Shown: one piece after another, positions 1 through 46,940 of the stretch
How the letters are laid out: each line of letters starts with the position of its first letter
Numbering within the stretch: the first letter of the stretch is position 1
From: an uncultured Prochlorococcus sp.
GTDB lineage: Bacteria; Cyanobacteriota; Cyanobacteriia; PCC-6307; Cyanobiaceae
DNA: 46,940 nucleotides
Assembly: GCA_902624085.1 (NCBI GenBank)
Contig: CACNWD010000007.1
Location: 1-46,940 of the forward strand
Direction of reading: 5' to 3'
The notes under the pieces: generated by a model
Told to the model about the DNA's origin: nothing
The model's database searches: none
The model's input: only the letters and a program-made list of their open reading frames with translations
Translations under genes and position numbers: made by a program

Positions 1-248
1 TTTGCAGCTAGTAAAGCTTCTAATTCACAAAAATGAATCCCATAATCTTTTTCTCTTCTAATGTATTTTAATTTATCCCCATAACCTTCACATATAGACT
101 TTGTATTATCTGTACTTCCATGATCACAAACTATTACCTCACATTGATATGTTTGAATAAGTGATGAATCAATTGCTCTTTTAATAAAAGATGCCCTATT
201 AAAAGTGGGGATAAGGATACTTACATCTATATTCTTATCTTCTCTCAT
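1..248 (-). CDS. Glycosyltransferase family 2, N-terminal part only (runs off the window)
   Basis: Reading the minus strand from an ATG at 246-248 gives about 82 residues that continue past base 1. The N-terminus VSILIPTFNR followed by a CDHGSTDNT-like stretch is the GT-A nucleotide-binding start of family 2 glycosyltransferases (normally SILIPTxNR and DDGSTD). The first Asp of the usual DDGS is Cys here (CDHGS), so the metal/nucleotide site is slightly atypical. It would be a cytoplasmic transferase adding a sugar from a nucleotide sugar to a surface glycan. It is divergent from the aminotransferase gene starting at 300, with only about 51 bases between the starts, so both promoters must lie in that gap. 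The donor and acceptor cannot be predicted. Confidence 0.85.
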   Translation of the reverse strand, partial: MREDKNIDVSILIPTFNRASFIKRAIDSSLIQTYQCEVIVCDHGSTDNTKSICEGYGDKLKYIRREKDYGIHFCELEALLAA

Positions 249-299
249 TGACTTAAATTAATAACTTTAGTACTGTAAACAAAAATTCGACCTTTTTCA

Positions 300-1415
300 A
301 TGAATAATATAATTCAAGTTGAACCTGTTATTGATAACTCAGAACTTGAAGAATTAAAGAAAATAATCACTTCAAGATATGTAACAGAGCATGATCTTAC
401 AGAACAATTTGAAAATATCACCGCGGATTACACTAATTCAAAATATGCGATATCTCTATGCAATGGTACTTGTGCATTATTTTGTGCTTTAAAGGCTATT
501 AATATCGAAAGGGGTGATGAGGTCTTAGTTCCAAATATTACTTTTATATCAACTGCAACTGCAGTACTTTTGGCTGGAGCAAAAGTGAAATTAGTTGATG
601 TCGACCCAAAAACTTGTTGTATTGATACTAAAAAAATAGAGAATGCTATCACTTCGAGGACAAAAGCAATCATGCCTGTTCATCTTTATGGCATATCTTG
701 CGAAATGGAGGAAATCTTAGAAATTGCAAAGAAATATAATTTAAAAATAATAGAAGATGCTGCGCAAGGTATTGGGGTTTCATATAACAATAAACATGTA
801 GGCAATTTCGGTGATTTTGGCATTCTTAGTTACTATGGAAACAAAACAATTACTACAGGTGAGGGAGGTATAATTCTTTGCAAAAATGAATCAGATAGAG
901 ACAAAATATATATGCTAAAAAATCATGGAAGATTAAAAAAAGGCACCTTCATTCACGAAAGTCTTGGTTGGAATTTTTCATTTACCGAAATGCAAGCAGC
1001 TATTGGATTGGCACAAATGAAAAAATTAGATTTCATAATTAAAAAAAAGCAGATAATCTTCGATAAATATAAAAATTCATTAAAAAATAATTTACTCAAA
1101 ATGAGAGATATACCAACATCAACTTCTAATACAGTACATTGGCTAAGCAATATATTTTGTGATGACGCTGGCAAGTTAAGTGATTATCTCAAAGATCACA
1201 AAATACCTTCAAGGCGTATTTTTTACCCACTTAATAAACAACCTTGTCTTAAAGAGAATAAAGATGTAATTAAAAAACGAGGTTTTCTTGGTAAAGAAGA
1301 GAATTTTGAAGGTTCTGAAAGAGCTTTTAACAAAATTCTATCTCTTCCTTCTTCTGTATATTTGGATGATGAACAAACTGAATATATAATTAAAACTTTA
1401 AATAATTACAATTAA
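300..1415 (+). CDS. DegT/DnrJ/EryC1/StrS-family PLP-dependent sugar aminotransferase
   Basis: The 371-aa protein has the usual length of the DegT/DnrJ/EryC1/StrS family, which transaminates nucleotide-linked keto-sugars with glutamate as donor. Visible landmarks are CNGTCAL near residue 54, VPNITFISTA near 78-87, EDAAQ at 152-156 (PLP ring contact) and NKTITTGEGG at 181-190, where Lys182 is the expected Schiff-base lysine. The ATG at 300 gives a full N-terminus. The window also encodes RmlA and RmlB, which make dTDP-4-keto-6-deoxyglucose, a typical substrate of this family, so a dTDP-4-amino-4,6-dideoxyhexose product is plausible. That is inference; UDP- or GDP-sugars are equally possible. 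The glycosyltransferase 14 bases downstream is probably co-transcribed. Confidence 0.93.
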   Translation: MNNIIQVEPVIDNSELEELKKIITSRYVTEHDLTEQFENITADYTNSKYAISLCNGTCALFCALKAINIERGDEVLVPNITFISTATAVLLAGAKVKLVDVDPKTCCIDTKKIENAITSRTKAIMPVHLYGISCEMEEILEIAKKYNLKIIEDAAQGIGVSYNNKHVGNFGDFGILSYYGNKTITTGEGGIILCKNESDRDKIYMLKNHGRLKKGTFIHESLGWNFSFTEMQAAIGLAQMKKLDFIIKKKQIIFDKYKNSLKNNLLKMRDIPTSTSNTVHWLSNIFCDDAGKLSDYLKDHKIPSRRIFYPLNKQPCLKENKDVIKKRGFLGKEENFEGSERAFNKILSLPSSVYLDDEQTEYIIKTLNNYN

Positions 1416-1429
1416 ATTTTAAACTGTTT

Positions 1430-2263
1430 ATGTTTTTGATTGCTAATTTCAAGAAAAGAATAAAAGCTAAATTTCACAAGATTTTTCTTGAAAGATTTGA
1501 ATATATCAATAAAAAAATACATAATCAATACGTAAATATTAATTCAAGGAAACAAATACCTAATATAGTTTATCAAACTTGGGTTGATAGATCCCTGCCT
1601 TGGAGGATGTCAAAAGGCGTACAAAGTTTTAGAGAAAATAATAAAGATTTCTCTTTTGTTTTATACGATCATAATGAAAGAGATAAGTATATGATGGAAT
1701 CTTGGGGTAGTAGAAAAATTTATCAAATTTACAAAAATTCAGTATTTCATTCATCAAAAGCAGATATTTGGAGATACTGTATATTATTTGAAAAAGGAGG
1801 ATATTATTTCGATATAAAATCTAGTTGCGAAATACCAATATCCAAATTAAAAGTTTCAAGAGGAGCAACAATTAGTTATGAACCTCATAGCACATATATT
1901 CCTCCTTCTCTAGAAATATTGAAGAATAATAAAAATATTGACTTGAATATTATCTTGAATTGGGCATTTGGTTTCAAGAAAAATCACCCACTTTTAAAGA
2001 TTCAAATAGAAAATATTGAAAAATATTCAGAATTCTTTAAAGGTAAAATTTTCAAAAATCCAAAGGCGAACATACTTGCTTTTACTGGGCCAGGAATGCT
2101 AACCAAGTCTTATAGAGATTATTTAAAAATATACAAGAAAAAAATAATTGCTAACGGTATTGACTTTAATCGCAGAGGTGTTTACGAGATTGCAGGCTCT
2201 CAATACAGATATAAACAGAGTCTTAACTATTCAAAAGTAAAAAACTCAAAGATTCTTATTTAA
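1430..2263 (+). CDS. GT32-like (Gly_transf_sug, DXD-motif) glycosyltransferase
   Basis: The 277-aa protein resembles the capsular/OCH1-like 'glycosyltransferase sugar-binding region containing DXD motif' family. IPNIVYQTWVD (43-53) is the usual IPKxIHQxW start. KADIWRYCILFEKGGYYFD (110-128) matches the K(S/A)DxxRYxxLxxxGGxYxD block. The canonical Asp-x-Asp metal site reads D-I-K at 128-130, so the second Asp is replaced by Lys. No signal peptide or membrane segment is evident, so it should act in the cytoplasm. It lies 14 bases after the aminotransferase gene on the same strand. The lysine may mean altered metal dependence or reduced activity. The substrate is unknown. Confidence 0.83.
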   Translation: MFLIANFKKRIKAKFHKIFLERFEYINKKIHNQYVNINSRKQIPNIVYQTWVDRSLPWRMSKGVQSFRENNKDFSFVLYDHNERDKYMMESWGSRKIYQIYKNSVFHSSKADIWRYCILFEKGGYYFDIKSSCEIPISKLKVSRGATISYEPHSTYIPPSLEILKNNKNIDLNIILNWAFGFKKNHPLLKIQIENIEKYSEFFKGKIFKNPKANILAFTGPGMLTKSYRDYLKIYKKKIIANGIDFNRRGVYEIAGSQYRYKQSLNYSKVKNSKILI

Positions 2264-2351
2264 ATTAAGAATTTGATTTGAGTTTTACAATATTATTCAA
2301 ATAGATATCCTCGATATGTTTAAATATAAATATAAAAAATTTAACGATTAA

Positions 2352-2383
2352 AAGTATAGTTTTTTTGCTCAATCACTATACTT
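2352..2383. repeat. Inverted repeat (possible stem-loop) between the GT32-like and ABC transporter genes
   Basis: AAGTATAGT at 2352-2360 is exactly complementary to ACTATACTT at 2375-2383, giving a 9-bp stem with a 14-base loop in a 162-base gap. The stem is AT-rich and has no clean U-run directly after it on the plus strand. It could be a weak terminator for the upstream pair of genes or part of a promoter or operator for the ABC gene. The function is not established. Confidence 0.35.
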
Positions 2384-2425
2384 AATTTAACTTTTTTTTC
2401 TGTATTTCTTTAGTATATATTTAAT

Positions 2426-4174
2426 ATGATTTATTCAAAATTTCAAAAAAATATAAATTCAATTTTAAAATTAAAGAAGTTTTTATCCCCATCATTTGCA
2501 AGAAATAATTTAATCTACCAATTATTTGAATTAAATTCTAAATTCATTATTTATTTAATGACGATTTCAGTTATTACAGGAATTTGTGAGTTGATTTTTT
2601 TAAATAGTTTACCTAATTTCATAAGTAATGTATTCAATAATAATCCAATCGAAAAGAACTATCTTATTATGATGTTTACTGCAGTATTTGCATGGTCAGT
2701 CCTAGGCATTTTATTTAGATATCAAGTTGAATTATTAATGGGAAATCTTGCTAGAGATTTATCCAAGTTAATTGTTATCAATATATCTAATCTTAAAATT
2801 TCTAATATTGAAGAAATAGGGAGGAGCAAAATATCAGCATTATCAACTGTAAATTTAGAAAAAGTAATTTACGGTATTTGTCATCCCTTTATAAGGATTA
2901 CTGAATTATTACTAACTATTAGTGTCGGTGTTTATGTAATTTTTAAAAATTTTGGGATAGATTCTATTATTTATTTAGGGGCCGCTTTTTTATCAATAAT
3001 AATTCTTATAGCCTCCACAAGGTCTAAGTCCTACCAATATGGATTAGTAAATATACATGAAAACAAAAATATTTTCTATTTAATAAATATATACCTAAAT
3101 AATATTAGAGAAATTCTTGTTCAAAAAAACTATAATATTTACTTGAATCGAATCTCTATTTCAAATTTTAACAAATTCAGTGCGAACGGTAAGGCAAGAT
3201 TTTTATCAGAGTTACCACGAAAAGTAGTTGAAAGCATAGTTTACATAGCGATATGTTTTTTAGCCTTTTTTCAATTAACAAGTAGTACTAGTTTTGTTCA
3301 GAATTTACCATCCTACTCTGTAATTTTAATAATTATGCAAAGGTTGGCTCCTCTCATTCAACAGGCCTACAGGATTTTATTTGATCTTTTCCAAAATATT
3401 CCTTTAATAAAAGAATATCAAATAAATAATTCATATGGTTTATTTATCTCAAATAAATCTACTCTAAAAATTAATAAGAATCTAAGACAACCTTATATCG
3501 ATCAAAATAATTTAAAAAAAATTAGTCTTAAAAATCTTACTGTTGGACATGGTTCTAAAAAACCTCTACTTTTTCTTCCAGAATTAGATTTTTATATCGA
3601 TAAACCAATAGCGATTGTAGGAGAAAGTGGTTTAGGGAAATCAACGCTAGTAGAAACCATAATAGGTCTTCGACAACCAAAATCAGGTCATTGCAATTAT
3701 TTAGATAAAGATAATAAAAAGATAAATGAACTTAGATCAATTTCGTACATCCCACAGAACTGTCAATTCTCAGGTAAATCAATCTTTGAAATGATAAGTT
3801 TTGGAAATGAATATTTAAAAAAGAGTCATTTTGATAAAGAAATTAAATCTAACATTATTGAAATTTTAAAAATAACCTGTGTTTGGGAGGAGTTCGTTTA
3901 TTGTTTTGAGGATTTATTTAAGGATATTGGAGAGGGCGCAGCTGCACTAAGCGGAGGTCAAAAACAAAGATTATCAATTGCTAGAGCATTATTACAAAAT
4001 AAAAAAGTCTTAATTTTTGATGAGGCGACTAATGGACTTGATAATAATTTAGAGAAACAAATTATTTCAAATATATTAAAGATAAAATCAAAAATTACAA
4101 TTTTTATTACCCACAACTTAGATATTACTAGCGAATTTGATAATGTCATAAATGTAAAAGATTTTAGAATTTAA
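2426..4174 (+). CDS. ABC transporter, fused permease/ATPase (polysaccharide or lipid-linked glycan exporter type)
   Basis: The 582-aa half-transporter has an N-terminal six-helix membrane domain (about residues 35-335) and a C-terminal nucleotide-binding domain (about 365-580). Seen in the latter are Walker A GESGLGKST at 399-407, the Q-loop PQ at 443-444, signature LSGGQ at 508-512, Walker B VLIFDEAT at 528-535 and the H-loop His at 563. All catalytic motifs are intact, so it should be an active homodimeric exporter. In an island of glycosyltransferases the likely cargo is a lipid-linked oligosaccharide (PglK/Wzk/MsbA-like flipping). The family also exports lipids, peptides and drugs, so the cargo is inference. 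It has its own 162-base upstream gap and is convergent with the next gene. Confidence 0.93.
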   Translation: MIYSKFQKNINSILKLKKFLSPSFARNNLIYQLFELNSKFIIYLMTISVITGICELIFLNSLPNFISNVFNNNPIEKNYLIMMFTAVFAWSVLGILFRYQVELLMGNLARDLSKLIVINISNLKISNIEEIGRSKISALSTVNLEKVIYGICHPFIRITELLLTISVGVYVIFKNFGIDSIIYLGAAFLSIIILIASTRSKSYQYGLVNIHENKNIFYLINIYLNNIREILVQKNYNIYLNRISISNFNKFSANGKARFLSELPRKVVESIVYIAICFLAFFQLTSSTSFVQNLPSYSVILIIMQRLAPLIQQAYRILFDLFQNIPLIKEYQINNSYGLFISNKSTLKINKNLRQPYIDQNNLKKISLKNLTVGHGSKKPLLFLPELDFYIDKPIAIVGESGLGKSTLVETIIGLRQPKSGHCNYLDKDNKKINELRSISYIPQNCQFSGKSIFEMISFGNEYLKKSHFDKEIKSNIIEILKITCVWEEFVYCFEDLFKDIGEGAAALSGGQKQRLSIARALLQNKKVLIFDEATNGLDNNLEKQIISNILKIKSKITIFITHNLDITSEFDNVINVKDFRI

Positions 4175-4241
4175 TTAATATTTAGAAAATATTAATAATA
4201 ATAAAAATAAACAAAAGGAGGCAAATTAATTTACACTTTAT

Positions 4242-5222
4242 CTATTTTGAAAATATATTAAAACCAGGTTTTTTTATAAATATTCTTTTTATTCTTCTTA
4301 AAAGAAAAATAAAAGAAGATAATATTATCAATAACTTTTGAGTTATGAAAAATTTATTATTATATTTATTATTTGTATTAACCCCTGCCATTTTCAATGT
4401 TTTTAACAATTCAATATCATTAATTCTATAAATCTTTGATATATCTATTTCTTGGTCAAGATATCTATCTATAAAAGGGAATTTACTTTTATCCTTACAA
4501 AATGCGGCGGCTTCATCAAATCCAAAATTAAACATATTTATACCTGTAATAGTTATAGAAGAATAACCCAAAGCTAAATGAGTAAAATTATATTCATAAT
4601 CAAATGCATCTAAGTATCTTAATTGGCATGATTTAACTATTTCAATAATCTCTTTATTCCTATATTTTTTTGGTAATAAATTAAATAGTTTATGCATTGA
4701 TTTCTTTCTGTATTTATTTATAAAGTTTTGATGCTCCTCCCATTTATTCTTCCAAGTTGCCCATCCCCATGAGGTGAAAACTGGTGAAAAAAATATTCCT
4801 GCCTTTTCTTTATCAATAAATGGACTATGCGATGATAAAGACATGATATTTGTATCTAATCGATATTTTTTAAGAAGCTTTGAAAAAGCCAAGAAACAAT
4901 TAGAAGACAAATAAAGATCATCTTCAAGAATAACTCCATAAGACTCATTTCTGAATAGCCAATTTACTGCATAATTTACGGCATCTCTATTCCCTAAATT
5001 TTTATCTAATTTATTAATCTTTAAATTGCATTTATTTGAGTATTTATAATATTCTTCCATTATCATTTTTTGTTGAGAAGAATCTTTTTGATTTCTTGGA
5101 CCATCTATAAAAACATATATATTTCTAATCCCAAACTCATAAATATTTTTAATACAATTTGCAAATTTATCAGCTCTAGAGTGGGCTAATATTAGAACTG
5201 GTAAATTATTGATATCAATCAT
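4242..5222 (-). CDS. HlpA-like nucleotide-diphospho-sugar transferase (GT-A fold)
   Basis: The 326-aa protein belongs to the GT-A-type proteins often annotated 'hemolytic protein HlpA-like' or GT2-like. The N-terminus LPVLILAHSRADKFANCI is the nucleotide-binding first strand. GNRDAVNYAVNW (77-88) precedes VILEDDLYLS (97-106), whose EDD at 100-102 is the DXD-equivalent metal site. SWGWATWKNKW around residue 150 is a motif typical of this subgroup. The last 30 residues are hydrophobic then strongly basic, which suggests membrane association. It is a probable cytoplasmic sugar transferase for surface glycan assembly with unknown donor. It stands alone on the minus strand, convergent with the ABC transporter and separated from the next minus-strand gene by 271 bases in which I see no gene. 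Confidence 0.85.
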   Translation of the reverse strand: MIDINNLPVLILAHSRADKFANCIKNIYEFGIRNIYVFIDGPRNQKDSSQQKMIMEEYYKYSNKCNLKINKLDKNLGNRDAVNYAVNWLFRNESYGVILEDDLYLSSNCFLAFSKLLKKYRLDTNIMSLSSHSPFIDKEKAGIFFSPVFTSWGWATWKNKWEEHQNFINKYRKKSMHKLFNLLPKKYRNKEIIEIVKSCQLRYLDAFDYEYNFTHLALGYSSITITGINMFNFGFDEAAAFCKDKSKFPFIDRYLDQEIDISKIYRINDIELLKTLKMAGVNTNNKYNNKFFITQKLLIILSSFIFLLRRIKRIFIKKPGFNIFSK

Positions 5223-5493
5223 ATTTAAACCAAATTTTTTCTTTTAAAAACTATTTAATATTATAAATTTACAATATACATTTTTTTCATAAATTTATAT
5301 TATAAATTAATCAAATTTAGTAAAAGGTGACTATCTATAATATTAATAAAACGAGAATCTATACTAATTAAGAGATCTAAATTTCTTTTAAATAATCAGA
5401 TATTTCTCATGAAAATATGAAATATTTAAATTTTAAAGTTTTATAACTTCAATAGCCTAATTATAAAAATTGTAAAACGCGAAAACATCATGT

Positions 5494-6327
5494 TCATAAT
5501 TCTGAAGAATAATTTTTTGTTATTTCCTCAATTGTTGATTGCAAAGTAAATTGTTTCTTAAAACCAAGAGAATTTAATTTAGATGTATTTAACCAGAAAC
5601 TTTTTTCTAATGTTTCTGAACTTTTCGATAATTTATGTTTTATATTGATTTTTGATTTAGAATTTAGAATCTTTTTTGAATATTCCATTAAGGCTTTCAA
5701 AGTTAAGGCCTCACCAGAACCTACATTATAAATTTCATTTGTATTACCTTTTTTACAAATAAGTTGAATTGCATTACATACATCCTTCACATGCATTACT
5801 TCTCTAAAAAAATTTCCTCCATAAAATAGATCAATATCTTGGCCTTTTTTAAGTTGATTAATCATCCAAGTTATAGCATTTTTCTTTGGAGAAAAATTAC
5901 TATCAAAGCCAAGGACATTGCACAATCTTAAAATTCTATATTTTACATTAAAATTTTTACAAAATGTAATTAATATGTCCTCAGCACATTTTTTTGTTAT
6001 TGGATACATACCCTCTGGATAACAAATAGAATTTTCATTTATTGGTAATTTCTTCTGAATGCCATATACATGCATTGTGCTTATATAATTAAATATCAAA
6101 CCTTTTTGTTTACAATTTTTAAGTATTTCACAAAGCAAATGAATATTTGTCTCAACATCTAAAGTTAAGTCACTATAGATATTGTAATTATGTGCTGTCG
6201 ATATAAAGTAAAGTATATTCTTGGATTTTGGGGACTTAATCTCTCTAGGTATTTGAATATGCTCTGGGAATTGTTTGCAAAAATTTTTACCAATGAAACC
6301 TGTTGCGCCGAAAATAGATAGTTTCAT
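5494..6327 (-). CDS. NAD(P)-dependent sugar epimerase/dehydratase/reductase (extended SDR)
   Basis: The 277-aa extended short-chain dehydrogenase has the NAD(P)-binding GATGFIG at 7-13, YISTMHVYG at 81-89 (catalytic Ser/Thr) and Y108-PIT-K112 as the catalytic YxxxK. A RLCNVLG block follows and FREVMHVKDVCNAI is the usual C-terminal signature. It is shorter than RmlB (no long substrate-domain extension), closer in size to nucleotide-sugar 4-reductases or epimerases. It is divergent from rmlA with 44 bases between starts, so it probably shares a regulatory region with the dTDP-sugar genes and may act on their 4-keto product. The exact reaction cannot be assigned from sequence. Confidence 0.86.
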   Translation of the reverse strand: MKLSIFGATGFIGKNFCKQFPEHIQIPREIKSPKSKNILYFISTAHNYNIYSDLTLDVETNIHLLCEILKNCKQKGLIFNYISTMHVYGIQKKLPINENSICYPEGMYPITKKCAEDILITFCKNFNVKYRILRLCNVLGFDSNFSPKKNAITWMINQLKKGQDIDLFYGGNFFREVMHVKDVCNAIQLICKKGNTNEIYNVGSGEALTLKALMEYSKKILNSKSKINIKHKLSKSSETLEKSFWLNTSKLNSLGFKKQFTLQSTIEEITKNYSSEL

Positions 6328-6371
6328 TTTTACCGTTCATAACATATATTATAATTTGATTTATTTTTAAA

Positions 6372-7259
6372 ATGCCAGCTGATATTGAAAGAAAAGGTAT
6401 TATTTTAGCTGGAGGTCAAGGCACAAGACTTTATCCGATAACTTTAGGAGTTAGTAAACAATTAGCACCTATTTATAATAAACCAATGATTTATTATCCA
6501 TTAACTACCCTCATGTTGGCAAATATCAAGAAGTTTTTAATAATATCATGCAATGATAATCTCAAACTATTTAAAAAGTTGTTAGGTGATGGCTCACACT
6601 TGGGGATATCTATAGAATATGCAGTTCAGGATAAACCTAATGGTCTTGCTCAAGCATTTGTAATTGGTTCTACATTTATAGCGAATTCAAATGTGGCATT
6701 AGCGTTAGGTGATAATCTTTTTCATGGTGAAGAATTAGTATCAAAATTAAGAAATGCAAATTCTAGAAATAAAGGGGCCACAATTTTTGCCTATCGAGTT
6801 AATGATCCCAAAAGATATGGGATTGTAGAGTTTAATGAAGAAGGTTTAGTCTTAAATATAGAAGAAAAGCCTAAATTTCCTAAGAGTAATTTTGCCGTTA
6901 CTGGCTTATACTTTTATGATAATTCAGTTGTGAATTTGGCCAAATCAATTACTCCATCAAAAAGAGGCGAGTATGAAATAACAGATTTAAATAACATTTA
7001 TCTAAGAAATAATCTTCTAAATGTTGAAATTATGGGAAGAGGGACTGCTTGGCTTGATACAGGGACTTTCGAGTCTTTGCATGAGGCAAGTTCATATGTA
7101 AAAACACTTGAGCATCAACTAGGTTTATTAATTGGTTCTCCTGAAGAGGTTGCATGGCGTAAAAATTTAATTGATAATAAACAATTAAAGATTCTTGCTA
7201 GAAAATTAAATAAAAGTGAATATGGCAAGATGCTCTATAGACTAGTAAAAGATATTTAA
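6372..7259 (+). CDS. rfbA: Glucose-1-phosphate thymidylyltransferase (RmlA)
   Basis: The enzyme joins glucose-1-phosphate and dTTP to form dTDP-glucose, the first step of dTDP-deoxysugar synthesis in the cytoplasm. The 295-aa protein has the family's usual length. It carries GIILAGGQGTRLYPIT at 9-24 (nucleotide-binding signature), SKQLAPIYNKPMIYYPL, ALGDNLFHG (the Asp that binds metal), VEEKP-type NIEEKPKFPKSNFAVTGLYFYD, and GRGTAWLDTGTFESLHEAS near 222-240. All key motifs are intact. RmlB follows 34 bases downstream on the same strand, so the two are a functional pair. No rmlC or rmlD is visible in the window, so the pathway branches from dTDP-4-keto-6-deoxyglucose rather than visibly proceeding to rhamnose here. 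Confidence 0.97.
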   Translation: MPADIERKGIILAGGQGTRLYPITLGVSKQLAPIYNKPMIYYPLTTLMLANIKKFLIISCNDNLKLFKKLLGDGSHLGISIEYAVQDKPNGLAQAFVIGSTFIANSNVALALGDNLFHGEELVSKLRNANSRNKGATIFAYRVNDPKRYGIVEFNEEGLVLNIEEKPKFPKSNFAVTGLYFYDNSVVNLAKSITPSKRGEYEITDLNNIYLRNNLLNVEIMGRGTAWLDTGTFESLHEASSYVKTLEHQLGLLIGSPEEVAWRKNLIDNKQLKILARKLNKSEYGKMLYRLVKDI

Positions 7260-7293
7260 ATTTATTAAAAAATTTAGTTGTTGAATTTAAAAA

Positions 7294-8397
7294 ATGACTT
7301 TTGAGAAACCTAAAAATATTCTAATTACTGGTGGATTAGGTTTTATTGGCAGTAATCTTATAAGAAAATTACTTCTGAGTACTAGTCATAAAATATTTAA
7401 TGTAGATTTTAATGGTTATGCTAGTAGCAATGATGCACTTTTAGATTTATTTTCCAAAAATGATGACTTTTTAGAAAGATACAAATACTTCAATATTGAT
7501 CTAAGTAAATATAGCAAAGTTGAAAAAATATTAAATGATATAAATCCTGATTCAATATTTCATTTGGCAGCTGAATCTCATGTGGACAGATCAATTGATG
7601 ATCCTAATCCTTTTATAAAGAGTAATATACTGGGAACATATAATTTGCTTGAAGTCTCAAGATCATTTTTCAATAACCTTTCTTCTAAAAGAAAAAATGA
7701 ATTTAGATTTTTGCATATAAGTACTGATGAGGTATTTGGAAGTTTAGGTGAAGTTGGTTTGTTTAATGAAGAAAGTAATTATGATCCAAGAAGTCCATAT
7801 TCTGCTTCAAAAGCATCTAGTGACCATTTAGTTAAAGCGTGGTTTCACACGTATGATTTACCTACAATTATTTGTAATTGCAGTAATAATTATGGGCCAT
7901 GGCAATTCCCTGAAAAATTTATTCCAAATATTGTCTTAAAAGCATTAAATGGTGAATTTATCCCTATTTATGGTGATGGCAAAAATGTACGCGATTGGCT
8001 TTATGTAGAAGATCATGTTGATGCTTTAATTAGTATATTTTTAGATGCTTCCCCGGGATCAAGTTTTTGTATAGGTGGCAATAATGAGAGAACCAATATA
8101 GAACTAGCTCTTTATATATGCAATTACCTAGATGATATTAATCCTGGTAAAAATAAATATTCAAATTTAATCAAATTTGTTGATGATAGACCTGGGCATG
8201 ATAGAAGATATGGCATAGACTCAACAAAAATAAAAAGTTTGCTTGATTGGGAAGAGAAATACAGCTTTGAAAAAGGTATTAAAAAGACAATAAATTGGTA
8301 TTTAAAAAATAGATTTTGGTGTCAAAAAATGTTAAATAAATCTAAGTATAAAGGTGAGAGATTAGGCATAAATTTAAAAAATTATTTAGAGGAATAA
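7294..8397 (+). CDS. rfbB: dTDP-glucose 4,6-dehydratase (RmlB)
   Basis: This extended SDR converts dTDP-glucose to dTDP-4-keto-6-deoxyglucose using tightly bound NAD+. GGLGFIGS at 13-20 is the cofactor site. HLAAESHVDRSI (90-101) is highly characteristic of RmlB. STDEVFG at 143-149 holds the catalytic Thr-Asp-Glu, and Y169-SAS-K173 is the YxxxK pair. NCSNNYGPWQFPEKFIP and GDGKNVRDWLYVEDH are further RmlB blocks. Length 367 aa is normal. It is 34 bases after rfbA and probably co-transcribed. It ends 5 bases before the convergent DUF268 gene, leaving almost no intergenic terminator. Confidence 0.97.
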   Translation: MTFEKPKNILITGGLGFIGSNLIRKLLLSTSHKIFNVDFNGYASSNDALLDLFSKNDDFLERYKYFNIDLSKYSKVEKILNDINPDSIFHLAAESHVDRSIDDPNPFIKSNILGTYNLLEVSRSFFNNLSSKRKNEFRFLHISTDEVFGSLGEVGLFNEESNYDPRSPYSASKASSDHLVKAWFHTYDLPTIICNCSNNYGPWQFPEKFIPNIVLKALNGEFIPIYGDGKNVRDWLYVEDHVDALISIFLDASPGSSFCIGGNNERTNIELALYICNYLDDINPGKNKYSNLIKFVDDRPGHDRRYGIDSTKIKSLLDWEEKYSFEKGIKKTINWYLKNRFWCQKMLNKSKYKGERLGINLKNYLEE

Positions 8398-8401
8398 ACT
8401 A

Positions 8402-9244
8402 TTATGAGATTTCTTTTTTTAAGGTCCAAATAGCACAACCATGATTTAGATAAAAGCTATTTTTATAATCTATTTGTGTTAAGTCATTAATTTTGTATAA
8501 GTCACCTTTATCATCAACATAGGCAAATTCCTCTACAGTAAGATTGCAATTTCTAAAGATTTCAAATGCTTCTCCAAGACTTATTATTCTATGAGCGTTG
8601 AATTGAATTCTTCCCTTTTGACCTAAAGGGTGTGATAAGTAAAGTATCCCACTTACTGATAAAAGCTTAGATAAATTATTTATTGCTTTCAAATGTCCTA
8701 GATAATCGATTGGGTCCCCAAATCTGCCTAAACCCATATGTTCTATTGCATGCAAACAACTAATTGATTTAAATTTTTTCAGCTTAGAGCACTCATTTTC
8801 ATCCAAAAGATTTATTTGAATAAAGTCACAATTTTCATTTTTAATGTCTAATGGTCTGATATCTCCAATTAAAAGTTTTTGTTCAAATGATAGTAAATGT
8901 GATACGAAGCCATCTATTCTACTTGCGATATCGAGATGAATTTCTGGTGATTTTTTGAAAATTTTATTCGCAACTAATAAATCCTGATGGTAATAATGCC
9001 CTGAAGCAGAACCTGATTCTTTTTGAGGGTCATATATTTCAGGAAGGGGTTTTGAAAATTTTACCGCTGAAGGGAATTTGGAATATTTGCCACTACTTTT
9101 TTTAATTTGAAGGTATAGTTTAGATAAATTCATTAAATATTTAGGAGTACCTATCAAATTCTGTATAGGGGCAATAGGATTTATTCCAAAATATTTCAAT
9201 AAATAAATAAATATAGATTTTAAACTTTTAATTTTATTTTTCAT
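8402..9244 (-). CDS. DUF268 family protein (probable methyltransferase-fold protein)
   Basis: The 280-aa protein resembles DUF268 members found in polysaccharide loci. SGHYYHQDLLVANKIFKKSPEIHLDIASRI spans the region where a Rossmann methyltransferase would start, with LDIASRIDG in the position of the SAM-binding loop. SCLHAIEHMGLGRFGDPID is a conserved block in the middle, and NAHRIISLGEAFEIF follows. The biochemical role of DUF268 is not known. The weak methyltransferase-like layout is inference. It is convergent with rfbB (4-base gap) and stands alone. The N-terminal 35 residues are basic and hydrophobic, which may indicate peripheral membrane binding. Confidence 0.75.
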   Translation of the reverse strand: MKNKIKSLKSIFIYLLKYFGINPIAPIQNLIGTPKYLMNLSKLYLQIKKSSGKYSKFPSAVKFSKPLPEIYDPQKESGSASGHYYHQDLLVANKIFKKSPEIHLDIASRIDGFVSHLLSFEQKLLIGDIRPLDIKNENCDFIQINLLDENECSKLKKFKSISCLHAIEHMGLGRFGDPIDYLGHLKAINNLSKLLSVSGILYLSHPLGQKGRIQFNAHRIISLGEAFEIFRNCNLTVEEFAYVDDKGDLYKINDLTQIDYKNSFYLNHGCAIWTLKKEIS

Positions 9245-9448
9245 TTTTTATAAAAATAAAGGTTTTACTTAATTTTTTAAAGTTTTTCGAGGTTGAGCTT
9301 TAATAAGGTAAAACAACTTTTAAAATTTAAATATAACATGATTAATGGAGTAATTTCTTTTACTAAATATAGTTTTAAAATAAGATAAGGAATCTGAAGG
9401 TTAAATTTCTAAATTTTTTCAACTAACCGATAAAGTTCAAAAAAAAGT

Positions 9449-10312
9449 TTATAGTTTCAAAAAAGTCTTTAATATTTGTAAAATTTTGTTTATTATTCTT
9501 CTAAATAAATTTGATTTAGTCCAACTTACCTCCCAATGATGAATAGCTAAAGATTCATTTGTGATAAATTCCTTTACTTTTAATATTTTAGATGACAACG
9601 CAAAAGAAGGTAAAGGGTAAAAGAAATCTGAAGGTAACATTAGAGTATTCATTTTTTCGTTATGGCTGAGACTAAAAAATACTTTTGAAAAAATATATGG
9701 ACCACTTGAGTGCATAATTTGCATGGGATCTTTAAAGTTTTTTGGTATATAAATCGCATTAATTGTTTTTTCGAGAATTATTGAATTTGGCTTTGAAATT
9801 ATAATAGAATTTGAAATAGAAGGACGATAAGCAAAACCTACAGAATTAACGAATTCGTAAGTTAGAAAATAATCAGGTAATTTTCCTAAACACTCAAAAT
9901 CTGTATCTGCATAAACCCCGCCAAACTTATTAAGTATTTCATATCTGGCGATATCACTTTTATATCCTAGATTTGATGTGCAATAATAAGCATCTTTGTT
10001 TACAAGTTCTAAATTATCAATCATTTCATCGTCCCACAAAATGTATTCCCAAGAGGGATTATGCTGTCTCCATGTTTTCATCCATATTTTATATTTTTTG
10101 GGTAATTTTTTACCACCAATCCAAATTTGGTGGATTTTCTTTGGGATTAATTGAGGATATAATTTTCTTTCTTCAAAATTTTTTGAGATTAAACTTTTAT
10201 CATAAAGATTAGCTAAATTCTCCCATTCTTCTATGCATTCTATTTTTGAGTGAAAATCCCATATAAATTTGCTAGATTTTGCAAAACCAGATTCAAAAAA
10301 AGAATTTCTCAA
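9449..10312 (-). CDS. GT32-like glycosyltransferase with intact DXD motif
   Basis: The 287-aa protein has LIPKKIHQIWIGGKKLP at 55-71, the family's N-terminal signature. It also has PSWEYILWDD (86-95) and KSDIARYEILNKFGGVYADTD (118-138), with the metal-binding Asp-x-Asp at 136-138. It is the better-conserved of the two GT32-type genes in this island; the other (1430-2263) lacks the second Asp. It should transfer a hexose (Man, Glc or Gal type) to a surface glycan in the cytoplasm. The minus-strand gene is isolated: 204 bases to DUF268 downstream and a 439-base gap upstream. The last 25 residues are hydrophobic and basic, suggesting membrane contact. Confidence 0.9.
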   Translation of the reverse strand: MRNSFFESGFAKSSKFIWDFHSKIECIEEWENLANLYDKSLISKNFEERKLYPQLIPKKIHQIWIGGKKLPKKYKIWMKTWRQHNPSWEYILWDDEMIDNLELVNKDAYYCTSNLGYKSDIARYEILNKFGGVYADTDFECLGKLPDYFLTYEFVNSVGFAYRPSISNSIIISKPNSIILEKTINAIYIPKNFKDPMQIMHSSGPYIFSKVFFSLSHNEKMNTLMLPSDFFYPLPSFALSSKILKVKEFITNESLAIHHWEVSWTKSNLFRRIINKILQILKTFLKL

Positions 10313-10751
10313 ACTATAAAGATTTTCATTAGTAATATTTAACCATAAAATTTGAATTAATGTTAACAGATTAAATTAAAAATTTTTACAGCAATATGAA
10401 GCAGAATTTAGCTTTATTGTAAGCTTTAAAGCTATATCCGTCTAAAACTTAATTTATGAGAATAGCAGTAATAAATCACTATTACTTATTGAGATTTAAT
10501 CAAAAAGAGGAGATTTAAACCCCTAATCCCTAGAAACTATGGAGATAAGCAATAAATCTATAACTAGGGTTTTTTCAGTATATTGACCTAAGAGATTACA
10601 ATATCACTAATGACAAACGGAATAACCATTTATATGAGTTTTCTTAAAGTAGAACTTATAAAAAATCTATTGCTAATGTAAAATAGTTTTTTGAAACTAT
10701 ATGAATTCATGACAAGTCAGTCAAATCTTGAAGTAAAAAAACTTTATTCAT
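10313..10751. other. 439-base intergenic stretch with a 20-codon remnant-like ORF, a hairpin-T site and an alternative upstream start
   Basis: No full gene is present. A 20-codon plus-strand ORF at 10456-10518 begins MRIAVINHYY, which looks like the first strand of a GT4 glycosyltransferase, and then stops, so it may be a gene remnant. A hairpin with six T follows at 10528-10575. An ATG at 10709 opens a frame that enters the A16 tract of the next gene one base out of register. The rest is featureless AT-rich sequence and must hold the divergent promoters. Confidence 0.5.
10528..10575 (+). terminator. Weak intrinsic terminator-like hairpin
   Basis: CCCTAG at 10528-10533 pairs with CTAGGG at 10564-10569, which is followed immediately by six T on the plus strand. 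AAACCC just upstream (10517-10522) could pair with the same 3' arm in an alternative fold. The loop is long (30 bases), so the structure is weaker than a classical terminator. It follows the 20-codon remnant-like ORF, consistent with being the 3' end of a decayed gene. Confidence 0.4.
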
Positions 10752-11789
10752 TTGAAAAAAAAAAAAAAAATAATAATAGTAGAACTAAATGGTGGGACTG
10801 GCAATCAACTTTTTCAACTTGCGACTTGCTTTACTCTCGCTAAAAACAATCATAGAAATGCTTTTTACTCGACAAGACTTTTGGGTGAATTTCGTAAATT
10901 AGAAGTTAAAGAAATAGCTAAAGAATTAAATATTAGTGAATACAAGTTCTCAAAAAAAATTGATTTGCAAATAATTGATGGAGATGAACTCAATCATCCA
11001 TGTATATTTAGCAAATACCCTCTTACAAATTTTTTACCTGATAAAGATATTTTATTTAGTACTAGCTTACAAAATTATAGAATTTTTTCTAATAAATTCA
11101 TTTCTATAATTAAGGATAAAGCAATTTTAGATTCTCCAAAAATAAATATTCAAAATAATTTCATATCTATTCATTTAAGAGAACTCCATGCCTCTGGAAC
11201 TAACAAGCCCTTAAAATGGGTTGACAACCTAAATATTAATTATTACGAAAGATCTCTTAAAGAAGCTTTATCTTATTTGAAAAAAAAACAAATTAAGGAA
11301 AAAAAATGTTTGATCTTTAAGGATACTTTTAAGGATGTCACAAAATCTAATTTATTAGTACCACTTAAGAAAATCTTGAAAGAAAATAATTTCGAAATTT
11401 TTGACGGAGATGCATTATGTAATACAACTTGGGAAGTCATATCTCTAATGAGTTCTTCAAAGGTTGTAATTACGAGCAATTCATCATTTAGTTGGTGGGG
11501 TGCTTTTTTATCAGAAGGATTAAAGATATCACCAATACTCTCTTTGTGGGAAGGTTGTCTTTGTACTCCTGATGAATGGTTACAAATAAATGATGGAAAT
11601 ATTAATCCATCTATTTGGAACAAAGAAGCTATTTTTGGGAGAATAATTTTTAGAAAAAAATTATTTTTTACAAAAAATATACTATATAAAAAATTAAAAC
11701 ACTTATTTACTTTTTATCTCGTCCCAAAAACATTTCTTTCGATCTTTTCTAAATTTAAATCCTTAAAGAGAAAAACTTTATTGTCATAA
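10752..11789 (+). CDS. GT11-like glycosyltransferase (alpha-1,2-fucosyltransferase family) starting in an A16 tract
   Basis: The 345-aa protein has the GT11 start ELNGGTGNQLFQLATC (11-26) and the C-terminal signature TSNSSFSWWGAFLS (241-254), which together identify the alpha-1,2-fucosyltransferase family using GDP-fucose. The central HxRRxDY motif is degenerate: HLRELHAS at 141-148. The frame can start only at a TTG (10752), giving MKKKKKIII. No ATG or GTG lies in frame upstream before a stop. Bases 10755-10770 are 16 consecutive A. A good ATG at 10709 is out of frame with the enzyme by exactly one base: losing one A would fuse it to the enzyme. Expression may therefore depend on tract length. 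The sugar specificity is inferred from family only. Confidence 0.87.
   Translation: MKKKKKIIIVELNGGTGNQLFQLATCFTLAKNNHRNAFYSTRLLGEFRKLEVKEIAKELNISEYKFSKKIDLQIIDGDELNHPCIFSKYPLTNFLPDKDILFSTSLQNYRIFSNKFISIIKDKAILDSPKINIQNNFISIHLRELHASGTNKPLKWVDNLNINYYERSLKEALSYLKKKQIKEKKCLIFKDTFKDVTKSNLLVPLKKILKENNFEIFDGDALCNTTWEVISLMSSSKVVITSNSSFSWWGAFLSEGLKISPILSLWEGCLCTPDEWLQINDGNINPSIWNKEAIFGRIIFRKKLFFTKNILYKKLKHLFTFYLVPKTFLSIFSKFKSLKRKTLLS
10755..10770 (+). repeat. A16 homopolymer at the 5' end of the GT11-like gene
   Basis: Sixteen consecutive A occur immediately after the TTG start codon. Such tracts are prone to polymerase slippage and are a common basis of phase variation in surface-glycan transferases. 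They are also prone to sequencing or assembly length errors, so the exact length is uncertain. Confidence 0.95.
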
Positions 11790-11854
11790 AATTAAAATTT
11801 TCAGATCATTGAAATTTAATCAATTATACTCTAATTAATGTCTAATATTTTATT

Positions 11855-12832
11855 TTGAAAAAAGCATTGGTTTTGGGAGGAGGGGGATTTATTGGTCACC
11901 ATCTTGTAAATAAATTGAAAGAAGAAGGATATTGGGTTAGAGCTGCTGATATAAAAAAACCTGCTTATGAAGATTCAAAAGCTGACGATTTTTGCTTAGG
12001 AGACTTATCTGAACAAAGTTTCTGTTTAAATGTCATTGATAGAGATTTTGATGAAGTTTATCAATTGGCTGCTGATATGGGTGGAGCTGGCTATATATTT
12101 ACAGGAGAGAATGATGCATCTGTAATGTATAATTCCGCTTCAATAAACTTGAATGTTCTTGAGTTTTGCAGAATAAAAAATAATAATAATATTTTTTATT
12201 CATCAAGTGCTTGTGTTTATAACGAATTTAATCAGTTAGACCCAAATAATCCAAATTGTGAAGAATCAAGCGCATATCCAGCCAATCCAGATAGTGAATA
12301 CGGATGGGAAAAGTTATTTTCTGAAAGAATATATCTAGCTTATAATAGGAATTATAATATGACCAATAAGGTTGCTAGATATCATAATATCTTTGGGCCT
12401 CTAGGAGCATGGAATAATGGTAAGGAAAAATCCCCAGCTGCATTATGCAGAAAGGTTGCTCAAGCACCTAATGGAGGTTCTATAGAAATTTGGGGTGATG
12501 GGGAACAAACAAGATCATTCTTATATGTCGATGAATGTCTTGAGGGAACTACAAAATTACTGAGATCAAATCTGTCCGGCCCATATAATATAGGGTCTGA
12601 AGAAATGATTTCAATTAACGATTTTGTAGATTTGATTTCTGATATCGCAGGTAAAACAATAAAAAAAATTCATATTGATGGTCCACTTGGAGTTAGAGGA
12701 AGAAATTCTAATAACAAATTGATAAAAGATGAATTAGGTTGGGCTCCCAGTCAATCTTTGAAAATAGGAATAGAAAAAACCTACAAATGGATTGAAGAAA
12801 AGGTTATGAAAGGAGAAATTGACATTAAATAA
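11855..12832 (+). CDS. GDP-mannose 3,5-epimerase-like extended SDR
   Basis: The 325-aa protein matches the plant-type GDP-mannose 3,5-epimerase pattern closely. It has GGGGFIG at 8-14 for NAD, LAADMGGAGYIFTG at 71-84, YSSSACVYNEF at 115-125 with the catalytic Cys120, and Y149-GWE-K153 as YxxxK. ARYHNIFGPLGAW, GDGEQTRSFLYVDEC and a late GVRGRNSNNKLIK block also match. The family interconverts GDP-D-mannose with GDP-L-galactose and GDP-L-gulose. The start is TTG at 11855; the only nearby ATG upstream leads to a stop within seven codons. It follows the GT11-like gene by 65 bases. A GDP-hexose epimerase beside a GDP-sugar-type transferase suggests that it supplies that enzyme's donor, but this is inference. 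Confidence 0.9.
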   Translation: MKKALVLGGGGFIGHHLVNKLKEEGYWVRAADIKKPAYEDSKADDFCLGDLSEQSFCLNVIDRDFDEVYQLAADMGGAGYIFTGENDASVMYNSASINLNVLEFCRIKNNNNIFYSSSACVYNEFNQLDPNNPNCEESSAYPANPDSEYGWEKLFSERIYLAYNRNYNMTNKVARYHNIFGPLGAWNNGKEKSPAALCRKVAQAPNGGSIEIWGDGEQTRSFLYVDECLEGTTKLLRSNLSGPYNIGSEEMISINDFVDLISDIAGKTIKKIHIDGPLGVRGRNSNNKLIKDELGWAPSQSLKIGIEKTYKWIEEKVMKGEIDIK

Positions 12833-12985
12833 CTTACTATAATAGAAAAAAAGGATCTTCTATAAAAGACACAAAGCATATTTATTTTTTAAATATGTGG
12901 TGAATGCAAATCAAGAGGAATCCATAAAAATTATTTATTTTTAAAAAAAATCTAGAAATCTAATTAAAAAGTGTGGTTAAGGAAA

Positions 12986-13654
12986 ATGAAAGATGAAAAA
13001 GAATGGAACGCTTTTTATTCAAAACCAAATCCATGGGGGATCGATGGATCCTTAGCAGATTTTACAAGAATAAAAATAATTAATAATTACTTCAAAAATA
13101 ATAAATTTAAAAATGGAATTGATATAGCTTGTGGAGAAGGATTCTTACTTAACAATCTAGATTTCATAGAAACAAAAACAGGAGTTGATATTTCAAAAAA
13201 TGCAATCAATAGAGCAGAGAAAAAATATCCGAAAATTGATTTTTATGTTGGTAATCCTTTCTTAGATTTTGAATTGGATCAGAAATTTGAATTCGTTTCT
13301 TGTTTTGAAGCAGTTTACTATCTAGATACTTTGGAAGAGAGGAAAAAAGCTTTAAAAAACTTATTAAGATATGGCAAAAAAGATGCCATATATGCTTTTT
13401 CAGTTGTAACCATTGACTCTAATAAATTTAGAGAATATTTTACCCAGGAAAGTTTTTTAAACTTATTATCAGAAGAATATAAGGTTTTAAAAATCGTAAA
13501 CTTAAATGGTTCATATAAGCTTCCAATTAAAATTCTCAGAAAGATTCTCTCAATATTTAATAAAAAAATTGCAGCAAAATTATTTTTTAAGTACATGATC
13601 AATGCAAAGAAGGATGATATATATCAACAACTCTTTATTTGCAAAAGTTTATAA
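12986..13654 (+). CDS. SAM-dependent methyltransferase, class I
   Basis: About 222 aa from the ATG at 12986. A GTG at 12971 in the same frame would add five residues, but the ATG gives the natural start MKDEKEWNAFYSKPNPWG. NGIDIACGEGFLLNNLD holds the glycine-rich SAM-binding motif I (DxxCGxG). A TGVDISKNAINRAEKKYP block is motif post-I with the acidic SAM-ribose contact, and SCFEAVYYLD is motif II-III. The layout resembles NodS/Methyltransf_25-type enzymes that methylate small molecules or sugars. In this island the likely role is methylation of a glycan or nucleotide-sugar. It is 153 bases from the epimerase gene and is followed by a long gene-poor stretch. Confidence 0.82.
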   Translation: MKDEKEWNAFYSKPNPWGIDGSLADFTRIKIINNYFKNNKFKNGIDIACGEGFLLNNLDFIETKTGVDISKNAINRAEKKYPKIDFYVGNPFLDFELDQKFEFVSCFEAVYYLDTLEERKKALKNLLRYGKKDAIYAFSVVTIDSNKFREYFTQESFLNLLSEEYKVLKIVNLNGSYKLPIKILRKILSIFNKKIAAKLFFKYMINAKKDDIYQQLFICKSL

Positions 13655-14050
13655 CTCAAAACTAATAAATATCTAATAATAATTTATAAAATCTAATTAT
13701 TTTGAAAGAAAAATTAATTTCAACCTATCTAATTAGTAAAGTTGCACTAACTCTTTAATTAATATCTGGCTAATATAGATGCGCAAAACCCTTGCCGCGC
13801 ATATTACGCAAAGACCAGCCAAAGCTTTGTTGAGGCTTGACAGCTTCTTGTAATTTTTTTTCAAGATAAGCTTTGGCATAGCCTTTAATTATTAAAAATA
13901 CTTTAAACCACTTTACCTATTTGCAAGGGTTACTGCTCGCAGAGTTGCTTGCAGAGAGCACATATTAATACATATTCATACACTAGAATGCGTCATGTAT
14001 TCCAATATATTTTCGTTCAAAATAATTGGTATAACAAACTTAGATCTTGA
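13655..14050. other. Gene-poor stretch between the methyltransferase and tRNA-Ala
   Basis: The only coding trace is the minus-strand remnant at 13770-13916. Several imperfect inverted repeats lie inside or beside it: ATGCGC/GCGCAT near 13779-13803, CCAAAGCTT/AAGCTTTGG around 13818-13877, and TGCTC/GAGCA around 13932-13960. The G+C-rich core near 13779-13851 stands out from the AT-rich flanks. I see no intact gene. Confidence 0.6.
13770..13916 (-). pseudogene. 3' remnant of an unidentified protein gene, locally GC-rich
   Basis: The minus strand is open for 48 codons between a TAG (13917-13919) and the final TAG (13770-13772), but it has no ATG, GTG or TTG near its 5' end. The decoded peptide is protein-like, ending QSFGWSLRNMRGKGFAHLY, with a basic, lysine-rich start. 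By hand count the 73 bases at 13779-13851 contain about 37 G or C, far above the local level. This suggests DNA from a different source or an older, less AT-driven gene end. It lies just beyond the 3' end of tRNA-Ala. I do not recognise the family. A 24-codon ATG ORF also exists on the plus strand over the same bases, so the coding strand is not certain. Confidence 0.5.
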
Positions 14051-14123
14051 TGGAGCCAAGCGGACTCGAACCGCTGACCCCCTGCATGCCATGCAGGTGC
14101 TCTACCAACTGAGCTATGGCCCC
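14051..14123 (-). tRNA. tRNA-Ala (anticodon GGC)
   Basis: The minus strand folds as a complete 73-base cloverleaf without encoded CCA. The acceptor arm is GGGGCCA paired with TGGCTCC, with discriminator A. The D-arm is AGCTC-AGTTGGTA-GAGC. The anticodon stem CCTGC/GCAGG encloses the loop ATGGCAT with anticodon GGC, and the T-arm contains GGTTCGAGTCC. Anticodon GGC reads alanine GCC/GCU codons. It sits inside the polysaccharide island, and tRNA genes are common borders of Prochlorococcus islands. Confidence 0.97.
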
Positions 14124-14496
14124 ATGTAGTAAAACAACAGTTATATCAATCTTAAGATTTATTCGTAACTGCGGTTATTACCATAGTACTTTATAGAGTT
14201 TAATAATAGATTATACAGTCTGAAATATGGCTAAAAATAAATCGCATATATTTTTATTTTAAAACTAAAAGGATAAAATTAATAAAAACTTAATTTAAGA
14301 AAATATAAATTAGTCTTTAAAAAAATTTTTTAAATTTGATCCTTTTAATAAGGAATGAATTGCAGAAGCCATACATAAAGTCATTAAAGAAAATAATAAA
14401 ATTTAATAAAAAATGGTTTTAAATATTAACAAACCATTTTATATGGAAAGAAATTTATAATTAGGAATATTATTTATATTGAAAATCAATATTATT
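14124..14496. other. 373-base AT-rich gap upstream of tRNA-Ala
   Basis: This stretch contains the tRNA promoter region and no convincing gene. A 24-codon minus-strand ORF at 14310-14384 starts ATG and begins MTLCMASAIHSLL. It is too short and lacks a clear ribosome binding site, so I do not call it. A possible AT-rich stem (AATGGTTT...AAACCATT near 14412-14441) lies close to the end of the following minus-strand gene and could help terminate it. Confidence 0.4.
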
Positions 14497-16266
14497 TTAT
14501 TTTAAATAACAAAAATCAACAGCTACTTTATTTTCAAGAAAAATATTTCTTGAGATCCTTTTTAAAAATTTTTCATCACAATAATATTTATGATTATTCG
14601 ATAATTTATTTCTTTCTACAATAATTGTTTTAACTCCCAACTTATTAATACAATAATCAAATTTATCAGAAATTAAATTATTATTCTCAAACCTTTCACA
14701 AGTAAGAAAAGCATCAGTTTGCACGAATTTATCTTTATAAAAGAGATTAGAAATGCCAAAAACTGAATCATAAACAGGTGGATTTGCTTCTTGCTTAATT
14801 ATCTTTGAATTATAAAAATTCCATGCAAATTTATCCATTCCAAACTGAAAATTTGCGAAAGTAATTAAGTTGATAGAAGTTAAATATAAGATAGAAATCG
14901 ACCACATTATAATTTGAGAAAATAGCATGTAATTAAAGAATTTTTTATAAAGAGCATTTTTATAATCCTTTTTTATAAAATCAAAATTCCTTATCCCTAC
15001 ATATGAAATCAATATTGGAGAAGCATAATAATCTGCTCTGCCTTGAGAGAATAATAATAACAATAAAAATTGTGCCATTCCTACATAAAAATTGATTTTT
15101 AATTTATAGTTAAATCTTCTTATTATTAAAAACAAAGAAAATAAAAATAGAATTAAATTTGAAGGACCTAATACATAGCTTATTTTGCCTAGGCTTTTTG
15201 GGATAAACAACCAAATTTGGAAAAAAGGATTTTCTCTACCATAATTCCTAAGTAAGTTTTCCCACCATATAAAATTCTCAGCTTTAGGAGTAAAAAATGA
15301 GGAGAATAATGGAAATATTGGATTGCCTGTTAAAAAATATTTATAACCAGATATAACTAATAATGAGAGAAAAGAAATTATTAAAGGGGTATAAAAAAGT
15401 TGATTTATTAAAAATTTAATATCTATTTGATTAATTTTATTCCTATAAAAATAAATAATATAAATAATAATAGGTAAAGAAATTAAAATTGCACTAATTT
15501 TAAATGCAATAGATATCATCAACATTGCTATTAATAATTTAAGGTCTTTAATACTTTTGTTTCTTTCCCATACCAAAAATAAAATTGCTACACATGATTC
15601 GCTTAAAAAATTATTTTTACCCAAAGTTAGCCACTGACAAAATACAGGAGATGTCAAAATAACTAGAATTATTAAGTTATTAGTATTCCTTCTAATAACC
15701 AAAAAAACAAATGGAATTAAAGGGATAAATTGAGTTGTTCTTATTAACCAAGTAGTCTTATCCTGAAAGTAGAAAATATTAGCAAAATCAGCAATACCTA
15801 AAATGCCTTGATGATAACCTCCATCAATAAAGAAAGAATTCTTAAGCCAAAATTGATAAGGATATCCTACGTAAACATTTATTGAGTCATAAGAATTTAT
15901 TGGTCCTATTGAAACAATAAACAATGCTAAAAGTAAAAAATAAATAATCTTTAAAAAAAAGCTTTCTTTGTATGATTTAAAAATTTGATTAAATTCACAA
16001 ATAAAATTTCTTAGTATAAAAGATAATTTTTGCCTATTATATTTATTTTTTAATAAAAGCATTAATATAATAAATTCTAGTATAGATAAAGGTATATAAG
16101 TTAACTTAAGAAAAATAAAAGTTAACGCAATCAAGCCATTTGTCGCAAATGAAAGGGATAAACTAGCAGTAAAGGTGGAATATATAGATTCAATATTCTT
16201 TTCAATCTCTTCAATTTCTATAAGCTTTATTAAAAAAATAAAGAAAGTTGTAAGAAAACACAGCAT
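14497..16266 (-). CDS. Large polytopic membrane protein, possible GT-C glycosyltransferase
   Basis: The 589-aa protein has roughly a dozen hydrophobic helices. They fall at about residues 1-15, 42-70, 104-122, 180-215 and 240-275, with several more to about 470. A soluble C-terminal domain of about 120 residues follows. The first large periplasmic loop after SIGPINSYDSINVYVGYPYQFW is rich in aromatic residues and has an acidic residue in the place where GT-C enzymes carry their catalytic Asp. This layout fits lipid-phosphate-sugar-dependent (GT-C, ArnT/GtrC-like) transferases acting on the periplasmic face, but no diagnostic motif proves it. An O-antigen polymerase is an alternative. It is divergent from the phosphatase-superfamily gene at 16431 with a 164-base shared promoter region. 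Confidence 0.72.
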   Translation of the reverse strand: MLCFLTTFFIFLIKLIEIEEIEKNIESIYSTFTASLSLSFATNGLIALTFIFLKLTYIPLSILEFIILMLLLKNKYNRQKLSFILRNFICEFNQIFKSYKESFFLKIIYFLLLALFIVSIGPINSYDSINVYVGYPYQFWLKNSFFIDGGYHQGILGIADFANIFYFQDKTTWLIRTTQFIPLIPFVFLVIRRNTNNLIILVILTSPVFCQWLTLGKNNFLSESCVAILFLVWERNKSIKDLKLLIAMLMISIAFKISAILISLPIIIYIIYFYRNKINQIDIKFLINQLFYTPLIISFLSLLVISGYKYFLTGNPIFPLFSSFFTPKAENFIWWENLLRNYGRENPFFQIWLFIPKSLGKISYVLGPSNLILFLFSLFLIIRRFNYKLKINFYVGMAQFLLLLLFSQGRADYYASPILISYVGIRNFDFIKKDYKNALYKKFFNYMLFSQIIMWSISILYLTSINLITFANFQFGMDKFAWNFYNSKIIKQEANPPVYDSVFGISNLFYKDKFVQTDAFLTCERFENNNLISDKFDYCINKLGVKTIIVERNKLSNNHKYYCDEKFLKRISRNIFLENKVAVDFCYLK

Positions 16267-16430
16267 ACTTTATTCTTACTAAAATTATTTAAGTTCTTAT
16301 AACCTTAATATAAACTAAATTATATGTTAGAAAGTAAATTTGATTATTTTTTTTAAAAAATTAAATTAAGAATTAATACTACTTAAAAATATAATTTATA
16401 ATTAAATAATAAAAATTTAATATATTTTAA

Positions 16431-17711
16431 ATGAGCTATTCAAAGAAAAGAATGTTGATAATTGAATTAAATGAATTTTGCCCGAAATTTTTAGCTGAGG
16501 TCTCAGAAAAATTAGACTTAAAATATTTGAAAGAATTACTAAGTTATAAACATTCGACAACGACAACTGAAGAAAAAAAAGAATTTCAAGGTTTAGATCC
16601 TTGGGTTCAATGGGTAAGTATTCATAATGGGATACCTATGGAAAAGCATGGGGTTAAAAGACTAGGTTTATCATCCAAAAATAAATCAAAAAATATTTGG
16701 AATAAATTATCGCAAAATAAAAATATAAAATGGATTGTTATGGGGGTTATGAACTCTTCAAAAGGGAATTCTAAAGGTTGTGTTTCATTTTTCCCCGATC
16801 CTTGGTCATCAAAAGAAAAAGCATATCCTAAAGAATTGAATAATCTTTTATCTTTACCAAGGTATGTTTCAAAAAATTATTTATCCCTTAATTTTTTAAC
16901 AGTTTTAAAAAAATCGTTAAAAGCAATTAAATTCTTTTTAAGAATTGAAAATTTAGACTTAACAAAAAATCTATTTTTAAAATTTATAGTTAGTTTGCGT
17001 AAACCAGGAATTAATATTCACACATTAACGACTTTATTTGATTACTTATTAGTATTATATTTTTCAAGAATAAAGTCAAAAGAGGATCCTGAATTATCAA
17101 TAATATTCCTTAATCATATTGCCCATTTACAACATCATTTCTGGTATGAGACTCCCTATATTCACCCTCAAATGGAGCACGGTTTAAATATATGCAATGA
17201 AATTATAAAAATATTATTGAGTTCGGCTAAAAATAGTGAAGAAAAAATTTTAATAATAAATGGCTTCAAACAAGAATTATCAAGTAAAAATGGGATTCAA
17301 GTTTATAGACAGATTAACCCTAAGAAAGTTTTAGAAGAATTAAATATTAAAAATGTAAAAATTGAACAAAACATGACAAATGACGGGAAATTAATTTTCA
17401 AAGAAAAATCTGATGCTAATAAAGCATTCGAAATACTATCTAAATGTCAACTTAAAACAGGAGAAAGATTATTTTTTGTAGAAAAGTTTTCTGAGCTAGA
17501 AATATTTATTCAGCTTGATCTTAACCATGCTATATCCAAAGATGCATTAATTATTTCTGGAAATAAAGTAATCTCATTTTATGATTTATTTACGAATCTA
17601 AATAGAACCGGATCACATATTCCAGAAGGAGATATTTTTTTTAAAAATATGGTATTCCCAAAAAAGATAGACAATCATAGAATATACGATTACATCTTTA
17701 ATTCTTTTTGA
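16431..17711 (+). CDS. Alkaline-phosphatase-superfamily protein (type I phosphodiesterase/sulfatase-like)
   Basis: The 426-aa protein starts MLIIELNEFCPKFL (8-21), resembling the first strand and metal-binding segment of the alkaline phosphatase/phosphodiesterase superfamily. PWVQWVSIHNGIPMEKHGV (around 67-85) occupies the position of the nucleophile loop and the G-x-x-x-x-x-HG motif. FFPDPWS is near 126. IIFLNHIAHLQHHFWYE (about 224-240) supplies clustered His residues, typical of the second metal site. A helical insertion lies at about 155-215. Proteins of this kind occur in polysaccharide clusters and may remove or transfer phospho-groups. The substrate is unknown. Its 3' end overlaps the convergent GT2 gene by 14 bases. 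The family placement rests on motif spacing only. Confidence 0.65.
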   Translation: MSYSKKRMLIIELNEFCPKFLAEVSEKLDLKYLKELLSYKHSTTTTEEKKEFQGLDPWVQWVSIHNGIPMEKHGVKRLGLSSKNKSKNIWNKLSQNKNIKWIVMGVMNSSKGNSKGCVSFFPDPWSSKEKAYPKELNNLLSLPRYVSKNYLSLNFLTVLKKSLKAIKFFLRIENLDLTKNLFLKFIVSLRKPGINIHTLTTLFDYLLVLYFSRIKSKEDPELSIIFLNHIAHLQHHFWYETPYIHPQMEHGLNICNEIIKILLSSAKNSEEKILIINGFKQELSSKNGIQVYRQINPKKVLEELNIKNVKIEQNMTNDGKLIFKEKSDANKAFEILSKCQLKTGERLFFVEKFSELEIFIQLDLNHAISKDALIISGNKVISFYDLFTNLNRTGSHIPEGDIFFKNMVFPKKIDNHRIYDYIFNSF

Positions 17712-18669
17712 TAGCATTTCTTTCTAAAGATTTAAGTTGCCTTTTGAGTTGTCTTTGATTTGAATCGTAATATAAGAAACTTATCATTGACTGAACTGAG
17801 ATAATAGATGTGGTTAAAAATAAAATTTTAATTCCTAATGGACTCTCGATATTTAAATTTTTATAATAAGTGATACTTGTTATACCGGCAGTTAAGGTAT
17901 AAAGCCCACTAAAAAGACCAAATAAAATGGTGATGCTACCAGGGTTAAAATCTAACAAAAAATATTGATAAATTATTCTCTTTATAAAAATAATTATATG
18001 TCTTGGTATGTATCTAAAAAACTCTATTAAAGGATTTAGTCCAGATTTTTCATTTTTGTAAATAGTAGGCATTGATATTTCACCAATCAATAAGTCATAA
18101 AGACCACACCTAAACAAAAGGTCGCTCTCAAAGAAATATCTATCATCTGTTTTTTCATATTGGATAATATTTAAAATTTTTGTATTGATGGCAATAAAAC
18201 CATTCGTTGGATCAAATAGTTCCCAATATCCAGTAGATAATTTTGTTATAAATCCGAGAGCAATATTTCCAATTAATCTAATTTTCGGCATTTTTATTAA
18301 TACTTCTATATCTCGGAATCTATTTCCCTTTGTAAAATCAGCCTCTAAATTAATAATAGGCTCTATTAATTTTGGGATATTTCTAGGATCCATTTGTCCA
18401 TCAGAATCAATTTTTAAAATTAAATCTGCATTAAGAGTCAGTGCTAATTTTATACCAGTTTTAGTAGCGCCGCCTACTCCCTTATTTTTATTATGATAAA
18501 TTACATTTAATTTTTTATTAGAAATTAATCTTTCAATTTCAGAGCCTGTTTTTTCTGGACAGTTATCATCAACGCAAATAACATTATCTACATACTCTAA
18601 AATATCCCTCACGACAATTGGAGCAATTCTTGAGCTTCTATAACAGGGTACTATAGCTATAACTTTCAT
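17698..18669 (-). CDS. GT2 glycosyltransferase, DPM1/GtrB-like with C-terminal membrane helices
   Basis: The 323-aa protein has the polyprenyl-phosphate glycosyltransferase pattern: VIAIVPCYRSSRIAPIVV at 3-20, VDDNCPEKTGS (33-43), NKGVGGATKTGI (62-73) and the metal-binding DSDGQMDP at 88-95. Two hydrophobic helices near residues 248-300 anchor it in the membrane, as in GtrB-type enzymes. The family moves a sugar from UDP or GDP onto undecaprenyl phosphate on the cytoplasmic face. The divergent gene 64 bases away encodes a GtrA-like flippase, the usual partner. Its 3' end overlaps the convergent gene by 14 bases. Confidence 0.9.
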   Translation of the reverse strand: MKVIAIVPCYRSSRIAPIVVRDILEYVDNVICVDDNCPEKTGSEIERLISNKKLNVIYHNKNKGVGGATKTGIKLALTLNADLILKIDSDGQMDPRNIPKLIEPIINLEADFTKGNRFRDIEVLIKMPKIRLIGNIALGFITKLSTGYWELFDPTNGFIAINTKILNIIQYEKTDDRYFFESDLLFRCGLYDLLIGEISMPTIYKNEKSGLNPLIEFFRYIPRHIIIFIKRIIYQYFLLDFNPGSITILFGLFSGLYTLTAGITSITYYKNLNIESPLGIKILFLTTSIISVQSMISFLYYDSNQRQLKRQLKSLERNAIKKN

Positions 18670-18733
18670 AGTTATAATTTAACATTTAGACTGTATTAAA
18701 ACATCTAATAATAATAAAAATCTATTTTTTAAT

Positions 18734-19120
18734 ATGATCAAAAAATTTACAATATTTACTTTAGATCTTAAAAAAAAAAGATTTTTGCTAACAGCTTTTT
18801 TTGTTTGGGGGATAAGTCAAATTACATTGCAGATATTCATCTTATATTTTCCAACAATATTAGCAACCTCATTTAGCCAAATAATTTATATAGTTCTTGG
18901 ATTTCATTTATATAGTTCAAAGGTATTTAAAATTAAAAAACGTAATAATTACCATATTCAAAGATTTTTAATGATGTCATTAATATTATGGTTTATAAAT
19001 TTTTATGGAATTAATTTCTTGAATATCCTTATAGTAAATAAAAATATATGTGCCACTTTAATGATTCCTATTCTCGCTATATCTTCATTTTCTATGCAAA
19101 AATATTTAATTTTTAAATAA
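18734..19120 (+). CDS. GtrA-like four-helix membrane protein (putative lipid-linked sugar flippase)
   Basis: The 128-aa protein has four hydrophobic segments (about 18-38, 42-56, 78-97 and 103-122) and ends in a FSMQKYLIFK tail, like the conserved Q/RKFVF end of GtrA (PF04138). GtrA proteins are proposed to flip undecaprenyl-phosphate-glucose to the periplasm. Divergent placement next to a GtrB-like transferase supports the assignment, and length is in the family range. The N-terminal 17 residues are basic. The identity is based on topology, tail and context rather than high sequence identity. Confidence 0.75.
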   Translation: MIKKFTIFTLDLKKKRFLLTAFFVWGISQITLQIFILYFPTILATSFSQIIYIVLGFHLYSSKVFKIKKRNNYHIQRFLMMSLILWFINFYGINFLNILIVNKNICATLMIPILAISSFSMQKYLIFK

Positions 19121-19138
19121 TTTAAATTTTAATAAATA

Positions 19139-19795
19139 TCAATAAAAATTTTCAAAGTAATCTTTTATTTCATTTGGCAAGTGTTTAAATTGATTATCAA
19201 AAAACATTCTCAACAACTGACTTGATAAGGATAGAACTTGGTTATAGTTTAATAATTTATCATTACATTTTTTTTCAAAATAATCTTGACTTATGATTTC
19301 ACCTAAATCATATTTATCATCAACTAAATGTAATGATGCTCCCAAATACTTATGCCCCTTTATCATACTTTTAAGAGGAGAATATCTTCCTCTTTGGAAT
19401 GGTATTAATCCTCCATGAAGATTATAAATAGGTATAAAACTTTGTAATTTAGAATTAATTAAGCACGGGCAACCTACAGAAATAATTATTTCATAATTTT
19501 TTGACTTCACACTTTCCTCCAAAAATTTATTTAAATTATGATCCTTAATATTTAAAATTTTTAATTTTTTAATTCTATTTCTCAAAATAAGCATAAAAAA
19601 AATCTCATAGAAAATGCACTTTATAAAATTAAATATCCCAAAATAACTTATAATCTCAATATATTTATTTCTTATTCCTCTTTGATTTTCTGAAACAAAA
19701 GCAATATCTGAATTTTGATATTCAAAAATATCTATAAAATATCTATGAACAAAGTAATAACTATTTTGAGTAAGGAATAATATCTTTTTAGTCAT
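19139..19795 (-). CDS. Formyltransferase-family protein (sugar N-formyltransferase candidate)
   Basis: The 218-aa protein has the formyl_trans_N catalytic pattern. YNLHGGLIPFQRGRYSP at 124-140 corresponds to the N-x-H...P-x-x-RG block of methionyl-tRNA and sugar formyltransferases. LHLVDDKYDLGEIISQ at 156-171 supplies the catalytic Asp163. Thus the Asn125/His127/Asp163 triad is intact. It lacks the C-terminal tRNA-binding domain of Fmt, so tRNA is an unlikely substrate. N-formylation of an amino sugar using N10-formyltetrahydrofolate is more likely. It follows the PIG-L deacetylase gene by 15 bases on the same strand, so the two are probably co-transcribed. Convergent with the GtrA-like gene (18-base gap). 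Confidence 0.87.
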   Translation of the reverse strand: MTKKILFLTQNSYYFVHRYFIDIFEYQNSDIAFVSENQRGIRNKYIEIISYFGIFNFIKCIFYEIFFMLILRNRIKKLKILNIKDHNLNKFLEESVKSKNYEIIISVGCPCLINSKLQSFIPIYNLHGGLIPFQRGRYSPLKSMIKGHKYLGASLHLVDDKYDLGEIISQDYFEKKCNDKLLNYNQVLSLSSQLLRMFFDNQFKHLPNEIKDYFENFY

Positions 19796-19810
19796 TTTTT
19801 CTTTATTTAA

Positions 19811-20545
19811 TTATATATAAAGTTCTGAAAACTTTACTTTATATCTTCTATAAGATAGTGAATTATTCCAAATAACTGATGAAAGATCTATATGATCAAA
19901 ATATAATAAATACTTAGAAAAAATACTTTTAAATACCAAAGTTGGAAATAACAACATAAATGCGAATCGTTCAGTTGAGTAAATAAAAGCTATTAATAAA
20001 ACCTGGCACCAGCAAAATTTTTTTAATTCTAAAGAGATAAAAGAATTTTCCTGACTTTTAAGCGGGCGTAATACGCTGTATGGAATAAAAAATGTATTTC
20101 TAGAATTGTAAGCAGGAAAATAAAAAGCGTTAAAATTATAAATATTTTTTAATTTATTTACCAAAATTGCAATTTGGTCATGATCTGGATGCCCACCTTC
20201 AAAATTCAAAGTAAATACTTGAGGATAAAAATTTTTATCAAGAAGTCTTTTAAGAAATTTATATATTAAATGACTTGATTTATAAAGAATATTATCTTCA
20301 ACATCTAAGTAATCATTTAAATATAAAACTTGAGTCTCATTAATTCCTAATAGCTTTAATGATTTCAAATTATCTTTCCTTCTCATTTCCTGCTTTACTT
20401 TAGTAGATCCAATTCGTTCAGAACAATAAATCAATTTAAGATCACATTTTTTAAAGATACTCATTCTTTTTATCAAAGGTGCCAAAGCAAATTCATCATC
20501 AAGATGAGGGAGAATTATTAAAGTTTTACTTTTAATGTTTATCAT
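19811..20545 (-). CDS. PIG-L (LmbE) family deacetylase
   Basis: The 244-aa protein carries the two zinc-binding signatures of the PIG-L/LmbE family: PHLDDE at 13-18 and GHPDHDQ at 118-124. The family removes acetyl groups from N-acetylglucosamine-containing lipids, mycothiol precursors or antibiotics. The C-terminal half (about 175-244) is less conserved and has a hydrophobic patch, perhaps for a lipid-linked substrate. The formyltransferase gene lies immediately downstream (15 bases). Together they suggest exchange of an N-acetyl for an N-formyl group on a sugar. This coupling is inference, while the deacetylase motifs are seen directly. Confidence 0.9.
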   Translation of the reverse strand: MINIKSKTLIILPHLDDEFALAPLIKRMSIFKKCDLKLIYCSERIGSTKVKQEMRRKDNLKSLKLLGINETQVLYLNDYLDVEDNILYKSSHLIYKFLKRLLDKNFYPQVFTLNFEGGHPDHDQIAILVNKLKNIYNFNAFYFPAYNSRNTFFIPYSVLRPLKSQENSFISLELKKFCWCQVLLIAFIYSTERFAFMLLFPTLVFKSIFSKYLLYFDHIDLSSVIWNNSLSYRRYKVKFSELYI

Positions 20546-20745
20546 ATAAATTTTATGAAAAATTTTAAATTTAAAGTTTACTGGATACTTCTAATTATTT
20601 TTCATTGTAATTGGTGATGAACAAAGATTTATATATATATTTATTTGGTTAATTATATTGGATTGTATTAAATCAAAAACTGTAATAATTTTCAAAAAAA
20701 TTTATTGGTTAATACTCTAATATAGAAAAATATAGAATTTTCAAA

Positions 20746-21678
20746 GTGACTCAAAGTGAAAGACATCTTGTAACTGGTGGAGCGGGTTTTTTAGGCTCAC
20801 ATTTAATTGACAAATTAATGTTTAAAGGTCATGAAGTTTTATGCGTTGATAATTTTTATACAGGTTCAAAAAAAAATATTGCCAAATGGATCGACAATAA
20901 AAACTTTGAATTAATAAGACACGATGTCACCAAATCTCTATTAGTTGAAGTAGATAAAATTTGGCATCTCGCATGTCCAGCCTCTCCAGTTCACTATCAA
21001 AACAACCCTATAAAAACAGCCAAAACAAGCTTTATGGGAACATATAATATGCTTGGTCTAGCAAAAAGAACAAAAGCAAAAATTCTATATACCTCCACTA
21101 GTGAAGTATATGGAGATCCAGCAGTTCATCCACAGCCAGAAACATATAGAGGTTCTGTTAATCCTATTGGGATTAGATCTTGTTATGACGAAGGGAAAAG
21201 AATTGGCGAAACATTATGTTTTGATTATCATCGAATGCATTCCACAGAAATTAGAGTAGCTAGAATTTTTAATACTTATGGACCTAGAATGTTGCCCAAT
21301 GATGGCAGAGTTGTAAGTAACTTTATAGTTCAGGCTCTTAAAGGTAATTCATTAACTGTTTATGGGGATGGTTCGCAATCTCGTAGTTTCTGTTTCGTTG
21401 ATGATTTAATAAATGGCCTGGAGCTATTGATGCAAAGCGATTACAAAGGGCCATTAAATTTAGGGAATAATCATGAATTTACAATTCTAGAACTTGCCGA
21501 AAAAATAATTAGAAAAATAAATTCAGATTTGAGAATAATTTTCAAAACTCTACCGGAAGATGATCCTTTGCAAAGAAAACCTCTTTTAAATAGGGCTTTT
21601 GAAGAAATAAATTGGGAACCAAAAATTAATTTAGATGAAGGTCTAGATAAAACTATTGATTATTTTAAAAATATATAA
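20746..21678 (+). CDS. UDP-glucuronate decarboxylase (UDP-xylose synthase)
   Basis: The 310-aa extended SDR matches UXS very closely: [11 protein letters not shown] at 10-20, [23 protein letters not shown] (59-81), STSEVYGDP at 117-125, [14 protein letters not shown] at 139-152 with the catalytic Y147-DEG-K151, and [21 protein letters not shown]. It oxidises UDP-glucuronate and decarboxylates it to UDP-xylose, giving a pentose donor for surface glycans. The start is a GTG at 20746. It is the last polysaccharide gene before core genes begin, and it ends 8 bases before the convergent lexA. No UDP-glucose dehydrogenase is in the window to supply UDP-glucuronate. Confidence 0.96.
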
Positions 21679-21685
21679 CTACTCT

Positions 21686-22309
21686 CTAAACCTTTCTCCA
21701 AACAGCCAATAATTTTCCTTGAAAAACCACCTCATCTGGATTCAATTCAATCGGTTCATAAGCAGGATTTGCTGCTTCCAAAAATATTTTCCCTTCTCTT
21801 TTGGAAAAATACTTCAATGTTGTACCCAAACCTGGAACCATTGCACTTACTATTGATCCGTTCCTAATAGATGAGTGATCTTTTATTTGCTCCATTAAAA
21901 CCATATCCCCATCAGCAATGCATGCATCAATCATCGAATCTCCATTTACAGTAAGTGCAAAAATATTCTTCTTTTTTAGAACATCAGAAATATCTAAATT
22001 TTCATTAATATCAGAATAAGTTTCAATCAAACCTCCAGCTGCTACAGAGCCCATAATAGGAACCCCTTCTATGATTTCATCAACTATTTGCATAGTTCTA
22101 GCCTTTCCTTCTTGCCAAGATATATAACCCTTTTCCTGTAAATGCTTTAATCGACTCTGTATTGGGGCAGGAGATTTTAATCGCATAGCCTGCATCATCT
22201 GTCTAATTGATGGACTATGTTGAAAGTTTTTCATGTAATCTTTAATCCAACTATAAAGCTCATTTTGAGCATCAGTAAGATTCTTATCAGATGAAAAATT
22301 CACAGGCAC
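21686..22309 (-). CDS. lexA: LexA repressor (S24 peptidase family)
   Basis: The 207-aa protein has an N-terminal winged helix (about 10-70, with SPSIRQMMQAMRLKSPAPIQSRLKHL as the recognition region). An autocleavage site at Ala91-Gly92 sits within GSVAAGG. The catalytic domain has Ser125 in NGDSMIDACI and Lys166 in GTTLKYF. All residues for RecA-stimulated self-cleavage are present. In cyanobacteria LexA may control genes beyond DNA repair. The start is a GTG at 22309; a second in-frame GTG lies two codons later. A strong palindrome covers the start codon region, consistent with autorepression. It lies downstream of argF, which ends 52 bases upstream, and is convergent with the UXS gene. Confidence 0.95.
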   Translation of the reverse strand: MPVNFSSDKNLTDAQNELYSWIKDYMKNFQHSPSIRQMMQAMRLKSPAPIQSRLKHLQEKGYISWQEGKARTMQIVDEIIEGVPIMGSVAAGGLIETYSDINENLDISDVLKKKNIFALTVNGDSMIDACIADGDMVLMEQIKDHSSIRNGSIVSAMVPGLGTTLKYFSKREGKIFLEAANPAYEPIELNPDEVVFQGKLLAVWRKV

Positions 22310-22334
22310 AAACTTATACTAATACGTTTGTACC
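22305..22334 (-). promoter_or_regulatory. Palindromic operator candidate at the lexA start
   Basis: On the plus strand the arms ACAAAC (22308-22313) and GTTTGT (22326-22331) are exact inverted repeats separated by 12 bases. The symmetry extends to the outer GG/CC at 22305-22306 and 22333-22334 with one mismatch pair. Read on the minus strand it begins GGTACAAACGT, similar to the cyanobacterial LexA box (RGTAC-N3-DGTWCB). It overlaps the GTG start of lexA. Autorepression is inferred. Confidence 0.55.
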
Positions 22335-22361
22335 TATAAATAAGTAAATTTGCAAGTGATA

Positions 22362-23288
22362 TTAAGAAAAAAGGCAAGCCAAAAGAGCTTGTTGAACATG
22401 CATTCTATTTTCTGCCTGTTCAAAAATCCTACTATTATTGGAATCAATTACCTCATCAGTTATCTCTTTTGATCTATAAGCAGGAAGGCAATGAAGAATA
22501 ATTACATCATCATCAGCTTGACTTAACAAATCACTGTTTACAGTAAATCCACTAAAGTCTTTATCTTTAATCTCTTTTTTATTTTCTTCGCCCATTGAAG
22601 ACCAAACATCTGTATAAAGAACATTTGCCCCTGGTAAAGCACTAGCAAGGTCATTAGTGATTCTCAATAAATCATCATTTTTATAAAGCTTCCTTGCTTT
22701 ATTAACAACCTCTTTATCTGGCTCGTAGCCTGGGGGACATGCAATTCTAACTTCAACTCCTAATAATGCCCCACATAAGATAAGAGAATTAGCAACATTA
22801 TTACCATCTCCGATAAAGGTCAAAACTACTTTTTTAAAATCATGAAATTCCTCTTTAATAGTAAAAAAATCGGCTAGAGCCTGACATGGATGCTCTAAAT
22901 CTGTTAGTGCATTAATAACTGGTTTACTAGACCATTTTGCATATTCATTTAAATCAGACTGATGAAAAGTTCTTATTGCAATCGCATCACAATATCGACT
23001 TAAAACTCTCGCCGTATCTTTAATTGGTTCGCCTCTACCGATTTGCGAAGTCGTCGGATTCAAATCAATAGTAGTCCCTCCTAGTCTTGACATAGCCACC
23101 TGGAAACTAACTCTTGTTCGAGTAGAAGACTTATCAAAAACCAATCCAAGAACTTTGTCTTTTAGTTCAATATTAAGTTCTTTATTTTTAAAGTTTTTCG
23201 CAAGTTCAAATATATTGAGAATTTCCTTTTCTGAAGTATCCAAGCTTGATAAAAAATCCCTGCTATAAAGATTCTTTGGTTTGAGCAT
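22362..23288 (-). CDS. argF: Ornithine carbamoyltransferase
   Basis: The enzyme condenses carbamoyl phosphate with ornithine to citrulline in arginine synthesis. The 308-aa protein has the carbamoyl-phosphate site SSTRTR at 54-59, HPCQALAD at 133-140, the ornithine-loop DVWSSMG at 227-233 and the catalytic-Cys motif HCLPA at 266-270. Length and motifs are complete, so it is catalytically typical. It is transcribed with ftsH upstream (27-base gap) and lexA downstream, all on the minus strand. Aspartate carbamoyltransferase is excluded because the SMG loop and HCLP motif are OTC-specific. Confidence 0.98.
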   Translation of the reverse strand: MLKPKNLYSRDFLSSLDTSEKEILNIFELAKNFKNKELNIELKDKVLGLVFDKSSTRTRVSFQVAMSRLGGTTIDLNPTTSQIGRGEPIKDTARVLSRYCDAIAIRTFHQSDLNEYAKWSSKPVINALTDLEHPCQALADFFTIKEEFHDFKKVVLTFIGDGNNVANSLILCGALLGVEVRIACPPGYEPDKEVVNKARKLYKNDDLLRITNDLASALPGANVLYTDVWSSMGEENKKEIKDKDFSGFTVNSDLLSQADDDVIILHCLPAYRSKEITDEVIDSNNSRIFEQAENRMHVQQALLACLFS

Positions 23289-23315
23289 TTATCTTTTATA
23301 GAAATTTAAATTCTA

Positions 23316-25178
23316 CTATGCTGGCATTTTACTTTCAGCGAGGAGATTTTTTAAATCTTCACCCTCAATAACTTCTTCTTGTAGAATTTTTTGAGAAATT
23401 GATTCAAGCAGGGGTAAATTATTACGTAGTATTTTCAATGCAGTCTCATGTGCATCATCTACTAGTTCTCTCACCTCCTTATCGATAGCTTGAGCTGTAG
23501 CATCACTTACTGATCTTCTAGGATTATTGCCATTCCCTAAAAATTGTCCACCACCTTGTTTATCATAGGCAAGGGGTCCAAGGATATCACTCATACCAAA
23601 AGTACCTACCATTTGCTCCGCTATGTCTGTAGCCCTTTGGAGATCGTTTGAAGCTCCAGTTGTAATTTTCCCGAAAACAACCTCCTCTGCAGATCTCCCT
23701 CCAAGTAAAGTAGCTATTTGACCTTTTAATTCATCTTTAGAATTAAGAAATCTTTCCTCTGTGGGAAGTTGAAGGGTGTAACCTAAAGCGCTCATCCCTC
23801 TTGGAACTATTGAAATCTTAGCAACTTTTGAACCTCCTGGCATAAGATGTCCTACGATGGCATGCCCAACTTCATGGTAAGCAACAACTTTTTTCTCATC
23901 CTCTTGAAGTACCCTACTTTTTTTCTCTAATCCAGCAACTACTCTTTCTATAGCTTCACTTAAATCCTGCTGCTCAACACTTTTTCTCTTTGCTCTAGCT
24001 GCTAATAATGCTGCTTCATTAACCATGTTTGCTAAATCCGCTCCTGCAAATCCACTTGTAGCCTGAGCTATTGAATCTAAATCAATGGTTTCTGCTAACT
24101 TAACTTTTTTGGTATAAATTTCCAAAATTGTCTTCCTCCCAGAGAGATCTGGCCTATCAACTAAAACTTGTCTATCAAATCTTCCAGGCCTTAGTAGTGC
24201 AGCATCAAGGACTTCTGGTTGGTTAGTAGCTGCAAGTACAATTACTGGTTTATCTGCTGAGGCAAAGCCATCCATTTCAGTAAGTAGCTGATTTAAAGTT
24301 TGTTCTCTCTCATCATTACCACCAACAACACCCATCGATCCAGAACGACTTTTACCAATCGCATCCAATTCATCAATAAAAATTATACATGGAGCTTTTT
24401 TCTTCGCTTGTTCAAATAAATCCCTAACTCGCGCTGCACCAGCGCCTACAAAAAGTTCGACAAATTCAGAACCTGAAATAATGAAGAAGGGAACTTCTGC
24501 TTCACCCGCAACAGCTTTTGAAAGAAGTGTCTTTCCTGTTCCTGGAGGTCCTACAAGAAGAACTCCTTTAGGTATTCTCGCCCCAATATCAGTATATCTT
24601 TCTGGTTTTTTTAAGAAATCGACTATTTCTGTTAATTCGTCCTTAGCCTCATCAACTCCAGCAACATCCGCAAATGTTACTTTCGATTCATCATCAGGTA
24701 CATAAACTTTAGCTTTACTTTTAGTAAAACTTAAAGCTCCTTGAGCACCTCCACCTCCCATGCTTCTTCTAGCAAAGAATTGTAAAACAAGGATAAAAAT
24801 CAAAGGAGGAACAACCCAGCTCAAGATGGTTGAGAAGAAATTAGGTTTTTTAGGCGGAGCAGCTGCGAATTCCACCCCTTTACTTTCTAACCTTTGTGGT
24901 AGATCCATATCAAAAATTGGGGTTGTGGCCAAAACAGAAGGTGCACCCTCTTCAGCTCCATTTAATTCATATCTAATTTGTTCTTGTGTAATGTATGCTC
25001 TCTTAACTTCTCCATCATTAACTTGATCTATAAAAAGAGAGTATGGAACTCTCGGTATCTGCATATTTTGATTTGGGAAAAGGCTGCTGAATAAAAGTAG
25101 TGCTCCTACACCTATCAAAATAATATTAATAATTCCAAATCTTCTGTTGGGTTGATTATCATCCTGTCTTATGGGCAT
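23316..25178 (-). CDS. ftsH: ATP-dependent zinc metalloprotease FtsH
   Basis: The 620-aa membrane-anchored AAA+ protease degrades misfolded membrane proteins. In cyanobacteria one role is photosystem II D1 turnover. Helices at about 17-34 and 120-136 flank a periplasmic/lumenal domain. The AAA module has Walker A GPPGTGKT at 210-217, Walker B IIFIDELD at 265-272, the pore motif [11 protein letters not shown] and the second region of homology (about 310-335). The zinc site is HEVGH at 435-439. The C-terminus is a helical protease domain. Cyanobacteria carry several FtsH paralogues, and I cannot assign which class this is. Confidence 0.98.
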
Positions 25179-25289
25179 AATTTTTCATAATTTCTATATA
25201 GTATAAACTAAACAACTTAATTTCGTATTAGTAATTTGATTATTGGGTGAGAACCGTAAGTATACTTCTAGATAAAATTAAAAGATGAT

Positions 25290-26381
25290 TTACTTCGCAA
25301 TACTTCTTAGATAAATATCATTATTAATTGATTTTATTTCTTGCAAATTCAAATTCATAATTTCATTCATTGATTTAAATTTAAAATCAGAAAAAGGATT
25401 CATCCCATTTTCACCTCCAATTATTTTCGGTGCAACAAAGGTTATAAATTCTTGAATACAGCCTGCTTTTACGGCTGCAGTAGCAAGCTCAGGTCCACAT
25501 TCCCATAAAACTTTATTACAACCTTTATCGGCTAAAATTTGAGTAAGTAATTTTGGTTCATCAGACGAAACTTTTTCTATATCTACATTATTAGGGATCC
25601 TTTTTAGATATTCTTCATTAGCCGTTGAAGAATCATATACAACTAAGGTATTTGATAATTCGGTATCCCATAATTTTGCTTTTTGTGGTAAATCTAGAGT
25701 TCTAGTAAAAACAACCCTTAAAGGTTCTAATTTTTTTAATCCTCTAGTTGTCAAAATAGGGTTGTCTTTCCTTAATGTATTACCTCCAATAATTATCGCA
25801 TCAAAATCTGTTCTAAGTTTATGTACAAATGATCGAGATTTTTCATTAGTAATCCATTTACTCTCTCCATTTTTTAAACCTACCCTACCATCAATACTCA
25901 TTGCCCACTTCAAAACTCCATAAGCAGAACCATTTAAATTTTTATGGATAAATGATTTATTTAATTCCAAGGCCTCTTTCTCACACAAACCTAAATTAAC
26001 CTCAATCCCTGCATCCTCTAATAATCTAATCCCCCTTCCTGCAACTCTTAAATCTGGATCTTTTATTGATATAAAAACCTTTTTTATACCTGAAGAAATT
26101 ATTCTATCAACACAGGGAGGAGTTTTACCTTCATGGCAACAAGGTTCAAGATTGACATAGAGTGTTCCACCATGAGGATCATTTTTTAGATTATTAAATG
26201 CCATTGCTTCCGCATGAGGCATACCAGTTTTTTGGTGAAAACCTTCTGAAATTAATTTTCCTTTTTTATCAAGAATTACTGCTCCAACCATTGGATTTGG
26301 ACTAGTAAGACCTCTACCAAGAGAGGCTAAACAAATTGCTCTTATCATCCATTTTTTATGAATGAAATTATCTAGATTCAT
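25290..26381 (-). CDS. ribD: Bifunctional riboflavin biosynthesis deaminase/reductase RibD
   Basis: The 363-aa protein fuses a zinc deaminase (about 1-145) to a reductase (about 150-363). The deaminase has PHAEAMA at 55-61 and EPCCHEGKTPPC at 79-90, giving His/Cys/Cys zinc ligands and the catalytic Glu58. The reductase has KWAMSIDGRVG, GGNTLRKDNPILTTR and a late GPELATAAVKAG block. It performs two consecutive steps from the GTP-derived pyrimidine to 5-amino-6-ribitylamino-uracil phosphate. The ATG follows the DUF3122 stop by one base, which implies translational coupling. Confidence 0.97.
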   Translation of the reverse strand: MNLDNFIHKKWMIRAICLASLGRGLTSPNPMVGAVILDKKGKLISEGFHQKTGMPHAEAMAFNNLKNDPHGGTLYVNLEPCCHEGKTPPCVDRIISSGIKKVFISIKDPDLRVAGRGIRLLEDAGIEVNLGLCEKEALELNKSFIHKNLNGSAYGVLKWAMSIDGRVGLKNGESKWITNEKSRSFVHKLRTDFDAIIIGGNTLRKDNPILTTRGLKKLEPLRVVFTRTLDLPQKAKLWDTELSNTLVVYDSSTANEEYLKRIPNNVDIEKVSSDEPKLLTQILADKGCNKVLWECGPELATAAVKAGCIQEFITFVAPKIIGGENGMNPFSDFKFKSMNEIMNLNLQEIKSINNDIYLRSIAK

Positions 26382-26382
26382 T

Positions 26383-26889
26383 TTAAGATTGAGATCTTAA
26401 TGTCCTCCATTCTTTAACTAAAAAGGGAGGCACTGGAAGTTCAGAGAAAACTCCTTGTAAAGAAAGTCTCAAAGGTCTATTTTGAGAAATATCTTGAAGT
26501 AAGTTTTCCAAATCAAATTCAGCAGCTGCTTGTCTACTATCTTCTGCAAGCTCAGTATTTAATAAAGTTATATCATCTAGTTGCCATTTTTTTCTTCCAG
26601 ACTCTACATCAAGAGGAAGAGGATGATCAATTCTTAAATTCCCAGGATATCCAATCACCCGTAAAACTAACTTTTCATCATTATTTGGAGATTTATATGC
26701 CACTAATTGCCATGTTTCATAATCTAAATCTCTTAGGAATTCTGTACTAGCATTAATTAAACCACTATTGATTTGAGTTTCTGCGATTTCTGCATATGAT
26801 TTTCCCGGCACAAATAATAGAGGAAGAATAACTGAGCAAATAAGAATTTTTACTAAGTATTCATTTATTAATTTTGAAATTTTCTTCAT
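26383..26889 (-). CDS. DUF3122 family secreted or lipid-side protein
   Basis: I chose the ATG at 26889 (168 aa) over an upstream TTG/ATG-less extension, because it begins MKKISKLINEYLVKILICSVILPLL and then PGKSYA, a good signal peptide with cleavage near residue 31. The mature part has YETWQLVAYKSPNNDE, VIGYPGNLRIDHPLPL and PPFLVKEWRTL, typical of cyanobacterial DUF3122 proteins with unknown function. Its start overlaps the end of the upstream small gene by 29 bases, and its stop lies one base from the ribD start. It is therefore part of a tight minus-strand operon. Confidence 0.85.
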   Translation of the reverse strand: MKKISKLINEYLVKILICSVILPLLFVPGKSYAEIAETQINSGLINASTEFLRDLDYETWQLVAYKSPNNDEKLVLRVIGYPGNLRIDHPLPLDVESGRKKWQLDDITLLNTELAEDSRQAAAEFDLENLLQDISQNRPLRLSLQGVFSELPVPPFLVKEWRTLRSQS

Positions 26890-27115
26890 TTTCAGAATCC
26901 ATAAGAGCATCAAGTGTAACAGCCGTCCTAACAAGAGAGTGATATTTTTTTAGAATTTTACGATTTCTCTCAATTGATTTTGAAAAATCTCTAGATTCAT
27001 TTTCAGAGAAACTTTTTGCTAAATCGTTTGAATCGTCCTCTATTAGTTCTAAATAATCTTGTTTGTTAATGAGAGCTAACAGTAATTCGTGTAATCGCTT
27101 TCTTCTTTCAGACAA
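26861..27115 (-). CDS. Small conserved cyanobacterial hypothetical protein
   Basis: The 84-aa protein is very highly charged and predicted helical, with LHELLLALINKQDYLELI near the start and SKSIERNRKILKKYHSLVRTAVTLDALMD near the end. It has no membrane segments and I do not recognise a domain. The start is a TTG at 27115. The overlap with the signal-peptide gene downstream suggests that it is translated with it. It is divergent from cobL with an 89-base gap. Confidence 0.75.
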   Translation of the reverse strand: MSERRKRLHELLLALINKQDYLELIEDDSNDLAKSFSENESRDFSKSIERNRKILKKYHSLVRTAVTLDALMDSENEENFKINK

Positions 27116-27204
27116 TTAGTCACTATATTATTGACTCATTTAATAATAGGATAATTTTACTATTAACACAAATTAGACCTTTTTTAGTAACTAGATTTTA
27201 ATTG

Positions 27205-28482
27205 ATGAAAAAATTTAAAAGAAAAATTCATGTCATAGGCTTAAATTCTTTTAAAATTGAAGACTTATCATTAGACGTTCAAGAACTTTTTTATAAAGTT
27301 AAAAACATTGCAGTACCAAATATATATATGAATGAAATAAAGAGTTGGATCTCCAATAAATGTATGGAGGACAAGAATTTTTATAAAAGTAGAAGTAATT
27401 TAGATTTAATTAATTGGCTTAAATTGAGAAATAATGATGTAATACTTATCTCAAGAGGCGATCCGCTTTGGTATGGAATTGGAAGAATTCTTCTGAACAA
27501 CTTCTCCAAAGAGGAATTATTTTTTTATCCTGGTAAAACATGTCTTCAATTAGCTTTTAGCAGATTAAAAAAATCATGGCAAGATGCTAAAGCAGTTAGT
27601 ATTCATGGTCGAGAAACAAATGAATTAATAAAATTACTAAAGTCAAAAGAAAAGGCAATTGGAATCCTTACTGATCCTAGAAATAATAATTTAGAGTTGA
27701 TTAGGCAAAATCTGAGGGAATTAGATCTTGAAAATTCCTATGAATTTTGGTTATGTGAAGAAATTGGTTTTAAAAATGAGAGAATCAGATTGATATCTCA
27801 TATAGAAAGTCTTCCAGAAGTAATATCTGATTTAAATATAGTTATTCTTTTAAAGAAAGAAATCAGTTCTATAGAAACAAATTTGCCTCTTTTTGGTATT
27901 AGTGATAATTCATTTAAAACATTCAGTGATAGGCCAAATCTACTAACAAAAAGAGAAATCAGGATTCAGCTACTGGCTGATTTAGAGTTGCCAGAGATCG
28001 GAACTATATTGGATATTGGATCAGGTAGCGGAACAATTGGTTTGGAAGCTCTGAGATTAAGACCAAAATTAAGATTAATTTCTATTGATAAAAGACTTGG
28101 GAGTCAATGCTTAGTTAAAGAAAATGCAAAAAAATTAGGAGTTGCACCCACAAAAATAATTGAGAGTGATGTAAAACAATTTCTAACTAATGATTTACAC
28201 AATTCATTTTCTGATTCAAATAGAGTTGTTATTGGTGGTTGTGATAAGGAGACAAAAATTGAAATTATTGAAGCGATATCAAAATTTCTTAAAAGAGGAG
28301 ACATAATAGTTTTACCTATAATTACTTATGAAGTCTTACAAAAAGTTTCTAATCTTCTAAAACAACTTAATTACGAAACCAGCATGAATCTTATTCAAAC
28401 ATTTAAAGGACTAAGTATTTCGGAGGGCACAAGATTCGAGCCAAATAATCCAGTATTTATAATTAAAGCTAAGAAAAAATAA
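27205..28482 (+). CDS. cobL: Precorrin-6Y C5,15-methyltransferase/decarboxylase (CobL; CbiE-CbiT fusion)
   Basis: The protein is about 425 aa from the ATG at 27205; a TTG one codon upstream is also in frame. The N-terminal half is a tetrapyrrole methylase (CbiE) with SRGDPLWYGIG at 84-94, the SAM/GDP-type loop. The C-terminal half is CbiT, with the SAM-binding DIGSGSGTIGLEAL at 271-284 and IDKRLG as the acidic end of strand 2. The enzyme methylates C5 and C15 and decarboxylates precorrin-6Y in B12-type corrin synthesis. It is divergent from the small-gene operon and convergent with NAD kinase (2-base gap). Confidence 0.94.
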   Translation: MKKFKRKIHVIGLNSFKIEDLSLDVQELFYKVKNIAVPNIYMNEIKSWISNKCMEDKNFYKSRSNLDLINWLKLRNNDVILISRGDPLWYGIGRILLNNFSKEELFFYPGKTCLQLAFSRLKKSWQDAKAVSIHGRETNELIKLLKSKEKAIGILTDPRNNNLELIRQNLRELDLENSYEFWLCEEIGFKNERIRLISHIESLPEVISDLNIVILLKKEISSIETNLPLFGISDNSFKTFSDRPNLLTKREIRIQLLADLELPEIGTILDIGSGSGTIGLEALRLRPKLRLISIDKRLGSQCLVKENAKKLGVAPTKIIESDVKQFLTNDLHNSFSDSNRVVIGGCDKETKIEIIEAISKFLKRGDIIVLPIITYEVLQKVSNLLKQLNYETSMNLIQTFKGLSISEGTRFEPNNPVFIIKAKKK

Positions 28483-28484
28483 AT

Positions 28485-29393
28485 TTATTTGTCCGGTTTC
28501 GCAACATGAGGTAATCCCCAACCTAACTTATTTCTCAACACCTGAAAAAATTCATGGTCATCCAATCTTATAAATTTAACGGGATGATTACTTTTTCTTA
28601 TTAAAACTCTATCTTCAGGCCATACATAACATCCAGCATTACCATCTACAACCATAATTAATCTCTCAGGAGTAGCTGGAAAAACAGTCACTGGTTCAGA
28701 ATCATTAAAGACTAAAGCTCTAGATGCTAGTGAATGAGGAGCAATTGGAGTTAATTGAACAACTGGACAATCAGGTGTTATCACTGGACCTCCAGCGCTT
28801 AATGAATATGCTGTAGAGCCTGTTGGAGTTGATAGAATCACACCATCAGCAGAAATATCAACAGGTGCATGCTTTCCTATTGAGATTTCAAAATGGCACA
28901 TACTTGTTAATGGCTCTCTATGTAAAGCCATTTCGTTTAGACACAAAGACTCCCATCTTCGTTGATCATTTCGCATGACACTGATAATTAAACTATTCCT
29001 TTCTTCTATATCCCATTTACCTTGGATTAATTTATCCAACGCATCTTCAAGATTTGACAAATAAGCCTCTGCCAAAAATCCTAAATGGCCAGTATTGATT
29101 GTTAGGATTGGAATATTTGCAGGGGCAGTCTGCCTGGCTGCTGATAACACAGTTCCATCACCACCAAGAACTATTGCAAATTCAATAGATGAATTAAAAC
29201 CATCTGGCACACAATTCGTATATGCAAGTGGTCTTACATGTTGATCAGGATTTGCAAAACCTACCATTCCACCAGAGCTACTAACTCTAACAACTTTATA
29301 ATTAGAACTTTCCAATTTTTTTTGAACAGATCTAGCTGTCTCGACAGCTAATTCTTTTCCATCATTGACGATTAGTCCAGCTTTACGTACCAA
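28485..29393 (-). CDS. ppnK: NAD kinase
   Basis: The 302-aa protein has GGDGT at 77-81 (ATP/polyphosphate site), [10 protein letters not shown] at 100-109, NEMALHR at 154-160 and [16 protein letters not shown] at 188-203, the complete NAD kinase signature. It phosphorylates NAD to NADP. Cyanobacteria usually encode two NAD kinases, and this could be either. It lies downstream of pheS with a 75-base gap and may share its transcript. It is convergent with cobL. Confidence 0.97.
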
Positions 29394-29468
29394 TCGAGAA
29401 ATTTATAACTATATATACCATAAACCAAATAGCACAATATAGGCGAATCTAGATGCTATTAATCTTCA

Positions 29469-30476
29469 CTAAAATTGTTTTAAAAATCGCAAATCATTTG
29501 TATAAAACCTCCTAATATCATCTATTTGATGTCTTACCATACAAAATCTTTCAACTCCTAAACCTGCAGCGAAACCTGTCCATCTCTCTGAATCTATTCC
29601 CATTCTATTAAGAACCATTGGATCAACCATTCCACATCCCATAACCTCTAACCATTTCCCTTTCCATTGCACATCTACTTCGGCCGAAGGTTCAGTGAAA
29701 GGGAAATAACTAGCTCTAAATCTAATGGGTAAATCGCCAAAAAAAGTTTTTAAGAAAGTAAGTACAGTTCCTCTTAAATGACTAAAATTAATTTCTTCAT
29801 CGATACATAAAACTTCTACCTGATTAAAAACTGGTGAATGTGTGGCATCAACGGCATCTCTTCTATATACACGTCCTGGAGAAATAATTCTAGTAGGAGG
29901 TGAATTGCCTTCTAAATATCTTATTTGTACAGGAGATGTATGCGTCCTCAAAAGCAAACTATCATTTAAATAAAAAGTATCTTGCATATCTCTAGCAGGA
30001 TGATTTTTAGGTATGTTTAAAGACTCAAAATTATAAAAATCTGATTCTATTTCCGGCCCATTTGCTACTGAATAACCTAATCCACAAAAAATATCAATAA
30101 TTTCATCTTGCGTAGAGAGTAATGGATGATGATTACCTTTTGGTGTCCCCTTAGAGGGAATAGTTACATCTAACTTCTCACTTGCAATTTTAAACTCTAA
30201 AGCATTTTTAAGTAACTGATTTTTTCGAGCACTAATTGATTCCAATAGGGTAGTTTTGAGAATATTAGCTTTTTGACCAATCTTTGGTCTATCTTTCGAT
30301 TCTAATTTACTCATATTTTTTAATATGTTTGATAATTTTCCTTTTTTTCCAAGCAAAGATACTCTTAGAATTTCTAAATCGCCTTCTTTTTTAGTATTTT
30401 TTATATCTTGATCTGCAGAATCATAAAGACTTTTCAACTGATTCTCAATTTGATCTAGTAATTCAATTTCACTCAC
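29469..30476 (-). CDS. pheS: Phenylalanyl-tRNA synthetase alpha subunit
   Basis: This 335-aa class II aminoacyl-tRNA synthetase subunit has an N-terminal coiled coil (about 1-100). The catalytic core shows motif 2 region [18 protein letters not shown] and motif 3 [18 protein letters not shown] (residues about 306-323). [12 protein letters not shown] and [10 protein letters not shown] are further PheS hallmarks. It forms an alpha2beta2 enzyme with PheT, which is not in the window. It is divergent from surE with a 69-base gap. Confidence 0.98.
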
Positions 30477-30545
30477 TGATATAGTAAAAAAAGGTATAGA
30501 TTCATATTACTTAACCATAGTGCATATTAAAAATTATTTTTCTAA

Positions 30546-31340
30546 ATGAATTCATTAAATATTTTAATTAGTAATGATGATGGCATTTTTGCTGATGGGA
30601 TACGTTCACTTGCTAACAAAGCGTTAGAAAGAGGACATAATGTTACTGTAGTTTGCCCAGACCAAGAGCGCTCTGCAACAGGTCATGGATTAACTTTATC
30701 CTCTCCAATAAGGATTGAAAACGCAGATGCATTATTTCAAAAAGGAATTAAAGCATGGGGCTGCTCAGGGACACCAGCAGATTGTGTTAAGTTGGCTTTA
30801 TCTGAATTATTAGAGGCGAAGCCTGATTTAGTTCTTTCTGGTATTAATCAAGGGCCTAATTTAGGCACTGATATATTTTGTTCAGGTACTGTAGCTGCCG
30901 CTATGGAAGGAACACTTGAAAATATACCTTCAATGGCTGTTAGTTTAGCTGATTTTAAATGGAGAGATTTTGAATTTGCAAGTGAAGTTTCTTTAAAAAT
31001 TGCTGAACAAGCTTTAAAAAATAATTGGCCAAAATCATTGCTTCTAAATTTAAATATTCCACCATGTCAAAAGAGAGAAATAATAGGAGGCTCATGGACA
31101 AGATTATCAATAAGAAAATATAAAAATCAATTTTCAAAAAGGGAAGATCCAAGAGGAGATACTTATTTTTGGCTTGCGGGTGAAGCTGTCATGGATCTCA
31201 AATCTAAGGGGTATGGGCCTAAAAATTGGCCTAGTGATGTTTCCCAAATAGAAAAGAAAAAGCTTTCATTAACACCTATTGAGCCTGATCTATTTTGGAG
31301 AGATAGTTTAGAAATGCTTCCAAACATTCAACTCTTATAG
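30546..31340 (+). CDS. surE: 5'-nucleotidase SurE
   Basis: The 264-aa protein has LISNDDG at the start with the metal-binding Asp pair, [15 protein letters not shown], and [24 protein letters not shown], where Asn and Asp complete the divalent-metal site. It dephosphorylates nucleoside 5'- and 3'-monophosphates. Length and motifs are typical. Its 3' end overlaps the convergent DUF3611 gene by 13 bases. It is divergent from pheS. Confidence 0.96.
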
Positions 31341-31867
31341 ATTCTTCTAAGCAACCATAAAGAAAAGCATAACCCCACAAAATGGGCGGCAATGACTTGT
31401 GTATTACTTAAAACAGAAAGAATCTCTAATCCAGTAATTGCAACATCTGAGCTGGTAGCTATTGCAATTCCTTGGGTTTGAGTAGAGGCTTGAATAAAAA
31501 GAGCTCCCATAAGAGCTTGATAGCCAATAAGTCCAAATAATATCCCTAATAAATCAATAACTAAACCTCTTTTAATCAGTTTGCTGGTTTGACCTCTTGA
31601 AGGTCTAACATTACTTGATATTGCTCTGCCAGTTTTGACAATTAACCATCCCTGCCAAAGACTAAGAAATAGTAAGACTAAAGATACTGTTGTTAATGAT
31701 AAGCCTGGTGCCAAACTAAGCTGTCCTTCGCTATCATTACTAACAACATTTGAAAAAAGTAAAACAGATGCTACAACAACACCTAATATAGTTTGGATCC
31801 AAAAGCGTATCCAACTTGTTCGTCTCATTCCAAATGAAAGCAACTGAAAATCCATTTTGTCAGCCAT
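31328..31867 (-). CDS. DUF3611 family integral membrane protein
   Basis: The 179-aa protein has four transmembrane helices (about 20-40, 54-75, 97-125 and 158-172). It begins with the soluble [19 protein letters not shown], a pattern of the DUF3611 family found in cyanobacteria and plastid-bearing plants (function unknown). It is probably in a cytoplasmic or thylakoid membrane. It overlaps surE by 13 bases at its end and is divergent from ribF, with the 5' region of ribF beginning just beyond. Confidence 0.88.
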
Positions 31868-31932
31868 TCATTTGATTGGGTAAATTATTTATTCAAATTT
31901 GCCATCAAATTCATAAAATTGCACGTTATATT

Positions 31933-32853
31933 GTGATCTCTTTAATATCACCATCTGAAGTCAAAGCACCTACCTCTATAGCTGTTGGAAGTTTTGATGG
32001 CCTGCATGAGGGTCACAGAAGATTAATTGCGACTGTTGTGAAAAATAGTCAATATACCCCAACCATTGCTAGTTTCTGGCCACATCCAAGGGAAGTCTTA
32101 TTTGGTGAAACTAGATTAAGGCTTGATCTCCCAGAAGAAAAACTTCCACTTTTAGATAGTCTTGGTATTGAACAATTAGTCTTAATACCTTTTAACAAAG
32201 AATTATCTAAACTTAGTGCAAATAATTTCTTAAAAAATGTTCTCATTAATCAATTACAAACAAAAAGTATTTCAGTTGGAGAAAACTTTCGATTTGGTTA
32301 CAAAAGGCGAGGAGATATTAATACAATTAAAAAATCTATAAAAAATCAGAACATTGTATTAAATATTGTCCCACTCTTAGAAGATCAATATGGAAGAATA
32401 AGTAGTAGTAGGGTAAGAGAATTATTGCTGAACCATGATTTAGAGAATGCTAGGAAATTACTACAAAGACCTTATAATTTTTCTGGTAAAATTGTTAAAG
32501 GCAAGGGACTTGGTAAAGAGATTGGATGCCCAACAGCAAACCTTGAAATAGATGGAAGAAAATTTCTACCCGGTGAGGGTGTTTATGCAGCATGGAGCTT
32601 TACTGAAGGTTCCAAAATTAAGTTACCGTCTGTAATGAATCTAGGGCCACAGCCAACAATTGATCCACTCTCTCCTTCTGCTGTTGAAGTTCATTTAATT
32701 GATAAGAACATTAACCTTTATGGCTTAAAGTTAAAAATACAACCTATTAAAAAAATTAGATCACAAATAAAATTCTCAAATTTAAGAGAATTGTCAAAAC
32801 AAATCTTTAAAGATATTGATATGGCTAAAGAAATTTTTAATAATATTGAATAA
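31933..32853 (+). CDS. ribF: Bifunctional riboflavin kinase/FAD synthetase
   Basis: From the GTG at 31933 the protein is about 306 aa. It begins about 13 residues before SIAVGSFDGLHEGHRRL, the nucleotidyltransferase HxGH-type site, as is usual for RibF. An in-frame TTG at 31876 would add 19 residues, which is less likely. The FMN adenylyltransferase domain spans about 1-170, with ISSSRVRELL as the conserved ISSTxIR block. The flavokinase domain follows with GKGLGKEIGCPTANLE and VMNLGPQPT. It converts riboflavin to FMN and FAD. ThiE follows 8 bases downstream, so the two genes are co-transcribed. Confidence 0.95.
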   Translation: MISLISPSEVKAPTSIAVGSFDGLHEGHRRLIATVVKNSQYTPTIASFWPHPREVLFGETRLRLDLPEEKLPLLDSLGIEQLVLIPFNKELSKLSANNFLKNVLINQLQTKSISVGENFRFGYKRRGDINTIKKSIKNQNIVLNIVPLLEDQYGRISSSRVRELLLNHDLENARKLLQRPYNFSGKIVKGKGLGKEIGCPTANLEIDGRKFLPGEGVYAAWSFTEGSKIKLPSVMNLGPQPTIDPLSPSAVEVHLIDKNINLYGLKLKIQPIKKIRSQIKFSNLRELSKQIFKDIDMAKEIFNNIE

Positions 32854-32861
32854 AAATAACG

Positions 32862-33917
32862 ATGAAAAGCCTAGACTTAAAACATTTAGAAGATATAAGA
32901 ATAGCTCAAATTATCGATGCAAATTTAGATAGAGCTAGAGAAGGTTTAAGAGTCTTGGAAGATTGGGCAAGATTTGCTCTCGGGAGGAAGGATTTAGTTA
33001 AAAGTTTTAAAAATTTTAGGCAAATTTTAGGGAAACATCACCTCAAAGTATATAAAGAGTCTAGAAATTTTATTAATGATAATTGCGCAGGTTTAAGTCA
33101 TCCTGAACAAGATAAAAGAACTTATGCAAGCTCCATAATTAGTTCTAATGCAGCAAGAGTTCAAGAAGCTTTAAGAGTAATCGAAGAATTCTCAAGGAAC
33201 CATAATCAAAATCTTAGTAATATTTCATCTGAGATTAGATATGAAATCTACAATCTTGAGATTGAATTACTTGAAGCACAATCAAATTACTCTCTTCAAA
33301 AAATTCTGAATGAAAATGATTTATATTTTATTACGCTTGATAACGAAAATTTGTTCGAGAAAATAAAAAATATATTGGAAGGAGGTGTAAAAATCATTCA
33401 ATTGAGATTTAAGAAAGGTAAAGATTCTGATAATCTAGAATTCGCAATCAAAGTAAGAGAATTATGCGATGCTTTTGGTGCTCTTTTTTTAATCAATGAC
33501 AGAGTAGATATTGCCTTGGCTTGTAAAGCAGATGGAGTTCATCTTGGTCAAGATGATATGGATATAAAATCTGCTAGGAATATACTTGGTTTTTCTAAAA
33601 TAATAGGCATTTCAGCAAGTAATAAGTTAGATATAAAAAAGGCCATACAAGAGGGTTGCGACTACTTAGGAATAGGTCCAGTTTTTGCAACTTCAACCAA
33701 AAAAGGGAAAGTCCCTTTAGGGATTAATACTTTAAAAACACTTACAAAAGATATTTCAATTCCATGGTTCGCAATTGGAGGAATTAAACAAGAGAACATT
33801 TCTTTGTTAAAAGAAAATAATATTCGCAAGGTTGCAATAATATCAGATCTTATTAATTCAAAAAATCCTAAAGAGAAAGCTATTATGATAATAAATTCTT
33901 TAACTGATGAAAATTAG
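32862..33917 (+). CDS. thiE: Thiamine-phosphate synthase with N-terminal ThiD2-like domain
   Basis: The 351-aa protein has two parts. The first (about 10-145) begins IDANLDRAREGLRVLEDWARF, the conserved DANxxRAREGLR block of the extra N-terminal domain (ThiD2-like) of cyanobacterial ThiE proteins. The second (about 150-345) is TMP synthase: QLRFKKG, FLINDRVDIALACKADGVHLGQDD, GIGPVFATSTKKGK and FAIGGI, with all HMP-PP and thiazole-phosphate binding motifs. It joins HMP-PP and HET-P. It overlaps thiS by 11 bases, so translation is coupled. Confidence 0.96.
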   Translation: MKSLDLKHLEDIRIAQIIDANLDRAREGLRVLEDWARFALGRKDLVKSFKNFRQILGKHHLKVYKESRNFINDNCAGLSHPEQDKRTYASSIISSNAARVQEALRVIEEFSRNHNQNLSNISSEIRYEIYNLEIELLEAQSNYSLQKILNENDLYFITLDNENLFEKIKNILEGGVKIIQLRFKKGKDSDNLEFAIKVRELCDAFGALFLINDRVDIALACKADGVHLGQDDMDIKSARNILGFSKIIGISASNKLDIKKAIQEGCDYLGIGPVFATSTKKGKVPLGINTLKTLTKDISIPWFAIGGIKQENISLLKENNIRKVAIISDLINSKNPKEKAIMIINSLTDEN

Positions 33918-34113
33918 GGTAAATGGAGAAGAAAGACTGATTCAATCCAACAAGAGCATTTCTTTGAATGAGACTATTCAACTACTTGGATATTCTTCCA
34001 ATACAGTAGTTGTTGAAGTAAATAAACTAATTATTAATTCAGCGGAGTGGGAGGATAAATATATTAAGAATGGAGACAAATTAGAAATTGTATCAATAGT
34101 TGGAGGAGGTTAA
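33907..34113 (+). CDS. thiS: Sulfur carrier protein ThiS
   Basis: The 68-aa ubiquitin-fold protein starts MKIRVNGEE and ends KLEIVSIVGGG. The C-terminal Gly-Gly is adenylated and thiocarboxylated to supply sulfur for the thiazole ring. It overlaps the 3' end of thiE by 11 bases, so the pair forms a thiamin mini-operon with ribF upstream. I see no TPP riboswitch upstream of thiE. Confidence 0.95.
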   Translation: MKIRVNGEERLIQSNKSISLNETIQLLGYSSNTVVVEVNKLIINSAEWEDKYIKNGDKLEIVSIVGGG

Positions 34114-34270
34114 TTTTCACAAGATAGCTTACAGATGATAATAATTATTCAATTTTTATCAGAAGATGATTATTTAAAAAATATCTTCATATTTTTTTAA
34201 CCTAATCAATGAAACAATTGATCAAATTTTAATTTTTTCATTTTATATTCTTATTACCGTTAAAGTAAAA

Positions 34271-34438
34271 ATGAAAGAAGAATTAAAGCAATCTACAAGA
34301 TCTTTGAAATGGGAGCAAAATGGACAATTAGCTCATAAAGATCTTTCTGATTTGATCGATAGATTAAAAAATGTTGAGAATGAATGTAATTCCTCAGAGT
34401 TATCAAGACTGAGTAATAATTCTGACAATATTGATTAA
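34271..34438 (+). CDS. Small hypothetical protein (55 aa)
   Basis: The ATG at 34271 opens a 55-residue, charged, soluble, probably helical protein that starts MKEELKQSTRSLKWEQNGQ and contains LSDLIDRLKNVENECN. It has no membrane segment or known motif. Its protein-like composition and position right before a second small ORF support it as a real gene. The function is unknown. Confidence 0.55.
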   Translation: MKEELKQSTRSLKWEQNGQLAHKDLSDLIDRLKNVENECNSSELSRLSNNSDNID

Positions 34439-34504
34439 ATTTGTAACTCATATCTTGATAATAATTCTTATATCTGTTTCAAATAAATAATATTAATTAT
34501 AAAA

Positions 34505-34639
34505 ATGCAAAAAAGATACCCCGAGTGGGTTAACACAGAAGTCATAATGAAAGCTATAAAGATGCGAGAAGAGGGGGTATTGTCTGAAAGATTAAATATG
34601 TGGATAGAAAATCTTTTAGAGATTAACCATAAGAAATAG
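34505..34639 (+). CDS. Small hypothetical protein (44 aa)
   Basis: The ATG at 34505 opens a 44-residue protein beginning MQKRYPEWVNTEVIMKAIK and ending WIENLLEINHKK. It is soluble and charged with a Trp-containing N-terminus. It lies 66 bases after the 55-aa ORF on the same strand and is convergent with larB. No family is recognised. Confidence 0.55.
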   Translation: MQKRYPEWVNTEVIMKAIKMREEGVLSERLNMWIENLLEINHKK

Positions 34640-34651
34640 TAACTATAAGTT

Positions 34652-35302
34652 TTAACTATTTATTATTCTTAGTGCAGCCATTGCGGCACCGTATCCGTTA
34701 TCTATATTCATTACCATTATCCCAGGTGAACAACTAGCTAACATACTATTTAAGGCGATCATTCCATCTTTACTGACTCCATATCCTACAGAAACTGGGA
34801 CACCTATTATAGGTTGAGGTAATAGACCTCCAATTACAGTAGCTAAGGCTCCTTCCATTCCAGCGCAGACTATTATTAAATTATGTTCATTAATTTTATC
34901 TAATTGACTAAATAGTCTATGTACTCCAGCGACTCCAACATCTATAAACGTTTCACAAGTTATACCATAAATTTCTAAAGCTGTTTTAACTTCTAGAGTT
35001 ACTTTCAAGTCACTAGAACCTCCAGAGACAATAGCAACAGTTTTCTCAGAATCAATTTTATTTGCATTTTCTCCAATAACTAAACAATGAGCATCTTTAA
35101 TAAATATTGCATTTGAATAAATATCTTGCAGAGATCGAGCTTTGCTTTCATTAATTCTTGTTATGAAAACAAATTCACCTTTTTTTAAAACTTCTTGAGC
35201 AATTTTTTTTAATTGTTCAATACTTTTATGTTCTCCCCAAATTGCTTCAATTAATCCTAGACGTTTTTGTCTATCAAAATCGAATCGAATGTCTAAAATC
35301 AT
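34652..35302 (-). CDS. larB: LarB-like nickel pincer cofactor biosynthesis protein (PurE-related carboxylase)
   Basis: The 216-aa protein has a PurE-like second half: AIVSGGSSDLKVTLEVKTALEIYG, then FIDVGVAGVHRLFSQ, VCAGMEGALATVIGGLL and SVGYGVS. This matches the LarB family, whose members carboxylate and hydrolyse NaAD in nickel-pincer-cofactor synthesis in lactobacilli. No LarC or LarE is in the window. In picocyanobacteria the physiological role is unclear. The start codon overlaps the upstream gene's stop by 4 bases (ATGA), so it is translationally coupled to the TIGR03792-like gene. Confidence 0.9.
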   Translation of the reverse strand: MILDIRFDFDRQKRLGLIEAIWGEHKSIEQLKKIAQEVLKKGEFVFITRINESKARSLQDIYSNAIFIKDAHCLVIGENANKIDSEKTVAIVSGGSSDLKVTLEVKTALEIYGITCETFIDVGVAGVHRLFSQLDKINEHNLIIVCAGMEGALATVIGGLLPQPIIGVPVSVGYGVSKDGMIALNSMLASCSPGIMVMNIDNGYGAAMAALRIINS

Positions 35303-35736
35303 TTTTGCTCGAATAATTCGCCTTCATAAATAAATTTAAAAGGATTAGTTTCAACTCCTAAAGAGGTAGTAACATTTTCCTCATAAATTTTCTGCATTTT
35401 ATTGACTTCTTCGTTAGAAATATTTTTCCACAAGTTTCTATTCTTCCATTTAACAAGTAATAAAGCTTCTCCTGTTTCTTGATTATAAAAAATTTGCCTC
35501 CCTAAAAAACCATCTTGTTTTGAAAGCCATGGCTCCCAAACTTCTTCCTCTGCTTTAAGCCAAGTTTCCTTATATTTTAAGGGCACACTGAGTCGTAATT
35601 CTTCTACTATATTTTCATTTAATTTATTCATTTGAAGTGCAAAGGCATTTGAAACATTTAATTGAAAAATTATAGATAACAATAATAAAACAAACACCTG
35701 TTTTATTAGATTTTTAAAAAAAGGAACTAATTTCAT
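35299..35736 (-). CDS. TIGR03792-like secreted protein (monooxygenase-like fold)
   Basis: I chose the ATG at 35736 (145 aa), which overlaps the ispF stop (TAATG) and starts [20 protein letters not shown]. An earlier in-frame start (35769) would add 11 residues. The N-terminus is a signal peptide or anchor, with FALQM near residue 35. The remainder contains LKAEEEVWEPWLSKQDGFLG and RQIFYNQETGEALLLVKW, as in the cyanobacterial TIGR03792 family of small antibiotic-monooxygenase-like proteins with unknown role. Coupled to ispF upstream and larB downstream. Confidence 0.86.
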   Translation of the reverse strand: MKLVPFFKNLIKQVFVLLLLSIIFQLNVSNAFALQMNKLNENIVEELRLSVPLKYKETWLKAEEEVWEPWLSKQDGFLGRQIFYNQETGEALLLVKWKNRNLWKNISNEEVNKMQKIYEENVTTSLGVETNPFKFIYEGELFEQK

Positions 35737-36236
35737 TATTCTTTTTCTAATAAAACTACTGAATGACAACTTATTCCCTCTTCACGGCCTTCTGGCCCTA
35801 AGGTTTCATTTGTTGTAGCTTTTATACCTATTAAATCCCTTTCTAAACCAATTACTTTAGAAATATTATCTTTCATTGAATCTATATGAGGAAGAAATTT
35901 TGGCCTTTCTGCCACAATAACACTATCAATATTATTAATTATCCATCTTTTGTTTTTTATCAATTCAACTACTTTTGAAAGCAATATTAAACTATCTGCA
36001 TTTTTCCATTTATTATCACTTGGAGGAAAATATTTGCCTATATCTCCTAATGAAAGTGCGCCTAAAAGGGCATCCATAATTGAATGAGAAAGAACATCTG
36101 CATCACTATGTCCATCGAGTCCTAAATTATTAGGATGTTCTAATTTCACTCCTCCAATAATTAAATCTCTTCCCTTTTTCAATCGATGAATATCATATCC
36201 ATTACCGATACGAAACCGTGGAGAATGACTTGTCAT
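35736..36236 (-). CDS. ispF: 2-C-methyl-D-erythritol 2,4-cyclodiphosphate synthase
   Basis: The 166-aa protein has [13 protein letters not shown] near residues 12-24, where Asp14 and His16 bind zinc, and [33 protein letters not shown], the family's longest conserved block. It cyclises CDP-ME phosphate to MEcPP in the MEP isoprenoid pathway, supplying carotenoids, the chlorophyll tail and quinones. It is followed by the TIGR03792-like gene with a one-base overlap. A terminator upstream (36347-36376) separates it from the accessory genes. Confidence 0.97.
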
Positions 36237-36581
36237 ATTAACGGTTTTAGGGTATCTAAAGTCAATCTGTAACTATTCTGTAATTCCATATGGATATTTA
36301 CTTAACATTTGATGATACTTTTTCCTCCTTATTTAATATTTTACCAATAAAAAGACCCCCTAAAAAATAGGAGGTCATTATCCAAGAAAAAAAAATAAAA
36401 TTAAATGATGTTTTGTTATTATTTATCTCTTCTTAAAAAAGGTAATTGGTAAAATTTTTACCACCCAGTTTTTGATATAACATTTTAATCAAATTACGGA
36501 TTTGATATATCAATACCCCATTAGAAGTTGTTTTAGATTAGTGGAACAAGAGAATTGTTATTGTATATTATCTATTGATTT
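36237..36581. other. Intergenic region upstream of ispF containing a terminator
   Basis: This stretch holds a minus-strand terminator hairpin (36347-36376) and probably the ispF promoter. A 16-codon ATG ORF on the minus strand (near 36433-36483) starts MLYQKLGGKNFTN but is too short to call. I see nothing else. Confidence 0.6.
36347..36376 (-). terminator. Rho-independent terminator for the small-gene cluster
   Basis: On the minus strand GACCTCCTA is followed by a short A/T loop and TAGGGGGTC, a 9-bp stem with one mismatch, then TTTTTATT. It sits downstream of the three small minus-strand genes (36582-37200) and 111 bases before ispF. It therefore probably ends their transcript and insulates ispF. 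Confidence 0.75.
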
Positions 36582-36743
36582 TCAGTTAGGATAACTCTTA
36601 TTAGACGATACCCCGACCTTAATGTTCTTCTTACCACTATGGTTGTTGATAAGATTTAACACCTGATATCCAGAATCTGGTTTAGTATTATTACTTCCAA
36701 AGAACATCTCATTGTGTTGTTGATATGTTCCTTTAGTAGACAT
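36582..36743 (-). CDS. Small hypothetical protein (53 aa)
   Basis: The ATG at 36743 opens a 53-residue hydrophilic protein beginning MSTKGTYQQHNEMFFGS and ending with a Gly/Ser/Asn-rich stretch (GVSSNKSYPN). It has no hydrophobic segment or known motif. It is the last of three consecutive small minus-strand genes and is followed by the terminator at 36347-36376. An imperfect Shine-Dalgarno (GGTAAG) precedes the ATG. The function is unknown. Confidence 0.55.
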   Translation of the reverse strand: MSTKGTYQQHNEMFFGSNNTKPDSGYQVLNLINNHSGKKNIKVGVSSNKSYPN

Positions 36744-36814
36744 TTACTTACCATTCCGTTTCTTTATTAGTTCAGTCAAATATTGATTATTGTTGATAAG
36801 TAAGTTTCTTCTTT

Positions 36815-36979
36815 TTAGATATTACTTACAACTTTTGTTCTTACAAGTTCATCAATATAAGAATTGATTGCATTATTTTTTATTAACTCTTTTTGATCTG
36901 GTGTTATTGCAGTTGGTGTTCGTTGGATAAATCTATTCATTCTTGTTTCAGTTCTCATATCTGTAAAATTAACACTCAT
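36815..36979 (-). CDS. Small hypothetical protein (54 aa)
   Basis: The ATG at 36979 opens a 54-residue charged protein beginning MSVNFTDMRTETRMNRFI with PTAITPDQKELIKNNAINSY in the middle, probably helical and soluble. A clear Shine-Dalgarno (GGAG) lies 8 bases upstream, a stronger site than is usual around here. It is 38 bases downstream of the 60-aa gene. No family recognised. Strong initiation signals and protein-like composition support it. Confidence 0.65.
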   Translation of the reverse strand: MSVNFTDMRTETRMNRFIQRTPTAITPDQKELIKNNAINSYIDELVRTKVVSNI

Positions 36980-37017
36980 TTAATTTCTCCATTAAGTATT
37001 TGTTTGTAGTGGAGGAA

Positions 37018-37200
37018 CTATGCAGTTGCAAGTTCCCCATCAGTAACCTTCATTCCAATCTCTGCATAGTTTCTCAATAGAGTTGCAGTAGGAACGAATG
37101 TAGTATTACTTGCTCTCAATAATCTCTTATAAATTTCCTGTTTTGATTTTGGAAATGGAGTGTTTATTTTTGAATGAGTTTTAATAGTGGTTGTTTGCAT
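37018..37200 (-). CDS. Small hypothetical protein (60 aa)
   Basis: The 60-aa basic protein starts MQTTTIKTHSKINTPFPKSK and contains EIYKRLLRASNTTFVPTATL, with the C-terminus EIGMKVTDGELATA. It has a Shine-Dalgarno (AGAGGAAA) about 9 bases before the ATG. It is the first of the three-gene small cluster and lies 68 bases after the sulfotransferase stop. No family is recognised. The C-terminal pattern could suggest a small structural or phage-derived protein, but that is speculation. Confidence 0.65.
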   Translation of the reverse strand: MQTTTIKTHSKINTPFPKSKQEIYKRLLRASNTTFVPTATLLRNYAEIGMKVTDGELATA

Positions 37201-37268
37201 AAAGTTTTCCTCTTTTTAGTAAATCGTGAACTGGAACGATCTTTTCACTTAATCATATTTAAATTTTT

Positions 37269-38243
37269 TTATATGAGATTTAAACCATTTAAATCAAAAT
37301 ATAAAGACAATGCTTTTCCTTTCAATTCTTTATCGATATTTAATGAAAAATCTTTTTTTGATTCTTTAAATTCAAAATCATAAGATTTCTCTATCTTCGC
37401 TAATTTTTGAATTTGGAACCAATAATCTCTATCCAAACAAAGTTTTTCATAAGAAATAAAATAGACATTCTTCTTATTTATAAACGATTGAAAAGTATCA
37501 CTATATGTAAGATACCATTGCTCAATCCAATGATTTATTTCTAAATCATTATGAAAATTTAGATTCTGATGATGAATAGGGATATAATTTGGACCGAATT
37601 CTGTATGTCCAATCCATTTCATATAATTTGCTATAAACTTGTCATCTTTAGAGTCCTTAATAAATTTCTTATGTTGAGTCAGTAAAGAATATGCATGATT
37701 TATTGGTTCTCTAAAAGGAATAAGTATCTTTGAGTTACTGAAAATAGAAGTGATAGATTCAACTCTTTTGATATTTTGATTATTTTTACTGAGATATCGC
37801 TTCTTTCTATACTTGTAAAGAATAGCCCCTACATAAAGAGGGAATTTATCTTCTAATTCCTCATACTCTTCATCAGAAAAAGTTTTCCAAAATACCTCCT
37901 CAAATGCTTCTGGTGATTCTGTAGAGACTTTAATTCCATCTCCATGTGCTCTTTCCTTTAACTTTAAATCTCTATTTTTAAAAGATATTTTAGACCAAAG
38001 ATTTGGGGCGAGGACAAATGGCATATCAGCATAAGAGAGAGATGCAAAAACATTTGATTTATAAAGTGCATTCAATAATATAGTTGTCCCTGCACGTGCG
38101 AGTCCTGTAATAAAAATATGGTCTCCAGTTAGACTTGATGAAAAATTATTATTAATTTCGAAATCAAAAGTTACTTCGCGCATAAATTGCGATGAAAGAG
38201 CAAATTTGTGCAACTTTTGTTCTAACCATGAGTAATTATTCAT
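37269..38243 (-). CDS. PAPS-dependent sulfotransferase-like protein
   Basis: The 324-aa protein has HIFITGLARAGTTILLNALY at 42-61, the 5'-phosphosulfate-binding P-loop (usually xxGxxRSGTT), and ILIPFREPINHAYSLLTQHKKF, the 3'-phosphate-binding R-x-P-x-x-x-x-x-S block. These identify a sulfotransferase that uses PAPS on a carbohydrate or other alcohol. No membrane helix is obvious. It overlaps the upstream 118-aa gene by 4 bases (ATGA), so it belongs to the sulfation-like cassette. The acceptor is unknown. Confidence 0.9.
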   Translation of the reverse strand: MNNYSWLEQKLHKFALSSQFMREVTFDFEINNNFSSSLTGDHIFITGLARAGTTILLNALYKSNVFASLSYADMPFVLAPNLWSKISFKNRDLKLKERAHGDGIKVSTESPEAFEEVFWKTFSDEEYEELEDKFPLYVGAILYKYRKKRYLSKNNQNIKRVESITSIFSNSKILIPFREPINHAYSLLTQHKKFIKDSKDDKFIANYMKWIGHTEFGPNYIPIHHQNLNFHNDLEINHWIEQWYLTYSDTFQSFINKKNVYFISYEKLCLDRDYWFQIQKLAKIEKSYDFEFKESKKDFSLNIDKELKGKALSLYFDLNGLNLI

Positions 38244-38596
38244 TTAAATATTAGTTTTCTAATATAGGTATAAGAAAATGTAAGCAATATAGATTGCATT
38301 ATTCCATTCCAAGACAATGTAAAAGCAACAAACCCGCTAAAAAATTTATCTGCAATAAGAAAGATGAAAATTAAAAAAAATAAAACTAATAACATTTGCA
38401 GTGAATACTTAATCATCTCCAATGAATATTTAGGAATAATATTTTCTTTCCAGTGATCGCTTATATTTTTATTCAATATGATATTGACCGCTTTCTTGCT
38501 TAAGTTAATTGTTGATTTAATTGAATGAATATAATTTGACCTAATAAATATTTCAACACAAAATAAACAAAGAAAAAAAAGAATGAGGTGATTCAT
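38240..38596 (-). CDS. Small membrane protein (118 aa) in the sulfotransferase cassette
   Basis: The 118-aa protein has a hydrophobic N-terminal helix (about 2-17) and two further helices (about 70-88 and 92-113). I do not recognise a family. It overlaps the upstream 65-aa gene and the downstream sulfotransferase gene by 4 bases each (ATGA), so it is translated in a tight unit. A role as anchor or partner of the sulfotransferase is inference. Confidence 0.75.
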   Translation of the reverse strand: MNHLILFFLCLFCVEIFIRSNYIHSIKSTINLSKKAVNIILNKNISDHWKENIIPKYSLEMIKYSLQMLLVLFFLIFIFLIADKFFSGFVAFTLSWNGIMQSILLTFSYTYIRKLIFK

Positions 38597-38790
38597 TTCT
38601 TTTTAACCTTGTTCTTAGATAAAATTTTTTTCTTATTTCTGTTTTTAAAAGCACGTTTGATTGGATAATATAAAATGCCCCATAATCCTAAAAAGAATGC
38701 AGCAATGATTCCAGAAATTGCGGCAATAACACCACCTCCCATCCCAGGTCCTATATATGCAAAAAATGGGAATAAGTTAAACAACACCAT
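38593..38790 (-). CDS. Small membrane protein (65 aa) with glycine-rich helix
   Basis: The 65-aa protein contains AYIGPGMGGGVIAAISGIIA and then a hydrophobic helix, LGLWGILYYPIKRAFK, ending in a very basic tail (KKKILSKNKVKKK). Small YIGPG-type membrane proteins of this kind accompany polysaccharide or sulfotransferase-like genes, but their function is unknown. It starts at 38790 and overlaps the next gene by 4 bases. The ASST-like gene's stop lies 17 bases upstream. Confidence 0.78.
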   Translation of the reverse strand: MVLFNLFPFFAYIGPGMGGGVIAAISGIIAAFFLGLWGILYYPIKRAFKNRNKKKILSKNKVKKK

Positions 38791-38807
38791 AAGGCTAGAT
38801 ATATAGG

Positions 38808-40166
38808 TTAATTATTGCACTTTCTTCTTGAAGTAAGGAAGTTATTTACAATTTGAATATCTTTATCAAGGTATAAAATTCTTGACCAACCAACAGAATA
38901 TACTTTACCATTTTCTGATCTGTTGACATGTGTCCATCTTAAAGAACCATCTGAATTAAAATAAAGTGTTCGACCATAATTTGTTTCTTCAACAAAAAGA
39001 TCACCGTTAGGAAGAATTTCACTTAAACCTTGGTTAAGTGTTTTTACTTCATAATTTGTAAAACTATCACTTAAAAAAGAAGTATATTCATTGGTCTTGA
39101 AATCGTAAATAATTACTTCGTTGTATCCATCAACAACACTACTATCTCTAAAGTCCTTAGTATTATTATTAAAAATTGATATTTTATGATCATTTAAAAT
39201 ATCTACATCATGTTGATTGAAAAATTTACCAGTTCCTTTCCAAATAATTGCATTTGTAGCGGGCCTATACAACAAAATCATAGATTGATTTCTCACAGAT
39301 AAAAAGAGATCTCCTTTTTTCCAAAATTCTCCATCAAAATCTACCGGTTGGATGTCATTCAGATGTATTGGATCATTCAAAAATACTCCTCTACCAAATA
39401 AGATATATTCGAGTCCATTATCCATGAAAATTTGCGAAACAGACTTTTCAAATAAAATTTCTCCATTGGCAGATAATTTAACAATGGCATCGTCAATATA
39501 ACCCTTATCTTCTCTGATATATCTGCCGACTTTTTCAATATGCAATGATTGTGGGTACATATTGGAAGGAACCCAAATATCGCCATTAAAATCTTTTTCT
39601 GCAGAGTGATGAAACTGATCATGAGTATTTTGAAAAACTAAGTTAGAACAATTATCGATTTTAATTAACGGTGAGTGTTCTTGAAAAACCAAACCACCAT
39701 CTTTAAGCAATAAGGGATGTCTCATTAACATTCTTGTATTATTTCTATCTCTTCTTAAGAATTTAAAATCTTCAGTTTTATCTACTAATTGATTGAATTC
39801 GTCTATATCAGGGTTCCAAGTATGCAAAATCTCAAAGTTAGTTAAATCAACAAGTTCAACTATTCCTTCATTTAAATCTCCGTTATAACGTGAGAGAAGA
39901 AGATAAGATCTAGTTGAGTTTGGCGTTCCATTAAAACCATCTAACGCGGGAAATCTATCTTGGACTACAAAAGCAGCATCTTTTGTGGTTAATATTTCTT
40001 TGAAATTTATAGGTATTTCTGAGAGAAATAATGCAGTTTTAGAAACCCATCCTAATCTTTTGCCTCCAAGTATTTCATGTCTTACAATAGAACCAAACCC
40101 AATAGTTATAGGTATTCCTAATAGCACGACCAAGTAAAGTATCCAAATTTCAATCTTTTTGAACAT
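38808..40166 (-). CDS. Arylsulfotransferase (ASST)-like membrane-anchored protein
   Basis: The 452-aa protein begins with an uncleaved signal-anchor helix (about 8-25, IWILYLVVLLGIPITIGFG), so the large C-terminal part should face the periplasm. That part looks like a beta-propeller with repeated D-G-x-L/D blocks (for example KDGGLVFQEHSPL, DFNGDIWVP, DGSLRWTHV). QFHHSAEKDFNG around residue 190 resembles the catalytic His region of ASST-family proteins. The family assignment is by motif and layout. The enzyme would transfer sulfate or act as a sugar-binding propeller protein. It is the first gene of the four-gene minus-strand cassette. Confidence 0.77.
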   Translation of the reverse strand: MFKKIEIWILYLVVLLGIPITIGFGSIVRHEILGGKRLGWVSKTALFLSEIPINFKEILTTKDAAFVVQDRFPALDGFNGTPNSTRSYLLLSRYNGDLNEGIVELVDLTNFEILHTWNPDIDEFNQLVDKTEDFKFLRRDRNNTRMLMRHPLLLKDGGLVFQEHSPLIKIDNCSNLVFQNTHDQFHHSAEKDFNGDIWVPSNMYPQSLHIEKVGRYIREDKGYIDDAIVKLSANGEILFEKSVSQIFMDNGLEYILFGRGVFLNDPIHLNDIQPVDFDGEFWKKGDLFLSVRNQSMILLYRPATNAIIWKGTGKFFNQHDVDILNDHKISIFNNNTKDFRDSSVVDGYNEVIIYDFKTNEYTSFLSDSFTNYEVKTLNQGLSEILPNGDLFVEETNYGRTLYFNSDGSLRWTHVNRSENGKVYSVGWSRILYLDKDIQIVNNFLTSRRKCNN

Positions 40167-40445
40167 AAAATTGTGTAAAATTTTTTAAATCATATATCAT
40201 CCTCATTTAAATATTCTCATTATTTAGGATTAGATAATATACACACCACGATCGCTTGAAAATACCTCTATAACAGAGTTATCTGTACCCACTATGTTGC
40301 TCCAGATACTCAATTTAACCGCCACTTGGTCTATTTAATATTGTTGTATTAATTCTTCTGCGGTTATCTGTTTTAACTTTTCATTTCTATCAATCTTTCC
40401 TTTGAGTTCCATATACATAACCCGTACAATTGCAATTGCTTTGTT
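40167..40445. other. 279-base region upstream of the ASST-like gene with a 27-codon ORF
   Basis: A minus-strand ORF at 40335-40418 (27 aa, starts MYMELKGKIDRNEKLK) is in the same frame as the 119-aa ORF just upstream, and the frame between them is open apart from one TAA. It may be a separate tiny gene or the tail of a split gene. The rest (40167-40334) has no recognisable feature and should contain the cassette promoter. Confidence 0.4.
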
Positions 40446-40805
40446 TTAATCAATTGTCTTAAATGAACGAACAAAAGGTTTATTATTTTTGTATTCATAT
40501 ATTCTTAAATACCATTGACCACTAATACTTATTGCTCGTTTTGAGATAAAACAATCCTCAATATCTGGATAAATGAAAGTTTTATCAAACCAAAAACTAT
40601 TACTTTGTTTCTTACTTACTAAAGTCTGTTCTTTTGCATTTTTAAGAACATCTAATGCAACATTTAATTGTTTGGTATCATAACAAGCAGACGATAATAA
40701 GGTCTCAACTGCACTTAAAATTACAGAATTATCTATAACTGGTTTGTGATTTGTAATTTCTGGTTCGTTTAGTTGCACTAAACTTATAATACATCTGCAA
40801 CTCAA
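40446..40805 (-). CDS. Hypothetical protein (119 aa), unrecognised
   Basis: The 119-aa soluble protein starts from a TTG at 40805 (a GTG nine codons later is an alternative). It contains NSVILSAVETLLSSACYDTK and ends YEYKNNKPFVRSFKTID. I do not recognise a domain. Its stop (TAA at 40446-40448) is followed in the same frame by about 36 further open codons to 40335. It lies between trmD and the ASST cassette and may be part of the accessory insert. Whether it is expressed is uncertain. Confidence 0.5.
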   Translation of the reverse strand: MSCRCIISLVQLNEPEITNHKPVIDNSVILSAVETLLSSACYDTKQLNVALDVLKNAKEQTLVSKKQSNSFWFDKTFIYPDIEDCFISKRAISISGQWYLRIYEYKNNKPFVRSFKTID

Positions 40806-40831
40806 GCTTTATCATAAAAACCTAGTTATAA

Positions 40832-41614
40832 CTACCAATCAGGGTAAATGCCGTATTCATTACTGAGACGAAATCTCATAAGGTTATTGTAATCTTTATT
40901 TATTCTCATACTTTCTGGTATTTTTTTGAACTCTTCAGGTGAAATCAGGTCTTTTCTTCTTTCCAAAGTTCTTAAAATCTTTTGCTCATTTCGCCAATTT
41001 TTAATTTCCTTATGATTACCGCTCAATAAAATACTTGGAACATTCATTCCTCTAAAGCTTGAAGGCCTTGTGTAATGTGGATATTCTAAATAGCAAGAAT
41101 TGTGACTCTCATCATTTAAAGAATCAGGATCTCCAAGAGTTCCTGGGATTAAACGTGAGATCCCATTAATAATAGTTATTGCTGGAATTTCTCCTCCAGT
41201 CAAAATATAATCTCCAATGGAAACTTCTTCATCGGCTAATACTCTTACTCTCTCATCAAAACCTTCGTATTGACCGCAAATAATAATTAATTGATCATAT
41301 GATGACCATCTGACAAAATCCTTTTGCTTTACAACTTGCCCTTGTGGAGACATTAAAAGTGTAAGTTTATTTTTTGATTTTTTGATTGATTCATAAGCTT
41401 TATATATTGGCTCAGGTTTTAAAACCATTCCTACCCCGCCTCCATAAGGTATATCATCAACTTGCTTGTAAGAGCCCATACCATAGTTGCGCAAGTCAGA
41501 AGTATTTATTGATATTAAATTTTTTTTGATAGCTCTAGAAATAACACCCATTTCATTCAATACTTGAAAAGATTTGGGAAATAAGCTGATTACATCAAAA
41601 CAAATCTTAGACAT
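40832..41614 (-). CDS. trmD: tRNA (guanine-N1)-methyltransferase TrmD
   Basis: The 260-aa SPOUT methyltransferase makes m1G37 in tRNAs reading CNN codons. It has the knot-region motifs [10 protein letters not shown] and [14 protein letters not shown], plus LMSPQGQ and the early [10 protein letters not shown]. The C-terminal domain contains the [20 protein letters not shown] region. Length is typical. It starts at the base after the era stop, so it is probably translated from the same mRNA. Confidence 0.97.
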
Positions 41615-42526
41615 TTAGAAATCTTCCTCATAACCATATTCAATTAACTTTGATTCTTTTTTTCTCCAATTTGGTATTACTTTTACAAATAGTTCGAGAT
41701 AAATCGAACCCTCAATTAGATTTTTCATATTCATCCTTGCAGATTGTCCAATAACCTTTAACATTGAACCTCCTTTTCCTATAAGGATCCCTTTCTGAGA
41801 TTTTCTCTCTACAATGATTGTCGCCAAAATAGCAGTAATATCTTTGCCCTTATTTTTTATATATTCCATTTTCTCTATTTTAACGGCTACACTATGTGGA
41901 ATTTCCTCCCTCGTGTTTAGTAATACTTGTTCTCTAATTAATTCAGATAACATTACCTTAATAGGTTGATCAACAATAGTATCTTTAGGATAAAGAGGTT
42001 TCCCATCTGGAAGCAATCCTATTATTTTGTTTATTAATTCATTACATCCATGACCATTTAAGGCACTAACTTCTTGAATACTGATTAAGTTATCATTTAT
42101 AAGTTTCTTATATTGATTCAATCTGGCAATTTTGTCCCCGTTTTCTAATAAATCCCATTTATTTAAAACTACTATACATTTTGCTTTATTAGTAATTAAC
42201 AAATCTCTTATGTACTCATCTCCTCTTCCAGGTTTATAGTTTGAATCAAATATTAACAATATAAGATCTACTCCATTAATAGCCGACTTAGCATTCTTAA
42301 CCAGTTTTTCACCTAACAAATGATGTGGTTTATGTACGCCTGGAGTATCTATAAAAATTATTTGTGCATCATCTGTAGTGAGTATTCCTCTTAATTTATT
42401 ACGAGTTGTTTGGGCAATGGGTGATGTAATAGTTATTTTTTTTCCGATAAGTTTATTAATTAAAGTTGACTTCCCAACATTTGGTCTCCCTAGCAAAGTC
42501 ACAAAACCAGATTTATAATTATTCAC
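41615..42526 (-). CDS. era: GTPase Era
   Basis: The 303-aa Ras-like GTPase binds 16S rRNA during 30S assembly. G1 is GRPNVGKST near residues 13-21, G3 is DTPGVHKP near 60-67, and G4 is NKWDL near 122-126. The C-terminal KH domain (about 200-303) contains GILIGKGGSMLKVIG, the KH RNA-binding GxxG loop. Start is a GTG at 42526. It is divergent from the 175-aa hypothetical gene (39-base gap). Confidence 0.98.
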   Translation of the reverse strand: MNNYKSGFVTLLGRPNVGKSTLINKLIGKKITITSPIAQTTRNKLRGILTTDDAQIIFIDTPGVHKPHHLLGEKLVKNAKSAINGVDLILLIFDSNYKPGRGDEYIRDLLITNKAKCIVVLNKWDLLENGDKIARLNQYKKLINDNLISIQEVSALNGHGCNELINKIIGLLPDGKPLYPKDTIVDQPIKVMLSELIREQVLLNTREEIPHSVAVKIEKMEYIKNKGKDITAILATIIVERKSQKGILIGKGGSMLKVIGQSARMNMKNLIEGSIYLELFVKVIPNWRKKESKLIEYGYEEDF

Positions 42527-42565
42527 AAGTACTAAATGCAGACCATAATAAAATTCTGATCAAAA

Positions 42566-43093
42566 ATGAAGAAAAAAACCATAATTAGTCAAGATCCATC
42601 TTTTATACAATCAATCAATATCGCTAATGATTGGTGTAAAGATTGGGATGATGATCTTTTAAGTGATGAGGTTTTAGCTGATCGTATTAAAGAACTGATC
42701 AAGACAAAAAATGGCATAAGGGGCTTTTTCGCTTATGCCTTATCAGACAGTAAATGTACTTTATTAGATAAATTACCTTCTTCTTTAATTTTTATATTTA
42801 GGGAGAGAGGTGGTCATGTTGTAGAAATTACAATTAAAAATTTGTTTATGAGTTCTGCCCAAATACTTAATCATCAAAAAGCGAAGAATTTTGAATACGC
42901 TGAAAGGTCAAATAATATTTCTGAAAGGTGTATAAATCTTTTAAAAGAATTGGATACTAAATTAGTAACAAAAGAAATCAAGAAAATGCTTTCAGAAATT
43001 GATAATATGGGAAACAGCTTCGATAATCAAGTAAAATATACAGCAGAACAAAAAAATTTTATAAGAGAAAAAATAAACGAAATCGCACAATAA
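42566..43093 (+). CDS. Conserved hypothetical protein of picocyanobacteria
   Basis: The 175-aa protein is soluble, rich in charged residues and mostly helical, with SIVDW-like NDWCKDWDDDLLSDEV near residue 24-38 and LLKELDTKLVTKEIKKMLSEID near the C-terminus. I do not recognise a named family. It stands alone between era and the Bax-inhibitor gene and is followed by a bidirectional terminator (43094-43117). Intact length and good coding composition make it a real gene. The function is unknown. Confidence 0.8.
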   Translation: MKKKTIISQDPSFIQSINIANDWCKDWDDDLLSDEVLADRIKELIKTKNGIRGFFAYALSDSKCTLLDKLPSSLIFIFRERGGHVVEITIKNLFMSSAQILNHQKAKNFEYAERSNNISERCINLLKELDTKLVTKEIKKMLSEIDNMGNSFDNQVKYTAEQKNFIREKINEIAQ

Positions 43094-43117
43094 AAAAGAG
43101 CTATTACTAGCTCTTTT
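43094..43117. terminator. Bidirectional intrinsic terminator
   Basis: AAAAGAGCTA (43094-43103) pairs perfectly with TAGCTCTTTT (43108-43117) around a 4-base loop. The T/A tracts flank both sides, so it can terminate the plus-strand 175-aa gene and the convergent minus-strand Bax-inhibitor gene, which ends 25 bases further on. Confidence 0.85.
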
Positions 43118-43142
43118 ACAAAGAAGATAAGTTTTTATTCAA

Positions 43143-43871
43143 TTAATCCCTTCTTCCACCACCCTGCAAAGCAATCATTAATCTTAAGATGAATACAAAT
43201 AGGTTTATGTAAGTCAAATACATTCCTAAAGCCCCTGCTAGATACTGGTCATCACTATATCTTCTTGGCATTGTGTAGAAATCGACAAATGACATCGCAA
43301 CAAATAATACTGTTCCGAATCCAGCAATAAGTAACTCAAAACCGCTACCTCCAAAAGCAGGAGAAAATAGACCACCAATAAATTGAACTACCATTGCGAT
43401 TATGAGGCCTAGAAGACCAAGACCTACAACACCTTGAAGAGCTTGTCCAACATTATCGCTCATCCTTTGACCTGTGTATGATGCAATTACAAAAGTGATT
43501 CCTGTCGCTAGAGCAGCAGTAGCTATTGAACCTACACCAATGCTCAAAGCGGCATACGCTACTATTCCACTTAATGTAAATCCTGTAAGCAGACTATAAG
43601 TAGCAAGGAGAGGTAGTGCTTTTGAATTATTAGCATTATTTGCCGCACTTTGAGCAACAAAAAAGAGTACTAACTGACCAATAATTGCAATAAAAAATAG
43701 AGGATTAAAAATCGGACTATTCATGATGGACAAGCCGCCTAACACACCGACAGATGTTAAAACCATTCCTCCACCAACATAAGGCAAAGCTTTATTGACA
43801 ACGTTTGGTCCAACAATTGCACTAGTTTGAGCTTCGCGAATAGCTTGTTGAAAATTACTACTTGCAGGCAT
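43143..43871 (-). CDS. Bax inhibitor-1/YccA family membrane protein
   Basis: The 242-aa protein has an N-terminal soluble stretch (QQAIREAQTSAIVGPN) followed by about seven transmembrane helices (from about residue 25 to 232). MSFVDFYTMPRRYSDDQYLAGALGMYLTYINLFVFILRLM is the conserved UPF0005/BI-1 C-terminal region, with the acidic residues that regulate ion leak in the family. Members of BI-1/YccA can act as calcium-leak channels or FtsH modulators, but the bacterial role is unsettled. It is convergent with the 175-aa gene and lies downstream of phoH on the same strand. Confidence 0.93.
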   Translation of the reverse strand: MPASSNFQQAIREAQTSAIVGPNVVNKALPYVGGGMVLTSVGVLGGLSIMNSPIFNPLFFIAIIGQLVLFFVAQSAANNANNSKALPLLATYSLLTGFTLSGIVAYAALSIGVGSIATAALATGITFVIASYTGQRMSDNVGQALQGVVGLGLLGLIIAMVVQFIGGLFSPAFGGSGFELLIAGFGTVLFVAMSFVDFYTMPRRYSDDQYLAGALGMYLTYINLFVFILRLMIALQGGGRRD

Positions 43872-43936
43872 TTTTATTTATTAATTACTTTTATTTTACT
43901 CTATTTTTTTTGAATTTCTGTGTGCGGTTCACCCAA

Positions 43937-44896
43937 TTAATTTTTATAAGCTTCTACAATTTTTTGTACTAGTGAATGACGAACAATATCCTCAGTTGTC
44001 AAATAACAAAATTTTATATCCTCCACATTAGAGAAAATATTAATTGCTTCACTTAAACCACTCTCATTCCTATCCTTTAGATCAATTTGAGTAATATCTC
44101 CATTAACAATCATTTTTGATCTCTCACCTAATCTAGTCAAAAACATTTTCATTTGAGATTTTGTTGTATTTTGAGCCTCATCAAGAATTATTAAAGAATC
44201 TTCGAGAGTTCTGCCTCTCATGAAGGCGAGGGGCACTATCTCTATTATCCCTTTATCTAAAAGAGAATTAGTTTTTTCAGACCCAAAGATACTATGTAGA
44301 GAGTCAAAAAGAGGTTTTAAGTATGGATCTACTTTTTGTTGTAAATCCCCAGGTAAAAATCCTAAGTTTTCTCCAGCTTCAACAGCAGGTCTAGTTAATA
44401 TAATTTTTTCAACTGCCCTTTCAGCTAACAATCTTGCGGCTAAAACTGTTGCTAAAAAGGTTTTACCTGTTCCTGCTGGTCCAATTGCAAAAGTTAAATC
44501 ATATTTCTCTATCGCTTCTACATAAGCCTTCTGCCTTATTGTTCTTGGTCTTAAATATTTACCGCCTTTTGATCGAACAAGGACTTTCTTACCTAATTCA
44601 GCATGAGATGTTGCTTGACCTATATTCAAAGAACAAAATGCCGCTTTCAAATCAACATCCGGGACTTCTAATCCTTGTTCCCATATAGGTCTCGTTAATT
44701 CAACGAGTGCTGATGCTTTTTCTAATTTTGATGATAGACCACTCATTTCAAGCTGCAAGCCTCTTATCGCAAACGAAACTCCAGTAAGACTCTCAAATTT
44801 TTTCAAAGATGTATTACCAGGTCCAGAAAGAGCTGTAGCAGCATCTGTACTTGGTAAATCTATTGTGAAGTGACCTATATTGGAAACCTCTTTCAT
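43937..44896 (-). CDS. phoH: PhoH-like phosphate-starvation ATPase
   Basis: The 319-aa P-loop ATPase has Walker A GPAGTGKT at 139-146 and Walker B LIILDEAQN at 235-243. PhoH blocks LTRPAVEAGENLGFLPGDLQ (168-187) and RGRTLEDS precede it, and DLKDRNESGL follows. Cyanobacterial PhoH belongs to RNA metabolism; its link with phosphate limitation is from other systems. Length is normal. It lies 34 bases after the rpsP gene on the minus strand, so it may be co-transcribed. I cannot see a Pho box upstream. Confidence 0.95.
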   Translation of the reverse strand: MKEVSNIGHFTIDLPSTDAATALSGPGNTSLKKFESLTGVSFAIRGLQLEMSGLSSKLEKASALVELTRPIWEQGLEVPDVDLKAAFCSLNIGQATSHAELGKKVLVRSKGGKYLRPRTIRQKAYVEAIEKYDLTFAIGPAGTGKTFLATVLAARLLAERAVEKIILTRPAVEAGENLGFLPGDLQQKVDPYLKPLFDSLHSIFGSEKTNSLLDKGIIEIVPLAFMRGRTLEDSLIILDEAQNTTKSQMKMFLTRLGERSKMIVNGDITQIDLKDRNESGLSEAINIFSNVEDIKFCYLTTEDIVRHSLVQKIVEAYKN

Positions 44897-44930
44897 TTAG
44901 TATTTGAATGTTGAGGTGAAACTAGCAAGT

Positions 44931-45275
44931 TTATTCTTTTTCAGCTTTAGTAGTTTCAGATTTTTTTTCTTCGGATTTTGCAGCCTTTTCTTTTTCAGCT
45001 AATTTTGCTTTGCCAATAGCGATTGAAGGTCTTTCCTTTGACTCTAATAACCCACCCTTTTCTAGTAATGTTCTAACGACATCTGTTGGTTGAGCTCCTT
45101 GAGTTAATCTCAGTCTTAGGGCTTCAGTATCAAGTCTTGTCTCTTTGGTTCTTGGATTGTAAAAACCAAGTTCCTGCAGGGGTCTTCCATCTCTTCTAGA
45201 GGTACTGTTACATGCAACAATTCTGAAACTAGCCTCTTTTTTCTTTCCAAAGCGCTTTAGGCGCAATTTAATCAT
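44931..45275 (-). CDS. rpsP: 30S ribosomal protein S16
   Basis: The 114-aa protein starts [20 protein letters not shown] and has [16 protein letters not shown] and [23 protein letters not shown], the complete bS16 pattern. The last 30 residues form a Lys/Glu/Ala-rich tail, longer than the E. coli protein (82 aa), typical of cyanobacteria. It lies 55 bases downstream of ffh and upstream of phoH in a minus-strand run of genes. Confidence 0.98.
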
Positions 45276-45330
45276 CTTAAAATTTTATTCGTTTTATTAA
45301 TTCTATCATTGAAAGGTAAATTTTTGAAAA

Positions 45331-46788
45331 CTATAAATCAGCGAATCCCTTTTTTTTCTTGGTAGATTTTGTTCTTTTCTGACGGGGTGTATGATTTCCA
45401 CCCATTCCAGGCATTCCACCCATTCCAGGCATTCCACCCATTCCAGGCATTCCTCCCATTCCAGGCATTCCTCCCATTCCAGGCATTCCTCCATTAGACA
45501 TTTGCTTCATAAATCCTCTCATCCTTTGAAAATCAGATAAAACCTTATCAACCTCCTTTACTTCATATCCACTACCTTTAGCGATACGACTCCTTCTAGA
45601 TGGTTCAGCTGCAAGTAATTCTGGTTTTTGTTTCTCAATTAAAGTCATAGAGGCTATCATCGCTTCAATTTTTTTAAGTTGTTCTTCTCCATTCTTAATC
45701 ATTCCATCATCAATTTTATTCATCCCTGGAATTAATTTAACTAGTCCACCCAAAGAACCCATTCGTTTAATTAATCTCATCTGCTTGACGAAATCATTAA
45801 AGTCAAAAGTTGCTTCTTGCAGTTTCTTTTGCATTGCCTCAGCATCCGCAAGTTCAACCTCCTTTTGAGCTTTCTCAACAAGAGTAAGTACATCTCCCAT
45901 TCCTAAAATTCGACTCGCCATCCTCTCTGGATGGAATGGTTGTAATGCCTCAATTTTTTCACCAGTGCCTATAAATTTAATTGGTTTTCCGCTGACTTTT
46001 CTAATAGAAAGTGCTGCACCTCCCCTTGAATCACCATCAAGCTTAGTTAACACAGAACCAGTAATTCCTACTTTCTCGTGAAATGATTTAGTCAAATCAG
46101 CAGCCTCCTGACCAATCATAGAATCAACTACCAAGAGGACCTCATCCGGGTTAGAGACTCCCTTAATCCGAACCATTTCTTCCATCATTGATTCATCAAT
46201 TTGTAACCTACCTGCGGTATCAATAATGATGAAATCTTTTTCATTATCTAAGGCGTAAGCGAGTCCATCCCTAACAATTTCCTCTGGTTTACTATTTTCT
46301 TTGACATCTGAAAAAACTTCTAGACTATATTGTTTTCCAATTGTTTTAAGTTGATCAACCGCTGCAGGCCTGTAGACATCAGCAGCAATCATTAGAACTT
46401 TTTTTTGTTTTTCTTTAAGATAAAGGCCTAATTTACCAGTAGCCGTCGTTTTACCGGCACCCTGTAATCCAGCCATTAAAATTACAGTCGGCTTATTTTT
46501 ATTTTCATTCAATGGGGAATTTTCATTACCCATTATGTTCACTAATTCGCTATTGACAACTTCAATGAATTTTTGACCAGGATTAACACCTCTAACAACC
46601 TCTTCACCAATAGCCTTATCTTTTACATCACTTATAAATTCTTTCACAACGGACAAGCTGACATCAGCGTCTAACAAAGCGTTACGTACTTGTTTTAATG
46701 CCAGATCAATGTTATTTTCACTAATTTTTGATTCTCCTCTTAAACCCTTTACTGCGTCTTCAAATCGTGCAGAAAGTTCGTCAAACAT
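45331..46788 (-). CDS. ffh: Signal recognition particle protein Ffh (SRP54)
   Basis: The 485-aa GTPase has an N domain (1-95), a G domain with GLQGAGKTT at 107-115, DTAGR at 190-194, TKLDGD at 248-253 and a G5-like GTGEKIE block, and a Met-rich M domain (about 320-432) for signal sequences and 4.5S RNA. The C-terminus carries five exact GGMPGM repeats (433-462) before a basic tail ending KKKKGFADL. It directs membrane proteins co-translationally to the SecYEG translocon. All GTPase motifs are intact. It starts the minus-strand run with rpsP and phoH downstream. Confidence 0.98.
   Translation of the reverse strand: MFDELSARFEDAVKGLRGESKISENNIDLALKQVRNALLDADVSLSVVKEFISDVKDKAIGEEVVRGVNPGQKFIEVVNSELVNIMGNENSPLNENKNKPTVILMAGLQGAGKTTATGKLGLYLKEKQKKVLMIAADVYRPAAVDQLKTIGKQYSLEVFSDVKENSKPEEIVRDGLAYALDNEKDFIIIDTAGRLQIDESMMEEMVRIKGVSNPDEVLLVVDSMIGQEAADLTKSFHEKVGITGSVLTKLDGDSRGGAALSIRKVSGKPIKFIGTGEKIEALQPFHPERMASRILGMGDVLTLVEKAQKEVELADAEAMQKKLQEATFDFNDFVKQMRLIKRMGSLGGLVKLIPGMNKIDDGMIKNGEEQLKKIEAMIASMTLIEKQKPELLAAEPSRRSRIAKGSGYEVKEVDKVLSDFQRMRGFMKQMSNGGMPGMGGMPGMGGMPGMGGMPGMGGMPGMGGNHTPRQKRTKSTKKKKGFADL
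45403..45492 (-). repeat. Five tandem 18-bp units in ffh encoding (GGMPGM)5
   Basis: Five near-identical 18-bp units lie head to tail, each encoding Gly-Gly-Met-Pro-Gly-Met. They differ only at some third codon positions, with the units nearest the 3' end of ffh using one Gly codon form and the others another. Copy number could vary by slippage without changing frame. Confidence 0.9.
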
Positions 46789-46835
46789 TAATTAAATTTA
46801 TTCTTTTCTAATTATAAACGATTAAGAATAAAAAC

Positions 46836-46940
46836 CTAAATACCACTGACATAATCAACTAATTTCCAAGATTTTTCAGAAAATCCAAGAATATACTTAA
46901 CTTTCAAAAAAGGAGTAAATGTTGTTGTATTAAGAATTTC
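46836..46940 (-). CDS. 3' end of an unidentified protein (possibly ARC6/Ftn2-like IMS domain), truncated at the window edge
   Basis: The last 34 codons and the TAG stop of a minus-strand gene are present. The peptide contains TFTPFLKVKYILGFSEKSW and ends WKLVDYVSGI, a beta-rich tail. A (T)YxLxxxxxxWKLVDYxSGI-type ending resembles the C-terminal IMS (DUF4101) domain of cyanobacterial cell-division proteins of the ARC6/Ftn2 family. The resemblance is short and the assignment weak. The gene continues outside the window and may be upstream of ffh on the same strand (47-base gap). Confidence 0.5.
   Translation of the reverse strand, partial: EILNTTTFTPFLKVKYILGFSEKSWKLVDYVSGI

Follow-up and report, generated by a model that had tools for sequence, protein, structure and literature searches.

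The window analysed here, a 46,940-nucleotide stretch of a contig from an uncultured Prochlorococcus sp., belongs to a draft genome (G000) of 1.06 Mb in 45 contigs that is 68% complete. Assignment to the genus was supported by the ornithine carbamoyltransferase gene (22362-23288), which is up to 80% identical to its counterparts in named Prochlorococcus genomes. This gene lies beside a surface-polysaccharide cluster that occupies the left 21.7 kb of the window and encodes RmlA- and RmlB-type enzymes, an aminotransferase, epimerases, glycosyltransferases and an ABC exporter. Within the cluster, a forward-strand gene with a TTG start (10752..11789) encodes a 345-amino-acid glycosyltransferase resembling family GT11, the family to which Helicobacter pylori futC belongs. 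The protein matched the Pfam model Glyco_transf_11 (PF01531) with 30.9 bits against a curated cut-off of 23.9 (E 2.2e-7), and its two nearest GT11 relatives also exceeded this cut-off. Two motifs of the family are present, GGTGNQLFQ at the N-terminus (GGxGNQ) and SNSSFSWWGA (SNSxxSWW; SNSSFSWWG in our protein). The donor-binding motif HxRRxD had no match, HLREL standing in its place; the protein and both relatives read HLRELH, with the first Arg kept. Because the donor motif is not matched, we refer to the enzyme as GT11-like rather than as a fucosyltransferase; a fucosyl donor is possible. The next gene (11855..12832, forward strand) encodes a protein of the NAD-dependent epimerase/dehydratase family, which scored far below the cut-offs of GDP-L-fucose synthase and the other models that it matched. 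An earlier note on this DNA had called the gene fucosyltransferase-like and brought up fucosylated surface glycans; the family and the setting were right, given the PF01531 match and the polysaccharide cluster, while the name claimed too much in view of HLREL and of the neighbour's low-scoring match. A sequence search of solved structures with the GT11-like protein gave no credible match, an Rfam search of positions 8000-13000 gave none, and a promoter scan around the gene found matches no more numerous than in shuffled sequence.

The GT11-like gene was probably acquired horizontally. An intact tRNA-Ala(GGC) gene is present on the reverse strand at 14049..14124, at the near end of the segment that appears to have been inserted. 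At the far end, on the same strand (10340..10560), a decayed 3' part of tRNA-Ala(GGC) is joined to the sequence that flanks the 3' end of tRNA-Ala in relatives. Alignment of the 10340-10560 flank with the tRNA-Ala 3' flank of four relatives gave scores of 107-126, compared with 51 for the best of 200 shuffles, while the flank of the intact copy did not match that of the four relatives. The T-arm showed the same division, the decayed copy resembling the relatives and the intact copy differing from them. Between the two copies, ~3.5 kb holds the GT11, epimerase and methyltransferase genes. The decayed tRNA-Ala with its native flank thus looks to be the scar of an insertion at the tRNA 3' end that carried the GT11-like gene. 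Tycheposons are cargo elements at tRNA genes in Prochlorococcus, as described second-hand in PMC10872708; because no recombinase gene was identified in the ~3.5 kb inserted segment, we did not classify it as one.

Direct reading of the sequence placed a homopolymer of 16 A (A16; 10755..10770, forward strand) directly after the TTG codon (10752..10754), followed by TAATAATAGTAGAACTA. The tract supplies five AAA (Lys) codons and the first base of ATA; because the genome is a draft, its exact length of 16 is an assembly value. An upstream ATG (10709..10711, forward strand) opens a frame of only 44 codons that reaches the tract shifted by one base. The tract, the TTG and the out-of-register ATG were all as the earlier note had described them. 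The tract was also considered as a terminator or an intergenic relic, and this was ruled out since A16 sits within an open frame. Tract lengths of 15, 16 and 17 were then compared in silico with the natural flanks retained. At A15, ATG 10709 is in the enzyme frame, as is a TTG further upstream; at A16, TTG 10752 is the sole pre-tract start in that frame; at A17, the tract has no in-frame start codon ahead of it. ATG 10709 shares the enzyme frame only at tract lengths divisible by three (A15, A18). The proposal that one-base changes in the tract shift the frame was therefore borne out, and two of the three tract phases stay translatable in principle. In silico, the locus thus combines two properties of a contingency locus: a homopolymer in the start region long enough for instability, and a reading frame that shifts when its length changes.

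TTG 10752 is the likely translation start, because the N-terminus that it gives fits those of the relatives and because the next gene, at 11855, likewise opens with TTG-AAAAAA. The TTG-started protein begins M-K5-IIIVELNGGTGNQLFQ (N-terminus in full, MKKKKKIIIVELNGGTGNQLFQ). The two nearest GT11 relatives, which are distant (38% and 35% identity), start MSNLIIKLRGGTGNQLFQ and MSNLIIKLKGGTGNQLFQ, with neither an A tract nor an extension, so that the tract is not kept in these homologues. By our own start assignments, TTG or GTG opens 6 of the 36 genes in the window. The earlier suggestion that the present tract length is abnormal, forcing translation from TTG or leaving the gene off, is thus not supported, given the frequency of such starts, the TTG-AAAAAA of the next gene and the family-like N-terminus.

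The length of 16 could also be wrong through an error in assembly or amplification; the tract might in truth be A15, for example, with the gene read from ATG 10709. Homopolymers of this length are difficult for PCR-based sequencing, and the genome is an incomplete draft. A CobW-like GTPase gene (named from sequence), whose N-terminus is encoded by ATG plus A9-A12, offers a comparison within the genus. Its frame is kept in 145 of 148 genomes; the out-of-frame tracts (A9, A11 and A12) occur only in G173, G174 and G082, all of them drafts of 60 to 170 contigs. The frame in coding A tracts is under selection, and the rare CobW-like breaks may reflect either faulty assembly or genuine variation. 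Orthologues in G082 (L105) and G158 (L096) carry the same ATG-A12 near position 1501, in frame only in one; the out-of-frame copy has an in-frame TTG upstream. A 500-codon frame in G055 (L103, near position 1501) has an ATG-A12 start that is one base off and reaches TAA at once, with in-frame TTG codons upstream, a variant or an assembly error. At the GT11-like gene, however, the TTG frame is already open at A16 and its N-terminus is family-like, so no correction is needed, and the 16 extra residues of the ATG-started form have no counterpart in relatives. We therefore consider an error in length a distinctly unlikely account of the tract.

The length of the tract was assessed against its own genome and the genus by pattern searches. 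Order-3 Markov simulations of the window produced an A or T run of at least 16 in 3 of 100 cases. G000 contains twelve runs of A10, three of A11 and one of A12, and beyond these a single A16, the sole A run longer than 12. An A10 (18770-18779) lies close to where a second small gene of the polysaccharide cluster begins (18734-19120; 128 amino acids, no Pfam match). Across the genus, runs of A13 or longer are present in 185 of 266 genomes, and 18 of 49 distinct runs of this class, counted by hand among those listed, have at least 16 A. The length of A16 thus stands out within its own genome but not within the genus. In a sample of 30 loci with runs of A13 or longer, with the surrounding genes defined simply as the longest ORFs, the runs were mostly intergenic or abutted start codons, and long A tracts within genes were rare. 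A 57-amino-acid conserved membrane-like protein exemplifies a tract abutting a start: in four species (L038, L040, L063 and L064, near position 1501), a run of A15-A18 ends in the A of the ATG, its position kept and its length differing. A start codon followed directly by A12 occurred 30 times in the 266 genomes, compared with 21 for a mirror control (totals added by hand), at most a mild excess of tracts right after start codons.

The upstream ATG had been taken as a further sign of a switch. Such an ATG, out of frame, within 60 bases upstream and reading into the gene start, is found at 8 of the 36 window genes. A similar layout precedes ssb (recognised from protein sequence), where 144 genomes matched a pattern in which an A-rich spacer follows an upstream ATG and leads to the ssb start. 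The upstream ATG belongs to a conserved ATGAGT, with the A-rich spacer between it and the gene (e.g. L045 and L061, near position 1501). Among 62 distinct sequences, the longest run in the spacer varies between A6 and A15, and the upstream ATG is spread over all three frames (24, 24 and 14 sequences). Because a switch would not be expected at an essential gene such as ssb, the layout alone is silent on switching, and the frame-neutral arrangement at ssb together with the 8 window genes removes the ATG as a sign of one. Neither the TTG start nor the upstream ATG discriminates a switch from an ordinary gene.

If the tract were a true contingency locus, A16 would give the TTG-started enzyme, A15 an ATG-started form with 16 more residues and A17 the off state, with phages or grazers, through selection on the surface glycan, keeping the tract. 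The frames at the three lengths behave accordingly, the tract is an outlier in its genome, and the gene sits in a surface-glycan cluster; surface-sugar genes are where contingency loci are expected. Known systems provide precedents, and it is well established that A runs slip during replication. In Vibrio cholerae O1, poly-A tracts in the O-antigen genes wbeL (A8) and manA (A9) vary and give phage resistance (PMC3441752), and as at our locus the tracts lie within surface-sugar biosynthesis genes where a one-base change shifts the frame. There, however, A8 and A9 lie inside the gene, variants were isolated and reversion of manA was shown, whereas A16 lies at the start codon and is known from one allele; unlike wbeL and manA, the GT11-like locus also retains a start in two of three phases. 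Listeria inlA has its poly-A at the 5' end of the coding gene, as here, and this tract varies ~1,000-fold above point mutation (PMC2831843). More generally, poly(A) in coding genes is found across prokaryotes and enriched at the 5' end, but this overrepresentation is reported mainly up to 7 bases (PMC2831843), compared with the 16 here. The phase-variable futA, futB and futC of H. pylori (PMC2583950) share with our locus a fucosyltransferase-type gene and a homopolymer, which in futA and futB is 5'; their tracts are poly-C rather than poly-A, and length variation was measured between isolates.

Several observations weigh against a contingency locus. A gene translatable in two of three phases is poorly suited to being switched off, the tract is missing from the two nearest GT11 relatives, the like layout at ssb is frame-neutral, and the absence of a clear excess of start-plus-A12 over the mirror control gives no hint of a class of such loci. 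A search of the 266 genus genomes, the genome_contigs set, viral contigs and phages found no second copy of the locus; the viral contigs gave one 24% match, not usable for comparison of tract length. Among the titles and abstracts retrieved on phase variation in Prochlorococcus or cyanobacteria, none reported a homopolymer switch in Prochlorococcus. A contingency locus is a plausible reading, though an unproven one, and overall we regard it as unlikely.

A long A run may also affect transcription. In Escherichia coli and Buchnera, insertions during transcription become exponentially more frequent as A/T runs lengthen, while G/C runs are not prone to them (PMC5574713), and runs of nine A/T already make RNA polymerase slip in bacteria (PMC5009743). 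In Buchnera and Blochmannia, which like our organism have small AT-rich genomes whose genes contain long A runs, the frames of genes with poly-A tracts may be restored by slippage at transcription (PMC5009743, PMC2831843); unlike in those genes, the DNA frame of the GT11-like gene is already open from TTG. Programmed slippage, in which the tract is kept so that one allele yields both the TTG and the ATG form, would draw on the same tendency, increasing with length; since neither the tract nor the leader is conserved in relatives, we hold it to be very improbable. Slippage that is not programmed would nevertheless bear on any switch: RNA polymerase slipping on A16 would mix the mRNA frames from any allele, and a change in tract length would therefore dim the enzyme rather than turn it cleanly off, which weakens the case for a clean switch.

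We favour, with some reservation, an ordinary TTG-started GT11-like gene whose N-terminal lysines happen to be encoded by a long, slippage-prone A run. Replication slippage would be expected to alter the length of A16 more often than average sequence changes, so that frameshift variants would arise; selection for switching would not be required to account for the tract. Against an ordinary gene stands the fact that the only A run longer than 12 in this genome falls inside the coding sequence of a surface-sugar gene, as does the rarity of long tracts within genes in the genus sample.

As they stand, these results are mainly of cautionary use: in the genus, long A runs frequently occur at gene starts, and an out-of-register upstream ATG is no evidence of phase variation. 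It is a long shot that A16 forms a three-state poly-A start switch, with two starts and an off state, on a Prochlorococcus surface glycosyltransferase, kept by cyanophage pressure. Were this so, we would know of no earlier slipped-strand contingency locus in Prochlorococcus. Should tracts of this kind act as switches, the most abundant phototroph could gain and lose resistance to cyanophages without losing genes, and the tract lengths found in existing metagenomes could serve to read that resistance.
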